Positions 1-52,823 of a stretch of 52,823 nucleotides of DNA are shown here, piece by piece (position 1 is the first letter of the stretch; each line of letters starts with the position of its first letter). Both the position numbers and the translations under genes were made by a program. Under the pieces are notes generated by a model. It did not search any database and was not told where the DNA came from. It worked only from the letters and a program-made list of their open reading frames with translations. This stretch comes from Nitrospinota bacterium (GTDB taxonomy: Bacteria > Nitrospinota > Nitrospinia > Nitrospinales > Nitrospinaceae): positions 1 through 52,823 of the forward strand of contig JAOUPX010000007.1 of assembly GCA_029879645.1 (NCBI GenBank), read 5' to 3'.

Positions 1-2
1 TG

Positions 3-170
3 TACTTTCCGGAGGCGCAGTTCGAATTTCTGCTGGATATTCTCGACCGCGAAAAAGTAATGGAGTTGAAAAGTCTTTTCCAGGAAACCATTCCGGAGCG
101 GTCGGGTTACGTGATCCGCGAGTTCAAGATCAAAGGCATCATCGACGAGCCCGGTCCCGGAGACTCTTGA
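3..170 (+). CDS. C-terminal end of an unidentified protein
   Basis: An open frame runs in from the left edge and stops with TGA at 168-170, giving 55 residues. The piece is charged and probably helical (FEFLLDILDREKVMELKSL) and ends in an acidic Pro/Gly-rich tail (DEPGPGDS). Codon use looks natural, with balanced acidic and basic residues, which is why I take it as the end of a real gene rather than chance. The start and most of the protein lie outside the window. I do not recognise the family. It is followed by about 200 bp without a gene. Confidence 0.55.
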   Translation, partial: YFPEAQFEFLLDILDREKVMELKSLFQETIPERSGYVIREFKIKGIIDEPGPGDS

Positions 171-286
171 TTCAGTTCATTTGCAGGGAGTATCTTAGTT
201 TAATATCTGCATCCAATCTAAAGCGGACGTTCGCCTACCAGGAAGTAGTCCTGATGAAGAGCCTCACACCATCCCCTAAAAACCTA

Positions 287-316
287 TTGTCCTTCGCCCC
301 CTCTAAGCATTAATCT
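287..316 (+). promoter_or_regulatory. possible sigma-70-like promoter of the ankyrin gene
   Basis: TTGTCC at 287-292 and TAATCT at 311-316 are separated by 18 bp in the otherwise empty 171-368 stretch, about 50 bp before the ankyrin start. Both hexamers match the consensus only partly, so this is a weak prediction by eye. Confidence 0.2.
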
Positions 317-368
317 GTGAATATAGAAAGTAGATCAATGCGTAAGGCCAACTCATTTGCTGATAAAA

Positions 369-1115
369 ATGAAATATTCCTTTGTCTTTTTAAAATTTTT
401 GATGGTGGTCCTTTTGGGGACTTCCTATGGGTTTGCAGCCCCTACAAGTAAATTGAATAGAGAAGTTTTGAAAGTTACGGATTGGGGGTTTGCAAAGGGG
501 CAAAAGCCCACTGCCCTGCATGATGCCGTCACTGTTGGCAGCATGGACCAAGTCGTCAGAGCGTTGGAAAGCGGAGTCGATATAAACGCTGTAGCTTTTG
601 ATATGGAAACCGCCCTTCACATAGCTGTTGAAAAGGGATATTACGATATAGCTAAATACCTTTTGGACCACGGTGCAGATGTTAACGCCAAAGGTGGACC
701 TTACAGTGATTATGAAACCCCTTTACACTATGCTTGCTCGAAAGATGGTAGCAAAACAATAGTATTACTCTTGCTGGAATACGGTGCAGAAATAGATAGC
801 AAGAGTGGTAGTTTAGGTCGTACACCTCTTATAGTGGCGGCGCATATTGCGCCTATTGAAATTGTTGAGGTGTTAGTGAACCATAAAGCAAATGTAAATA
901 CCCAAAGTAAAAAGGGTGGCTGGACCCCCTTACATAATGCGATTCATAGATTTGAAACAGGTTATCCCCAAAGGTTGAAAATTGTCACATTATTGATTCA
1001 AAGCGGAGCAGATTTAAATATTAAAGATAATGAAGGGAGGACGCCTTTAGCCTTTGCAACAGAATTGAATGATAAGGAGATGGTTGATGCGTTGATTAAA
1101 CACGGAGCCAACTAA
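369..1115 (+). CDS. secreted ankyrin-repeat protein
   Basis: A 248-residue protein when started at ATG 369. An in-frame TTG at 357 would add four residues, but neither start has a clear ribosome site. The first ~23 residues form a signal peptide (basic start, FLKFLMVVLLG core, FA|APT cleavage), so the protein is probably periplasmic or secreted. The rest is about six ankyrin repeats, with recurring TALH/TPLH and HGADVN-type motifs (TALHIAVEKG, HGADVNAK, TPLHYAC, QSGADLNIKDNEGRTPL). Ankyrin repeats bind other proteins; no catalytic domain is present and the partner is unknown. The gene stands alone and faces tgt. By eye it is AT-richer than its neighbours, with many AAA, ATA and TTA codons, which may mean more recent acquisition. 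Confidence 0.85.
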   Translation: MKYSFVFLKFLMVVLLGTSYGFAAPTSKLNREVLKVTDWGFAKGQKPTALHDAVTVGSMDQVVRALESGVDINAVAFDMETALHIAVEKGYYDIAKYLLDHGADVNAKGGPYSDYETPLHYACSKDGSKTIVLLLLEYGAEIDSKSGSLGRTPLIVAAHIAPIEIVEVLVNHKANVNTQSKKGGWTPLHNAIHRFETGYPQRLKIVTLLIQSGADLNIKDNEGRTPLAFATELNDKEMVDALIKHGAN

Positions 1116-1201
1116 ATTGCTCCTTCCTTAGTTGAATGTCCGCTAGTGGCCGTTTGGAGGCATTCGGTTTCAAACTGATGCACAACCCACTCGCATCAAT
1201 C

Positions 1202-2320
<1,119 letters not shown>

Positions 2321-3514
2321 TTAACCGAGTTTGGTCAGAGTTTTGGTAAGGACCCGGATCAGGGTGTCGATGTTTTTTTGCGATACGATCAGCGGTGGGA
2401 TGAAGCGCAGGGTGGATGGCGCAATGCTGTTGACCAGAATTCCCTGCTCCATGCAATCCTTCGCCACTTCAGCGGAAGATCCGTCGAGGTCGATGGCCAG
2501 AATCATTCCCATGCCCCGTACTTCTTTTATGGCTGGAAATTTTTTGGCCAGCTCTTTCAGTCGTTTTAGAAAATACTTTCCCATCTCCTGCACGTCTTTC
2601 AAAAATGCTTTATCGCTGACGATATTGACCGAAGCCAGGGCGGCGGCGCACACCAGGGGATTACCGCCGAAGGTACTGCCATGGGTACCGGGTCCGAGTG
2701 ATTTCGCCACGGAGTTGGTCATCGCCAGCGCGCCGATCGGCACCCCTGAGCCCAATCCCTTGGCGAGTGTCATGATATCCGGTTTCGCCCCAAATCCCTG
2801 ATAGGCAAACAGGTGTCCCGTCCGGCCGAACCCGGTTTGCACTTCGTCCAGGATCAACAGCACATCCCGCTCCGTACACAGCTTCCGCAATTCCTTTAAA
2901 TAACTTTTGTGGGGGATATTGACTCCGCTTTCGCCCTGGATGGGTTCGACCATCACGGCGCAGGTCTTGGAAGTGATGGCCTTCTTCATCGCTGAGATAT
3001 CATCGAACGGTACGTATTTGAATCCCGGTACCAGCGGACCAAACCCTTTCTGGATTTTATCCTGCGGCGTGGCACTCATCGCACCCAGCGTTCGTCCATG
3101 GAACGCTTTGTAGGTGGTGATGATTTCCGTTTTGTGTTTCTGTCCCTGGTCGACAAAATAACGCCGCGCGAGTTTGATGGCGCCTTCGTTGGCTTCCGTT
3201 CCGCTATTGCAGAAAAATACTTTGTCGGCAAAACTCAGTCGTGTGATTTCCGCCGCAAGTTTTGACTGCGGTTCGATATGAAACCAGTTGGAGACGTGAA
3301 GGAGTTGTCCGGCCTGCTTGCGGATCGCCTGCACGATTTTAGGATGGCAGTGGCCGAGGTTGTCCACCGCTACACCCGCAACGAAGTCGAGGTACCGGTT
3401 GCCCGAGGCATCCCAGACGTGCATGCCCTTGCCCTTGACGAGAGCGATGGGGTAGCGGCCATAAGTGGCGGCGACATGACGTTCGGTCAGTTGAATTATT
3501 TTTTCGTTATTCAT
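2321..3514 (-). CDS. argD: acetylornithine aminotransferase
   Basis: A class III PLP aminotransferase of 397 residues. ArgD converts N-acetylglutamate semialdehyde to N-acetylornithine in arginine synthesis, and many ArgD proteins also serve as DapC in lysine synthesis. The PLP lysine is Lys252 (TLAKGLGSGVPIGA), the pyridine-binding Asp is Asp223 (LILDEVQTGFGRTG), and the phosphate-binding NSGTEANE motif is at 103-110. The N-terminal YGRYPIALVKGKG and the VDNLGHCHP segment are typical of ArgD rather than of GABA or ornithine transaminases. No other arg gene is nearby, so an alternative acyl-diamine substrate cannot be excluded. Confidence 0.93.
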   Translation of the reverse strand: MNNEKIIQLTERHVAATYGRYPIALVKGKGMHVWDASGNRYLDFVAGVAVDNLGHCHPKIVQAIRKQAGQLLHVSNWFHIEPQSKLAAEITRLSFADKVFFCNSGTEANEGAIKLARRYFVDQGQKHKTEIITTYKAFHGRTLGAMSATPQDKIQKGFGPLVPGFKYVPFDDISAMKKAITSKTCAVMVEPIQGESGVNIPHKSYLKELRKLCTERDVLLILDEVQTGFGRTGHLFAYQGFGAKPDIMTLAKGLGSGVPIGALAMTNSVAKSLGPGTHGSTFGGNPLVCAAALASVNIVSDKAFLKDVQEMGKYFLKRLKELAKKFPAIKEVRGMGMILAIDLDGSSAEVAKDCMEQGILVNSIAPSTLRFIPPLIVSQKNIDTLIRVLTKTLTKLG

Positions 3515-3621
3515 TTAAAATCAATAGGTTGCAGGGGTTGGGCCATGCCTTCGGCAATCGTGTTATAATCCACCATTCCTTCCGAAACAGAAAACTTTAT
3601 CACAAAGTTCAGGCGATTGAC

Positions 3622-4377
3622 ATGATAATCCCGGTCCTCCAAAGCGTGCGCGTGACGCGATTGTGCGAGTCGATAATGAACATTATGTTTCCGCGCAGTT
3701 GCGTCGGGTGCGGGCTCAGCCGTAAAGACGGCGGAGATTTTCTGTGCAGTTTGTGCCGCGACGATATCTTTGTTATCGACGACCCCTTATGCAATACCTG
3801 CGGCGTTCCCGCCGACATAGACTACGATTATCCGATCGAGGGATTCGAATGCGGCTGGTGCCGCAAGGGGGGCTACCGGTTCGACCGGGCCCGCTCTTTG
3901 GGTTTGTACGACTCTGTCCTGAAGGAGTTGATTCATTTTTACAAATATCGTAACCAGCCGGGGGTGATGGACGAAATCGAACCTTTTTTACGAAATTATT
4001 TCGAGACGTGTCGGGAGGAGTATCAGGGATACTGTGTGGCTTCGGTTCCACTGCATGTGAAAAAGCTGAAAGAGCGCGGGTTCGATCAATCGTTTGTTCT
4101 GGCGCATAGAATTTCGGAGATTTTGGAATTGCCCCTGTTGATAAGGCCGCTGGCGCGGATCCGGGAAACCCAGCCACAGGCGCGCAAAAACCGGGACGAA
4201 CGTTTTAAAAATGTCCGCGGCGCTTTCGAGGTGGTGGACGCGGAGGAAGTTGCCGGGAAAAATATTTTGCTGGTCGATGATGTGTTCACCACTGGTTCCA
4301 CGGTCAATGAGGTGTCGCGGATATTGAAGAAATCGAAGGCCGGTTGCATCCAGGTGTTTACCCTGGCGCGGGCCTGA
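3622..4377 (+). CDS. ComF-family phosphoribosyltransferase-like protein
   Basis: A 251-residue protein of the ComF/GntX family. I use ATG 3622, which follows an AGG-containing stretch; an upstream TTG at 3529 gives 31 more residues that look non-coding. The N-terminal third holds four CxxC pairs (CVGC, CSLC, CNTC, CGWC), forming a double zinc ribbon. The C-terminal half is a type I PRT fold with the PRPP loop NILLVDDVFTTGST and the RGFDQS and TQPQARKNRDER segments of ComF. In naturally competent bacteria ComF acts in uptake of transforming DNA; in many others the role is not known. It is divergent from argD and converges on nhaD. Confidence 0.9.
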   Translation: MIIPVLQSVRVTRLCESIMNIMFPRSCVGCGLSRKDGGDFLCSLCRDDIFVIDDPLCNTCGVPADIDYDYPIEGFECGWCRKGGYRFDRARSLGLYDSVLKELIHFYKYRNQPGVMDEIEPFLRNYFETCREEYQGYCVASVPLHVKKLKERGFDQSFVLAHRISEILELPLLIRPLARIRETQPQARKNRDERFKNVRGAFEVVDAEEVAGKNILLVDDVFTTGSTVNEVSRILKKSKAGCIQVFTLARA

Positions 4378-4400
4378 ATCCATTTCTTCCTGTAGGGTGA

Positions 4401-5735
4401 TTAACGCAGACTTTCCGTGACCCAGTACCAGGCCAGGATGCTCGCCGCGTAGCCCAAGGCGATGGCCCAAGACCATTTCATGTGAGTGAGGAAGGTGTAG
4501 TTCTTCCGATCGACTCCCATGACGGCCACTCCGGCGGCCGATCCCACTGACAGGAGGCTCCCGCCCACGCCCGCGGTCAACGTGATCAGCAACCACTGAT
4601 CGACGCCCATCGTGGGATTCATTTTTAAAACGGCAAACATGATGGGAATATTGTCGACGATGGCGGAAAGTACTCCTACGATGATGTTGGACCAGGTCGG
4701 GCCGATGGTCTGGTACAGATTTTTACTGACCAGAGCGAGATAACCCACATATTGCAGAGCGCCCACTGCCGTGAGCACACCGAAAAAGAAAAGCAGAGTG
4801 TCGAATTCCACCGCCGCAATTTTAGAGAAAATGTCAAAATGACGATGCTCCACTTCCTGGTTTTCGGGAATCCCCAACTCTTTTCGCAAAGGCCGGTCGC
4901 CCCAGCGTTTCAGGTAGTATCCGAAAAGCATCAGGGCCGAAAGTCCGAGCATCATTCCCAGAAACGGAGGCAGATGAAAGAATTGGTGAAAACTTACGGC
5001 GGTGGCGACGGTGCAGATACCCATAACAACGATCACTTTGGCGCCTGGCTTCAAATGAATTGCATCCGAGGGGCTTTCGGGAATTTGATTGGGGACAAAG
5101 AAATACATACATGTTGCCGGTACCAACCAGTTGATCAGTGCCGGAATCATGAGGTAAGCGAACTGCAGAGTTGCAACTTTGCCGGAAGTCCAGACCATCA
5201 ACGTCGTGATATCTCCAAACGGACTCCAGGCGCCACCGGCATTGGCGGCGACGACGATATTAATGAACGAAAGAACGATGAACCGGGAATTGCCTCCGCT
5301 TACCGCCAGTGCCACTGTGGACATTAAGAGGGCGCTGGTTAAGTTATCGGCAAGAGGGGAAAGAAAAAAGGTAATCGTGCCGGTTGCCCAGAACAGAGAG
5401 CGGAATCCCAATCCTTTTCGTAACAGCCAGGAGCGCAGGGTGTTAAACACATTCCGTTCTGCGAGGGTATCGATATAAGTCATGGCCGCAAGCAGGAAGA
5501 AAAACAACTCGCCGATTTCAGCGATAAGGTGCTTAACGTAATCGTGTGCATGGCTGTCGCCAGCCCCGCTCTGCGACTCATAAATGCCGATCAAAAGCCA
5601 CATGAAACAACCCGCAAAAATAACGGGTTTGGATTTTCTCATATGGATTTTTTCTTCGACGATAACCAGGGAATAACCCAGAACAAAGATTATCAAACAA
5701 AGGTATCCCACCCATGCAGTGGTCATCGAATGCAT
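4401..5735 (-). CDS. nhaD: NhaD-type Na+/H+ antiporter
   Basis: An integral inner-membrane protein of 444 residues with about 11-12 hydrophobic segments, in the ion-transporter superfamily. Segments typical of NhaD are ANAGGAWSPFGDITTLMVW, LSPLADNLTSALLMS and the late VDNIPIMFAVLKM; the paired Asp/Asn residues in these half-loops are thought to carry ions. NhaD expels Na+ (or Li+) in exchange for protons and is common in marine and haloalkaliphilic bacteria. ATG 5735 is preceded by AAGGAA at a good distance. The gene is alone on its strand behind a long AT-rich upstream region. Confidence 0.93.
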   Translation of the reverse strand: MHSMTTAWVGYLCLIIFVLGYSLVIVEEKIHMRKSKPVIFAGCFMWLLIGIYESQSGAGDSHAHDYVKHLIAEIGELFFFLLAAMTYIDTLAERNVFNTLRSWLLRKGLGFRSLFWATGTITFFLSPLADNLTSALLMSTVALAVSGGNSRFIVLSFINIVVAANAGGAWSPFGDITTLMVWTSGKVATLQFAYLMIPALINWLVPATCMYFFVPNQIPESPSDAIHLKPGAKVIVVMGICTVATAVSFHQFFHLPPFLGMMLGLSALMLFGYYLKRWGDRPLRKELGIPENQEVEHRHFDIFSKIAAVEFDTLLFFFGVLTAVGALQYVGYLALVSKNLYQTIGPTWSNIIVGVLSAIVDNIPIMFAVLKMNPTMGVDQWLLITLTAGVGGSLLSVGSAAGVAVMGVDRKNYTFLTHMKWSWAIALGYAASILAWYWVTESLR

Positions 5736-6225
5736 ATTCGGTTCCTTGGGGAAAATTCAAGCGGATTGGGGTGACGTATCAACCGTCAGTGACATCCTAA
5801 AAAGAGGGTTTAATCTACGGAAAAGATTAATCCATTAACTACTAATTTTACAATAAATTCAATGATTTAAATATTTCTTTAAAGTGAATGTATCCATTCA
5901 TTTATTTTTAAATTGCAGCCTTTTAGAAGTGATTTTGATTTGTTTTGCAACTTGAGCTATTTCTGCCTCGCTTGGGTTATTGGGTGGATAGGCCATTATT
6001 CGGGACGTTTAGGCTGAAGCATAACCCATGGCACCCTCCAGATCAATGGTTCAGTTTTTGATGAGCCCATATCCGATGTAAGGAGGGGGGGGCTACGATT
6101 CCCCAGGGCGAAGGAGGCCTTTTTCAGTTACTTGAATATGGGGCGATTTCCGAACCCTGATTAAGTTTTGACTGTGGCCAAATATATGATAACATTTTAG
6201 ATTACGATACTTTAGGGGCTGTTTT
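5736..6225. other. 490-bp AT-rich intergenic region
   Basis: This lies between the divergent nhaD and ispA starts. The stretch 5800-5960 is very AT-rich. I find no convincing small ORF, tRNA or known riboswitch. It must hold the promoters of both flanking genes; one candidate for ispA is listed separately. A G-tract followed by a short AAGG-AGG-CCTT stem and T-run lies near 6080-6125, too short to call a terminator. Confidence 0.5.
6168..6195 (+). promoter_or_regulatory. possible sigma-70-like promoter for ispA-dxs
   Basis: TTGACT (6168-6173) and TAACAT (6190-6195) are spaced 16 bp apart, about 30 bp before the ispA ATG. A good ribosome site (TAGGGGC) lies between. This is a prediction by eye. 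Confidence 0.35.
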
Positions 6226-7152
6226 ATGGTTCCATTGACACAATCTTCAGAAATTTCAAGAGTGCTCGCCAAACAATATTTATCCGATTGCAAAAGTTAT
6301 ATTGATGAAGCCATACCCCGGTTTCTTCCGGAAAAAGATGGTTTCCCCAAGAGCATTCATGAATCGATGCACTACAGCCTCTTTGCCGGGGGGAAGAGGT
6401 TGCGGCCCAGCCTCTTGATCGCTTCTGCAGAGGCGGTGGGGGGGCATCGTGAAAATGTTTTGCCGTTTGCGGTGGCTGTAGAGTTTTTGCATACCTATAC
6501 ACTGATTCATGACGATCTGCCCGCCTTGGACAACGATAGCTTGAGAAGGGGTAAACCGACCAATCATAAAGTTTTTGGAGAGGCCATAGCCATTCTGGCC
6601 GGGGACGCTCTTTTGACCCAGGCCTTTGTATTGATGACCAATCCGCATTGGATGGAGTCCGTTGCCCATAAGGATATTCTGCGGGCTTCGCAGGAAATCG
6701 CCAGGGCCATGGGATCTACCGGTGTGATTGGCGGCCAGGTGGTCGACCTGGAATCGGAAGGAAAGAAAGTGGATGCTTCAACGTTGGAGTACATCCATAT
6801 TTATAAGACGGGATTTTTTTTCAAGGCCTGTGTTCGAGTCGGTGCAATTTTGAGCGGGGCGTCTCATACCCAACTGGGAGCTCTTTCCCGATACGGGGCG
6901 CATATCGGTCTCGCGTTTCAGATTATAGACGATATTCTGGATATTGTCGGCGACAAGCAACAACTGGGTAAGGATATTGGGAGCGATATCGACAAAGATA
7001 AGGCCACTTACCCGGCCCTGTTCGGTTTAGAGGATTCCAAAAAGAAAGCCGAATCTTTGGTAGAAGAGGCTCTGGAATGCCTGGAAGAATTTGACGAACG
7101 AGCCGATCCCCTGCGTGAGATAGCTCGTTTTTTCGTCCAACGTACTTTTTGA
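6226..7152 (+). CDS. ispA: short-chain polyprenyl diphosphate synthase (farnesyl/geranylgeranyl type)
   Basis: A 308-residue trans-prenyl synthase that condenses IPP with allylic diphosphates. The first Asp-rich motif is IHDDLPALDND (Asp96, Asp97, Asp102), the DDx4D form usual in bacterial type II FPP/GGPP synthases; the second is IIDDILDIVG (Asp235, Asp236, Asp239). The GGKRLRP IPP-binding segment is at 55-61 and the GQVVDLESEG segment follows GG at 169-170. ATG 6226 has a TAGGGGC ribosome site. It is 12 bp upstream of dxs, and the pair supplies isoprenoids through the MEP route. Chain length (C15 or C20) cannot be settled by reading alone. Confidence 0.93.
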   Translation: MVPLTQSSEISRVLAKQYLSDCKSYIDEAIPRFLPEKDGFPKSIHESMHYSLFAGGKRLRPSLLIASAEAVGGHRENVLPFAVAVEFLHTYTLIHDDLPALDNDSLRRGKPTNHKVFGEAIAILAGDALLTQAFVLMTNPHWMESVAHKDILRASQEIARAMGSTGVIGGQVVDLESEGKKVDASTLEYIHIYKTGFFFKACVRVGAILSGASHTQLGALSRYGAHIGLAFQIIDDILDIVGDKQQLGKDIGSDIDKDKATYPALFGLEDSKKKAESLVEEALECLEEFDERADPLREIARFFVQRTF

Positions 7153-7164
7153 TATGGATTTATT

Positions 7165-9171
7165 ATGAGCAGGTTATTAGACGGAATAAATGGTCCTCAG
7201 GACCTGAAAAAACTCAATAAAGAAGATCTTCCCGTTTTGGCGGCAGAAATCCGGGAAACTCTCTTATCAACCATATCTAAAACCGGCGGTCATTTGGGAT
7301 CCAACCTGGGGGTTGTGGAATTGACCCTGGCCATGCACTACGTATTTGACAGTCCGCGCGACAAATTTGTCTGGGACGTGGGGCACCAGAGTTATGTCCA
7401 TAAGCTTTTGACCGGCAGGCGGGAGCAATTCAATACTCTGAGGCAGTACAATGGATTGAGCGGGTTCACAAAACGGGAAGAGAACGAGCATGACCATTGG
7501 AACTGCGGTCATGGCGGGACATCCATATCTGCGGCCATTGCTTTCGCCAAGGCGCGCGATTTGAAAAATGAAGATAATGAAGTGGTGGCGGTGATCGGTG
7601 ATGGATCGTTAACCGCAGGTATGGCTTTTGAAGGACTCAATCATACCGGCCATTTAAAAAGCAACATTATCGTTATTCTCAATGATAACGAGATGTCCAT
7701 TTCTACCAACGTAGGCGGTATGTCGGCGCATTTGAGCCAGATCATGACCGGTCAGGTTATGCGGAAGATCAAGGGGCAGATTGATGAGATGCTACGATCC
7801 ATTCCCGGGGTTGGAAAAAACATATCGCATTTCGCCCACAAAATAGATGACGCGATTAAGGGAGTGTTCATTCCAGGGCGGTTGTTTGAAGATCTGGGAT
7901 TCCGATACGTCGGCCCGTTGGACGGACACGATGCGGATGCGCTGATTGAAAACCTTCAGGATTTGAAGGGGCAGAAAGGTCCGACGCTGGTTCATGTGAT
8001 CACGCGCAAGGGCAAGGGATACCAGGTGGCCGAAGAAAAGGCCGAAATCTGGCACGGTGCCTCTCCGTTTGACATAGAAACGGGAATTTTTCATAAAAAG
8101 AAATCCAATCCGGCTTATACCGCCGTGTTTGCCGATGCCCTGATCGAACTGGCAAAACAAGATGAAAAAATTATCGGGATCACAGCGGCCATGCCATCCG
8201 GTACCGGAATCAGCAAGTTTCAGCAGGTGTTCCCGGATCGCACGTTCGACGTGGGAATGGCTGAGCAACATGCGGTGGATTTTGCCGGTGGTCTTGCGCT
8301 GGAAGGGTTCCGGCCGGTGGTTGCGATCTATTCCACATTCCTGCAACGGGCTTATGACCAGGTGGTCCATGACATTTGTCTCATGAACATTCCGGTTACT
8401 TTTGCGATGGACCGTGCCGGGATCGTCGGCGAAGATGGGGCAACCCATCAGGGATTATACGATATTGCTTATCTGCGAACCCTGCCGAACATGGTTGTCA
8501 TGGCGCCCAAGGACGAGAACGAATTGCGCCACATGTTAAAAACCGCGATCGATCATCCCGGTCCCGCGGCATTGCGTTATCCGCGAGGTGCCGGTCTGGG
8601 TATTCCTCTGGATCTGGAAATTAAAGCCCTGGAAGTTGGCAAGGGAGAGGTGCTTCAGGATGGAGCAGACATCGCCCTCATAGCCTACGGGCATATGGTG
8701 CCCGCGGCGCAGGAACTGGCTGGATCGCTGGAAAAGGCAGGCCTCAGTGTGGCGGTTATCAATGCCCGGTTTGTTAAACCGTTGGATGTTGATTTGATTA
8801 GCCGTTATGCGCGGTCGGCAAAATGTCTGGTCACTCTTGAGGAGCATGCCATCCAGGGCGGTTTCGGATCAGCCGTTCTGGAAGCCCTCAATGAACACCT
8901 GCCCGAGGAAAATATTCTTGTGAAATGTATTGGAGTGGAGGACAGAGTGATTGAACACGGGGCTCCCGCCCTGGTCCGGAGAGATTTGAAATTAGATCCG
9001 GAAAGCCTTTTAAACACGGTTCAGGAGTTCTATAATAAGACCGTTCTCCGGGCCGTTCCGGTTTCCGTGGTTGAGGAAAAGGGAATCCCCGGTAACGGCA
9101 AAAATGGGGGAAGTTACTCCTCCGTCGGTCAAAAAGGTCAAAGTAAGGAAATACACCCGGTCAATGGATAG
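7165..9171 (+). CDS. dxs: 1-deoxy-D-xylulose-5-phosphate synthase
   Basis: The thiamine-diphosphate enzyme that makes DXP from pyruvate and glyceraldehyde-3-phosphate, first step of the MEP pathway. Motifs: TSKTGGHLGSNLG-type N-terminus, the ThDP motif GDGSLTAGM (145 onward) ending near NDNEMSIS, and the catalytic Glu in GMAEQHAVDFAGGLA. A transketolase C-terminal domain follows. At 668 residues it is longer than the usual 620-640 because of a Gly/Lys-rich tail of about 40 residues (GIPGNGKNGGSYSSVG) with no obvious function. The segment after the substrate His reads GHGGTSIS where many Dxs have GHSSTSIS. The stop overlaps hisB by 8 bp. Confidence 0.96.
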   Translation: MSRLLDGINGPQDLKKLNKEDLPVLAAEIRETLLSTISKTGGHLGSNLGVVELTLAMHYVFDSPRDKFVWDVGHQSYVHKLLTGRREQFNTLRQYNGLSGFTKREENEHDHWNCGHGGTSISAAIAFAKARDLKNEDNEVVAVIGDGSLTAGMAFEGLNHTGHLKSNIIVILNDNEMSISTNVGGMSAHLSQIMTGQVMRKIKGQIDEMLRSIPGVGKNISHFAHKIDDAIKGVFIPGRLFEDLGFRYVGPLDGHDADALIENLQDLKGQKGPTLVHVITRKGKGYQVAEEKAEIWHGASPFDIETGIFHKKKSNPAYTAVFADALIELAKQDEKIIGITAAMPSGTGISKFQQVFPDRTFDVGMAEQHAVDFAGGLALEGFRPVVAIYSTFLQRAYDQVVHDICLMNIPVTFAMDRAGIVGEDGATHQGLYDIAYLRTLPNMVVMAPKDENELRHMLKTAIDHPGPAALRYPRGAGLGIPLDLEIKALEVGKGEVLQDGADIALIAYGHMVPAAQELAGSLEKAGLSVAVINARFVKPLDVDLISRYARSAKCLVTLEEHAIQGGFGSAVLEALNEHLPEENILVKCIGVEDRVIEHGAPALVRRDLKLDPESLLNTVQEFYNKTVLRAVPVSVVEEKGIPGNGKNGGSYSSVGQKGQSKEIHPVNG

Positions 9172-9748
9172 ATCTTCAAAAATCAAACGCACCACCAGCG
9201 AAACGGAAATTGAAATCAGTCTGGTCCTGGATGGAACAGGGCAGGGGGACATTCAAACACCCATTCCGTTCATGGATCACATGCTGGAGCAGATTTCCCG
9301 CCACGGTTATTTCGATCTCACGGTAAAAGCGACCGGCGATACCCACATTGATTTCCACCACACGGTGGAGGATCTGGGAATCACGCTGGGTCAGGCCTTT
9401 GAAAAAGCCCTTGGTGACAAGAAGGGAATCCGGAGGTTCGCCCAGTCCAGTGTGCCTTTGAATGAGGCTTTGGTGAACTGCGTAGTGGATCTGAGCCGCT
9501 CATACTATGTATTCAATATCGACCTGCCCAAAGCCAAGCTGGGCGACTTCGATGTCGAACTGGTTGAAGAATTTTTTCAGGCAGTTTCGGCCAACTGCGG
9601 GTTGACCCTGCACTTCAATTCTCCCTACTGGAGTAACCTGCACCACGTCGTGGAAGCTTCCTTCAAGGCGTTTGCCAAGGCCATGGATCAGGCCTGCTCG
9701 CTGGACCCGCGGTCCAATGCGATTCCGTCGACCAAAGGCACTCTTTAA
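9164..9748 (+). CDS. hisB: imidazoleglycerol-phosphate dehydratase
   Basis: A 194-residue monofunctional HisB (sixth step of histidine synthesis), without the phosphatase domain found in enterobacteria. The metal-binding His/Glu motifs are clear: FMDHMLEQISRHG, DFHHTVEDLG, SNLHHVVEASFKAFA, and the typical end STKGTL. I chose ATG 9164 because it gives the family length; the frame stays open upstream to 9071 but only through the dxs tail. AAGGAA lies about 13 nt before it, a rather long spacing, so translation is probably coupled to dxs. It abuts hisH directly. Confidence 0.95.
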   Translation: MDRSSKIKRTTSETEIEISLVLDGTGQGDIQTPIPFMDHMLEQISRHGYFDLTVKATGDTHIDFHHTVEDLGITLGQAFEKALGDKKGIRRFAQSSVPLNEALVNCVVDLSRSYYVFNIDLPKAKLGDFDVELVEEFFQAVSANCGLTLHFNSPYWSNLHHVVEASFKAFAKAMDQACSLDPRSNAIPSTKGTL

Positions 9749-10360
9749 ATGATTGCCATCATTGATTATGGCATGGGCAACTTGAGGTCCGTGCAAAAAG
9801 CGTTTGAAGCAGTGGGTGCGGATGCTGTGGTGACCAGTCAACCCCAGGCCATACTGGATGCCGATTCGGTGGTCCTGCCCGGTGTGGGAGCGTTCAAGGA
9901 CTGTATGGACAACCTCGACCGATTGGGGCTGATCGATGTGGTCCATAAATCCATTCAATCCGGAAAACCTTTTTTGGGTATCTGCCTCGGACTGCAATTG
10001 TTGTTCGAGCAGAGTATTGAATTCGGAACAGTGGCGGGTCTTGGGATTCTACCTGGAAAGGTCATGCGCTTTCATTTGGATGACCCCTCTCTAAAAGTTC
10101 CGCACATGGGATGGAACACCCTGAACATCAACAAGCCCTCTCCTTTATTCGAGTCGGCGGACGCGCATCCCTACTATTACTTTGTGCATTCCTATTACGT
10201 CGTTCCCGACAACCCGGATATGGTAGCTACCACAACCGAGTACGGGATTGAGTTTGTTTCGGGAATCCAACACGACAACATTCATGCTTTTCAATTTCAT
10301 CCCGAGAAGAGTCAAACGCAGGGCTTGGCCATGCTGGAGAAGTTTGCCCGCCTGAACTGA
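9749..10360 (+). CDS. hisH: imidazole glycerol phosphate synthase, glutamine amidotransferase subunit
   Basis: A class I glutaminase of 203 residues that feeds ammonia to HisF to make IGP and AICAR. The triad is visible: nucleophile Cys in GICLGLQLLF, and His and Glu in FQFHPEKSQTQG. The YGMGNLRSVQKAFE start and LPGVGAFKDCM oxyanion segment are typical. Its ATG immediately follows the hisB stop, so the pair is an operon. hisF and hisA, usually next, are absent here; a transporter gene follows instead, so the histidine pathway is scattered. Confidence 0.96.
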   Translation: MIAIIDYGMGNLRSVQKAFEAVGADAVVTSQPQAILDADSVVLPGVGAFKDCMDNLDRLGLIDVVHKSIQSGKPFLGICLGLQLLFEQSIEFGTVAGLGILPGKVMRFHLDDPSLKVPHMGWNTLNINKPSPLFESADAHPYYYFVHSYYVVPDNPDMVATTTEYGIEFVSGIQHDNIHAFQFHPEKSQTQGLAMLEKFARLN

Positions 10361-10368
10361 CCGGCCCG

Positions 10369-11259
10369 ATGAAAACCGACTATGTCCGGGGACTTGTTTA
10401 CGCCGGAATCACCGCACTGTTATGGGGTATCCTCCCCATTCTGATGAAAATTGCCCTCAGGGATTTTTCCGGCACCAGCATAGTCTGGTTCCGGTTTGCC
10501 TTCGCCTTCCCAGCTCTGTTCCTGTTCCTGAAGTATAGAAATAAAAAACCCGAAGCTGTCCTTCTGGCGCCGCCGGTTATGGGAATACTCTCCGGTATTT
10601 TCCTGGCCGCAAATTATTACTGCTTTCTGAAAGGCGTCGAAACCAGCAGTCCCTCCAACGCCGGAATTTTGATCCAGACTGCACCCGTCCTGCTGGTGAT
10701 CCTGGGCGTAGTATTGTTCAATGAGCGATTCGACCGAAAACAGGGTGTTGGACTCTTCGTGGCAGTGGTCGGTTTTATCCTTTTTTATAGGGATCAAAGC
10801 CTGAAATTGGGAGCAGGAGATTACACGGAATCTACCTTGTATGTGGAAGCGGCGGCTTTATTGTGGGTAGGGTATATGGTGTTTCAGAAAAAATTGGCCG
10901 GGTTGCATGAGGCACAAAACCTGAATCTGCTTGTTTACGGCACCGCTGCGGTGGTGTTGACGCCCGCCGTGACATGGGCCGATTTTAATGGTGGCCATCC
11001 CGGAAGTTGGGTGTTGATGGCTTTTCTGGGTCTCAATACTCTATTGGCTTACGGTTGTCTGGCAGAGGCGGTCAAGTATATCCCGCTGTGGCTGCTCAGT
11101 GTTGTGATAACCCTTAACCCGTTCATTACTCTGGCGGTCATGCATCTATTACCGACAGTGGCGCCGGGTCTGGTGACACCTGAGGCGATTGGTTTGTGGG
11201 GTTACATCGGCGCGGGCACTGCGGTCATCGGGGTGATAATGGTCATCCGGAAAAATTAG
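10369..11259 (+). CDS. EamA/DMT-family transporter
   Basis: A 296-residue inner-membrane protein with ten predicted membrane segments in two EamA repeats (about 9-140 and 155-292). Family cues are GITALLWGILPILMKIAL at the N-terminus, the FRFAFAFPALFLF helix, and NAGILIQTAPVLLVILG at the end of the first repeat. DMT proteins export or import small metabolites such as amino acids; the substrate cannot be told from sequence. It starts 8 bp after hisH and is probably co-transcribed. Its end overlaps the convergent smpB stop by 4 bp. Confidence 0.88.
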   Translation: MKTDYVRGLVYAGITALLWGILPILMKIALRDFSGTSIVWFRFAFAFPALFLFLKYRNKKPEAVLLAPPVMGILSGIFLAANYYCFLKGVETSSPSNAGILIQTAPVLLVILGVVLFNERFDRKQGVGLFVAVVGFILFYRDQSLKLGAGDYTESTLYVEAAALLWVGYMVFQKKLAGLHEAQNLNLLVYGTAAVVLTPAVTWADFNGGHPGSWVLMAFLGLNTLLAYGCLAEAVKYIPLWLLSVVITLNPFITLAVMHLLPTVAPGLVTPEAIGLWGYIGAGTAVIGVIMVIRKN

Positions 11260-11735
11260 GGTTTATCGCGTTTCATGGCGCGGGCGATTTCGCGGTCGGC
11301 TTCTCGCTTCTTGATGGTGTCGCGTTTGTCGTGGGTCTTCTTGCCTTTGGCGATGGCGATTTCGACCTTTACTTTTCCGTTTTTGAAATAAAGCTTCAGC
11401 GGAATCAGGCTATGGCCTTTTTCCTGGGTGATGCCGATCAGCCGCGCAATTTCCTTTTTGTGGAGCAGGAGTTTGCGCTTGCGCATGGGGTCGTGATTGA
11501 AAGCATGAGCCGGAGTGTACGGACTGATGTGGCAGTGCAACAGGAAAACCTCTTCACGCTCCACCACGGCGTAGCAGTCGGCCATGCTGGCCTTGCCCTC
11601 GCGCAGGGCTTTGACCTCCGTTCCCTGCAAAACCACACCGGCCTCCAGCGAATCTTCGATACTGTAATTGTGCCGGGCTTTTTTATTCTGGCAAATGATC
11701 TTTATGCCATTGGACTGTTGGCTTTTTTTATTCAT
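11256..11735 (-). CDS. smpB: SsrA-binding protein SmpB
   Basis: A 159-residue tmRNA-binding protein that delivers tmRNA to stalled ribosomes in trans-translation. Typical segments are CQNKKARHNYSIEDSLEAG, VVLQGTEVKALREGK, LHCHISPYTPAH and the basic tail KRDTIKKREADREIARAMK that folds in the decoding centre. Length and motif order are standard. The tmRNA gene ssrA is not seen nearby. Translation starts 2 bp after the end of the DUF62 gene, so it is probably the last gene of an mtaB-DUF62-smpB run. Confidence 0.97.
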   Translation of the reverse strand: MNKKSQQSNGIKIICQNKKARHNYSIEDSLEAGVVLQGTEVKALREGKASMADCYAVVEREEVFLLHCHISPYTPAHAFNHDPMRKRKLLLHKKEIARLIGITQEKGHSLIPLKLYFKNGKVKVEIAIAKGKKTHDKRDTIKKREADREIARAMKRDKP

Positions 11736-11737
11736 AG

Positions 11738-12520
11738 TTAAGGGATCACCCGGACTTTCTGTCCCATCTTCAGTTTAAGGGAGCGGACGGCATCGCCCTC
11801 GCGTTTGAATATTTCGAGCGCGTCCCAGCTGTTGATGATTGCTCCGGCCTTACCCGAAGAAACCTCCGAGTAATGGGTGGCCAGACGGCGGATAAGGGTC
11901 TTCCCCAGTTTAACAGTCAACTTGTGAAAGTGGGGACAATGTTGAGATATCAATTTTCCCGCAATATTAGTAGTTGCGTTGCCGAAGCGGTCAATGTAAA
12001 TGATTTCGCCCTCTATCGCTTCCCCATTCCATACCGGTTCGGGGAGGTCTAACGTTTGTGGATTCAGAACCGAGGGCCCCAGCGACTTCAGAGGAGCGCC
12101 CTTTGCAATCCAGGCGGCTGCCGGAGCAAATATATCGCGGCCATGAAAGGTTGCAGAGACTTTTTTCATAAAATATTTTTTCCGAGTCAACTCGAAACAC
12201 CGGCTTTTGGCATTCAGCACCGTCGTAAAAATCCCATTGTCCGGTCCGACAAATGTGTGTGATCCGTTTTGTATGACTATCGGTCGTCGTTGTCCCCCGA
12301 CTCCCGGATCGACCACCGCGATATGTACGGTTTTTTTGGGGAAGTAGGGAACCGCCGCTTTCAATACCAGCGCCGCCTGTCTTACGTTTTGCGGTTCGAT
12401 ACCGTGGGTCAGGTCGATGATTTTCGCCTTCGGGTGAATCGACAGGATAACTCCCTTCATGATGCCTGCAAAGGGGTCGTTCGTGCCGAAATCTGTGGTC
12501 AGGGTTATAATGCCAGACAT
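11738..12520 (-). CDS. SAM hydroxide adenosyltransferase (DUF62 family)
   Basis: A 260-residue member of the family that includes SAM-dependent fluorinase and chlorinase; most bacterial members instead hydrolyse SAM to adenosine and methionine. The N-terminal LTTDFGTNDPFAGIMKG, HGIEPQNVRQAA, VVDPGVGGQRRP and VGPDNGIFT segments define the family. The C-terminal beta domain carries IDRFGNATTNI, which binds the adenine side. I see no halide-specific insertion, so plain SAM hydrolysis is most likely. The start lies 16 bp inside the end of mtaB, suggesting translational coupling to a SAM-using enzyme. Confidence 0.9.
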   Translation of the reverse strand: MSGIITLTTDFGTNDPFAGIMKGVILSIHPKAKIIDLTHGIEPQNVRQAALVLKAAVPYFPKKTVHIAVVDPGVGGQRRPIVIQNGSHTFVGPDNGIFTTVLNAKSRCFELTRKKYFMKKVSATFHGRDIFAPAAAWIAKGAPLKSLGPSVLNPQTLDLPEPVWNGEAIEGEIIYIDRFGNATTNIAGKLISQHCPHFHKLTVKLGKTLIRRLATHYSEVSSGKAGAIINSWDALEIFKREGDAVRSLKLKMGQKVRVIP

Positions 12521-13830
12521 CCGGAAACCTGTTGCTCCGAAACTTCTGTGATGCAGACGGGGATGATCCTGTTTCTCAAGGAATCTTCTCCTTCGAACGA
12601 TACCGGGATATAGGTGTCGGAATAGCCTCGCAAGCGTCCTGTTTGCGGATCGCGGCCGTTTTCGACGAGCACCCTAACCGTTTGGCCCAGGAAACTTTCC
12701 CGGTACCGCTGTGCTTTTTGATTACCCAGTTCGGTAAGAATTTTATTGCGCTCTTTTTTTACGGATTTGGGGACATCGTTGGCGAATCTTTCCGCTTCGG
12801 TGCCTTTACGGGGGGAATAAGAAAATACATGAAGAGAAGCGAAGGGCAGGTCTTCCACCATTCGCAGGGTATTTTCAAACATCGCGTCAGTTTCACCGGG
12901 AAACCCGACAATGATATCCGCGCCCAAACCCAAACCGGGGATCCGGGAGGCGATGTTCTCCACCACTTTACGGTATTGACCAGCGTTATAGTTCCGCCGC
13001 ATCCGGGCAAGAATTGTGTCGTCGCCGCTTTGTAGAGGGATATGAAAATAGGGACACAGGTTGTCGCGTTTTTCCATGAGTGTGATCAGGTGGTCGTCAA
13101 TTTCCATGGGATTGATGGAGCTGAGCCGCACGCGGAAATCGCCATCCAGATTAAGAATGTCCTCTACCAGTGAGGAAAACGTTTCCGGAGGATCGGAATC
13201 CAGTCCATAGGTTCCCAGATTGATACCGGTTAGGGTGATTTCCCGGAACCCGGCGTCCAGTGAGCTTTTCACGTTGTTGAGGATATTATCCCTGGAATCG
13301 CTGATGGAGCGTCCCCGCGCCCGGACAACGGTGCAGAACGAGCATGCCTCGTCGCACCCGGTTTGCACTTTAATGAACGACTTAGTCTTGCCGTGGAAAT
13401 CCGAAACGGGAATGGTTTTAAAATCCCATTTCTGGGTGATATCGGTCATGTGAACCAGGGGAAGTCCAAAGGCGTCTTTCTGGTGGATTCGCTCCAGTTG
13501 AGTTTTGATGACCTGGGCGATTTCCAGTTTATTGGCATTGCCCAGCACCACATCCAGCCCTGGGATCTGGACGGCCTCTTCCGGATTGTTTTGGGCATAA
13601 CACCCTGTAAACACGATCATTGCGTCATCATTGAGAGCCAGGGATTTTTTTACCGCCAGCCGTGAACTGGCATCGCTTTTGGCGGTCACCGTGCAGGTGT
13701 TAACGACATAAATATCAGCCGGCTCCTGGGGCCCGACTATGGAAAAGCCTTCCCGCTCCAGGATGATTTGCATTTCCGCCGTGTCGTTTTGGTTGGTCCT
13801 GCAACCGAGTGTGGCAAAAGAAACTTTCAC
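12505..13830 (-). CDS. mtaB: tRNA t6A37 methylthiotransferase MtaB
   Basis: A radical-SAM enzyme of 441 residues that turns t6A37 into ms2t6A in ANN-decoding tRNAs. The first iron-sulfur cluster is held by Cys10, Cys46 and Cys77 (LGCRTNQND, VNTCTVT, FTGCYAQ); the radical-SAM cluster by Cys159-xxx-Cys163-xx-Cys166 (GCDEACSFC). A TRAM-like RNA-binding tail follows. The LGCRTNQND start and VNTCTVTAKSDASSR are MtaB-type rather than MiaB- or RimO-type. It is divergent from the Fis-like gene and overlaps the DUF62 gene downstream by 16 bp. Confidence 0.94.
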   Translation of the reverse strand: MKVSFATLGCRTNQNDTAEMQIILEREGFSIVGPQEPADIYVVNTCTVTAKSDASSRLAVKKSLALNDDAMIVFTGCYAQNNPEEAVQIPGLDVVLGNANKLEIAQVIKTQLERIHQKDAFGLPLVHMTDITQKWDFKTIPVSDFHGKTKSFIKVQTGCDEACSFCTVVRARGRSISDSRDNILNNVKSSLDAGFREITLTGINLGTYGLDSDPPETFSSLVEDILNLDGDFRVRLSSINPMEIDDHLITLMEKRDNLCPYFHIPLQSGDDTILARMRRNYNAGQYRKVVENIASRIPGLGLGADIIVGFPGETDAMFENTLRMVEDLPFASLHVFSYSPRKGTEAERFANDVPKSVKKERNKILTELGNQKAQRYRESFLGQTVRVLVENGRDPQTGRLRGYSDTYIPVSFEGEDSLRNRIIPVCITEVSEQQVSGCLAL

Positions 13831-13918
13831 AATGAATTCTCTGTTCTAAATGCAATCGATAATTTCCCATCTTATGCCATCCCCTTGTTTTTTATCAACC
13901 GTAAATAATAAATTAGCC

Positions 13919-13951
13919 GGGGAACAGGTCGTTCTTGACCTGTCCTGCCCC
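13919..13951. repeat. inverted repeat in the mtaB / Fis-like divergent region
   Basis: ACAGGTC (13924-13930) and GACCTGT (13937-13943) form a perfect 7-bp dyad around GTTCTT, framed by GGGG (13919-13922) and CCCC (13948-13951). It sits in the 191-bp space between divergent genes, so an operator or a hairpin in a leader RNA are both possible. No T-run follows on either side, which argues against an intrinsic terminator. Confidence 0.5.
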
Positions 13952-14021
13952 GTTTGCTAGGATGCGATTCTCCACGATCTTACAGCTGATCCTTTTGTGT
14001 TCCATTGAACAATAAACGCCT

Positions 14022-14288
14022 ATGCCGAAGGTTGATAAAAATATCCAGACGTTTCTCGCGAAATGGTTGGATACCAGCGTTAAAAAGTACGTGGCCCATA
14101 TGGATGGACGGCAAAACGGAGGGCTTCACGGCCTGATCATCGGCGGGGTGGAAAAGCCTCTTCTGGAAATCGTGCTGGCGGAAACCGAAGGAAATCAGAC
14201 CAAAGCCGCCAATATTCTCGGTATCAATCGCAATACTCTTCGTAAAAAAATCCAGGATTACAATATCAAATGTCGCGACAGGGATTAG
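14022..14288 (+). CDS. Fis-like small DNA-binding protein
   Basis: An 88-residue protein whose C-terminal half (48-82) is a Fis-type helix-turn-helix: [34 protein letters not shown]. This is the same fold as the C-terminal domain of NtrC-type activators, but here there is no AAA+ or receiver domain. The N-terminal half is short and basic. Fis-like proteins bind and bend DNA; the target here is unknown. The gene overlaps the next one (GlmU N-domain) by 19 bp, so it is first in the amino-sugar operon and might regulate it. The ATG follows no strong ribosome site. Confidence 0.87.
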
Positions 14289-15007
14289 CGGTCGTCATTC
14301 TGGCGGCGGGTAAGGGAACTCGTATGTTATCCGACTGCCCCAAGGTTCTGCACTTGTTGGCAGGACGCCCTCTATTGACCCATGTTCTGGATACCGTTGA
14401 TTGTCTGAATCCGGAGCGCGTCATTGTGGTGGTGGGTTACCAGGCAGAGGAAGTGAAACAATCCTGTAGCGGCCGCACCGTCGAGTTTGTGGAGCAGGCC
14501 GATCAGTTGGGTACCGGCCATGCGGTTATGCAGGCAGAGGCCGCGCTGGCGGATTTTGAGGGGGAGGTTTTAATCCTGTGTGGAGATATGCCGCTGATTC
14601 AGTCAAGCACCCTTCAGGCCCTGATCAAGGAGCACCGCGAATCACACGCCAGATGCACCCTGCTGAGCCTTAAAGCCAATGAAAAGAAGGATTTCGGCCG
14701 GGTTATCCGGGGGGCGGATGGGGCCGTTTTGAGGATTGTAGAGGTCCGGGATGCCAGCGAACAGGAAAAAACTGTTGACGAATACAACTCAGGCGTTTAT
14801 TGTTTTGATAAGGGTATTCTTTTCAAGGCTTTAGCTTCTATTGGCCGTGGCAACGCTCAGGGTGAGTATTATCTGACGGATACCGTTGGCGTTCTTGTGA
14901 ATGATGGTCAACAGGTAGCTTGTCATTCGACCCGGAACGCGGATGAAATCTTTGGAATCAATTCTGTCGAAGATTTAAAAAAAGCCGAACAGATTGTTCA
15001 AGCCTGA
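14270..15007 (+). CDS. stand-alone GlmU-type uridylyltransferase domain
   Basis: A 245-residue protein matching only the N-terminal half of GlmU (usual length ~450), which makes UDP-GlcNAc from GlcNAc-1-phosphate and UTP. The signature is intact: [18 protein letters not shown] with Gly-x-Gly-Thr-Arg at 14-18 and Lys25, then [15 protein letters not shown] and [10 protein letters not shown]. The left-handed beta-helix acetyltransferase half is missing; the gene simply ends after the Rossmann domain (KKAEQIVQA), with no remnant in the 50-bp gap before the next gene. That next gene is a two-domain GlmU-like protein with altered active sites, so the two may share the work. It starts inside the end of the Fis-like gene. 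Confidence 0.9.
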
Positions 15008-15057
15008 CAGACCAGCGCCCTCGTTTCCCCAAATCAACCGAATTCGAAAGATAATCC

Positions 15058-16263
15058 ATGAAAGCAGTAATCCTTGCCGCCGGAAAAGGTGACAACCTCA
15101 AACCTTTTACCGATACCCGGCCCAACCCCATGATCAGCGTGGCCGGGAAGTATCTGTTCGATCACAGTCTTGACCTTCTCCAAAAAGCGGGAATACATGA
15201 CATTTTTGTGGTGGTCGGCCATCGGAAAGACAAGTTGATCCAGCAGATCGGCGAGCATGTCCACAATGGAATGAATATTCAATATGTGGAGCAAAACCGG
15301 GCAGGCGGGATCGGCGATGCTGTCCTGAAGATCAAGAATAAAGTTCTGCCGGGCGAGTATTTTATGCTTATTTACGGGGATATCGTCACCGCGGAAAATA
15401 TTTTTACCAAAACCCAGCAATCCTTTCACGCCTTCAAGGGGCCGGTTGCCTCTATTTGCCTGCCGCCTTCCAACGAGATGTTCGGCAACGTGTTTCTGAA
15501 TGCCAACATGAATATCACCAAAATTATCGAGAAGCCCAAAGGCGATAACCTTGGAAATTATGTTTTGGCGGGCGTGTATATTCTTCCGGAACGGTTTTTT
15601 AAATTGCTGGAAAAAAATAAGCGATCCATGGAAAAAGCGATCAAGGAGCTTGTCGAGGAAGACGGACTGCGAGCCTCGATGTGGGAAGACGAATGGCTGG
15701 ATGTCGTTTATCCCTGGGAAATTTTGCGCGCCAATAAGATCATCATGGACTCCTGGGAGCATTCCCGGATTGCCAAAACCGCCACTTTGGAGGCGAACGT
15801 CACCATCACAGGAACCGTTCACATCGATGATGACGTGATAATCAAGGCCGGAGCAGTACTGGAGGGGCCCTGTTCCATTGGTAAAGGTTGCTATATTGGA
15901 AACAATTCCCTGATCCGCAGTTACACGGCATTGGAGGATAATTGTTCTGTGGGGTATGGAGTGGAACTGAAAAACTGCGTGGTGCAGAAAAACTCCCATA
16001 TCGGCCGCCTGTCCTTTATTGGAGACAGCGTATTGGGAGAAAACGTGGATATTGGCGCGGGTACGATGACTGTCAACCGGCAGTTGGACTGGAGTACCAT
16101 TAAAATCAAGCATCAGAAGAAATCCAAGGACACGGGAATTCTGAAGCTGGGTGCGTTTATCGGGGATGATGTCATCATCGGCGCCGGGAATTCGATTGAA
16201 CCCGGAACTATCATTCCACCAGGTAAAACCCTGCCTGCTCATTATTCCATTACGAGCAAATAG
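15058..16263 (+). CDS. two-domain GlmU-like protein with altered active sites
   Basis: A 401-residue protein with a nucleotidyltransferase domain (1-230) and a left-handed beta-helix (240-398, many [LIV]-G-x-x hexads), like archaeal bifunctional GlmU. Known active members carry Gly-x-Gly-(T/E)-Arg and RPK in the N-terminal loop; here these read GKGDN (Asn13) and RPNPM (Asn23). In the helix domain, the catalytic His of the HLxYxGD motif is Arg317 (GRLSFIGD), though DIGAGTMTVN and KLGAFIGDD persist. Both activities may thus be lost or changed. It is placed between a stand-alone uridylyltransferase and glmS, so a part in UDP-GlcNAc synthesis, catalytic or structural, is likely. A different sugar substrate is the other option. 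Confidence 0.82.
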   Translation: MKAVILAAGKGDNLKPFTDTRPNPMISVAGKYLFDHSLDLLQKAGIHDIFVVVGHRKDKLIQQIGEHVHNGMNIQYVEQNRAGGIGDAVLKIKNKVLPGEYFMLIYGDIVTAENIFTKTQQSFHAFKGPVASICLPPSNEMFGNVFLNANMNITKIIEKPKGDNLGNYVLAGVYILPERFFKLLEKNKRSMEKAIKELVEEDGLRASMWEDEWLDVVYPWEILRANKIIMDSWEHSRIAKTATLEANVTITGTVHIDDDVIIKAGAVLEGPCSIGKGCYIGNNSLIRSYTALEDNCSVGYGVELKNCVVQKNSHIGRLSFIGDSVLGENVDIGAGTMTVNRQLDWSTIKIKHQKKSKDTGILKLGAFIGDDVIIGAGNSIEPGTIIPPGKTLPAHYSITSK

Positions 16264-16275
16264 AGAGAAACAGTT

Positions 16276-18096
16276 ATGTGTGGGATTACGGGGGCGGTCG
16301 GCCTTAAAGACATCGCGAATGTTTTGTTTGAGGGAATTCGTAATCTTGAATACCGGGGTTATGATTCCTGCGGTGTGGCTTTGATGAACCGCAATAGCAT
16401 CATTGTCAAAAAAAACGTGGGAGGCGTGGGTGATGTTTATCAGAAGGAAAATATTCTGAGGCACTCGACCCATCTCGGCATCGCCCATACCCGCTGGGCC
16501 ACACACGGCCAGGTTACCCGCAACAACACCCATCCTTTTCTGTCCTGCGATAAGAATTTCGCCGTGATTCACAACGGCATTATCTCCAATTACCAGGAAC
16601 TGAAAGTCCGACTGCAAAAAGAAGGGCACCGATTTCAGTCGGAAACCGATACCGAAGTCATTCCCCATTTGCTGGAAAAATTTTACGCAAAAACAGGCGA
16701 TCTCGAGGCCAGCCTTATTCAAACCGTCAAGCTTCTGGAAGGAACCTTTGCGATCGCTTTCATCACCAGCCACCAGCCTGACCAGATCTATTGTGCCAAA
16801 AGGGAATCTCCATTGCTTCTGGGAATCGGGGATGAAGTGAAATTCATCGGCTCGGATTTTAACGCGTTTATTGACCACACTAAAAATGCGGTGATCATCG
16901 ACGATGACGAATATGCCATCGTCTCCAAGGATGGTTACATCGTCAAGAATTTATTGACCCGGGAGGAGATCAACAAGCCCATCACGCGGATGGAATGGGA
17001 CAGCGAAACCTCCAAGAAGGGTGGTTATCCGCATTACATGCTCAAGGAAATTTATGAGCAACCGCAGACCGTGGTGAACGCGCTGGAAGTGGAAGAGAAA
17101 ACCGTTGACCGTCTGGTGAACATGATTCATAAGAGTAAATCAGCGCATTTAGTCGGTGTGGGGACGACCTATTATGTGACTCTTTATGGCACCTATATCT
17201 TTTCTGCATTGGCGGGTCGTTATATTCCGGCGATCAGTTCGGATGAGTTTGCTTCTTTGTCTCCGGTCGACAAAGACAGTTTTGTGCTGGCGGCTTCTCA
17301 GTCGGGCGAGACTTACGACACCATATCAGCCATCAAATATGCCCAGTCACGGGGTGCAAAAACCGGCGCTATCGTTAATGTGATGGGGTCGACGCTCTCC
17401 CGTTTGGTGGATTGCCCGGTTCTGCAGGGATCGGGTCCGGAAATCTGCGTCATCAGTACCAAGGCGGCACTGGCGCAGATGATTCTGTTAACCCGCACGG
17501 CCTTGAAGCTGGGGCTCAAGAATAAAAAAATCGCCAGGAAAACGTACGACGGGTTCATGAAATCGCTACGGTCCCTGCCCGATATTATCGAAGGGATTCT
17601 GAACGAACGGTCAGGGTTTATTCATCGGGTCGCCCATAACCACCGCAATGTCAAAAACTGGTTGTACCTGGGGCGGGGAGTGTATTATCCCATAGCCTTG
17701 GAATCCGCCCTGAAAATGAAGGAAGTCGCCTATGTTCATGCGGAGGGAATGCCCTGCGGGTTTTTGAAGCACGGTACCCTGGCCATGATCGACTCAGATA
17801 TCAATTCCATCGTATTCATCCCCCCGAATTCTGAAAAAGTTTTGTACGAGTCTACCCTGGCCAGTGTGGAAGAAATCCGCGCAAGAAATGGATTTGTCTT
17901 GGGAATCCATTTCGACGAGGGTAACCGCAATCAGGGCTTGTTCAGTGAGGAACTGATTCTGCCGCCGGTACCTCCTGTAATTGCACCGCTGATTCAGATG
18001 GTTATCGCTCAACTGTTTGCCTATTTTACCGCCACCTCTCTCAAAAGAAACGTGGACAAGCCGCGTTCTCTTGCCAAATCCGTGACAGTGGGTTAG
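16276..18096 (+). CDS. glmS: glutamine-fructose-6-phosphate aminotransferase (isomerizing)
   Basis: A 606-residue GlmS, which makes glucosamine-6-phosphate, the entry step of UDP-GlcNAc synthesis. The N-terminal glutaminase carries the mobile Cys right after Met (MCGITGAVG), with RWATHG and HNGIISNY. Two SIS domains follow (about 280-420 and 455-590), with SQSGETYDT and the AEGMPCGFLKHG segment near the C-terminus, and the family end KPRSLAKSVTVG. It starts 12 bp after the GlmU-like gene with GAGA upstream. There is no room for a glmS ribozyme. glmM is not in the window. Confidence 0.97.
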   Translation: MCGITGAVGLKDIANVLFEGIRNLEYRGYDSCGVALMNRNSIIVKKNVGGVGDVYQKENILRHSTHLGIAHTRWATHGQVTRNNTHPFLSCDKNFAVIHNGIISNYQELKVRLQKEGHRFQSETDTEVIPHLLEKFYAKTGDLEASLIQTVKLLEGTFAIAFITSHQPDQIYCAKRESPLLLGIGDEVKFIGSDFNAFIDHTKNAVIIDDDEYAIVSKDGYIVKNLLTREEINKPITRMEWDSETSKKGGYPHYMLKEIYEQPQTVVNALEVEEKTVDRLVNMIHKSKSAHLVGVGTTYYVTLYGTYIFSALAGRYIPAISSDEFASLSPVDKDSFVLAASQSGETYDTISAIKYAQSRGAKTGAIVNVMGSTLSRLVDCPVLQGSGPEICVISTKAALAQMILLTRTALKLGLKNKKIARKTYDGFMKSLRSLPDIIEGILNERSGFIHRVAHNHRNVKNWLYLGRGVYYPIALESALKMKEVAYVHAEGMPCGFLKHGTLAMIDSDINSIVFIPPNSEKVLYESTLASVEEIRARNGFVLGIHFDEGNRNQGLFSEELILPPVPPVIAPLIQMVIAQLFAYFTATSLKRNVDKPRSLAKSVTVG

Positions 18097-18212
18097 GCTG
18101 TGTGCCGGAACGATCTCCAGCATCAAATTTAAAATTTATCCCATTCGGTTCAACATCCGGCGCACTTGTTCTCAAGCCCGCCGAATTTCTATCATTAAAG
18201 GATTGTGTGACT

Positions 18213-19601
18213 ATGAAACAGGTTTCATCGGTATTGACCATAGCCGGCTCGGATTCCAGCGGCGGAGCCGGTATTCAGGCGGATATTAAAACCATTTCCG
18301 CTCATGAGTTGATCGCGACTTCGGTTATCACCTCCATCACCGCCCAAAACTCCAGAGGCGTTCAAGCGACGTTCGATTTGCCGCCGGAGGAAGTGGAGGC
18401 GCAATTGAAAGCCGTTCTGGAAGACGGCAAACCCGCCGCCGTGAAAACCGGCATGCTGGGTAATGAAGCGCTGGTGGAATGCGTCGCCAGACATTTGAAG
18501 CGGGCGCGGATCAAAAATCTGGTGGTGGACCCTGTCATAAAATCCTCCAGCGGGAAAACTCTGCTTTCTAAAAAGGGAGTGGAGGCGCTCAAGGAAAAAC
18601 TTCTGCCGCTGGCTCTGCTGGTGACACCCAATATTCCTGAAGCGGAGATTTTGTCGGGCGTTCGCATTAAGAATCCACAGGACCGTTTGAAGGCCGCCAG
18701 GGCGATCTGTAAACTCGGGGCCCGCAACGTATTGATCAAAGGGGGGCATTCCAAAGGCGACGCCGACGATTTTTTCTTCGACGGAAAGCAATACGAGATT
18801 TTTGGAGGGACACGCCTCGGGAAAATTGACTGGCACGGAACCGGATGCGTACTTTCCGCCGCTATTGCCTCGGGGCTGGCGCTGAAATCAGGTTTGTCTT
18901 CAGCGATTCAAAAGGCCAAGGGGATGGTGACAGTAGGTATCTTCAACGGCATTTCCACTGGTGATAAGGCAGGGAGTGTGGACCCAATGGCCTCTCTGTT
19001 TCAAGCGCAAAAGCGGTTTGAAGTGATTCAAAGCCTGTCGGCCACTGTCGATACGCTCAAGCAAAATAGGATAGGAATATTGATTCCCGAGGTGCAGTCA
19101 AATATTGGAGTGGGTTTGCCCGGTGCCTGCCGGGCAGAGGACGTGGCGGCTATTCCCGGGCGTATCGTTAAAAACGGGAGCGATATTTTTACCGTTGCGG
19201 CTCCGCAATTTGGGGCATCACAGCATGTTGCCAAAATCGTATTGACTGCCATGCACTTTGATCCGGAAATGAGGGCGGTGATGAACATCAAGTTCACCGA
19301 TTCCATTTTAAAAGCCTGCAAGAAACTGAAGTTCAAGATCGCCTCATTCGATCGTGCCAAAGAACCCAAAAGCGTCAAACAGCGGGAAGGGTCTTCGCTG
19401 GAATGGGGAACGCATACAGCCATTCGGAAATGCGGGTTTGTGCCCGATATCATTTACGATTTGGGAGGGCAGGGCAAGGAAGAGATGATCCGTGTGCTGG
19501 CGCGGGACATTGGCGAACTGCTTGAAAAAATTCTCAAGATACACCAGCAGGTTGAAAGAAATTATACTGGCCGGGAAACCGATTCGTGGCGCGTGCGATA
19601 G
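18213..19601 (+). CDS. thiD: ThiD-ThiN fusion: HMP-phosphate kinase and thiamine-phosphate synthase
   Basis: 462 residues from ATG 18213, which has AAAGGA upstream; an in-frame GTG at 18102 would add 37 residues that do not look like ThiD. Residues 1-265 are ThiD, which phosphorylates hydroxymethylpyrimidine twice: TIAGSDSSGGAGIQAD, VKTGMLGN, and the catalytic GTGC at 209-212. Residues ~272-450 match ThiN (GVGLPGACRAEDVAAIPGR, APQFGASQHVAKIV), an alternative to ThiE that joins HMP-PP to the thiazole phosphate. ThiDN fusions are best known in archaea. No THI-box riboswitch is seen in the 116-bp gap upstream. The product supports ThDP enzymes such as Dxs. Confidence 0.9.
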   Translation: MKQVSSVLTIAGSDSSGGAGIQADIKTISAHELIATSVITSITAQNSRGVQATFDLPPEEVEAQLKAVLEDGKPAAVKTGMLGNEALVECVARHLKRARIKNLVVDPVIKSSSGKTLLSKKGVEALKEKLLPLALLVTPNIPEAEILSGVRIKNPQDRLKAARAICKLGARNVLIKGGHSKGDADDFFFDGKQYEIFGGTRLGKIDWHGTGCVLSAAIASGLALKSGLSSAIQKAKGMVTVGIFNGISTGDKAGSVDPMASLFQAQKRFEVIQSLSATVDTLKQNRIGILIPEVQSNIGVGLPGACRAEDVAAIPGRIVKNGSDIFTVAAPQFGASQHVAKIVLTAMHFDPEMRAVMNIKFTDSILKACKKLKFKIASFDRAKEPKSVKQREGSSLEWGTHTAIRKCGFVPDIIYDLGGQGKEEMIRVLARDIGELLEKILKIHQQVERNYTGRETDSWRVR

Positions 19602-19633
19602 CCTCTGTCTTGGTCGAAACATGCAGCATTTAA

Positions 19634-19666
19634 GATGTCGCCCTTCGACAGGCTCAGGGTGACATC
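19634..19666. terminator. bidirectional hairpin terminator built on a CTTCGACAGGCTCAG-type repeat
   Basis: GATGTCGCCCT (19634-19644) pairs with AGGGTGACATC (19656-19666) over 11 bp, with one G-U pair, around TCGACAGGCTC. It sits exactly between the convergent thiD-thiN and ppiD stops and is followed by TTTG. The core CTTCGACAGGCTCAG is the same as in the repeat at 39647-39713. Confidence 0.65.
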
Positions 19667-19674
19667 TTTGTTGC

Positions 19675-21618
19675 TTACAGAAGAGTCTGGTCGATCAGGA
19701 TATCGGCGCTTTCCTTGATTTTTTCGGTCCACTCCTGAAATACCGCACGAGATTTTTCGTTTTTGAGTCGGGCGTAAAGTTTTTTGGACTTCTCCGGGTC
19801 CATTTCTCCCGCGGCTTCCCGTTCCACCAATTGAATTAAATAATAAGCTCCTCGGCTCGAACCGGTGGTCGTTTCACCCGGTTGCAAAAGAAACGCGGCA
19901 TCCTTGATGGTCTGAATATTGCCGATGCCGGGAATGGAGTCAGTGCGGTTGATAAATGGAGTTTCCTCCACCGTCATTTTCAGTTCCTCGGCCAATTTTT
20001 CGATATTCTTTTCGGTCTTCAGGCGCTCCCCAAGGGATTTGAGCTGCTTCTCAGTGGCCGCTTTGTTGTTTTCCTCCACTACCGCTTGTGTGACTTCGCT
20101 CAACACGTCATTTAACTTCGGAAGGTAAGGGTCCTTACGCGCCGTCACTTTCAGAAGGTAAGAGGCTTCCTCTGTGTTGACGGGTTCGCTCAATTCCTCA
20201 CCCGCAAGTGAAAAAGCCGTATTGAAGAATTCTGGAACGTTGCCTATTTCCGGAACGTTATGGGTAGATTTGGAAATGAATTCGGTGGTCAGGATGGCCG
20301 CACTATATTCCTGGGCGGCCTTGGCCAAATCATTGCCGGCTCCGGCGGCCTTTCTGATCTTTTTAGCGATTCTCCGAATGCGTTTTCTAGCCTTATCTTC
20401 CTTGAGAAATTTTTTGATTTCATCCTGAACTTCCGCCTGAGGCTTCGTCCGTTCCGGTTTAACCTCGTCCAGCCGAATAATGTGGAAGCCAAACTGGGTT
20501 TTAACGGGATCGCTCAGATCACCGGGTTTCAATTGGTCAAGCGCCGCTTCAAAATCGGGAACCATCATTCCCTTGGAGAATTGTCCCAGGCTACCACCGT
20601 TGGCTCCTGAAGCCGGATCGGCGGAATGCTTTTTTGCCATTTCCGCGAAATCAGCACCTTCCTTGATCTGTTTCAGAATTTCATCCGTTTTAATTCTGGT
20701 TTTTTCTTCGGCTTCATTTAACAGTTTTTCCTTTTCTTCGTCCGTTAGATCCTGGTCGAAAGGAAACTGATAATCATTTTTAATCAGGATGTGGCTGGCT
20801 TTATATTGTTTTTTGATGAAATACTTTGCCTCATTGGCTTCGTAGTAATCCTTGATATCTTCATCGTAAATCTCGACCTTGTCTTCAACCATCGAAGGGG
20901 TCAGTTTCACATATTGGACTTGAATTTGCTCCGGTACTTCGAATTGGCTTTTGTGTGAATCAAAATATTTTTGAAGTTCCTCGTCGGCGGGCTGGTCCGC
21001 GGGTTTGAAATAGTCCCTGGAAAAGCCGATGTATTTGAATTTTATTTTTTCATTTTCCCTGTCGTAGGCTTCCCGTATCTCAGATTCTGAGATTTGCGTG
21101 GAAGATTTAACGACCCCCTCAAGTTTTTCGCGGAGCAGGTTGGTCCGTTGATTTTCTTCATACTCTCTTGGGCTGAGGCGGTAAAAATTCAGGAAATTCT
21201 GATAGAGGTTATTACTGAATTTGTCGTCTTTTTGAAATTGCGGTTGTTTTGAAATTCTGTCCGCAAGCTCCTCATCGCTGACCGTGAGATTCATTTTTTC
21301 CGCTTCGAGAATCAGAAGCCTGTTTAAAATGAGGGCATCCAGAGCGTTTTCTTTCAATTTAAGCTTCGCCACCATTTCTTCCGAGAACTGGTCGCGAAAC
21401 TGATCGCGGTAAAAGTTGAGGATATTGCCGTAGGCGCGATCGAATTCACTGAGTTTAATTTCCATGCCATTGACGGTGGCGACTGTTTTGTTGGCACCCC
21501 CAAACTGACCTCCTGCTCCCCATGAGTAGAAAATAGTAGCGACAAAGGCGAAAACGATGAGCCAGAGGATGGCTTTGATCAGCCAGGTATCAGCCTGTTT
21601 GCGAATAAAGTTGAGCAT
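19675..21618 (-). CDS. ppiD: PpiD/SurA-like membrane-anchored peptidyl-prolyl isomerase
   Basis: A 647-residue periplasmic folding factor. One membrane helix at 13-32 anchors it (ILWLIVFAFVATIFYSW), followed by a SurA_N-like helical region (~45-260, with VNGMEIKLSEFD). The parvulin domain is at ~272-388 (KASHILIK, DPASGANGGSLGQF, QFGFHIIRLDEV). A second, degenerate parvulin-like stretch and a helical tail reach the C-terminus. This is the architecture and length of PpiD, which helps newly exported proteins at the Sec translocon. It is divergent from the mre operon and alone on its strand. Confidence 0.9.
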   Translation of the reverse strand: MLNFIRKQADTWLIKAILWLIVFAFVATIFYSWGAGGQFGGANKTVATVNGMEIKLSEFDRAYGNILNFYRDQFRDQFSEEMVAKLKLKENALDALILNRLLILEAEKMNLTVSDEELADRISKQPQFQKDDKFSNNLYQNFLNFYRLSPREYEENQRTNLLREKLEGVVKSSTQISESEIREAYDRENEKIKFKYIGFSRDYFKPADQPADEELQKYFDSHKSQFEVPEQIQVQYVKLTPSMVEDKVEIYDEDIKDYYEANEAKYFIKKQYKASHILIKNDYQFPFDQDLTDEEKEKLLNEAEEKTRIKTDEILKQIKEGADFAEMAKKHSADPASGANGGSLGQFSKGMMVPDFEAALDQLKPGDLSDPVKTQFGFHIIRLDEVKPERTKPQAEVQDEIKKFLKEDKARKRIRRIAKKIRKAAGAGNDLAKAAQEYSAAILTTEFISKSTHNVPEIGNVPEFFNTAFSLAGEELSEPVNTEEASYLLKVTARKDPYLPKLNDVLSEVTQAVVEENNKAATEKQLKSLGERLKTEKNIEKLAEELKMTVEETPFINRTDSIPGIGNIQTIKDAAFLLQPGETTTGSSRGAYYLIQLVEREAAGEMDPEKSKKLYARLKNEKSRAVFQEWTEKIKESADILIDQTLL

Positions 21619-21750
21619 GGATTTACACTCCCACAGCGTGCCAAAAGATGTTAAAATTTAAACGGATTATGTTAGTCCACCGGGAACTAATTCGCAACCT
21701 GTTTATTACAGCCTTATTTCAAAAATATGCTCGGAGCTCCTGCTTTGAGG

Positions 21751-21768
21751 TCCGGAGAATACTCCGGA
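21751..21768. repeat. inverted repeat upstream of mreB
   Basis: TCCGGAG (21751-21757) and CTCCGGA (21762-21768) form a perfect 7-bp dyad around AATA in the 257-bp divergent region between ppiD and mreB. It could be a regulator site or a hairpin. An AT-rich TATTATATAAA stretch lies about 60 bp further on and may supply a -10 element for mreB. Confidence 0.45.
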
Positions 21769-21809
21769 TTTGATGCGGGTCGTGTGAATTTCCTTTCCTC
21801 TAGAAATAA

Positions 21810-22898
<1,089 letters not shown>

Positions 22899-22899
22899 C

Positions 22900-23715
22900 G
22901 TGTTACGGAAAAAACTCAGTGATCGCAAAAATATAATAATTCTCGTGTCGCTGGTTCTGGCATCGTTTGCTCTGATGACCTTCGACATTCGACGCTCGCA
23001 AACTCCCACCTTTTTTGAAACCGTTTTAATGTGGGCCGTGTCCCCGGTTCAAAACCTGATCACCAATACTCTGGACTCCGTCAGCAACGTAGTGGATCAC
23101 TATATTCTGGTAGCTGATGTTTCTAAAGAAAACGAAACACTCCGGCAGGAAATCGACAAGCTGATTCGGCAGAATAACGAATTGAATGAGGAGCTTCGCC
23201 GGAGAAGCCGTGTGGGCGATTTAATGGAGTACCAGGAGAACCGGAGTCTTAAATCCGTTGTTGCTACGGTGATTGGGCGGGACGCGACCCAATGGGCTCG
23301 GGTGGTTTTTGTCGACAAGGGAACTCAGGATGGTATTCGCGAAAACCTGGCGGTTGTCACCCATTCCGGCGTGGTGGGGCATGTGATTCAGGCGGGTCTG
23401 AACACGTCCAAGGTTCTACTCATTGTGGATGGCCGGAGCGCGGTGGATACCCTGTTCAGCAATGATCGCATTGCCGGGGTGGTGGTTGGAACCGGGATGG
23501 AGTTTTGCGAAATGAAGTACGTTCCGATTACGGCCGAAGTCAATGTCGGCGACCAGGTTTTGTCTTCCGGCCTGGGTGGGCTTTATCCCAAGGGGCTGGT
23601 CGTGGGAACCGTAATCAGCATCACCAAGGCCACGCAGGGTTTGTTTCAGGAGATCACCATTGCTCCCAGCGCGGATTTCGGGCGTTTGGAGGAAGTTCTT
23701 ATCCTTTTATCGTGA
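22900..23715 (+). CDS. mreC: rod-shape-determining protein MreC
   Basis: 271 residues from GTG 22900, one base after the mreB stop; the frame is open further upstream but that lies within mreB. A membrane helix near residues 10-28 (IIILVSLVLASFALMTF) is followed by a coiled coil (~70-112, KENETLRQEIDKLIRQNNEL) and the beta-barrel domain with VVIGRDATQWARVVFVDKG and SGLGGLYPKGLVVG. MreC sits in the periplasm, linking MreB/MreD to PBP2. The weak ribosome site suggests coupling to mreB. Confidence 0.95.
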   Translation: MLRKKLSDRKNIIILVSLVLASFALMTFDIRRSQTPTFFETVLMWAVSPVQNLITNTLDSVSNVVDHYILVADVSKENETLRQEIDKLIRQNNELNEELRRRSRVGDLMEYQENRSLKSVVATVIGRDATQWARVVFVDKGTQDGIRENLAVVTHSGVVGHVIQAGLNTSKVLLIVDGRSAVDTLFSNDRIAGVVVGTGMEFCEMKYVPITAEVNVGDQVLSSGLGGLYPKGLVVGTVISITKATQGLFQEITIAPSADFGRLEEVLILLS

Positions 23716-23729
23716 AATAATCTGCCAAC

Positions 23730-24245
23730 ATGATTATTTTAGTTTTTGCAGTCATATACATTCTTCTCTTCTCCATTCAGACCAGCCTTTTAAGCATTTT
23801 TTCGGTGAACGGGATCACTTTGGATCTGGCTTTGATTCTGGCCGTTTACTGTGGAGTACTCCTCAAAGAAGAGCGTGGGGTCTGGGTGGGGTTTAGTATC
23901 GGCTTGATACAGGACTGCCTTTCCGGAGGATTATTAGGAGTCAACACTCTATCCAAAAGCATTATCGGATTCACCTTTTCCAGCTTGAAGGACAAGCTGA
24001 TGGTGATTGGGTTTGTCCCTATTTCCGTCATTTTGCTGGCCTCGTCTTTTTTCGATGGACTGGTATACTACCTGCTCATGATCACGCTTCTCAAGGCGCA
24101 AATTCCCTTCAGTTTTCTGTTCAACACACTCCCGGTTTACGCCATGTATAATGCATTGATAGGACCGATTCTGTTCTTTTTTATCAACTGGAGCCGGAAA
24201 CTTGTTGTACGTAAATTTCCCATTCTGGAGGGACCCCGGAAGTGA
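23730..24245 (+). CDS. mreD: rod-shape-determining protein MreD
   Basis: A 171-residue integral membrane protein with five to six hydrophobic segments. Family cues are QTSLLSIFSVNGITLDLALILAVY-like helices, the short EERGVWVG loop, and GLIQDCLSGGLLGVNTLSK, the best-conserved MreD stretch. Together with MreB and MreC it organises the elongation complex. It starts 14 bp after mreC, and its stop overlaps the mrdA start by 4 bp (GTGA). Confidence 0.92.
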   Translation: MIILVFAVIYILLFSIQTSLLSIFSVNGITLDLALILAVYCGVLLKEERGVWVGFSIGLIQDCLSGGLLGVNTLSKSIIGFTFSSLKDKLMVIGFVPISVILLASSFFDGLVYYLLMITLLKAQIPFSFLFNTLPVYAMYNALIGPILFFFINWSRKLVVRKFPILEGPRK

Positions 24246-26116
24246 GTGTCCACCTTTACACCCGCGATTATTCAGACGGCGTTCGAAGGAAAATTAAATT
24301 CTTCGCGTTTTTGGTGATCCTGAGTTTTCTGGGGCTGTGGTTGCGTGTCTGGTATCTGCAGGTCCTGAAGGGAACCGATTTCATGGGTTTGTCCGAAAGC
24401 AACCGGGTGCGCCTGGTCTCTTTGCCCTCTTATCGAGGTGAGATTACCGACCGCAATGGTATGACAATGGTTTCCATCCGGCCGTCATTCAATTTGTACA
24501 TTACTCCGGAGGATGTGCGGGACCTGGGAGAAACACTGAACACCTTGAAAGAAAAAATTGATTTTGACATCCCCAAAGTCAAACAGGATATCCGGCAATC
24601 GCAACCGTTCTCAGATGTGCTTATCAAGGCGGATATCCAACGCGAGCAGGTGGCTTTCGTGGAGGAAAATAACCGTTTGTTGGGAGGAATCCATCTGAAA
24701 GTAGAGCCTTTGAGAAATTATATCTACAAAGATATGGCGGCTCACGTGTTTGGATATTTGGGTGAGATCAATAAGGACAAACTGATGAAAGGGGAACCGG
24801 GTTACCGAATGGGCGATCTGGTAGGAAAGGAAGGAATCGAATTTTTATTTGAAGAGGAGATGAAAGGGAAAAAAGGTTACAAGGAAGTTGAGGTAGACGT
24901 TTCAGGAAGGGAATTAGCCGTACTTCGGAAGAATCCTCCTCAAAGCGGCAATCATCTGGTCTTGACGCTGGATTTGAGAATTCAGAAAGTGGTCGAAGAA
25001 TTAATGACCGGAACCGAGGAAGAACCGATCAACGGTTCCGCAGTCGTGATGAAAGTTCGGACCGGAGAAATCCTTGCGATGGCCAGCAAACCCGCGTTTG
25101 ATCCAAATATGTTTTCCTCTGGAATTTCTGTCCATGATTGGCGCAAATTAATTTTTAACAAACAGCATCCACTGCAAAATAAAGCGATAGATGGTCAGTT
25201 CCCCCCAGGATCCGTTTATAAGATTGTGACTGCTTATGCCGCTTTGGAGGAAAAAATAATAACCCCGGAGGATACGGTTTTCTGTCCAGGTTATTTCAAA
25301 TTAGGCCGGAGGTCTTATCGCTGTTGGAACCGGGGAGGGCATGGAGATGTGAATTTGCATGATGCCCTGGTGCAGTCCTGCGATGTCTATTTTTATACCG
25401 TCGGTCACCGATTAGGTATTGATACGCTCGGGCGTTACGCCAAGATGCTGGGGTTGGGTGTGCCCACCCAGGTCAACCTGATAGGCGAAAAACCGGGGTT
25501 GGTCCCCACGAGAGATTGGAAACTCAAAGCCCGGGGAGAGGAATGGCTGATCGGCGAAACCATTTCGGCTTCCATTGGTCAGGGCTTCAATCTGGTTACA
25601 CCCATTCAGCAAGCCCGAATGGTGGCCACAGTGGCCAATGGGGGAATGGTGTTGAAACCCTATTTGGTCCGGCAAGTTCGAGATAAGGATGGACGGATCA
25701 TTAAGGAAGTATTTCCCCATATCGAGCAGAAATTGGAAGGGCAACCTGACACGTTAACCCAGATTCAACAAGGGCTGTTCGGGGTGGTCAATGAAAAACG
25801 GGGAACCGGGTGGCGGGCGCGACTCAAAGACATCAAAGTTGCCGGGAAAACCGGGACGGCCCAGGTGGTCCGTTTAAAGGCCGATTTCAATAAGGATGAT
25901 GAAATACCCTATTTGCACCGCGATCATGCCTGGTTTGCTGGTTACGCTCCGTTTGAAAATCCGGAGATCGCAGTTGCTGTCATTGTTGAACATGGCGGAC
26001 ATGGCGGCTCTGCCGCCGCCCCCATTGTCCGTAAAATCATCGAAGCCTATAACAAATTCTATCCTCAGGTTCCACACACCGAAGAAGTGCTGGAACTGAA
26101 GGAAAGCGGAATTTAA
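24242..26116 (+). CDS. mrdA: penicillin-binding protein 2 (elongation transpeptidase)
   Basis: A 624-residue class B PBP that cross-links peptidoglycan during elongation. A membrane helix (19-40) is followed by the PBP dimerisation domain (~62-235, SYRGEITDRNG) and the transpeptidase domain. Active-site motifs: SxxK in PPGSVYKI (Ser324, Lys327), SCD at 379-381 in place of SxN, and KTG at 536-538 in AGKTGTAQV. SCD is the form seen in other PBP2 proteins. GTG start inside the mreD stop. rodA, the partner glycosyltransferase often next in this operon, is absent; a PilZ gene follows instead. Confidence 0.95.
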   Translation: MSVHLYTRDYSDGVRRKIKFFAFLVILSFLGLWLRVWYLQVLKGTDFMGLSESNRVRLVSLPSYRGEITDRNGMTMVSIRPSFNLYITPEDVRDLGETLNTLKEKIDFDIPKVKQDIRQSQPFSDVLIKADIQREQVAFVEENNRLLGGIHLKVEPLRNYIYKDMAAHVFGYLGEINKDKLMKGEPGYRMGDLVGKEGIEFLFEEEMKGKKGYKEVEVDVSGRELAVLRKNPPQSGNHLVLTLDLRIQKVVEELMTGTEEEPINGSAVVMKVRTGEILAMASKPAFDPNMFSSGISVHDWRKLIFNKQHPLQNKAIDGQFPPGSVYKIVTAYAALEEKIITPEDTVFCPGYFKLGRRSYRCWNRGGHGDVNLHDALVQSCDVYFYTVGHRLGIDTLGRYAKMLGLGVPTQVNLIGEKPGLVPTRDWKLKARGEEWLIGETISASIGQGFNLVTPIQQARMVATVANGGMVLKPYLVRQVRDKDGRIIKEVFPHIEQKLEGQPDTLTQIQQGLFGVVNEKRGTGWRARLKDIKVAGKTGTAQVVRLKADFNKDDEIPYLHRDHAWFAGYAPFENPEIAVAVIVEHGGHGGSAAAPIVRKIIEAYNKFYPQVPHTEEVLELKESGI

Positions 26117-26222
26117 TCCTCAGTTTCGCCTGGAATCTACAAAAATAACTAAAGATATATTACGGTTTATGCCGATTTTGTATACATGGCTGATTTTATA
26201 TTGTTGAATATGGCGATTTGAT

Positions 26223-26876
26223 ATGAAGGTGGTAACTAAAACCGGTCTGCATCTGGCCCTGGGCAAAAAGATAATGATCACCCTGCGGGGAGAGAAATAT
26301 CAGGTAGGCCTGCGCGGTTGGGTGGAGGATGAGTATCTCATCGTAGACTATCCAGTTTTTCAGGGAGATTATATTAAAATCGCCCCACTCACCGGGTGCA
26401 GTCTGAGTTTTACTTCCGATGGCACTTATTTTGATTTCAAGACTCTGGTGTTGTACTCGGTGGCTCAACCGGTTCGTCTTATGATTCTCGAGTATCCCAA
26501 AAGCTTTACCAGTTATAAATTGAGGAGGAATAATCGGCATAAGGCTAATTTTCCCTTTTCGTTTACGATGGAAGGGGATGCTCTTAATACCAGCTTCAAG
26601 GGAACGATCCGCGACCTGAGCCTGTCAGGAGTGTTGATCACCCATACACAAAAGTTGACCAAAGGAGACTTTATCCTTCTCACGGTCAATCTGGCTTTCG
26701 GGGAATTATCCAAGGTGAGGGCACAAGTTCGCAATGTCCGCAAAAACCCCGGTAGTAAAAATGAACCCTTCGTAACAGGCTTGGAGTTTTTCAAGCCGTC
26801 ACCCGAGCAGGATAAAATTCTGCGCCAGTTTATGGAGACCCGGTTGGGGGAACGGCGTGGTCCCCAGCGGCCCTGA
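26223..26876 (+). CDS. PilZ-domain protein with YcgR-like N-terminal domain
   Basis: A 217-residue protein, probably cytoplasmic. Residues 10-90 form a beta-rich domain like the YcgR N-terminus; residues ~98-210 form PilZ. The two c-di-GMP-binding motifs are complete: RRNNR (101-105) and DLSLSG (131-136). This is the arrangement of the flagellar brake YcgR and of related two-domain PilZ proteins. Its place 106 bp behind mrdA suggests a link between c-di-GMP and envelope or motility, but the gap may contain its own promoter. It ends 4 bp from the convergent uvrB stop. No strong ribosome site is seen. Confidence 0.88.
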   Translation: MKVVTKTGLHLALGKKIMITLRGEKYQVGLRGWVEDEYLIVDYPVFQGDYIKIAPLTGCSLSFTSDGTYFDFKTLVLYSVAQPVRLMILEYPKSFTSYKLRRNNRHKANFPFSFTMEGDALNTSFKGTIRDLSLSGVLITHTQKLTKGDFILLTVNLAFGELSKVRAQVRNVRKNPGSKNEPFVTGLEFFKPSPEQDKILRQFMETRLGERRGPQRP

Positions 26877-26880
26877 TTTT

Positions 26881-28872
26881 CTAAATAATCCCCAGGTCCT
26901 TTTCCCGCAATCGCTTGATCCGGTCCCGCAGTTGAGCAGCGCGCTCGAATTCCAACGCTTGAGCGGCGGCGTGCATTTGTTTTTCCAGGCGGGCCGCCAG
27001 GTCGATAAGATTTCCTCCTGGCAGATACTCTTCCTCCTCTTCCTCGACCACTGGGGCCAGAGAAAATTTTTCCAGACCTACCAGGGAATCCTGGATCGAT
27101 TTTTTAATGGAAACAGGAGTGATGCCGTGGGTTTCATTGTATTCCACCTGGATTTGCCGCCGCCTCTCGGTTTCGTTAATGGCTTTTTGCATACTGGGTG
27201 TGATGGTGTCACCATACATGATGACATATCCATCAAGATTCCGCGCGGCTCGGCCTGCAGTCTGAATTAACGAGGTGCTGGAACGCAAAAACCCCTCTTT
27301 GTCCGCATCCAGAATGGCAATCAGGGAGACTTCGGGAATGTCCAGCCCCTCGCGTAACAGGTTGATTCCGATTAATGCATCGAACTCTCCCAGCCGCAAT
27401 TCTCTGATAATCTGCATCCGTTCAATGGTCACAATGTCGGAATGAAGGTATTTAACCTTCAGGCCCGTTTCCGTGAAATGCTCCGCCAGGTCTTCCGCAA
27501 ACCTTTTGGTCAGCGTGGTGACCAGTGTGCGTTGATTGCGCTCGGTGCGTTTTCGTATTTCCTGGTATAGATCGTCCACCTGGCCCGTCACCGGCCGCAC
27601 TTCGATAGGCGGATCGACCAAACCGGTCGGGCGAACAATCATTTCAACTATACGGTCGCCGGATTGTTTGCTTTCGTATTCATTTGGTGTGGCAGACACG
27701 TAAAGGCGGTTGTTGGTGCGACTTTCAAACTCGGAAAACATCAATGGCCGGTTGTCAAATGCCGAAGGCAATCGAAAGCCGTAGCGGATAAGAGTTTCTT
27801 TTCGGGCCCTATCTCCTTTGTACATTCCGTTCAGTTGCGGCATCGTGACATGACTTTCGTCGATCACGAACAGAGCGTCATCGGGAAAATAATCGAGCAG
27901 GGTCGGGGGCGGGCTTCCCGGTTCACGGCCCATTAAGTGGCGTGAATAGTTTTCGACGCCCTGGCAATACCCGATCTCTCGGATCATCTCCAGATCAAAC
28001 ATCGTACGCTGTTCGATGCGTTGTGCCTCGATCAACATATTCTGGTTTCTGAAATATTGAACGCGTTCAACCATTTCCTCTTTAATGCTCACCAGCGCCT
28101 GCTCCAGCTTGTCCTTGGGCGTGGTGTAATGGCTGGCGGGATAGATGGCGATGCGCTCCAGCGTGCGCAGGGTCTTCAGCGTGACCGGGTCGAAACAGGT
28201 GAGCGTTTCGATTTCGTCCCCGAAAAATTCGATCCGGATCGCTTCATTTCGCTCGTAAACCGGGAGTACCTCCACCACATCCCCCCGGACCCGGAATGTC
28301 CCCCGCTGGAAATCGATATCGTTGCGCTTGTATTGAATGTCTATCAATTTGCGCAGGACCTGGTCTCGCTCCAAAGTCATGCCGGGTTCCAGGAACAACA
28401 GCATTCCGTGGTAGGCTTCCGGAGAGCCCAGGCCGTAAATGCAGGAAACGCTGGCGACGATCAATACATCTCGCCGCTCGAACAGGGCGTGTGTCGCGGC
28501 ATGGCGCATCTTATCGATTTCATCATTGATCGATGCGTCCTTTTCGATGAAGGTATCGGTCGTAGGCATATAAGCTTCCGGCTGGTAATAATCGTAATAA
28601 CTCACGAAGTAACCTATGGCGTTGTCGGGAAAGAATGCCTTGAATTCGTTGTACAACTGCGCCGCAAGGGTTTTGTTGTGCGCCAGCACCAGGGTGGGCC
28701 GCTGGATTTGTTCGACGATGTTGGCCACGGCAAAGGTTTTGCCTGAACCGGTGACTCCCAGAAGAGTCTGGTGAATGCCGTTGGGCTTTTGAAATCCTTT
28801 GACAAGGGATTCAATGGCCTGCGGTTGATCGCCCGAGGGTTTAAAATCAGATGTCAGTTTGAACGGTTGCAT
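26881..28872 (-). CDS. uvrB: excinuclease ABC subunit B
   Basis: The 663-residue damage-verification helicase of nucleotide excision repair. Walker A is GVTGSGKT (39-46), and helicase motifs include [23 protein letters not shown] (beta-hairpin that clamps the damaged strand), [14 protein letters not shown] and QTAGRAARN. The C-terminal UVR motif ([18 protein letters not shown]) binds UvrA or UvrC. Standard length. I do not see an obvious LexA box upstream. It is divergent from the TraB-family gene. Confidence 0.98.
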
Positions 28873-28966
28873 GTCCGGGTATTGGTTCTTGTGAACAAAA
28901 TTGAGGATATGTTACATTAGAAGGCTGATAACGGCCAGAAACCCTATCGCTGTTCCCCACCATTTC

Positions 28967-29013
28967 CAGGGGCTAAAAGCCCTGAGATGTAACGACCGTC
29001 CCTTTCGGGGCGG
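28967..29013. other. two adjacent hairpins in the uvrB / TraB divergent region
   Basis: CAGGGGC-TAAAA-GCCCTG (28967-28984, one bulge) and CCGTCCC-TTTC-GGGGCGG (28996-29013, one G-U pair) lie in tandem in the 207-bp region before the TraB-family gene. They could structure the 5' leader of that transcript. Neither is followed by a proper T-run. Confidence 0.35.
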
Positions 29014-29079
29014 CGGGATTTGCCGATATTTTCCTTTGCACAGTTTACGATACTCTCTGCCGGGTCGAGAAAGGAATTT

Positions 29080-30279
29080 GTGGATAATACCCAGGATATT
29101 GTTAAAACAGTTCAGGTCAACGGAGTCAATATTACCCTGGTGGGAACAGCTCACGTTTCCCAAAAAAGCGTTGATCTGGTTGAGGAGAAGATCCGAACCG
29201 GGGAATACGACCGTATTGCCATAGAATTATGTCCCCCCCGTTTTCAAAACCTTGTTCAAAAATCCATGTGGAAGAACCTGGATATTTACCAGGTTTTGCG
29301 CCAGGGCAAAGGATCTCTGCTTCTGATTAATCTGGCTCTGACCGCCTATCAGAAGCGGCTGGCAGAAAAAATTGGCGTGGAACCTGGCCAGGAAATGGTG
29401 AAAGCAATTGAACTTTCCGCAGAATATAATTTGCCGCTCGAAGTCATCGATCGGGATATCACCACTACTCTGCAACGCATGTACCGCAGAGTTTCATTCT
29501 GGCAGAAATTGAAGCTGATATCCAGTTTGATCGCCAGTATTTTTGTCGGCGAGGAAGTTACCGAACAGCAGATTGAGGATCTCAAGGAAGGCGACATGCT
29601 TCACTCTCTGGTGGAGGAATTTGGAGAAGTTTTGCCATCCGTCAAGAAAGTGCTTATTGACGAGCGCGACCAGTACATGGTCGGGAAACTGATCGAGATG
29701 ACGAAGTCATCCGACGGCCCCAAAAATATTCTGGCGATGGTGGGCGCGGGCCATCTGGTCGGCATGTTGCCCGCGTTTGAAAGTCCTCCCGATTCAGAAA
29801 AATTGAATGAACTCGATAGGAGACCTCCTCCAAGTAGAACCGGTTATTATATCGGTTGGGGGATAGGCCTGTTTATTATGAGCATGTTTGCCGTCGGGTA
29901 CTTTCGCTCGCCTGAGTTAGGCACGGAACTGATTATCCAGTGGGTTGTGATCAATGGCGGTTTGAGCGCCCTGGGGGCGGCCATCGCATTTGCGCATCCG
30001 ATTTCGGTGTTGGCGGCTTTTCTGGCCGCGCCTTTGACTTCGCTCAATCCGACCATCGGGGCCGGAATGGTGGTCGGTATCGTGGAATCCTTTATCCGGA
30101 AACCCAAGGTGGCTGATTTTGAGTCGATGCGCGAGGATATTGCCCATTTTTCCATGTGGTGGAAAAATGGTGTGATTCGGGTATTTCTGATTTTCTTTTT
30201 CGCGAATCTCGGTTCGGCGGCTGGGACTTTTATCGCTGGTTCGTCCATAGTTTATAGAATTTTCGGTTCGGGGCCATGA
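29080..30279 (+). CDS. TraB-family membrane protein
   Basis: About 399 residues from GTG 29080, which has AAAGGA just upstream; a TTG at 29020 would add 20 residues. Residues ~1-225 form the TraB/PrgY domain, a Tiki/GumN-like fold, with GTAHVSQKSVDLV, IAIELCPPRF and MVGAGHLVGM; these hold the conserved Gly-x-x-His and Glu residues. The C-terminal ~140 residues have several membrane helices (YIGWGIGLFIMSMFAVGYF onward). Known relatives include enterococcal pheromone-shutdown TraB; distant Tiki proteins are metal-dependent proteases, so a peptidase role is possible but unproven. Its stop overlaps the next gene by 4 bp (ATGA). Confidence 0.85.
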   Translation: MDNTQDIVKTVQVNGVNITLVGTAHVSQKSVDLVEEKIRTGEYDRIAIELCPPRFQNLVQKSMWKNLDIYQVLRQGKGSLLLINLALTAYQKRLAEKIGVEPGQEMVKAIELSAEYNLPLEVIDRDITTTLQRMYRRVSFWQKLKLISSLIASIFVGEEVTEQQIEDLKEGDMLHSLVEEFGEVLPSVKKVLIDERDQYMVGKLIEMTKSSDGPKNILAMVGAGHLVGMLPAFESPPDSEKLNELDRRPPPSRTGYYIGWGIGLFIMSMFAVGYFRSPELGTELIIQWVVINGGLSALGAAIAFAHPISVLAAFLAAPLTSLNPTIGAGMVVGIVESFIRKPKVADFESMREDIAHFSMWWKNGVIRVFLIFFFANLGSAAGTFIAGSSIVYRIFGSGP

Positions 30280-31211
30280 ACCGGAAATCTCTGCGGGTGG
30301 CAGTTACTCCCCCACCAATTTGTAGTTCCTCCACTCTGAGAGAGGAGCTCTCCGGTCTTTTCCCGCGGCCTTTGTTTAATGAGAAGGGCCGTTACCTGAG
30401 CGAGGACGAGTTGATCCAGTTTGCGAGTGAGGCCGATGCCCTGCTGGTTGGTCGGGATCCAATTACTGAGCCGGTACTTGCCGCTCTGCCTCAATTAAAA
30501 ATCATTGCCAAATATGGAGTGGGTCTCGATACCATCGATCAGGAGGCCCTGAAGCGACATTCTGTGCAACTGGGATGGACTCCCGGTGTCAACCGGCGTT
30601 CGGTGGCGGAACTGACTCTGAGTTTCATGCTGGGGCTGTGCCACAACGTGTTCAAAGTAGGGTTGGCTCTCAAGCGGGGACAATGGATCAAAGACGGCGG
30701 CCACCTGCTGCAGGGAAGAGTTATTGGAATTGTGGGGTGCGGGAATATCGGCCAGGAAGTGGTGCAGTTGTTGAAACCGTTTGGGTGTACCGTCTGGATT
30801 CGCGATATCGTCGACAAGGCTGAATTCTGCAAAAAGACCGGGGCACTGGAAAAAAGCCTGGAAGAAGTGCTGGCGGGGGCCGATATTATTTCCATGCATG
30901 TTCCGTTGACAAAGGAAACGGGAAATATGATTGACGCAACCGCTCTTCGCGCCATGAAGCCGACGGCTTTTTTGATCAATACCAGCCGGGGCGAGGTGGT
31001 CGATCAGGCGGCATTAAAAGAGGCTTTAAAAGGGGAAACGATCGCGGGTGCGGCTCTGGATGTCTTTTCCCAGGAACCTCCGGATGACGTGGAATTTTTA
31101 AGTCATCCCCGTTTAATGGTCACCCCGCACATCGGCGGGAACGCTTTAGAAGCGGTAGAAGCCATGGCTCGTGCCGCGTTTCAAAACTTGGAAAATTATT
31201 CCAGAAGTTGA
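30276..31211 (+). CDS. D-2-hydroxyacid dehydrogenase (phosphoglycerate dehydrogenase-like)
   Basis: A 311-residue NAD-dependent dehydrogenase. The Rossmann motif is GIVGCGNIGQEV, the catalytic Arg is in INTSRGEVVDQ, and the acid-base His is in VTPHIGG. KYGVGLDTID and PGVNRRSVAELTL are close to SerA-type 3-phosphoglycerate dehydrogenases, but the C-terminal ACT/ASB regulatory domains of long SerA are missing (short form). So the substrate may be 3-phosphoglycerate or another 2-hydroxy acid. It is translationally coupled to the TraB-family gene by a 4-bp overlap. Confidence 0.87.
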   Translation: MNRKSLRVAVTPPPICSSSTLREELSGLFPRPLFNEKGRYLSEDELIQFASEADALLVGRDPITEPVLAALPQLKIIAKYGVGLDTIDQEALKRHSVQLGWTPGVNRRSVAELTLSFMLGLCHNVFKVGLALKRGQWIKDGGHLLQGRVIGIVGCGNIGQEVVQLLKPFGCTVWIRDIVDKAEFCKKTGALEKSLEEVLAGADIISMHVPLTKETGNMIDATALRAMKPTAFLINTSRGEVVDQAALKEALKGETIAGAALDVFSQEPPDDVEFLSHPRLMVTPHIGGNALEAVEAMARAAFQNLENYSRS

Positions 31212-31220
31212 GGAATCGCC

Positions 31221-32027
31221 ATGAGGTACTGTATTAAGAAAATTTCGTGGTTGATGTGTTTGTCCGTATTCCTGGGAGTCGCGTCCCCGGCAGTGGCCGA
31301 TAAAGATGACCATTTTTCTGAGAAAGCGTTGCAACAGTTACATGAAAAGCATGAGCGTGAAGAACGGGAATTAAAGCGTCTGTCGGAAATGGTGCTGATT
31401 CCTGCCGGGGAATTTGTTATGGGACGAAACGGGGTGAACGCCAATGAAGAACCCGCCCACCCTGTTTATCTCGACGCATTTTATATGGATAAGTATGAAG
31501 TCACCCAACTTCAGTATCTGAATCTTACGGGCACCAATCCAAGTTATTTCGCAAAGTGTCCCCTGTGCCCGGTGGAAAAGGTGACTTATCAGCAAGCTTT
31601 AAAATTTTGCAGCAAAATGGGGAAACGTCTGCCTACCGAGGCGGAATGGGAAAAGGCCGCTCGCGGTGAAACCACGGGTTGGTACTTCTGGGACAGGGAT
31701 ATTATCGATCTCTACGCCTGGTATGGGAATAATGCCGGCAAGCGTACGCGGCCCGTGGGCACCCGCAATCCCAACCGTTACGGATTGTATGATATGGCGG
31801 GCAATGTATGGGAGTGGGTGCAGGACTGGTACCAACCCGACTATTATTCTAAAACTCTGCAGCGCAACCCTAAGGGATCCAAAACGGGCACGGCTAAAGT
31901 GATCCGCGGCGGTTCCTGGGGCAACACCCAGGAGCAGATCGTGCATGCTTACCGCGATTCACGGGAACCTAACACCCGTTACATAAACGGAGGGTTTCGC
32001 TGTGCAAAGGATGCGAAGGGAAAATAA
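31221..32027 (+). CDS. exported FGE/SUMF1-like protein lacking catalytic cysteines
   Basis: 268 residues with a signal peptide (SWLMCLSVFLGVASPAVA|DK), so periplasmic or exported. After a charged helical linker (ALQQLHEKHEREEREL), residues ~55-265 form the formylglycine-generating-enzyme fold: EFVMGR, EEPAHPVYLDAFYMDKYEVT, KRLPTEAEWEKAARG, GLYDMAGNVWEWVQDWY, RGGSWG. True FGE carries two Cys shortly after GGS; here that stretch is GGSWGNTQEQIVHAYRDS without Cys, so oxidation of sulfatase cysteines is unlikely. No sulfatase is nearby. Starts 9 bp after the dehydrogenase with an AGGA ribosome site. Such proteins may act in binding or protein modification of other kinds. Confidence 0.88.
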   Translation: MRYCIKKISWLMCLSVFLGVASPAVADKDDHFSEKALQQLHEKHEREERELKRLSEMVLIPAGEFVMGRNGVNANEEPAHPVYLDAFYMDKYEVTQLQYLNLTGTNPSYFAKCPLCPVEKVTYQQALKFCSKMGKRLPTEAEWEKAARGETTGWYFWDRDIIDLYAWYGNNAGKRTRPVGTRNPNRYGLYDMAGNVWEWVQDWYQPDYYSKTLQRNPKGSKTGTAKVIRGGSWGNTQEQIVHAYRDSREPNTRYINGGFRCAKDAKGK

Positions 32028-32032
32028 GTAAT

Positions 32033-32641
32033 ATGAATGAAGAAATGCGCAATGGCTACGAACAGGCCGACTGGCAGAAGCATTACGATGAAAACGATCT
32101 CGCCTGGGACTTGGGGGAGACGGCGGCCCCCTTCGTCCGTATGTGGGAGGACCAGGTGATTCAGCCGGGATCTTTAATGGTACCCGGGTGTGGTCAGGGG
32201 CATGAGGTGATTTTTTTCGCCGAGCGGGGATTCCGGGTCACAGGAGTCGACTTTTCTCCCGGAGCGGTGAAACTTCTGCAAAACTCTTTGAACCAGAAGA
32301 CGCTGGACGCGCAGGTTTTGCACAGGGATTTTTTTGAGCTGGAGTCGAAACATGACCGGGCCTACGACAGTCTGCTGGAGCAGACATTTTTCTGTGCGAT
32401 CCGTCCTGACCAACGACCGGCATATGTGAAAACCGTATCACGTATTTTAAAGCCTGGCGGACTGCTGTTCGGTTTGTTTTATGAGACAGGGGAGGAAGGC
32501 GGCCCCCCGTTCAACACCAGTGAGGCGGATATCCGGAACCACTTTTCTCAAGACTTCGAGATCGAACGTCTCGAGAAATGTATGCTTTCCAACGAGAGAC
32601 GCCAGGGCAAGGAATGGCTGGCAATCATGCGTAAAAAATAG
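32033..32641 (+). CDS. SAM-dependent methyltransferase, thiopurine methyltransferase-like
   Basis: 202 residues of class I Rossmann methyltransferase. Motif I is LMVPGCGQGHEVIFFAERG and the post-I acidic strand is VTGVDFSPGAV; the N-terminal WQKHYDENDLAWDLGE and later LEQTFFCAIRPDQR fit the TPMT family. In bacteria such enzymes methylate thiols, selenium or tellurium compounds; the true substrate here is open. It begins 5 bp after the FGE-like gene and is its likely operon partner. The second ATG at 32045 is an alternative start. Confidence 0.86.
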   Translation: MNEEMRNGYEQADWQKHYDENDLAWDLGETAAPFVRMWEDQVIQPGSLMVPGCGQGHEVIFFAERGFRVTGVDFSPGAVKLLQNSLNQKTLDAQVLHRDFFELESKHDRAYDSLLEQTFFCAIRPDQRPAYVKTVSRILKPGGLLFGLFYETGEEGGPPFNTSEADIRNHFSQDFEIERLEKCMLSNERRQGKEWLAIMRKK

Positions 32642-32642
32642 A

Positions 32643-33305
32643 TCAGGTGTGTTTGAAGGGAAGGATGCATTCTTCGCTATCGTTTTTCGGCGAGTTGACG
32701 GTTTTTGTTATCTCATAATGATCCAGTAAACCCTCTTTCAAAGGTTTCAGCAAACTCTGATATTCCTCTGATGAGGGGCTCAACCAGCGGTCGTAGTCTG
32801 TCGGCATGAGGATAACCGGCATGCGGTGGTGGATGGGTTCAATATCCCTGTTGGCCGCGGTGGTGATGATGGTGAAGGTCTGCATGATTTCCTGTCCGCT
32901 GTCCCATTCCGACCACAGTCCGGCGAACGCAAACAGCTCGCCAGAGCGCATACGGATGTACTGAGGGAATTTTCCCTGCTCGCGGGCCTGCCACTCATAA
33001 AACCCGTCAGCCGGAACCAGACATCTCTTTTTTTTGAGGGAGGAGCGGAAACTGGGTTTTTCGTGGACGGTTTCGGCGCGGGCGTTGATCAGCCGGTTAC
33101 CTATTGCGGCATCTTTGGCCCAGGATGGGATCAGGCCCCATCGCATGGCGTGAAGTTCGCGCCCTTCGTTTCCGGTTAAGACAATGGGTACGGACTGGCT
33201 GGGCGCTATGTTGTATCTCCTGTCATGGTCCATCTCCACAGCGATTGCCTGAAAATGTTCTTTCAGCGTTTTAATCGGTTTGGTCAGGCTGTAACGTCCG
33301 CACAT
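32643..33305 (-). CDS. SRAP-family abasic-site DNA-protein crosslinker (YedK/HMCES-like)
   Basis: 220 residues from ATG 33305, chosen because the catalytic Cys must be residue 2 (MCGRYSL); the frame is open for 20 more upstream codons. Other active-site residues are visible: Asn in INARAET, Glu in DGFYEW and His in IHHRMPVIL. SRAP proteins crosslink to abasic sites in single-stranded DNA and shield them during replication. Converges with the methyltransferase gene with a 1-bp gap. Confidence 0.95.
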   Translation of the reverse strand: MCGRYSLTKPIKTLKEHFQAIAVEMDHDRRYNIAPSQSVPIVLTGNEGRELHAMRWGLIPSWAKDAAIGNRLINARAETVHEKPSFRSSLKKKRCLVPADGFYEWQAREQGKFPQYIRMRSGELFAFAGLWSEWDSGQEIMQTFTIITTAANRDIEPIHHRMPVILMPTDYDRWLSPSSEEYQSLLKPLKEGLLDHYEITKTVNSPKNDSEECILPFKHT

Positions 33306-33421
33306 CAGGATTTTGGCTACTTCCGGGTTCAAGATGAAAGAAAATTTTGGAGGTTTCGCAATCAATCATATAATGAATTACTGAATATGAATAGAGGCGT
33401 CATCCCTTTCCAGGAAATTCC

Positions 33422-34861
33422 ATGCATATAAAGTCCAGCGGTTCTGCCGTAAAAAAAGGCAAAAAAATATACTCCGGCATATTTCGTGACGGCGGCGCAG
33501 GCTCTCGCGCCAAAAGCCGCTTCCGGAAACGCCGCCGGGATTTGATGAAAAAAGAAGACCGTTTGATCGTGTTGACCGGTGTGCCTTACGGGCCGGGGCA
33601 GGAGACCACTTGGGCATACGCCCATGCACCGACTTACCAGGAGCCGACGGTCATGTACCTGACCGGGATCAACCAGTCGGAAGTGATTCTTTTGCTGGAC
33701 CCCGGTTCAAAAGAGTCGGATGAAATTCTGTTTGTCAGAAAGAAGGACCCCAAAAAGGAGTTTTGGGACGGCATTCGTTTTGGGGTGGGCGATCCCGCCA
33801 GTATTCGGGAAGTGAAGCGGGTGACGGGGGTCAAGGATGTGCAGGATATTGACGACTTCGATACAATTTTCAGGAAACGATTGGCGAAGCGGAAAAAGAA
33901 GCAGGTGGGTACGTTCTGGCTGGAGAGCACTAAATCCGGTCGGCGTCGAACCATCAAAACCGATCACAACTGGAAATTTAAAAAGAGAATTGAAGGACTG
34001 CTGAGAAAAGTTAATGCGCCAAAAGGATGTCTCACCAATATCATGCAGTCTCACTTTGAACTGCGGCTTCCGTTGGATGCTTATGATATCGCCAACACCC
34101 GCAAGGCACAGGCGATTACCGGAGATGCGTTCAAGGAGACCCTGAACAATTTCAGCAAGTTCGACAATGAATACCGGGTTCAGGGCTTTCTTGAGGGACA
34201 AATGCTGATGAATTCTCCTTATGGACTCAGTTTTCCGGGCATTATCGCGGCGGGTCATAATGCCACGGTTCTTCATTATATGAAAAACGATGATCCGATC
34301 GGCAAAGGGGAACTGGTGCTGTTGGATTTCGGGGTACGTTGGATGACCATGCACGCGGATATTTCCCGAACGGTTCCCGCTTCAGGAAAGTTCAATCCAA
34401 TGCAGAGGATTTTATACGAGGTCGTGCTGGAGGCACAACTGGCGGTGGAAAAATTCGCATGTGCCGGGGTGACCATTGCCGAACTCAATGACAGGTGTTG
34501 GGAAACCCTGCAAAGGGGTTTGGATGAAAAATTTTACGCCCTGGGGGGTAAATCCAAAATGGCCTATAAGGGGCGTCCTCACGGCGTGAGCCACCTGATG
34601 GGGGAGCAGGAGCATGATGGTGATCCGTTCCGGGAATATGGGGTGGAGCCGATGAAGCCAGGGTGGATGATCAGTAATGAACCGGGCCTGTACGGAAAAT
34701 TCCGGTGGAAACACCAAGGGAGGGTTTACGATGAGGAAATCGGGATTCGCATTGAGGATAATCTGCTGATTACCAAAACCGGATGCATCAATTTATCGAA
34801 AGGAATACCTAAACGGGTGAGTGAGATTGAGAGGCTGATGGCGCGGCCGCGCCGTAAATGA
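33422..34861 (+). CDS. M24B metallopeptidase (Xaa-Pro aminopeptidase family)
   Basis: A 479-residue protein with AGGAA ahead of ATG 33422. The N-terminal creatinase-like domain (YLTGINQSEVILLLDP) follows an unusually basic leader of ~40 residues (KKGKKIY, KSRFRKRRRDLMKK); an ATG at 33545 would give the usual start. The C-terminal pita-bread domain has the dinuclear metal ligands: Asp in LDFGVRW and HADISRT, His in HGVSHLMG, Glu in SNEPGLYG and Glu in IEDNLLIT. It removes N-terminal residues before proline; physiological peptides are unknown. Its stop touches that of bcp. Confidence 0.9.
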   Translation: MHIKSSGSAVKKGKKIYSGIFRDGGAGSRAKSRFRKRRRDLMKKEDRLIVLTGVPYGPGQETTWAYAHAPTYQEPTVMYLTGINQSEVILLLDPGSKESDEILFVRKKDPKKEFWDGIRFGVGDPASIREVKRVTGVKDVQDIDDFDTIFRKRLAKRKKKQVGTFWLESTKSGRRRTIKTDHNWKFKKRIEGLLRKVNAPKGCLTNIMQSHFELRLPLDAYDIANTRKAQAITGDAFKETLNNFSKFDNEYRVQGFLEGQMLMNSPYGLSFPGIIAAGHNATVLHYMKNDDPIGKGELVLLDFGVRWMTMHADISRTVPASGKFNPMQRILYEVVLEAQLAVEKFACAGVTIAELNDRCWETLQRGLDEKFYALGGKSKMAYKGRPHGVSHLMGEQEHDGDPFREYGVEPMKPGWMISNEPGLYGKFRWKHQGRVYDEEIGIRIEDNLLITKTGCINLSKGIPKRVSEIERLMARPRRK

Positions 34862-35320
34862 TCAGAGGCCCTTCAAGACGTCGGCAACCTCATCGACGTG
34901 TCCTTTGACTTTTACCTTTGGGAAGATTTTCCGCACCACTCCCACCTTGTCAATAATGAAAGTGCTTCGCACGATTCCCATGAACGTTTTACCGTAGAGC
35001 TTTTTTTCCTGCCACACGCCGTACTTGTTCACCACCTTCTGGTCGACATCGCTGATCAGAGTAAACGGCAAGTCGTATTTTTCGATGAACTTCTGGTGTC
35101 TTTCAGGAGAGTCGATGCTGACGCCCAGGATTTCCGTGTTTTTAAATTGCTTGAACTGGTCTCGAAAATCGCAAGCTTCGGTAGTGCAACCGGGGGTCAT
35201 GTCTTTGGGGTAAAAATAGAGGACCACATTCTTTTTGCCCCTGAAGGAGCTCAGTTTGATTTTATTCCCGTTTTGATCAGGGGCTGAGAAATCCGGAGCC
35301 TTGTTTCCTTCTTTAATCAT
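34862..35320 (-). CDS. bcp: thioredoxin-dependent thiol peroxidase (Bcp/PrxQ)
   Basis: A 152-residue atypical 2-Cys peroxiredoxin that reduces H2O2 and organic hydroperoxides in the cytoplasm. The peroxidatic Cys45 and resolving Cys50 lie in KDMTPGCTTEACDFRD, five residues apart as in the PrxQ class. The ends (GNKAPDFSAPDQNG, VKVKGHVDEVADVLKGL) are typical. It starts 18 bp downstream of the small secreted-protein gene on the same strand. Confidence 0.96.
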   Translation of the reverse strand: MIKEGNKAPDFSAPDQNGNKIKLSSFRGKKNVVLYFYPKDMTPGCTTEACDFRDQFKQFKNTEILGVSIDSPERHQKFIEKYDLPFTLISDVDQKVVNKYGVWQEKKLYGKTFMGIVRSTFIIDKVGVVRKIFPKVKVKGHVDEVADVLKGL

Positions 35321-35338
35321 AAGATATTCGATAAATTA

Positions 35339-35791
35339 TCAGGCTTCCATTTCCTGGATAAGTTTGTCCAGGCTGGTATTCAGGCCGTTGATTTTGGCTA
35401 AAATATCTTTGACGGGATTGCGGCCGGGACTCAGGTTGAAGATCATCCGTGCATCCCCCAAAATACCTTCAATTTTTTCATAATTTGCTTTCGAAGGGGA
35501 TTTTGATTTGGCGCATTGAGCCTCAAAGATGACAATGATGCGCTGCAGTTTTCCATCGACCTGAAAACCGATCATGGAATCGCCTCGCAGCGAAGACGCT
35601 TGCTCCATATATCCCCAAAGACCGCCCCTGCCCTGAGTCACTTCAAAGCTCGCACGCAGGCTTCGGCTTGCTTCCCGGCAGGAATCTGCAAATGTCAGGT
35701 TGGGAAGGAGAAAAGTTACAAAAAGAATTCCTGCAAAACTCCGTCGAATATATCCGGTTATTGGTGTGTCATGACCCTCGAAAAACCTCAT
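35339..35791 (-). CDS. small exported protein of unknown function
   Basis: 150 residues with a signal peptide (RRSFAGILFVTFLLPNLTFA|DS), so probably periplasmic. The mature part has two Cys (DSCREA and EAQCAKS), which could form a disulfide, and ends in a helical stretch (LNTSLDKLIQEMEA). I do not recognise a family. The N-terminal dozen residues before the basic stretch are long for a signal peptide, so an internal start is possible. It precedes bcp on the same strand. Confidence 0.65.
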   Translation of the reverse strand: MRFFEGHDTPITGYIRRSFAGILFVTFLLPNLTFADSCREASRSLRASFEVTQGRGGLWGYMEQASSLRGDSMIGFQVDGKLQRIIVIFEAQCAKSKSPSKANYEKIEGILGDARMIFNLSPGRNPVKDILAKINGLNTSLDKLIQEMEA

Positions 35792-35962
35792 GATAGTACC
35801 CCTGATAATGGGTTTGCTAAAAGTAAGTATTCCTCATACTAACTGTACTTTAAATAGTCCATATCAAAGCATATAACCAAGAAAAGCGAGAGTTGTCAAA
35901 CGTATTATTGGGATATGTCATCAGGCCGCATTAAAAGGAAGATAATGAATGCAAATTCAAAA

Positions 35963-37585
35963 TCATTGTAAAAACAGATCGTTATCCTTCAATTCCTTGA
36001 ATACCGGGTCGGTTTTCAAAACCTGCAGGATCGACGGTTTGATTTTTTGAACGACCTTAAGGTTTTCAAGAGCCTTTTCAGAATCACCCTTTTGGGCGTA
36101 TGATTTAGCCAGTAGCACCCGGTGCGAAAGGATATGTTCATGATTCGGATTGGAAATCAGGGTACGTTCCAGAAGGGTGATGGCTTTATGAGGCACCCCC
36201 ATTTTATAATAGGCGGTAGCCATATTGAGTTTGCTCATCAAATGCCCCGGGTGGGTTCTCAGGGCCAGTGAATACAGGGCCAGTGCACGCTGGTACATCC
36301 CATAATAGGCGAACACTTCACCCTTTCGGTTCAGCGCATTGGCGGGATCGAAAAACGGTTCGCTTTCGTCAAGAATCGCACGGGTATCCGCAGTTTGAGC
36401 GGGCAATTCCGCCAGGCTGATTTTGGCCAGCCCGTCCGGGTCCCCCAGCGCTTCTGATTTTTTGTAATAATCCTGCGCCTGGTCGAGTAGCCCCCGCATC
36501 ACCCGCATGTCTCCCAGCTCCTGGTTTCCCTTGGCCTGCAGAGTTTTGTCGTTGGGATGAGCTTTCAGAAGTTTTTTAACCGATTCCTCGGTTAAGTCCA
36601 GCCGCAGAAACAGGCTGGCGATGGCGATCAGAACCTGCTGAGTGGCTTTATCTTTAGGTTTAAGACGGGCGGCGGTTTGGATTTCAAACAACGCCTGACC
36701 ATATTTCCCGGATTCGTAAAGCGCTCTGGACCGGTTGAGGTGATAGCTATGAGGCGACACCTGGGACGGGAGCTTGTCGGTGTCGCCTTTCTTGATGAGC
36801 TCAATCAATGTACGCGCCGCTTCCACCTTGGAATGATTCTTCCGGGTTTGCCAGATGCGATTGAGATGGTCTTCAGCCACTTTAAACTTTTTTTGCTGGG
36901 TATACAGATAGCCCAGCTGGTAGCGCGATTCCAAATCATCGGGATTGAGGGACAGTGCCTGGAGGAATGACTGCTCGGCGTGCTCCAGATCGTTCAGATA
37001 AAAGAAATTCATGCCCCGTTCGTAATGGTAGATTCCATTAGAGGGATCGATTTTTGCCGCGATTTCCAGTTCGCGGTTGGCCAGCATCATATGCCCCATC
37101 GCCGTCAGGGTCTGGGCGAATTCGTAATGGACGTCTACACTTTGGGGATGCTGGTGCGCCGCGATCTTGCACGCCTGGTCGGAGAGCTCCACATTCCCCA
37201 TGATGCGATAGATCCGGCAGTGCGCGAAGGGAATCGCAGGGTGCCGGCGCTGAATATTCCGTCCCTCCTGCAGAACCATATAGGAATCCTTGTACTGCTC
37301 CATTTCATAAAGGAGCAGGGATTTCAGAATCAGCGGGGTGCCTTTTTGCGGATTTTCCTGATGGGCGCGCTCGATCAGCTGCATGGCCTCGTCATATTTT
37401 TTTTGACCGACCAGTGCATGAAACTCGGCGTAAACGGGATTTTTGCGGTCCTCCTTGGCCTGATGTTCATCCCACAGGGTGATATCCATGCCGGGAAACT
37501 TCGCCTGCGCCGGTTGGGAGAACATCATTAAACCCACAACTGCCCCTAAACTTAAAAACAAAAACTTCCAATTCTGCTGCTTCAA
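35963..37585 (-). CDS. exported TPR-repeat protein
   Basis: 540 residues from TTG 37585, which has AAAGGAG six bases before it and starts a clean signal peptide (KFLFLSLGAVVGLMMFSQPAQA|KF). The frame is open for 73 further codons, but these overlap the Lcl-domain gene and look non-coding. The mature protein is built from about ten TPR-like helical pairs (e.g. YHYERGMNFFYLNDLEHAEQ, ALFEIQTAARLKP, PHKAITLLERTLISNPNHE). TPR proteins scaffold complexes; here probably in the periplasm. It follows the Lcl gene by 28 bp, so the two probably work together. Partner and function are unknown. Confidence 0.87.
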   Translation of the reverse strand: MKQQNWKFLFLSLGAVVGLMMFSQPAQAKFPGMDITLWDEHQAKEDRKNPVYAEFHALVGQKKYDEAMQLIERAHQENPQKGTPLILKSLLLYEMEQYKDSYMVLQEGRNIQRRHPAIPFAHCRIYRIMGNVELSDQACKIAAHQHPQSVDVHYEFAQTLTAMGHMMLANRELEIAAKIDPSNGIYHYERGMNFFYLNDLEHAEQSFLQALSLNPDDLESRYQLGYLYTQQKKFKVAEDHLNRIWQTRKNHSKVEAARTLIELIKKGDTDKLPSQVSPHSYHLNRSRALYESGKYGQALFEIQTAARLKPKDKATQQVLIAIASLFLRLDLTEESVKKLLKAHPNDKTLQAKGNQELGDMRVMRGLLDQAQDYYKKSEALGDPDGLAKISLAELPAQTADTRAILDESEPFFDPANALNRKGEVFAYYGMYQRALALYSLALRTHPGHLMSKLNMATAYYKMGVPHKAITLLERTLISNPNHEHILSHRVLLAKSYAQKGDSEKALENLKVVQKIKPSILQVLKTDPVFKELKDNDLFLQ

Positions 37586-37591
37586 AGTAAA

Positions 37592-37598
37592 CTCCTTT
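37592..37598 (-). promoter_or_regulatory. ribosome-binding site that fixes a TTG start
   Basis: AAAGGAG on the minus strand, with a 6-base spacer to TTG 37585. It is the strongest argument for starting the TPR gene here rather than at 37804. Confidence 0.75.
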
Positions 37599-37613
37599 GC
37601 TGTTGAGCGCTTG

Positions 37614-38171
37614 TTACGGTTTGGTGATCCGCATGGGCCGCACCGCCTTGCGTGCTTTCGATTTTTTAGGCGCCGAAAATCTGTTGCCATTATTGTATTC
37701 AATACCAAAGCCATTGAAATGTCCGTTGGCTTCCAGAGCCCACCAGGCCCCCGAACCCTCTTTTTCGAATATCGGATCGATATGGATGACCATTTCCCGT
37801 CCAACCTGTTTGCTGTTGGTCTTGTCTGGCTCGTGCAGGGTTTTTAAATCCGCCAGAGTCGGCATTTGCCAATCATAATAATTGGCAAATCCTGTTTCGT
37901 TGGCTTTTTTGACAAAGTCAAAGGATTCCAGCCAGGTGATCCACTGGCCGGTTTGCTGGTAAGATTCCTGCTTCATCCACATTAAATGCGTTTTGGTATC
38001 GGTGATGGTTCCATCCCCATTATCGACGAACCGCTTGTCCTTCGACCAGATTTTCTGAGAGGATGAATCCTTTGGAGCCTCGGCGTGAGAAGTGATGCCC
38101 CAAGCCAGCGTTCCGACCCAAAGACAGAAACCAATGAGAACAGTTTTAACCGGTAAATTTTTGAGTATCAT
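37614..38171 (-). CDS. exported Lcl-domain (DUF1566) protein
   Basis: 185 residues with a signal peptide (LIGFCLWVGTLAWGITSHA|EA). The mature part is one Lcl/DUF1566 domain: RFVDNGDGTITDTKTHLMWM, the central NYYDWQMPTLADLKTL, and the end KKSKARKAVRPMRI. This domain is found in cell-surface and collagen-binding-like lectin proteins of many Gram-negative bacteria, with unclear ligands. Its ATG shares one base with the gatB stop (TGATG), so it is translated by coupling to gatB, and the TPR gene follows. Confidence 0.87.
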   Translation of the reverse strand: MILKNLPVKTVLIGFCLWVGTLAWGITSHAEAPKDSSSQKIWSKDKRFVDNGDGTITDTKTHLMWMKQESYQQTGQWITWLESFDFVKKANETGFANYYDWQMPTLADLKTLHEPDKTNSKQVGREMVIHIDPIFEKEGSGAWWALEANGHFNGFGIEYNNGNRFSAPKKSKARKAVRPMRITKP

Positions 38172-39610
38172 CAGGAGTTCAATTTTTCTATTAACAGCTT
38201 GTTGACCAGAGCGGGATTGGCCTGTCCCTTGCTGGCTTTCATGACCTGCCCGACGAAAAAGCCGATCAGTTTGTCCTTGCCGTTTCTGTAATCCGCCGCC
38301 TGACCGGGGTTGGCGGCAATGACTTCTTCCACGATTTTCAGCAATGCGGACTCGTCGGATATCTGGGTCATGCCCTTTTCCTTGACGATGTCCGCCGGTG
38401 GCTTGCCGGACTGGTACATGTCCTCGAATACCGTTTTGGCCATTTTACCGCTGATGGTCCCGTCGTCAATCAACTTTAAAAGCTCGGTCAACCGCTCCGG
38501 CGTGACCGGGCAATCGTCGATATCCCTGTCGTCGTTTTTCAATTCTCTCAGCAGGTCGCCCATGATCCAGTTGCTGACGGTTTTGGGCTGGTTGAACAGC
38601 TTGACGCAGGTTTCAAAGTAATTGGCGAGCGATTTCGAAGTGATCAGCACGCCCGCGTCGTATTCGGGAATTTCGTATTCGCGGACGAACCGGTCCCGTT
38701 TCTGCTCCGGCATCTCGGGAAGCGACTGCCGGACCGTGTTGATCCACGCCTCGTCGCATACAATGGGCACCAGATCGGGTTCCGGGAAATACCGGTAGTC
38801 GTGCGCCTCTTCCTTAGAGCGCATGGAGAAGGTGACTCCCTTGTCGGAATCATACAAACGCGTTTCCTGCACCACTTTATCGCCCTGATCCAGCACCTTG
38901 GCCTGGCGCTCGATTTCGTACTCCAGCGCCTTCTGCACGAACTTGAAGGAGTTGATGTTTTTGAGCTCGGTGCGGGTTCCGAATTCCTTCTGACCGACGG
39001 GCCGCAGGGACACGTTGGCGTCGCACCGCAGACTGCCTTCCTCCATGTTGCAGTCGCTGACTTCGGCGTAGTCGAGGATCGCCTTGAGCTGGACGAGGTA
39101 CTCGCGCGCCTCCGCCGGGGAGCGTAAATCCGGTTCGCTGACGATTTCGATCAGCGGCACGCCGGTGCGGTTGTAATCGACGTAACTCTTGCCGGGGTTC
39201 CCCAGGTTTTCGCCGTGGATCGATTTGCCGGCGTCTTCTTCCAGATGGATGCGCGTCAGGCCGATGGTCTTGGGCGTGCCGTTGGTCTGGATATTGATGT
39301 GGCCGTCGAGCCCGATGGGCAGTTCGTACTGGGAAATCTGGTAGCCCTTGGGCAGGTCGGGATAAAAATAGTTTTTGCGCGCGAACCGGCTCATCGGCTG
39401 GACTTCGCAATGCGTCGCCAGACAGGCCTTGATGGCGTACTCCACCACCTTTTTGTTCAGCACCGGCAGAACCCCCGGCATACCGAGGCAGATCGGGCAG
39501 GTGTTGGCGTTGGGCGGCCTGCCAAATTCCGTTGAGCAGGAACAGAAAATTTTCGACTGGGTTTTCAACTGGGCATGCACCTCCAGCCCGATCACGACTT
39601 CATAGTTCAT
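38171..39610 (-). CDS. gatB: aspartyl/glutamyl-tRNA amidotransferase subunit B
   Basis: The 479-residue tRNA-binding kinase subunit of GatCAB, which converts Glu-tRNAGln (and Asp-tRNAAsn) to the amidated forms. Motifs: [18 protein letters not shown], the zinc Cys pair CSCS and [26 protein letters not shown], and the C-terminal YqeY-like tail ([27 protein letters not shown]). Its presence implies that this organism makes Gln-tRNA or Asn-tRNA indirectly. gatC and gatA are not here. First gene of a run with the Lcl and TPR genes. Confidence 0.98.
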
Positions 39611-39646
39611 AGCTATTCATTACCAATAGTAAGTTCAGCTGCCATA

Positions 39647-39713
39647 CTTCGACAGGCTCAGCATGACAGCCTGCCACCCTGAGCTGATTAGCCTGTCCTG
39701 AGCTTGTCGAAGG
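39647..39713. repeat. REP-like palindrome with CTTCGACAGGCTCAG ends
   Basis: CTTCGACAGGCTCAG near the left end and CTGAGCTTGTCGAAG near the right end are imperfect inverted copies, enclosing ACCCTGAGC and CTGTCC pieces of the same motif. Palindromes of this CTTCGAC..GCTCAG kind occur in intergenic regions of many unrelated bacteria. It is related to the terminator hairpin at 19634-19666. Confidence 0.75.
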
Positions 39714-39866
39714 AAAGAACGGCAGGCTAAAGGAAAGGTCTCCATTTCATTAGTTTATCTGGATTCTAAACGTCGGGAGGGGGCCAGTCAATACCGCGTT
39801 TACAGAGGCGTATCGCGGCTATTTCGAGGAGAGCTTTACGTAAACATGGGAATCAGGGTAAACCTG

Positions 39867-39939
39867 GATCCTTCGCTGTTGCTCAGGATGACAAATTGGA
39901 TGCGTCTTGTCATTCTGAGGACCGAAGGGACGAAGAATC
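39867..39939. repeat. second palindromic repeat, GATCCTTCG...CGAAGAATC type
   Basis: GATCCTTCGCTG...CTCAGGATGACA on the left and TGTCATTCTGAGG...CGAAGAATC on the right are imperfect inverted copies of about 27-30 bp around a short spacer. This is another widely seen intergenic palindrome class, distinct from the neighbouring element at 39647. Confidence 0.7.
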
Positions 39940-40001
39940 TGGGTTTTGCCTTGCTCCCCCTTCTCCGATGGAGTTTTTCCTTCAGCCTTTGATTAGGTGG
40001 G

Positions 40002-40349
40002 TTAAAGAATGTCCAATACCTGTTCCGGGGGGCGGCCGAGGGCGGCTTTGCCGTTGGCGAGGACGATGGGACGCTCGATCAGGATCGGGTGCTGAATCAT
40101 AGCATCGATCAGGGCATCATCCGACAGGGACGGGTCGTCGAGATTGAGCTCGGCATAGGCATCTTCCTTCTTGCGCATCAGCTCGCGGGGAGTCATACCG
40201 AGGAGATTCAGAATCTCTTTCAGCGTTTCCGCCGTCGGCGGGTCTTTCAGGTATTCGATGATCGTTGGCTCGATCCCCTGTTCATTCAACAGGGCCAACG
40301 TCTGACGCGATTTACTGCATTTCGGATTGTGATAAATGGTTATGGGCAT
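40002..40349 (-). CDS. arsC: ArsC-family arsenate reductase (glutaredoxin type)
   Basis: A 115-residue protein of the ArsC/Spx/YffB thioredoxin-like family. Catalytic Cys11 is in HNPKCSKSRQT, followed by EYLKDPPT, LMRKKEDAY and the late HPILIERPIVL with the cis-proline and the conserved Arg. This matches ArsC, which reduces arsenate with glutathione/glutaredoxin. No arsB, arsR or acr3 is near, so general thiol chemistry is also possible. Good AAAGGT ribosome site. Confidence 0.9.
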   Translation of the reverse strand: MPITIYHNPKCSKSRQTLALLNEQGIEPTIIEYLKDPPTAETLKEILNLLGMTPRELMRKKEDAYAELNLDDPSLSDDALIDAMIQHPILIERPIVLANGKAALGRPPEQVLDIL

Positions 40350-40422
40350 GTTTTACCTTTGGGAAATTATTCAGGAATGGCTATTAGCTTTTTAGATAAA
40401 AGGTGAATTCCTCAAGTTCTTT

Positions 40423-41166
40423 TTATAAAAGGGCGGTGCACCCCCCGTCGACGGGGAGTGTGGTGCCGGTGATAAAGGCGGACTCGTCGGAAGCGAGGAA
40501 CAGGCAGGCCTGCGCCACTTCTTCCGGTTTGCCAAAACGTCCCAGCGGATAGCGCTTTAAAAACTCTTCCATCAGGGCGGTGTCGCTGCGCAGTTCTTCG
40601 GTCATTTCGGTTTCGATCATGCCGGGGCAGACGGCGTTGGAGCGGATCCCCTGGCCTCCGTATTCGACCGCGATGGTTCGGCTGAACTGGTTGAGCGCGC
40701 CCTTGGAAGCGTTGTAGGCCGCCGTGGCGGGTATCGCCCTCATCCCCAAAATCGAACTGACGTGGATGATATTGCCGGACCCGTTTTCGACCATATGCGT
40801 CAAAACCTTTCGCGTCAATTGAAACACCCCGCGCATATTGATGGCGAAGGTCTGGTCCCAGGCGGCGTCTTCCGTTTCATGGAGTGGGGAGGGCGCGAAG
40901 GTTCCGGCATTGTTGATGAGGATGTCCACCTTGCCCATCTTCTCGATGGAGGTCTCCACCAGACGGGATGTGTCCTTTTCCAGAGTGACGTCCCCCTGAA
41001 CGGCCAGTACCGCATCGCCAATTTCTTTTTGAGCCTGATCAAGGCGATCTTGCCGCCGTCCGAAAATAGCGACTCGCGCTCCTTCATTTACGAACAGCCG
41101 GGCGCAGGCCAGTCCGATACCCGTAGCCCCTCCGGTAATGATTGCCGTCTTGTTTTTCAGCCGCAT
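40423..41166 (-). CDS. short-chain dehydrogenase/reductase (FabG-like)
   Basis: A classical SDR of 247 residues. The cofactor loop is TGGATGIGLA (11-20), with GRR at 36-38 suggesting NADP(H); NNAG is at 85-88; the catalytic residues are Ser138, Tyr151 and Lys155 (VSSILG, YNASKGAL). The C-terminus PVDGGCTALL is FabG/glucose-dehydrogenase-like. No fatty-acid genes surround it, so the substrate is open. Confidence 0.9.
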   Translation of the reverse strand: MRLKNKTAIITGGATGIGLACARLFVNEGARVAIFGRRQDRLDQAQKEIGDAVLAVQGDVTLEKDTSRLVETSIEKMGKVDILINNAGTFAPSPLHETEDAAWDQTFAINMRGVFQLTRKVLTHMVENGSGNIIHVSSILGMRAIPATAAYNASKGALNQFSRTIAVEYGGQGIRSNAVCPGMIETEMTEELRSDTALMEEFLKRYPLGRFGKPEEVAQACLFLASDESAFITGTTLPVDGGCTALL

Positions 41167-41549
41167 AATATTCCCTTTCTATATAAAGCTTTGTCTAACT
41201 TCCGGTATTAGAAATCCCCACCTTTTTAAAGGCGAGTTTAGCATAGCGCCCTTCTTTAAAAAATCCTCCCCTTGCTGAGGGGAGGATAGAGGAGGGGTGC
41301 GGTTTTCGTAACAGGACAAAGGTTTAAAGTTTAAATTCAAGGAGAGAGGCACCACAACCTCCCCTGTATCCCCTCCTTTGTAAGGAGGGGAAGAATTAAT
41401 CCCAATTTAGAATTTATCGCAAATATAAAGGTTTTCATTCCCGCTGGATAACGGTTAAGCCCTATGTATATAATAACGTAGCTTTTGATTGCCAGTACAA
41501 TTTAGCCCCAATAGAGCCAGACATCCAGGGGCCCGGAAAGGAATGATTC
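41167..41549. other. 383-bp intergenic region holding a MITE-like repeat
   Basis: Lies between the SDR start and the small membrane-protein gene. The centre is occupied by the inverted-repeat element at 41262-41396; the AT-rich stretch 41455-41485 may hold a promoter for the downstream gene. I see no coding sequence. Confidence 0.6.
41262..41396. repeat. MITE-like element with CCTCCCC hairpin ends
   Basis: Two hairpins in inverted order frame a ~135-bp unit. Left: CCTCCCCT-TGCTG-AGGGGAGG (41265-41285, 8 bp). Right: CCCCTCCTT-TGT-AAGGAGGGG (41370-41390, 9 bp). Each is followed or preceded by GATAGAGGAGGGGT / CCTCCCCTGTATC, which are inverted copies of each other. The middle has no ORF. Such CCTCCCC-rich palindromic units are common interspersed elements in bacteria. 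Confidence 0.7.
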
Positions 41550-41819
41550 ATGGGAAGCATGAAATACTTTTACTACGGATTCGGAGGATTTATCGGATTC
41601 GTGTGCGGTCTGCTCATCCAGATGCTGATCTATGCCGTGGAGCGGTCCGGCAACAAGATTTTGACGCAATTGGGCCGTGGCGATTACGGGATACTGGGAA
41701 AGATCCTGCTGGTATTGTACGAAGGTCTGCCGTATATGGGGATTGTGCTGGGGATCCTGCTGGTCCGGTTTATGTTCCGGAGAGACATCGAAAAAGAGGA
41801 TTCCGGGAAAGGGAAATAG
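41550..41819 (+). CDS. small two-helix membrane protein
   Basis: 89 residues, ATG 41550 with AAGGA at good spacing. Two hydrophobic helices (FYYGFGGFIGFVCGLLIQML and LPYMGIVLGILLVRFMF) flank a short soluble loop; a charged tail (RRDIEKEDSGKGK) follows. I do not recognise the family. It may belong with the downstream two-component genes, but 110 bp separate them. Confidence 0.7.
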   Translation: MGSMKYFYYGFGGFIGFVCGLLIQMLIYAVERSGNKILTQLGRGDYGILGKILLVLYEGLPYMGIVLGILLVRFMFRRDIEKEDSGKGK

Positions 41820-41929
41820 GGTCTCATCGATGATGGCTTAAGAGGGGAAATCCTGCCAATCTGGGTGCTTTCATTAAAAAATGATGTAAAATAAGATCGT
41901 ACTGGTCTGACAAATAAATCGAGCGTTTA

Positions 41930-42133
41930 ATGAACCAAAAATTTAACGAAAATATACTGAAGGCGTTGGAAACTTCCCAGGAGGCCCTGAAGATCTGCAA
42001 ACAGGCCATGGAAGACGCCAACGATGAAACCTGCCGCGCCATGTACTCGGCTATCATGAGAGATTGCGAAAAACACGTGAAAATGCTGAAAGGCGAAATC
42101 GACCTCCATAAAGTTCAAAAGAAATGGGACTGA
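41930..42133 (+). CDS. small helical Cys/His-containing protein
   Basis: 67 residues, highly charged and predicted helical. Three Cys, one His and several Glu are spread along the helices (LKICKQAMED, DETCRAMYSA, IMRDCEKHVKML), a pattern that could hold a metal, as in small ferritin-like or four-helix proteins. No signal peptide. It ends 4 bp before the response regulator gene, so it is probably co-translated with it. Function unknown; a metal link is only inference from the CusRS-like neighbours. Confidence 0.7.
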   Translation: MNQKFNENILKALETSQEALKICKQAMEDANDETCRAMYSAIMRDCEKHVKMLKGEIDLHKVQKKWD

Positions 42134-42137
42134 TGCC

Positions 42138-42806
42138 ATGCGGATTTTGATCGTCGAAGATGAGAAAAAAGTCGCCGGATTCATCAAAAAAGGCCTGGAG
42201 GAGGAGACATATGCCGTCGACGTGGCGTGTGACGGTGAAGAGGGCTACGACCTTGCCAGTATGAACCAGTACGACATGATCATTCTGGACCTGATGCTTC
42301 CCAAAATGGACGGGTTGGAAGTGCTGACCCGCCTCCGGGATAACAGGGTGAACACCCCGATTCTTCTGCTGACGGCGAAAGACGCGGTGGAGGACCGGGT
42401 GACCGGCCTGAACAAGGGAGCGGACGATTACCTGACCAAACCCTTTGCCTTTTCGGAACTGCTGGCCCGCATACGGTCCCTGTTGCGACGCGGTCAGGCG
42501 GAAACCAAAACGGAATTGAAGGTGGGCGACCTGAGCCTCGATCTGGTCAGTCACAAGGTGAACCGGAATGGCGAGGAGATCGAGCTGACTGGAAAAGAGT
42601 ACAGCCTGCTGGAGTATTTCATGCGCAACGAGGGTAAGGTGCTGACCCGTACCATGATTGCGGAGCATGTCTGGGATTACAATTTTGATACCTTCACGAA
42701 CGTCATTGACGTTTACGTCAATCATTTGAGGAAAAAAATCGATAAGAATTATCCAGCCAAACTTCTCCATACCCTGAGAGGTGTTGGTTATGTCATGAAG
42801 GTTTAG
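42138..42806 (+). CDS. OmpR-family response regulator (CusR/CopR-like)
   Basis: 222 residues: receiver domain with phosphorylated Asp51 (IILDLMLPKMDG) and conserved TAKD, then a winged-helix DNA-binding domain (~125-220, LTGKEYSLLEYFMRNEG, YVNHLRKKID, LHTLRGVGYVMK). The sequence ADDYLTKPFAFSELLARIRSLLRRG is very close to CusR/CopR copper or silver regulators. It precedes its kinase by 5 bp. No metal efflux genes are in the window. Confidence 0.95.
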   Translation: MRILIVEDEKKVAGFIKKGLEEETYAVDVACDGEEGYDLASMNQYDMIILDLMLPKMDGLEVLTRLRDNRVNTPILLLTAKDAVEDRVTGLNKGADDYLTKPFAFSELLARIRSLLRRGQAETKTELKVGDLSLDLVSHKVNRNGEEIELTGKEYSLLEYFMRNEGKVLTRTMIAEHVWDYNFDTFTNVIDVYVNHLRKKIDKNYPAKLLHTLRGVGYVMKV

Positions 42807-42811
42807 GGATT

Positions 42812-44242
42812 ATGATCTCCAATTCCATCCGTTCCCGGCTGACCGCCTGGCATGTCGCGGTTCTTGGATTTTTTCTGATTCTGTTCAGTATTCTACTGTA
42901 TGTATTTCTTTCCAAACGACTCTACGAAAGCATCGACAATTCTCTGAAAGTATCGGCCAGCGTGGTGCAGAAAGCAGCACTTCTGGAATACTCAAGAACC
43001 CCCCTGCCGGGACTGGACTTGTTTTTCGACCAGTTTCTGGGGTACAGCAACATCAATAAATTTTATCGAATCTATGACGGATCGGGAAATGTGGACTCGC
43101 GATCGAAGGGGATCGATGCATCCAAATTTCCGCTCACTCAGGACGCCTACTCCAAAGCCATCAAGGGACAGGATACGTACGAAACCTTTAATCTGACGCC
43201 CAAGCATCGTATCCGGGTGATCACCATGCCGGTAATCCGGAACGACAACCTGGTCAACCTTATTCAGGTGGGAACCTCGTTGAAGTCGGTGGAGGACACG
43301 CTGAGGAACCTGCGGATTTTTCTGTTCGCCGCCATACCGGGAGTTCTAATATTGAGCACCCTGGGCGGCCGGTTTATGGCCACCCGTGCCTTGAAGCCGG
43401 TGGCGGAAATCACCCGGACAGCCCAGGATATTGCGCACGGAGCCAACCTGAGCCGGCGAATCCCCATGCCCGAGGTGGAGGATGAAATCGGCAACCTCGC
43501 CAATACGTTTAACGAGATGATGGACCGGCTGGAGAAATCCTTTGCGCAAATCAGACAGTTCAGCGGCGACGCCTCGCATGAACTGCGCACCCCCTTGACC
43601 GTATTGAAGGGGCAAAGTGAACTGGTATTGAGCAAGCCGCGGTCGAAGGGGGAATATCAGGAAGTGTTGTCCAGCAACCTGGAAGAGATCAACTACATGT
43701 CCAGGGTTCTGGAGGATTTGCTGACTCTGTCCAAGGGAGACGAAGGCGAATTGCCCCTGGAAGAAGAACCGGTCGAACTGGGAACCATCATTGAAGAAGT
43801 CAGCCGGCAGGGAGAAATTCTCGCTGATGAAAAGGACGTCAAAATTATACTGGCTTATCTGGAGCCGGTGACAATTCTTGGAGATGCGCACCGTCTTAAG
43901 CAGATGGTCTGGATACTCCTCCACAATGCCATCAAGTTCACGCCCAGTGGCGGGGAGATCAAAGTCACGCTTCAGGATATGGACGACACGGTCTACTTCA
44001 CCATCAAGGATACGGGGATCGGTATCCCGGAAGCGGACCTGCCGAAAATTTTCGACCGGTTTTACCGGGTCGACAAGGCACGTTCGCGAATGGACGGTGG
44101 AAGCGGTCTCGGTCTATCGATTTGTAAATTTATCGTGGATCGCCACCGTGGAGTCATTGATGTGGAGAGCAAGCTGGGTGAAGGCACTAAATTTAAAATC
44201 CGTTTTCCCAAGCATGAGATGGCGGAGCAGAAACCGGCCTGA
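42812..44242 (+). CDS. sensor histidine kinase (heavy-metal-sensor-like)
   Basis: A 476-residue membrane kinase. Helices at ~15-35 and ~167-185 enclose a ~130-residue periplasmic sensor. HAMP spans ~187-240. The HisKA phosphorylation site is His256 (FSGDASHELRTPLTVLKG); the ATPase has N box HNAIKFTP, G1 DTGIGIPEADL and G2 GGSGLGLSIC. Layout matches the CusS/CopS class, but the periplasmic part shows few Met/His clusters, so the signal may not be a metal. Stands as a pair with the regulator. Confidence 0.94.
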   Translation: MISNSIRSRLTAWHVAVLGFFLILFSILLYVFLSKRLYESIDNSLKVSASVVQKAALLEYSRTPLPGLDLFFDQFLGYSNINKFYRIYDGSGNVDSRSKGIDASKFPLTQDAYSKAIKGQDTYETFNLTPKHRIRVITMPVIRNDNLVNLIQVGTSLKSVEDTLRNLRIFLFAAIPGVLILSTLGGRFMATRALKPVAEITRTAQDIAHGANLSRRIPMPEVEDEIGNLANTFNEMMDRLEKSFAQIRQFSGDASHELRTPLTVLKGQSELVLSKPRSKGEYQEVLSSNLEEINYMSRVLEDLLTLSKGDEGELPLEEEPVELGTIIEEVSRQGEILADEKDVKIILAYLEPVTILGDAHRLKQMVWILLHNAIKFTPSGGEIKVTLQDMDDTVYFTIKDTGIGIPEADLPKIFDRFYRVDKARSRMDGGSGLGLSICKFIVDRHRGVIDVESKLGEGTKFKIRFPKHEMAEQKPA

Positions 44243-44259
44243 TTATTGTTCCAGCTCAT

Positions 44260-44329
44260 TTCAGGGAGAACCCTGAATCCACTGCGGCGGGTAGATTTTC
44301 CCAAAATAAAATCCCCATGATTCATGGGG
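44260..44329. terminator. two hairpins behind the histidine kinase gene
   Basis: TTCAGGG-AGAA-CCCTGAA (44260-44277) and CCCCATG-ATT-CATGGGG (44313-44329) lie in tandem after the kinase stop at 44242. Neither is followed at once by a T-run, so termination here is plausible but not certain. Confidence 0.4.
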
Positions 44330-44411
44330 TTGGGGGGATCCAGGGAAAATTATTTGGTGTTTTTTGAGGCAAACAACTTTAAACTAGCAACAGGGTTTTT
44401 CTGGATTCTGA

Positions 44412-44425
44412 TCGAAAACGTTTGA
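44412..44425. promoter_or_regulatory. LacI-type palindromic operator candidate
   Basis: TCGAAAACGTTTGA contains the 8-bp dyad AAACGTTT (44416-44423) with the central CG typical of LacI-family operators. It lies 27 bp before the fructokinase start, a position fit for repression. No LacI-type gene is in the window. Confidence 0.4.
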
Positions 44426-44450
44426 TTTTCCCACTGAAAGAGGAGGAAGG

Positions 44451-45368
44451 ATGCGGCTAAATAAGCCCTTGGGCCAGGTTCTGGTATATGGTGAGGTGCT
44501 GTTTGACAAGTTTCCGGATCGAACGAGTTTGGGGGGGGCGCCGTTCAATTACGCGTTTCACCTGAATCATTTGGGAGTTCCTGTCCGACTGATCAGCAGA
44601 GTTGGAGGCGACCAGCAGGGACAGGATATTATGAAACGGCTACAGAGTATCGGATTTTCCATAGAAGGGGTCCAACTGGATATTATCCATCCAACGGGAG
44701 AGGTGGAGGTGAACCTGGATGACAAAGGAGTTCCAGAGTTTAACATTCTGCCTGACCGTGCGTATGACTATATCGAGTTCGATTCCTACATTGAAGCCCT
44801 GGCCCGAAAAGAAATTGCGCTGGTATATTTTGGGACCCTGGCCCAACGCCATTCAACATCCGCCGAAACCCTGTATAAAATCCTGAAGCTACTTTCTTCC
44901 CGCTCGACCTTTATGATGGATATCAATCTCCGGTATCCTTTTTACACGCCTGATGTCATAGAAAAATCTCTTCAGAATTGTGATATTTTGAAAGTCAATC
45001 AAGACGAGTTGAGCGTGATTAAAGAAAGCCTGTCCTTCAGTTCCCCGGTCAGCCGTCTTCCCTGGTATTTGCTAGACAGGTACAAAATAGGCTTCCTTTG
45101 CGTGACAAAGGGAGAGGAGGGAACTGAATTGTATGAGGCGGGAAGCAAGGTTTCATTTCATTGTCCCGGTTTGCCTCAGGAGGAAGTGGTGGATACCGTG
45201 GGCGCGGGGGATGCTTTTTGCGCCATGTTGACGGCCGGTTACCTGGCCGGTTGGCCCAAGCAAACACTGATCGAAAAAGCCACGGAATTCTCCCATCAGA
45301 TTTGTGAATTTTCGGGGGCGCTCCCTGAAAATCTGGAATTTTACAAACCTTTTCGATTTAATTCATGA
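44451..45368 (+). CDS. PfkB-family sugar kinase, probable fructokinase
   Basis: A 305-residue ribokinase-fold kinase with a strong AGGAGGAAGG ribosome site. Motifs: GGAPFNYAFHLNHLG and SRVGGDQQG near the N-terminus, and the catalytic Asp in DTVGAGDAFCAM. The YGEVLFDKFP start is found in bacterial fructokinases. It overlaps sucrose synthase by 4 bp, and sucrose cleavage releases fructose, so fructose-6-phosphate formation is the natural reading. Other PfkB sugars remain possible. Confidence 0.87.
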   Translation: MRLNKPLGQVLVYGEVLFDKFPDRTSLGGAPFNYAFHLNHLGVPVRLISRVGGDQQGQDIMKRLQSIGFSIEGVQLDIIHPTGEVEVNLDDKGVPEFNILPDRAYDYIEFDSYIEALARKEIALVYFGTLAQRHSTSAETLYKILKLLSSRSTFMMDINLRYPFYTPDVIEKSLQNCDILKVNQDELSVIKESLSFSSPVSRLPWYLLDRYKIGFLCVTKGEEGTELYEAGSKVSFHCPGLPQEEVVDTVGAGDAFCAMLTAGYLAGWPKQTLIEKATEFSHQICEFSGALPENLEFYKPFRFNS

Positions 45369-47791
45369 CGGACGCTTCCAAGGTTAAAAATACTGAGTGG
45401 TCTTCTTTGATGGTGGAGGAAGAAGCTCGATTTTTCCGGGAATTTGTTAATGACCTGAATCAGCAACCCGCCCGGCATCTGCTTCACAATGAAATCGTTC
45501 TGCGATTCACTCAGTTTTTAGACAAACACAATTCCGGAAAACGGGACCCGGATGATTTTTCCAGTCTGAGGGATTTCTTATCCAAGACCCAGGAAATGAT
45601 TCTGGTGGAAGAATATACGGTGCTTCTGTATCGCAAACGTGCGGCCCAATATCAAATCTACCGGGTTCATAATGTTAACGGCCAGGTGGAAGAGATGAGT
45701 CAGGAGGACTTCCTGGACTTTAGGGAAATAGTGGCAAACCGCGCGTATGTTCCCCCGGAGAAAAAACTTCTGATTGATTTTCAGCCGTTTTACAGCATCG
45801 GGCCGGAAGTTCCCGGACCCAAAAAAATTGGCTCCGGACAAAGATACTTAAACAGTTATATGGCTGGCAAGCTTCAGGCAGAGCCGGAAACCTGGCAAAA
45901 CTTTCTTTGTGAATTTTTAAAAATCCACCGTATTCATGATAATCCCATTCTGGTGAATGGCGATAAGATAGGTGGCCCGAAAGAGTTGGTGGGGGCGCTT
46001 CAAAAAGCGATCACGACTCTCGAGGCGTTCGATGAAGATACGCCGATTCAGGAAGCCCGTGCTTCACTGGAAAGTTTGGGTATTCGCGATGGTTTTGGAG
46101 ATACGGCCGGGCGAGCGGCAACCCATTTGCAATTGCTGTTCAATCTTTTCGAATCGCCGAGCGCAGATTATCTGGAAGAATTTATCGGCGCGATTCCTCT
46201 GATTTCCCGCGTTGCCGTTATTTCACCTCACGGTTGGTTCGGGCAGGACCATGTGCTTGGCAGGCCCGATACTGGGGGGCAGGTGGTTTACATACTCGAT
46301 CAGGTGAAAACGCTGGAAGCTCACCTGAAGCATTCACTGGCCTCCGCTGGCATCGCGATTTCTCCCAGGGTTCTGGTGGTGACCCGTCTCATTCCTGAAA
46401 GTCAGGGCACTACAAGTGATCAGCGTCTTGAAAAGATAGAAGGTACGGATAACTGCTGGATTCTCCGTGTTCCATTCCGGGACGAGCAACAGAATATCAT
46501 TCCACAATGGCTTTCCAGATTTCAGGTGTGGCCGTATCTGGAGCAGTTTGCATTGGATGCAAAAAACGAACTGCTGAAAGAATTTGACGGCAAGCCGGAC
46601 ATGGTTATTGGAAATTATTCCGACGGCAATCTGGTGGCCTCTCTTCTGGCCCCCTGGTTTCAAGTCATTCAATGCAATATCGCTCATTCGCTGGAGAAAC
46701 CCAAGTACCTGTTTTCGGATCTCTACTGGCAGGACATGGAGAAGGATTTTAACTTTTCGCTTCAGTTCACCGCTGATTTGATATCCATGAATAAGGCGGA
46801 TATTATTATTTCCAGCACCGCCCAGGAAATTGCGGGTACGGATTCCGCTCTTGGACAATACGAATCCTACTGCTTATTTTCCATGCCGCAGTTATACAAG
46901 GTGACCCATGGGGTCAATTTATTCCATCCCAAGTTTAATATGTTTTCCCCCGGAGTTGATGAATCGATTTATTTCCCATATACCGAGACCTCCCGGCGTC
47001 TGAAAAATAAAACAAAAGAATTAAGCGAACGATTATTTCTCAATAAGGGAGACGATATTTTCGGCGAGTTGGAGGATCCGGATAAAACCCCCATCTTTAC
47101 AATTGCCCGACTGGATAAGATTAAAAATCTGACTGGGCTGGTGGAGAGTTTTGGGAAAAGCGAGAGGCTCCGCGATAAAGCCAACCTGATAGTCGTGACC
47201 AGCGCGGTTCGGGAAGAGAATGTGACGGATGAAGAGGAAATGTCCGAATTGAAAAGAATGTACCAGTTGATCGAACAATACGGGCTCCACTCGCATATCC
47301 GATGGATCGAAAATTCCTCCCGTCAGGATGGGGCAGAGAGCTACCGGATCATTGCCGACCGGAAAGGGGTGTTTGTCCAACCCGCTTTATTTGAAGCGTT
47401 CGGGCTGACGGTCCTGGAGGCCATGGTGTCCGGTCTGCCGGTTTTTGCCACCCAGTTCGGAGGGCCTCAGGAGATTATAGTTCACGGGGAAAACGGATAT
47501 CTGATCAACACCACTCAACCGGAGCTTATCAGCCAACCCATTGTGGATTTTATTCAAAGATGCGAACAGGCGCCTTCCTGCTGGGACACACTGGGTGGTC
47601 AGGCTATTGCCCGCGTTCGGGAACGTTTCACCTGGAGTCTGTACTCCGAAAAATTGATCAAGGCGGCCAAGCTGTATGGTTTCTGGAATTTTTCGGTATT
47701 GGGCGATGAAAAGAAGGAGATCGACCGGTACTGCAACCTGCTATTCCATATGGTATTTAAGAGCCGGGCGCAACAACTGCTCGGGGATTAG
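45365..47791 (+). CDS. sucrose synthase
   Basis: An 808-residue GT-B glycosyltransferase that interconverts sucrose + NDP and NDP-glucose + fructose. The plant/cyanobacterial layout is kept: an N-terminal regulatory region (~1-270), then the GT-B core beginning SPHGWFGQDHVLGRPDTGGQ. The glycosyl-donor motif near the C-terminus is ALFEAFGLTVLEAMVSGLP (E-x7-E with Glu residues eight apart), followed by TQFGGPQEII. Length is close to the usual 800-810. Sucrose-phosphate synthase is shorter or carries a phosphatase domain and lacks this N-terminus, so SuSy fits better. It overlaps fructokinase by 4 bp. Confidence 0.93.
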   Translation: MTDASKVKNTEWSSLMVEEEARFFREFVNDLNQQPARHLLHNEIVLRFTQFLDKHNSGKRDPDDFSSLRDFLSKTQEMILVEEYTVLLYRKRAAQYQIYRVHNVNGQVEEMSQEDFLDFREIVANRAYVPPEKKLLIDFQPFYSIGPEVPGPKKIGSGQRYLNSYMAGKLQAEPETWQNFLCEFLKIHRIHDNPILVNGDKIGGPKELVGALQKAITTLEAFDEDTPIQEARASLESLGIRDGFGDTAGRAATHLQLLFNLFESPSADYLEEFIGAIPLISRVAVISPHGWFGQDHVLGRPDTGGQVVYILDQVKTLEAHLKHSLASAGIAISPRVLVVTRLIPESQGTTSDQRLEKIEGTDNCWILRVPFRDEQQNIIPQWLSRFQVWPYLEQFALDAKNELLKEFDGKPDMVIGNYSDGNLVASLLAPWFQVIQCNIAHSLEKPKYLFSDLYWQDMEKDFNFSLQFTADLISMNKADIIISSTAQEIAGTDSALGQYESYCLFSMPQLYKVTHGVNLFHPKFNMFSPGVDESIYFPYTETSRRLKNKTKELSERLFLNKGDDIFGELEDPDKTPIFTIARLDKIKNLTGLVESFGKSERLRDKANLIVVTSAVREENVTDEEEMSELKRMYQLIEQYGLHSHIRWIENSSRQDGAESYRIIADRKGVFVQPALFEAFGLTVLEAMVSGLPVFATQFGGPQEIIVHGENGYLINTTQPELISQPIVDFIQRCEQAPSCWDTLGGQAIARVRERFTWSLYSEKLIKAAKLYGFWNFSVLGDEKKEIDRYCNLLFHMVFKSRAQQLLGD

Positions 47792-47806
47792 GGATTCCCA
47801 AACGGA

Positions 47807-48283
47807 TTATTTGATCCAGACCAGAGGCCTGTAAACCCAGGCCTTGTCTCCCCAGGCATCCATCACCTGCACCCAGTTGTCTTTGATTTTAAGAACCTTC
47901 ATGGAAAAGTATTTTTCTCCGGGTATCCCTTTGACCTTTTTGTAGTGGGTGCCGGGGCCGGTGCGCAGGTTGACTTCCTTTTTTTTAATTACCGCGCATT
48001 TGAAGGATTTCGTGGTCAGCTTTTTATGAACCCAGTAAATATCACCGTCCAGATCCTGAACCCGTAACCACTCGCCCTTCTTGCCGAGCTGCTGGAAAGG
48101 CATGAAGCGGTACACCTCCCACAGTTTTTCATAATGCAGTCCGGGGCCCTGCCTCAAATTGGCCCGGCGCTCGTTAATGCACAGGGCTTCTGCTGTTGGC
48201 GCTTCAAAAATACAGAAGACGAAGCTGATCAATAGTGACAAAAGGACGATGCGAGCCTGAAAATGGAAGCGAGGTGAATTCAT
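47807..48283 (-). CDS. exported protein with two bacterial SH3 domains
   Basis: 158 residues from ATG 48283; the frame is open to TTG 48331, which would add 16 residues ahead of the signal peptide. After the signal (IVLLSLLISFVFCIF, cleaved near TAEA|LC) come two SH3b repeats: NLRQGPGLHYEKLW...GEWLRVQDLDGDIYWV and NLRTGPGTHYKKV...NWVQVMDAWGDKAWV. Such domains bind peptidoglycan or peptides in the periplasm. Converges on sucrose synthase with a 15-bp gap. Confidence 0.87.
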   Translation of the reverse strand: MNSPRFHFQARIVLLSLLISFVFCIFEAPTAEALCINERRANLRQGPGLHYEKLWEVYRFMPFQQLGKKGEWLRVQDLDGDIYWVHKKLTTKSFKCAVIKKKEVNLRTGPGTHYKKVKGIPGEKYFSMKVLKIKDNWVQVMDAWGDKAWVYRPLVWIK

Positions 48284-48536
48284 GGGTAAAACTTGGGGGT
48301 TGGGGTGAATGAATAACTGTTTCTTGGTCAACGGACTTGTTATCGTGTGCTATAAGCCCAGATCATGAGCCATTCGCAAGTTGACTGAGGTATTCAACGT
48401 ATTGAATTTCCCATCGAACGGCTGATTTGACCTCTGAAGAGGATCATCAAAAACACATTCAGGTTAACATGGTTATTTCTCGATTTCAAATGAGAGGGAA
48501 TATTAAAATGTTGAATATTAAGCTTCAGGATTTCCG

Positions 48537-49679
48537 GTGCTGATTTATTTTTCATTGTTTCAAATTTGTTTAATCGTGGTGGCCGTAGTCTATCTGGGGG
48601 TCAACGCTCCTTTCTTGTTAAAAGTTGAAGCGTTCTCTGGCTCGCTGGGAGATTCCCCCCTTATTTCAGTGTGCGTCCCGGCGCGCAACGAAGAGAGGGA
48701 TATCGAAGCCTGCCTCACCTCTCTCTTGAGTCAGGATTATCCCCGTTTTGAGGTAATTGTAGTGGACGACAATTCTACAGATCGTACTCCAGAAATTATT
48801 AAGGGTTTGCAGAAACGGTTTCCCAAGCTGACTGCTATTCAGGGGGCGTCTTTACCTTCCGACTGGTATGGAAAACCTTTTGCTCTGCATCAGGCCAGCC
48901 AAAAGGCGCAAGGGGATTTATTATTGTTTACCGATGCCGATCCCGTGTTTGGACCGAAGGCCCTGAGCACGGCGGCTTATTTATTCCAGAAGCATCAACT
49001 GGACATGCTCACACTTTTGCCGGGGGCCGAGTTTGGTTCATTCTGGGAACGAACGGTGCAACCGGTTATTTTCGCCTTTATTGCCGCCCTCACTCGCTTC
49101 CGGAAGGTGAACAATCCGAAGTCAGACGCTGCGATGGGGGTGGGAGCCTTTATCATGGCGCGGCGGGAGGTATATGATCGCGTGGGCGGCCACCAATCCC
49201 TCAAGCAGACTATTCTGGAGGATATCGGTATGGCGCACCTGTTGAAACAGGCCGGTGCCAAAATAATGATTGCCGACGGCAGGAATATCTATTCCATCCG
49301 CATGTATCATTCGTTGAAGGAAATATGGATTGGCTGGCGAAAAAATGTTTTTCTGGCGATGAAAAAATCCACCTTCAAAACATTTTATTATATCTTCTGG
49401 ATATTGGGATTTCTGGTCACCCCGTGGCTGGTGGTAGCGGTTCATTTGTGGATGGATTCCCCGCCGATGTGGCAGGGGCTGGCGCTAGCGGGTTTGGCTA
49501 TGGTATGGATTTCCCAGGCTACATTATGTTATGAACTCAGACTGAAGCAACGTAATGCTCTGCTGTTTCCCCTGGGCGCTCTGGTGATGGTCGCTATCAT
49601 GATCAACTCCATGATCCATGTATTGTTCCGGGGGCAGGCTGAATGGCGCGGGCGAACATATAAACAACCGGAAAGGTAA
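48537..49679 (+). CDS. family 2 glycosyltransferase, membrane-bound
   Basis: 380 residues from GTG 48537, with AGGA 8 bases upstream. An N-terminal helix (ICLIVVAVVYLGV) is followed by a GT-A domain (~42-265): VCVPARNEERDIEACL, VVDDNSTDRTPEII, the metal motif FTDADP and the acceptor-side LEDIGMAHLL with IGWRKN. Three C-terminal helices follow, then GRTYK. The form resembles carotenoid or hopanoid-associated glycosyltransferases (CrtQ, HpnB). The acceptor cannot be told. The DUF1858-fusion gene starts 4 bp downstream. Confidence 0.87.
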   Translation: MLIYFSLFQICLIVVAVVYLGVNAPFLLKVEAFSGSLGDSPLISVCVPARNEERDIEACLTSLLSQDYPRFEVIVVDDNSTDRTPEIIKGLQKRFPKLTAIQGASLPSDWYGKPFALHQASQKAQGDLLLFTDADPVFGPKALSTAAYLFQKHQLDMLTLLPGAEFGSFWERTVQPVIFAFIAALTRFRKVNNPKSDAAMGVGAFIMARREVYDRVGGHQSLKQTILEDIGMAHLLKQAGAKIMIADGRNIYSIRMYHSLKEIWIGWRKNVFLAMKKSTFKTFYYIFWILGFLVTPWLVVAVHLWMDSPPMWQGLALAGLAMVWISQATLCYELRLKQRNALLFPLGALVMVAIMINSMIHVLFRGQAEWRGRTYKQPER

Positions 49680-49683
49680 CAGA

Positions 49684-50604
49684 ATGGAAATTTGGGCAAA
49701 GCGATTTACTAAAATGGCGCTTATTTATCTGGCGTTGGGAGTGGTGATGGGTATGGTGATCGGGAGTCAGCCGGAATGGAGCCAGCGACTGCGCTTTGTT
49801 CATATCCATCTCAATCTGCTGGGGTTCATGACCATGTTTATTGCCGGGGTGGCCTACCATGTACTGCCTCGTTTCAACGCCAGGCCGGTTCCCTGGCCCG
49901 ATGGCGTCAAGTATCATTTCCTATTACACAACACCGGGTTGCTGGGCATGGCAACCACTCATCTTGCTGGAGGTCTCTGGTCCGGCGGACTTTTGCATGT
50001 CGCGTTCGTTATGTTTGCAGTAATGACTGGCGCAGGGCTGTTGATCATGGCCTACAATCTATACTCGGTCATGATTCCCGTAAAAGAGGGGACCGAAGTC
50101 AAGGAGATCACAGGGGGTATGAAGGTGGGGGATGTGTTGGACCAGTTTCCGGCCTCACTCCAGATCTTCATTGATGCCGGATTCCACAGCCTGTCCAATC
50201 CTGTGGCGCGTAAAGCCTTCGCGAGTGTCGTGACTATTCAGAAAGCCTGCGAGAAGCATGAGGTGGAGTTAGGCGGTTTTCTAAAACAACTCAATTCCGC
50301 TTTATTCAGTAAATCGGGCAGGCCCGGTCAATCCGGCAAGCCCCCTGCGCAGGCTTCAGACGGCAAAGAAGAAGCGCCGGTTGGTGTTGCCATGGGAAAA
50401 GGAAAACCCTGTACGCGGGATACTATGGTGGGCAGCCTCATCAAAATCCATCCCGAAACCAAAACGGTATTTGAAAAACATTACGGTGAGGGATGCTTTT
50501 CCTGTCCCGGCCAGGTTTATGAAACCGTCGAACAGACGGCACACATGCACAATATCGATCCCGAATTGATCCTCAAAGAGATCAACGCAATGATTGGGAA
50601 ATGA
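49684..50604 (+). CDS. heme-oxidase-subunit-I-like membrane domain fused to two DUF1858 domains
   Basis: 306 residues from ATG 49684, which has GGAAAGG before it. Residues ~10-140 hold four hydrophobic helices with His-rich ends (VHIHLNLLGFMTMF, AYHVLPRF, YHFLLHNTG, TTHLAGG), like a piece of cbb3 oxidase subunit I or NnrS. Then come two DUF1858 domains: the first (~145-205, KVGDVLDQFPASLQIF) lacks Cys and has NP-x-x-R; the second (~248-304) has the redox pair CFSCPG. DUF1858 is thought to take part in thiol or nitric-oxide-linked redox chemistry. A role in NO or redox sensing or detoxification is inference. It overlaps the TfoX-like gene by 4 bp. Confidence 0.82.
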   Translation: MEIWAKRFTKMALIYLALGVVMGMVIGSQPEWSQRLRFVHIHLNLLGFMTMFIAGVAYHVLPRFNARPVPWPDGVKYHFLLHNTGLLGMATTHLAGGLWSGGLLHVAFVMFAVMTGAGLLIMAYNLYSVMIPVKEGTEVKEITGGMKVGDVLDQFPASLQIFIDAGFHSLSNPVARKAFASVVTIQKACEKHEVELGGFLKQLNSALFSKSGRPGQSGKPPAQASDGKEEAPVGVAMGKGKPCTRDTMVGSLIKIHPETKTVFEKHYGEGCFSCPGQVYETVEQTAHMHNIDPELILKEINAMIGK

Positions 50605-50924
50605 AACAGGATTCATTTAAAGAGTTCGTGCTGGAGCAGTTGGCGGGAATGGAGAATGTCGCATGCCGTGCCATGTTCGGCGGGTTCGGGTTATACCACC
50701 ATGACCATTTCTTCGGTATCCTGCATAAAGGGCGGCTGTTTTTTAAAACCAACGTTCACACCCGTCCCGGCTACGAGGAATACGGGATGAAGCCGTTTCA
50801 GCCTTCAGAAAACCAGATTCTTAAAAATTATTATGAGGTCCCGCCGGATATTCTTGAGGATAGAGATGCGGCCATTCTTTGGGCAAAAATATCAGCCCAC
50901 ATCTCACTCGCGTCATCAGATTGA
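50601..50924 (+). CDS. TfoX N-terminal-domain protein
   Basis: A 107-residue protein made only of the TfoX_N domain: CRAMFGGFGLYHHDHFFGI, GRLFFKT, YYEVPPDILED. In TfoX/Sxy this domain is followed by a second one and the protein activates competence genes; single-domain forms like this are common and unstudied. It overlaps the DUF1858 fusion by 4 bp (ATGA), so the two are translated together. Confidence 0.88.
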   Translation: MKQDSFKEFVLEQLAGMENVACRAMFGGFGLYHHDHFFGILHKGRLFFKTNVHTRPGYEEYGMKPFQPSENQILKNYYEVPPDILEDRDAAILWAKISAHISLASSD

Positions 50925-51022
50925 CTCGAGGCGCATGGTTTAAAAACCTATGAATCTGTTTCGTTAAGCCTTTATACTTAACATATATCTATTGAAGCAT
51001 TCTTTTCGGACTCGTCTTTTGT

Positions 51023-52663
51023 ATGAAAGGTTTTTCCCCATTGCATACTGATACCAGTAATAGTTTCTCTAACCGGTTCTTTTCTGCAGGTCTTTACCTC
51101 TTTTCTTTTTTTCTTTTTGCCTTTGTCGCCTATCGGATTCGAAATTCAGTTAGCGGGGACGCTTCAATTTATTTCACCTTTTTCAAGAATTTCATGGATT
51201 TTCCTTTCTCCTATCAAACGGGAGTGGTGAGCCATGGCGCTTCTTCGCCCTTGCATGTGGTGGTTTTTGGATTGGTATTTGCGCTGTTTGGCGACTACTG
51301 GTTGAGTGCTGCAAAAATCATAAACTTTGGGTTTATTTTTGTCGCAATGATCATTTTGCAAAGGGGACTTCGTTTGCCTGTGGTGCTATTTCCCCTATTG
51401 GTTTCCTTGGTTTCCTCGTTCAGTGTTCTTATGGCTTCTACCGCAGAAATGTTCGAAATCGGTCTGGTCGTTTTGTCCATTTCCATTCTTTATGTTTTGC
51501 TGAAGCTGGACCACAGAAGGGAAGTGGTGGTAGTAGCAGGATTATTGCATCTGGTGCGTCCGGAACTGATATTGATCACCTTCGCGGTTTACGCTGTGTG
51601 CTTGTTTAAGTATAGGGAAATCCGTCTTTTAAAAGTAATGCTCTTTATGGGGCTGGTTGTTTTTGGATATTATGTATACATGGTTTTAAATGGAGCCGGC
51701 TGGCTTCCCTCCAGTGTAGTCGGAAGAGCTTTGAAGGCCAGCGAGGATCAAATACCCTGGGTCCAAAATTTTTTCCAATCGGCGAGGCTTTTGCTGATCA
51801 ACCTTGATAACCCATATCTATTTTGTTTCACGGCATTTTTTGTTTATGCAGGTTTGATGATTCGCCGGGACCGCTTTCCATTGTGCGAAGTTTTAATAGT
51901 GGTTCCCATTTTGGCTTTATACATGATTTTTCCGCCGGGGGTTTATATTCCGAGATACATGGTTCCGTCAGTCCCTGTTATTTCTTTTGTGTCTGTATGG
52001 CTGATAGGGAAGGTCTTTTTACAAATAAGGGATCCCATGAGTCATCTGTTTCAATTACAGGCAAGAGCCAAGAACTTTAGCGGATGGATGGGGATGTTGT
52101 CCTGCGGTTTGGCATTGGTATGGGTTTTTATGTATGCACCCTGGAACGGTGGGTTTTACAAGGTTACGCAGGAGGAAATTCTATTGCCCAGGCTGGCGCA
52201 AGTGGTCAATCAAGTGGCCGGACCGGAAGACAAGATTCTGGTTTACGAGATTCAAAGCCAGTTTTACATGAAGGCCGAGGCCATCGGAATGACGGTTATC
52301 GGGAAATATGCTTTGGATTTTTTACAGAGAAAAGAAAGTTTGGAGGATTTCCTTAAAAGAGAAAGAATCCGGTATGTGGTGACTATGAACAGTTTTAATT
52401 ACCGACGAATTTATAATAATACAGCCTTGGTTGATTTATATGTTCATGATCTTTCCAATGGGATCGGTTCGACATTGGAAGTGAACGGAATCACATACAC
52501 CAAAATAGCGACCAACCCGGATTTTGCGGATCCTAAACGCTACCAAGTTAAAACCTTCGGACCCATGAATTATGATAATCAATTGAGATTATACGGTCCA
52601 AACTCGCACCGAGCCGGGACTCACATCACCTGGAATTCACTTTATAAGGTATTCTCTTCGTGA
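51023..52663 (+). CDS. polytopic membrane protein, GT-C glycosyltransferase-like
   Basis: 546 residues with about ten membrane helices, first at ~22-40, then a periplasmic C-terminal part (~390-546). The loop after the first helix carries the Asp motif SVSGDASIYFTFFKNF and then VVSHGASSPLHVVVF, the layout of GT-C enzymes that transfer sugars from polyprenyl carriers (compare the usual DDAYI..RYARN and G..TSPLW motifs). The acceptor is unknown. ATG 51023 has no strong ribosome site. It stands apart from the TfoX gene by 98 bp. Confidence 0.75.
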   Translation: MKGFSPLHTDTSNSFSNRFFSAGLYLFSFFLFAFVAYRIRNSVSGDASIYFTFFKNFMDFPFSYQTGVVSHGASSPLHVVVFGLVFALFGDYWLSAAKIINFGFIFVAMIILQRGLRLPVVLFPLLVSLVSSFSVLMASTAEMFEIGLVVLSISILYVLLKLDHRREVVVVAGLLHLVRPELILITFAVYAVCLFKYREIRLLKVMLFMGLVVFGYYVYMVLNGAGWLPSSVVGRALKASEDQIPWVQNFFQSARLLLINLDNPYLFCFTAFFVYAGLMIRRDRFPLCEVLIVVPILALYMIFPPGVYIPRYMVPSVPVISFVSVWLIGKVFLQIRDPMSHLFQLQARAKNFSGWMGMLSCGLALVWVFMYAPWNGGFYKVTQEEILLPRLAQVVNQVAGPEDKILVYEIQSQFYMKAEAIGMTVIGKYALDFLQRKESLEDFLKRERIRYVVTMNSFNYRRIYNNTALVDLYVHDLSNGIGSTLEVNGITYTKIATNPDFADPKRYQVKTFGPMNYDNQLRLYGPNSHRAGTHITWNSLYKVFSS

Positions 52664-52732
52664 GTTTTCACAGAATCAGGAAATACCTGCATAAAGACGG
52701 GGAGGTGCTGATCCGTATTTTTTGAAATTATC

Positions 52733-52749
52733 AGTGGAGGCGCTCCACT
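52733..52749. repeat. small hairpin between convergent genes
   Basis: AGTGGAG-GCG-CTCCACT is a perfect 7-bp dyad lying between the ends of the GT-C-like gene and the minus-strand partial gene, touching the stop codon of the latter. No T-run follows in either direction, so terminator activity is uncertain. Confidence 0.4.
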
Positions 52750-52823
52750 CACCGGGCTTTCATGCGGGCCAGTTTTATGAAGGGATAACACATCTGCGGC
52801 CAGAACCGGTTGGTCACGTCGTC
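52749..52823 (-). CDS. C-terminal end of an unidentified minus-strand protein
   Basis: The last 24 codons before a TGA at 52751-52749 read DDVTNRFWPQMCYP followed by a basic helix (IKLARMKAR). Aromatic-rich and with a normal basic end, it looks like a real C-terminus. The start lies beyond the right edge and I do not recognise the family. Confidence 0.45.
   Translation of the reverse strand, partial: DDVTNRFWPQMCYPFIKLARMKAR

Follow-up and report, generated by a model that had tools for sequence, protein, structure and literature searches.

A predicted single repeat of the heme-copper-oxidase fold joined to two DUF1858 domains in Nitrospinota and distant bacteria

What is an oxidase-like membrane segment of only four helices, and what could it do in a protein that ends in two DUF1858 domains? 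This question is raised by a gene in a 52,823-nucleotide stretch of DNA (contig JAOUPX010000007.1; the whole stretch analyzed is referred to here as the window) from a Nitrospinota genome of 3.2 Mb that is 94% complete. Among named records, the relatives of this genome were Nitrospinaceae and other Nitrospinota MAGs, and the source organism is a relative of marine nitrite-oxidising bacteria. The features of the locus are as follows.

48537 to 49679, + strand: family-2 glycosyltransferase gene, HpnB/CruG-like, upstream in the same operon (380 aa; Pfam PF00535, 104.5 bits)
49684 to 50604, + strand: main gene, predicted four-helix oxidase-repeat unit followed by a DUF1858 domain and a DUF1858 domain with CxxC (306 aa)
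49699 to 50088, + strand: four-helix membrane unit, residues 6-135 (PF00115; family profile against CcoN in the PDB)
49801 to 49809, + strand: H40-I-H42, conserved histidine pair (alignment to H345-x-H347 of P. stutzeri CcoN; conservation)
50107 to 50271, + strand: first DUF1858, residues 142-196, NP-x-x-R type (PF08984, 55.7 bits against a cut-off of 32.2)
50413 to 50586, + strand: second DUF1858, residues about 244-301 (PF08984, 44.7 bits against a cut-off of 32.2)
50494 to 50505, + strand: C271-F-S-C274 (CxxCPG), kept without change in all 29 of the 29 fused proteins
50601 to 50924, + strand: TfoX_N single-domain gene, downstream (107 aa; PF04993, 84.8 bits against a cut-off of 30.1)

The tight spacing described in an earlier note on this DNA was confirmed: the glycosyltransferase ends at 49679, leaving a 4-bp gap, and the TfoX_N gene starts at 50601 with a 4-bp overlap. 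The glycosyltransferase scored 190.5 bits against HpnB and 142.3 bits against CruG, both below the cut-offs. In the same window, an 808-aa gene at 45365-47791 appeared by eye from its translation to be sucrose synthase-like, and is immediately preceded by a PfkB-type sugar kinase gene (44451-45368, also by eye). Profile searches of the source genome revealed only one set of COX1 and DUF1858 matches, those of the main gene. The search for plasmid carriage of the locus gave no match, and none of the phage families searched was found.

A domain-architecture search for the fusion, which the earlier note had proposed, showed that it is widespread, and because the domain order is kept in dozens of genomes, the main gene is real and chance or an assembly artefact is excluded. 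A homologue was present in 49 of the 77 genomes of the phylum, including 26 of the 31 good-quality ones, and the full fusion was found throughout the order at 51-62% identity. At lower identity, it also occurred in distant MAGs labelled Deltaproteobacteria, Desulfobulbaceae, Desulfobacterales, Deferrisomatales, Rokubacteria, Latescibacterota, Zixibacteria and Spirochaetia; a Chloroflexi locus (L130) was unfused. Among 35 sampled rows, a DUF1858 match was found in 29, a COX1 match in 29 and the fusion of the four-helix (4TM) unit with CxxC-DUF1858 in 29. Searches of open-licence papers found no description of the fusion, of TfoX together with DUF1858, or of four-helix oxidase units. P. aeruginosa PA2663 was considered as a studied relative and dropped, since it has been described with two transmembrane regions (PMC3299288).

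Judged from sequence profiles, the four helices make up a single heme-copper-oxidase repeat, homologous to CcoN. PF00115 (COX1) matched residues 6-135 of the main protein with 33.1 bits, just below the cut-off of 34.8; other single units of the family reached up to 46 bits, and the tandem proteins described below 101-102 bits. In a search of the PDB, the 4TM family profile matched CcoN of several cbb3 oxidases (E from 7e-12, best 7.1e-12, to 2e-7) and, weakly, NorB. The top-scoring stretch of CcoN was its last third, and the first and second thirds were also matched in order, weakly (individual E > 1), as expected for a repeat. Comparison by hhalign with a relative's Nitrospina-type fused CcoNO protein gave an E-value of 3e-7 in the same registration as the PDB alignment, and comparison with NorB aligned helices I-IV (E 1.3e-4); the fused cbb3 of Nitrospina has been described previously (PMC3578206). 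The AlphaFold2 model of the main protein (mean pLDDT 88) had four long helices predicted in the membrane part, and Foldseek matched it foremost, at probabilities near 1, to cbb3 CcoN, cNOR and ba3 subunit I. Because the E-values of these Foldseek matches were 0.08 or higher, the fold is better supported by the sequence profile.

The earlier note had read the histidines of all four helices as placed like those of cbb3 oxidase subunit I or NnrS. The oxidase-like region held up, but only the helix-2 pair, H40 and H42, is conserved. Counted along the 3mk7 alignment, these two residues fall on H345 and H347 of P. stutzeri CcoN, which lie on helix X and ligate its high-spin and low-spin hemes. Among 124 distinct units, H40 was kept in 123 and H42 in all 124. 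The remaining histidines were found in 86 (H59), 86 (H78), 16 (H82), 28 (H93) and 32 (H105) of the 124 units, no histidine besides H40 and H42 reaching 70% conservation, and the position of H59 was F in 35 units. H59, H78, H82, H93 and H105 were thus ruled out by conservation as family-wide heme ligands, and with HxH as the sole conserved pair the idea of a heme pocket built of histidines from four helices was not borne out. The charge distribution was weakly compatible with a cytosolic location of both ends, which would place the HxH near the periplasmic side, as in oxidases.

The second DUF1858 domain has the CxxC pair that had been claimed for it (C271-F-S-C274), scored 75.2 bits against TIGR03980 (redox-disulfide type; cut-off 44.95), and has 2k5e and 2k53 as relatives in the PDB. 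The first had been described as free of cysteines. It indeed has no CxxC and is of the NP-x-x-R type, but it carries C189-x-x-H192, of which the cysteine was present in 22 and the histidine in 24 of the 29 fused proteins. ScdA_N scored 23.8 bits on the main protein, below the cut-off of 32.5, and a hemerythrin domain was not found in it. In another system, a DUF1858 gene beside nnrR is activated by NnrR (PMC6710368).

Genomes of the same genus revealed a different arrangement. Seven of them encoded the four-helix part, 67-88% identical, in a frame that ends at about residue 137, and searches found no DUF1858 in any of the seven, three of which were at least 95% complete. At loci L028, L029, L030, L048, L049 and L050, both DUF1858 domains were cleanly missing from about residue 137. 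This pattern may reflect several losses, or loss and regain. Since seven congeners keep the 4TM part without DUF1858, the two halves are not obligately coupled. TfoX lay 3-6 bp beyond the shortened 4TM gene in four of the congener loci examined, whereas inspection of distant loci showed no TfoX. Where retained, TfoX goes with the membrane unit and not with DUF1858, and the earlier suggestion of TfoX as a helper of the DUF1858 part therefore lost ground.

Within 36 Nitrospinales loci, a few of which lie on contigs that end too early to show neighbours, the glycosyltransferase was the same-strand upstream neighbour in 31 and TfoX the same-strand downstream neighbour in 19. Neighbourhood counts, here and below, cover genomes that are related to one another and should not be read as independent events. 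norB was located 2-235 bp upstream of the 4TM gene in nine genomes, with norC before norB where the locus reaches that far; these nine appear to belong to one lineage, so they may represent one event. A divergent CRP/FNR gene was found in ten genomes (Pfam-checked in two of these). In about 14 genomes, the 4TM gene stands alone and is closely followed by separate CxxC-DUF1858 genes, and eight sampled genomes have a cluster in which Nfu, ferredoxin, 4TM, ScdA_N and/or DUF1858, and Mrp are encoded together. Several split loci had, within a few kb, genes for a COX1-family protein and for a protein that looked CtaB-like by eye, and many distant loci had unrelated neighbours. Overall, the surrounding genes point to NO and iron-sulfur biology. 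Fused in some genomes and encoded by adjacent genes in others, 4TM and CxxC-DUF1858 seem to function as a pair.

Two further observations concern these neighbourhoods. Loci L175-L180 and L182 contained Nfu, ferredoxin, 4TM, CxxC-DUF1858, ScdA_N (DUF542) and Mrp, and several of these loci also had a gene of the COX1 family close by. A protein of ~220 aa, weakly ATC-hydrolase-like (PF14196) and of no clear family, adjoined both fused and unfused 4TM genes (L077, L080, L084, L086, L089, L092, L175, L177 and L182).

With regard to NO physiology, NirK was identified in the source genome (320 bits, above the cut-off). NirK has been reported in most Nitrospinota, norBC as absent from all Nitrospinota genomes analyzed and cbb3 as mostly missing (PMC10839748), and N. 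gracilis has been described with no known NO reductase (PMC3578206). A role in sensing NO or in coping with it would suit such a physiology. The claim of a membrane heme or NO protein gained indirect support from the HxH that aligns with the CcoN ligands, the nine norCB-linked relatives, NirK, and the lack of any other COX1 match in the source genome.

In a 297-genome sample of the phylum of locus L102, 47 genomes matched the full-length profile at E 1e-20. Genomes G131 and G167 each encode, in a single ORF (L166:18-1247, + strand; L167:1785-3032, - strand; lengths 415 and 429 aa), three complete four-helix units, every unit with an HxH and with 102-122 bits against the unit profile; these proteins are expected to be 12-helix and oxidase-like. 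Another ORF (L168:2386-3261, + strand) contained two units, for which 8 helices are expected, and the HxH was gone from the first. Since a true oxidase subunit I (L169) scored only 26-39 bits per third against the unit profile, the tandem proteins stand near the single-unit family. A possible tandem triplication independent of that of the oxidases is favoured by the tree, in which the tandem units branched outside the oxidase thirds, but AU tests allow the alternatives, neither of which was rejected (p 0.35-0.42), and this leaves the scores as its support. In addition, L170:996-2741, L171:918-2663 and L172:996-2750 encode proteins of 581-584 aa with the order DUF1858, NnrS/COX1-type core, DUF1858; the 12-helix protein of the L170 type has the two DUF1858 types of the main protein, one at each end. 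One family thus contains predicted oxidase repeats in single, double and triple form.

The reading that we prefer, tentatively and at somewhat less than even confidence, is an oligomeric membrane heme-b protein of NO or redox stress whose cytosolic DUF1858 domains would take part in thiol or iron-sulfur chemistry. It builds on the homology to the CcoN fold, the HxH, the fusion or adjacency with CxxC-DUF1858, and the links to norCB, CRP/FNR and iron-sulfur genes, and it would add to these that heme is bound, that the protein is oligomeric, that NO is a ligand and that the two halves are coupled. The single four-helix repeat would self-assemble, most likely as a trimer, because oxidases hold three repeats and two relatives carry three in tandem. 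Heme b would be held by the helix-2 H-x-H near the periplasmic side, the 4TM unit would sense or handle either NO or the redox state of respiration, the cytosolic DUF1858 domains (one with CxxC, one with C-x-x-H) would perform thiol or iron-sulfur chemistry, and the whole protein may serve in nitrosative or redox-stress defence. Against the NO part of this reading, the gene's own operon neighbours are a glycosyltransferase and TfoX, without NO genes. A separate proposal, which we consider doubtful, is that stand-alone oxidase repeats with H-x-H form homotrimers with heme at their interfaces and represent an ancestral-like block, the tandem members re-enacting its triplication. If true, the family would be a living equivalent of the block that gave rise by triplication to 12-helix oxidases, NO reductases and NnrS.

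Other roles can be weighed against the same evidence. The position of the 4TM gene directly after norCB in nine genomes, together with the COX1-family and CtaB-like (by eye) genes a few kb away in several split loci, would suit an assembly or maturation helper whose repeat binds heme or hands it to NorB or oxidase subunit I while DUF1858 handles thiols there. However, the protein occurs throughout the order though Nitrospinota have been reported without norBC and mostly without cbb3 (PMC10839748), and the source genome has no other COX1 match, so we regard such a role as unlikely. It is quite unlikely that electrons move, in either direction, between the membrane heme and the cytosolic CxxC with TfoX assisting. 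This heme-to-thiol path, put forward in the earlier note, can draw on the fused or adjacent HxH unit and CxxC domain and on the naming of TIGR03980 as a redox-disulfide domain. It was weakened by a predicted topology in which the HxH lies at the end of helix 2 that faces the periplasm, with the CxxC and its DUF1858 domain on the cytosolic side, by the replacement of H59, the second possible ligand, with F in 35 of 124 units, and by congeners that keep 4TM without DUF1858, four of them with TfoX. Finally, the repeat might be a heme-free anchor that merely tethers DUF1858 to the membrane or binds quinone, lipid or another partner, which would agree with a single repeat without the full oxidase ligand set and with a hopanoid/carotenoid-type glycosyltransferase as the conserved neighbour in the order of the window. 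We consider this improbable, as it leaves unexplained why units with little else in common in their residues keep a near-invariant HxH exactly at the heme-ligand position.

The pseudo-threefold build of heme-copper oxidases is long established, and their origin from a four-helix block has been hard to test. With single units that carry the diagnostic H-x-H, and with two-unit and three-unit tandem forms, heme binding and oligomerisation of one repeat become directly testable. The family also brings together two players that are poorly understood, DUF1858/ScdA_N thiol domains and putative membrane units of oxidase type, in a common module close to genes for NO reductase and iron-sulfur proteins, a module that is present as well in relatives of marine nitrite oxidisers, in which NirK is encoded and a known NO reductase is reported missing.

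Among the closest known systems is CcoN, the cbb3 subunit I (PDB 3mk7, 8smr), with which the main protein shares the fold of helices IX-XII, the H-x-H of H345/H347 and the following Y-H-x-x-P region. CcoN has 12 helices, CuB histidines and a helix II histidine, whereas the main protein has one repeat, no CuB ligands and a DUF1858 tail. As regards heme-copper oxidase subunit I in general, the helix X H-x-H was found in the main protein (aligned to 3mk7 H345/H347), but the 12-helix core and the CuB/FeB histidines of helices VI-VII were not, there being no second conserved histidine site. NorB (cNOR), whose helices I-IV align and whose gene is a neighbour in nine genomes, is a full 12-helix enzyme with an FeB site, whereas the 4TM unit is without FeB ligands. 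NnrS (PF05940) is a membrane heme-copper-type protein of the NO regulon, and one NnrS/COX1 relative of 12 helices carries two DUF1858 domains (L170), but NnrS has 12 helices and the main protein has four and no PF05940 match; the NnrS profile search of the source genome was empty, but control profiles were silent too. The ScdA/RIC/YtfE iron-sulfur repair proteins begin with DUF542, a relative of the CxxC DUF1858, and the two domains occur together in unfused loci; these proteins have a hemerythrin-like di-iron domain that the main protein lacks, and its ScdA_N score stayed below the cut-off. DrpB of Thermus thermophilus places DUF1858 in a membrane-associated regulator of nitrate respiration, but consists of DUF1858 and two DUF2249 domains with no membrane domain, unlike the main protein (PMC6282519). 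With the hybrid-cluster-protein-associated domain TIGR03980, the similarity lies in the tail, where both domains are DUF1858 and the second is also TIGR03980; such domains also exist as small stand-alone proteins, whereas here they are joined to a membrane unit.
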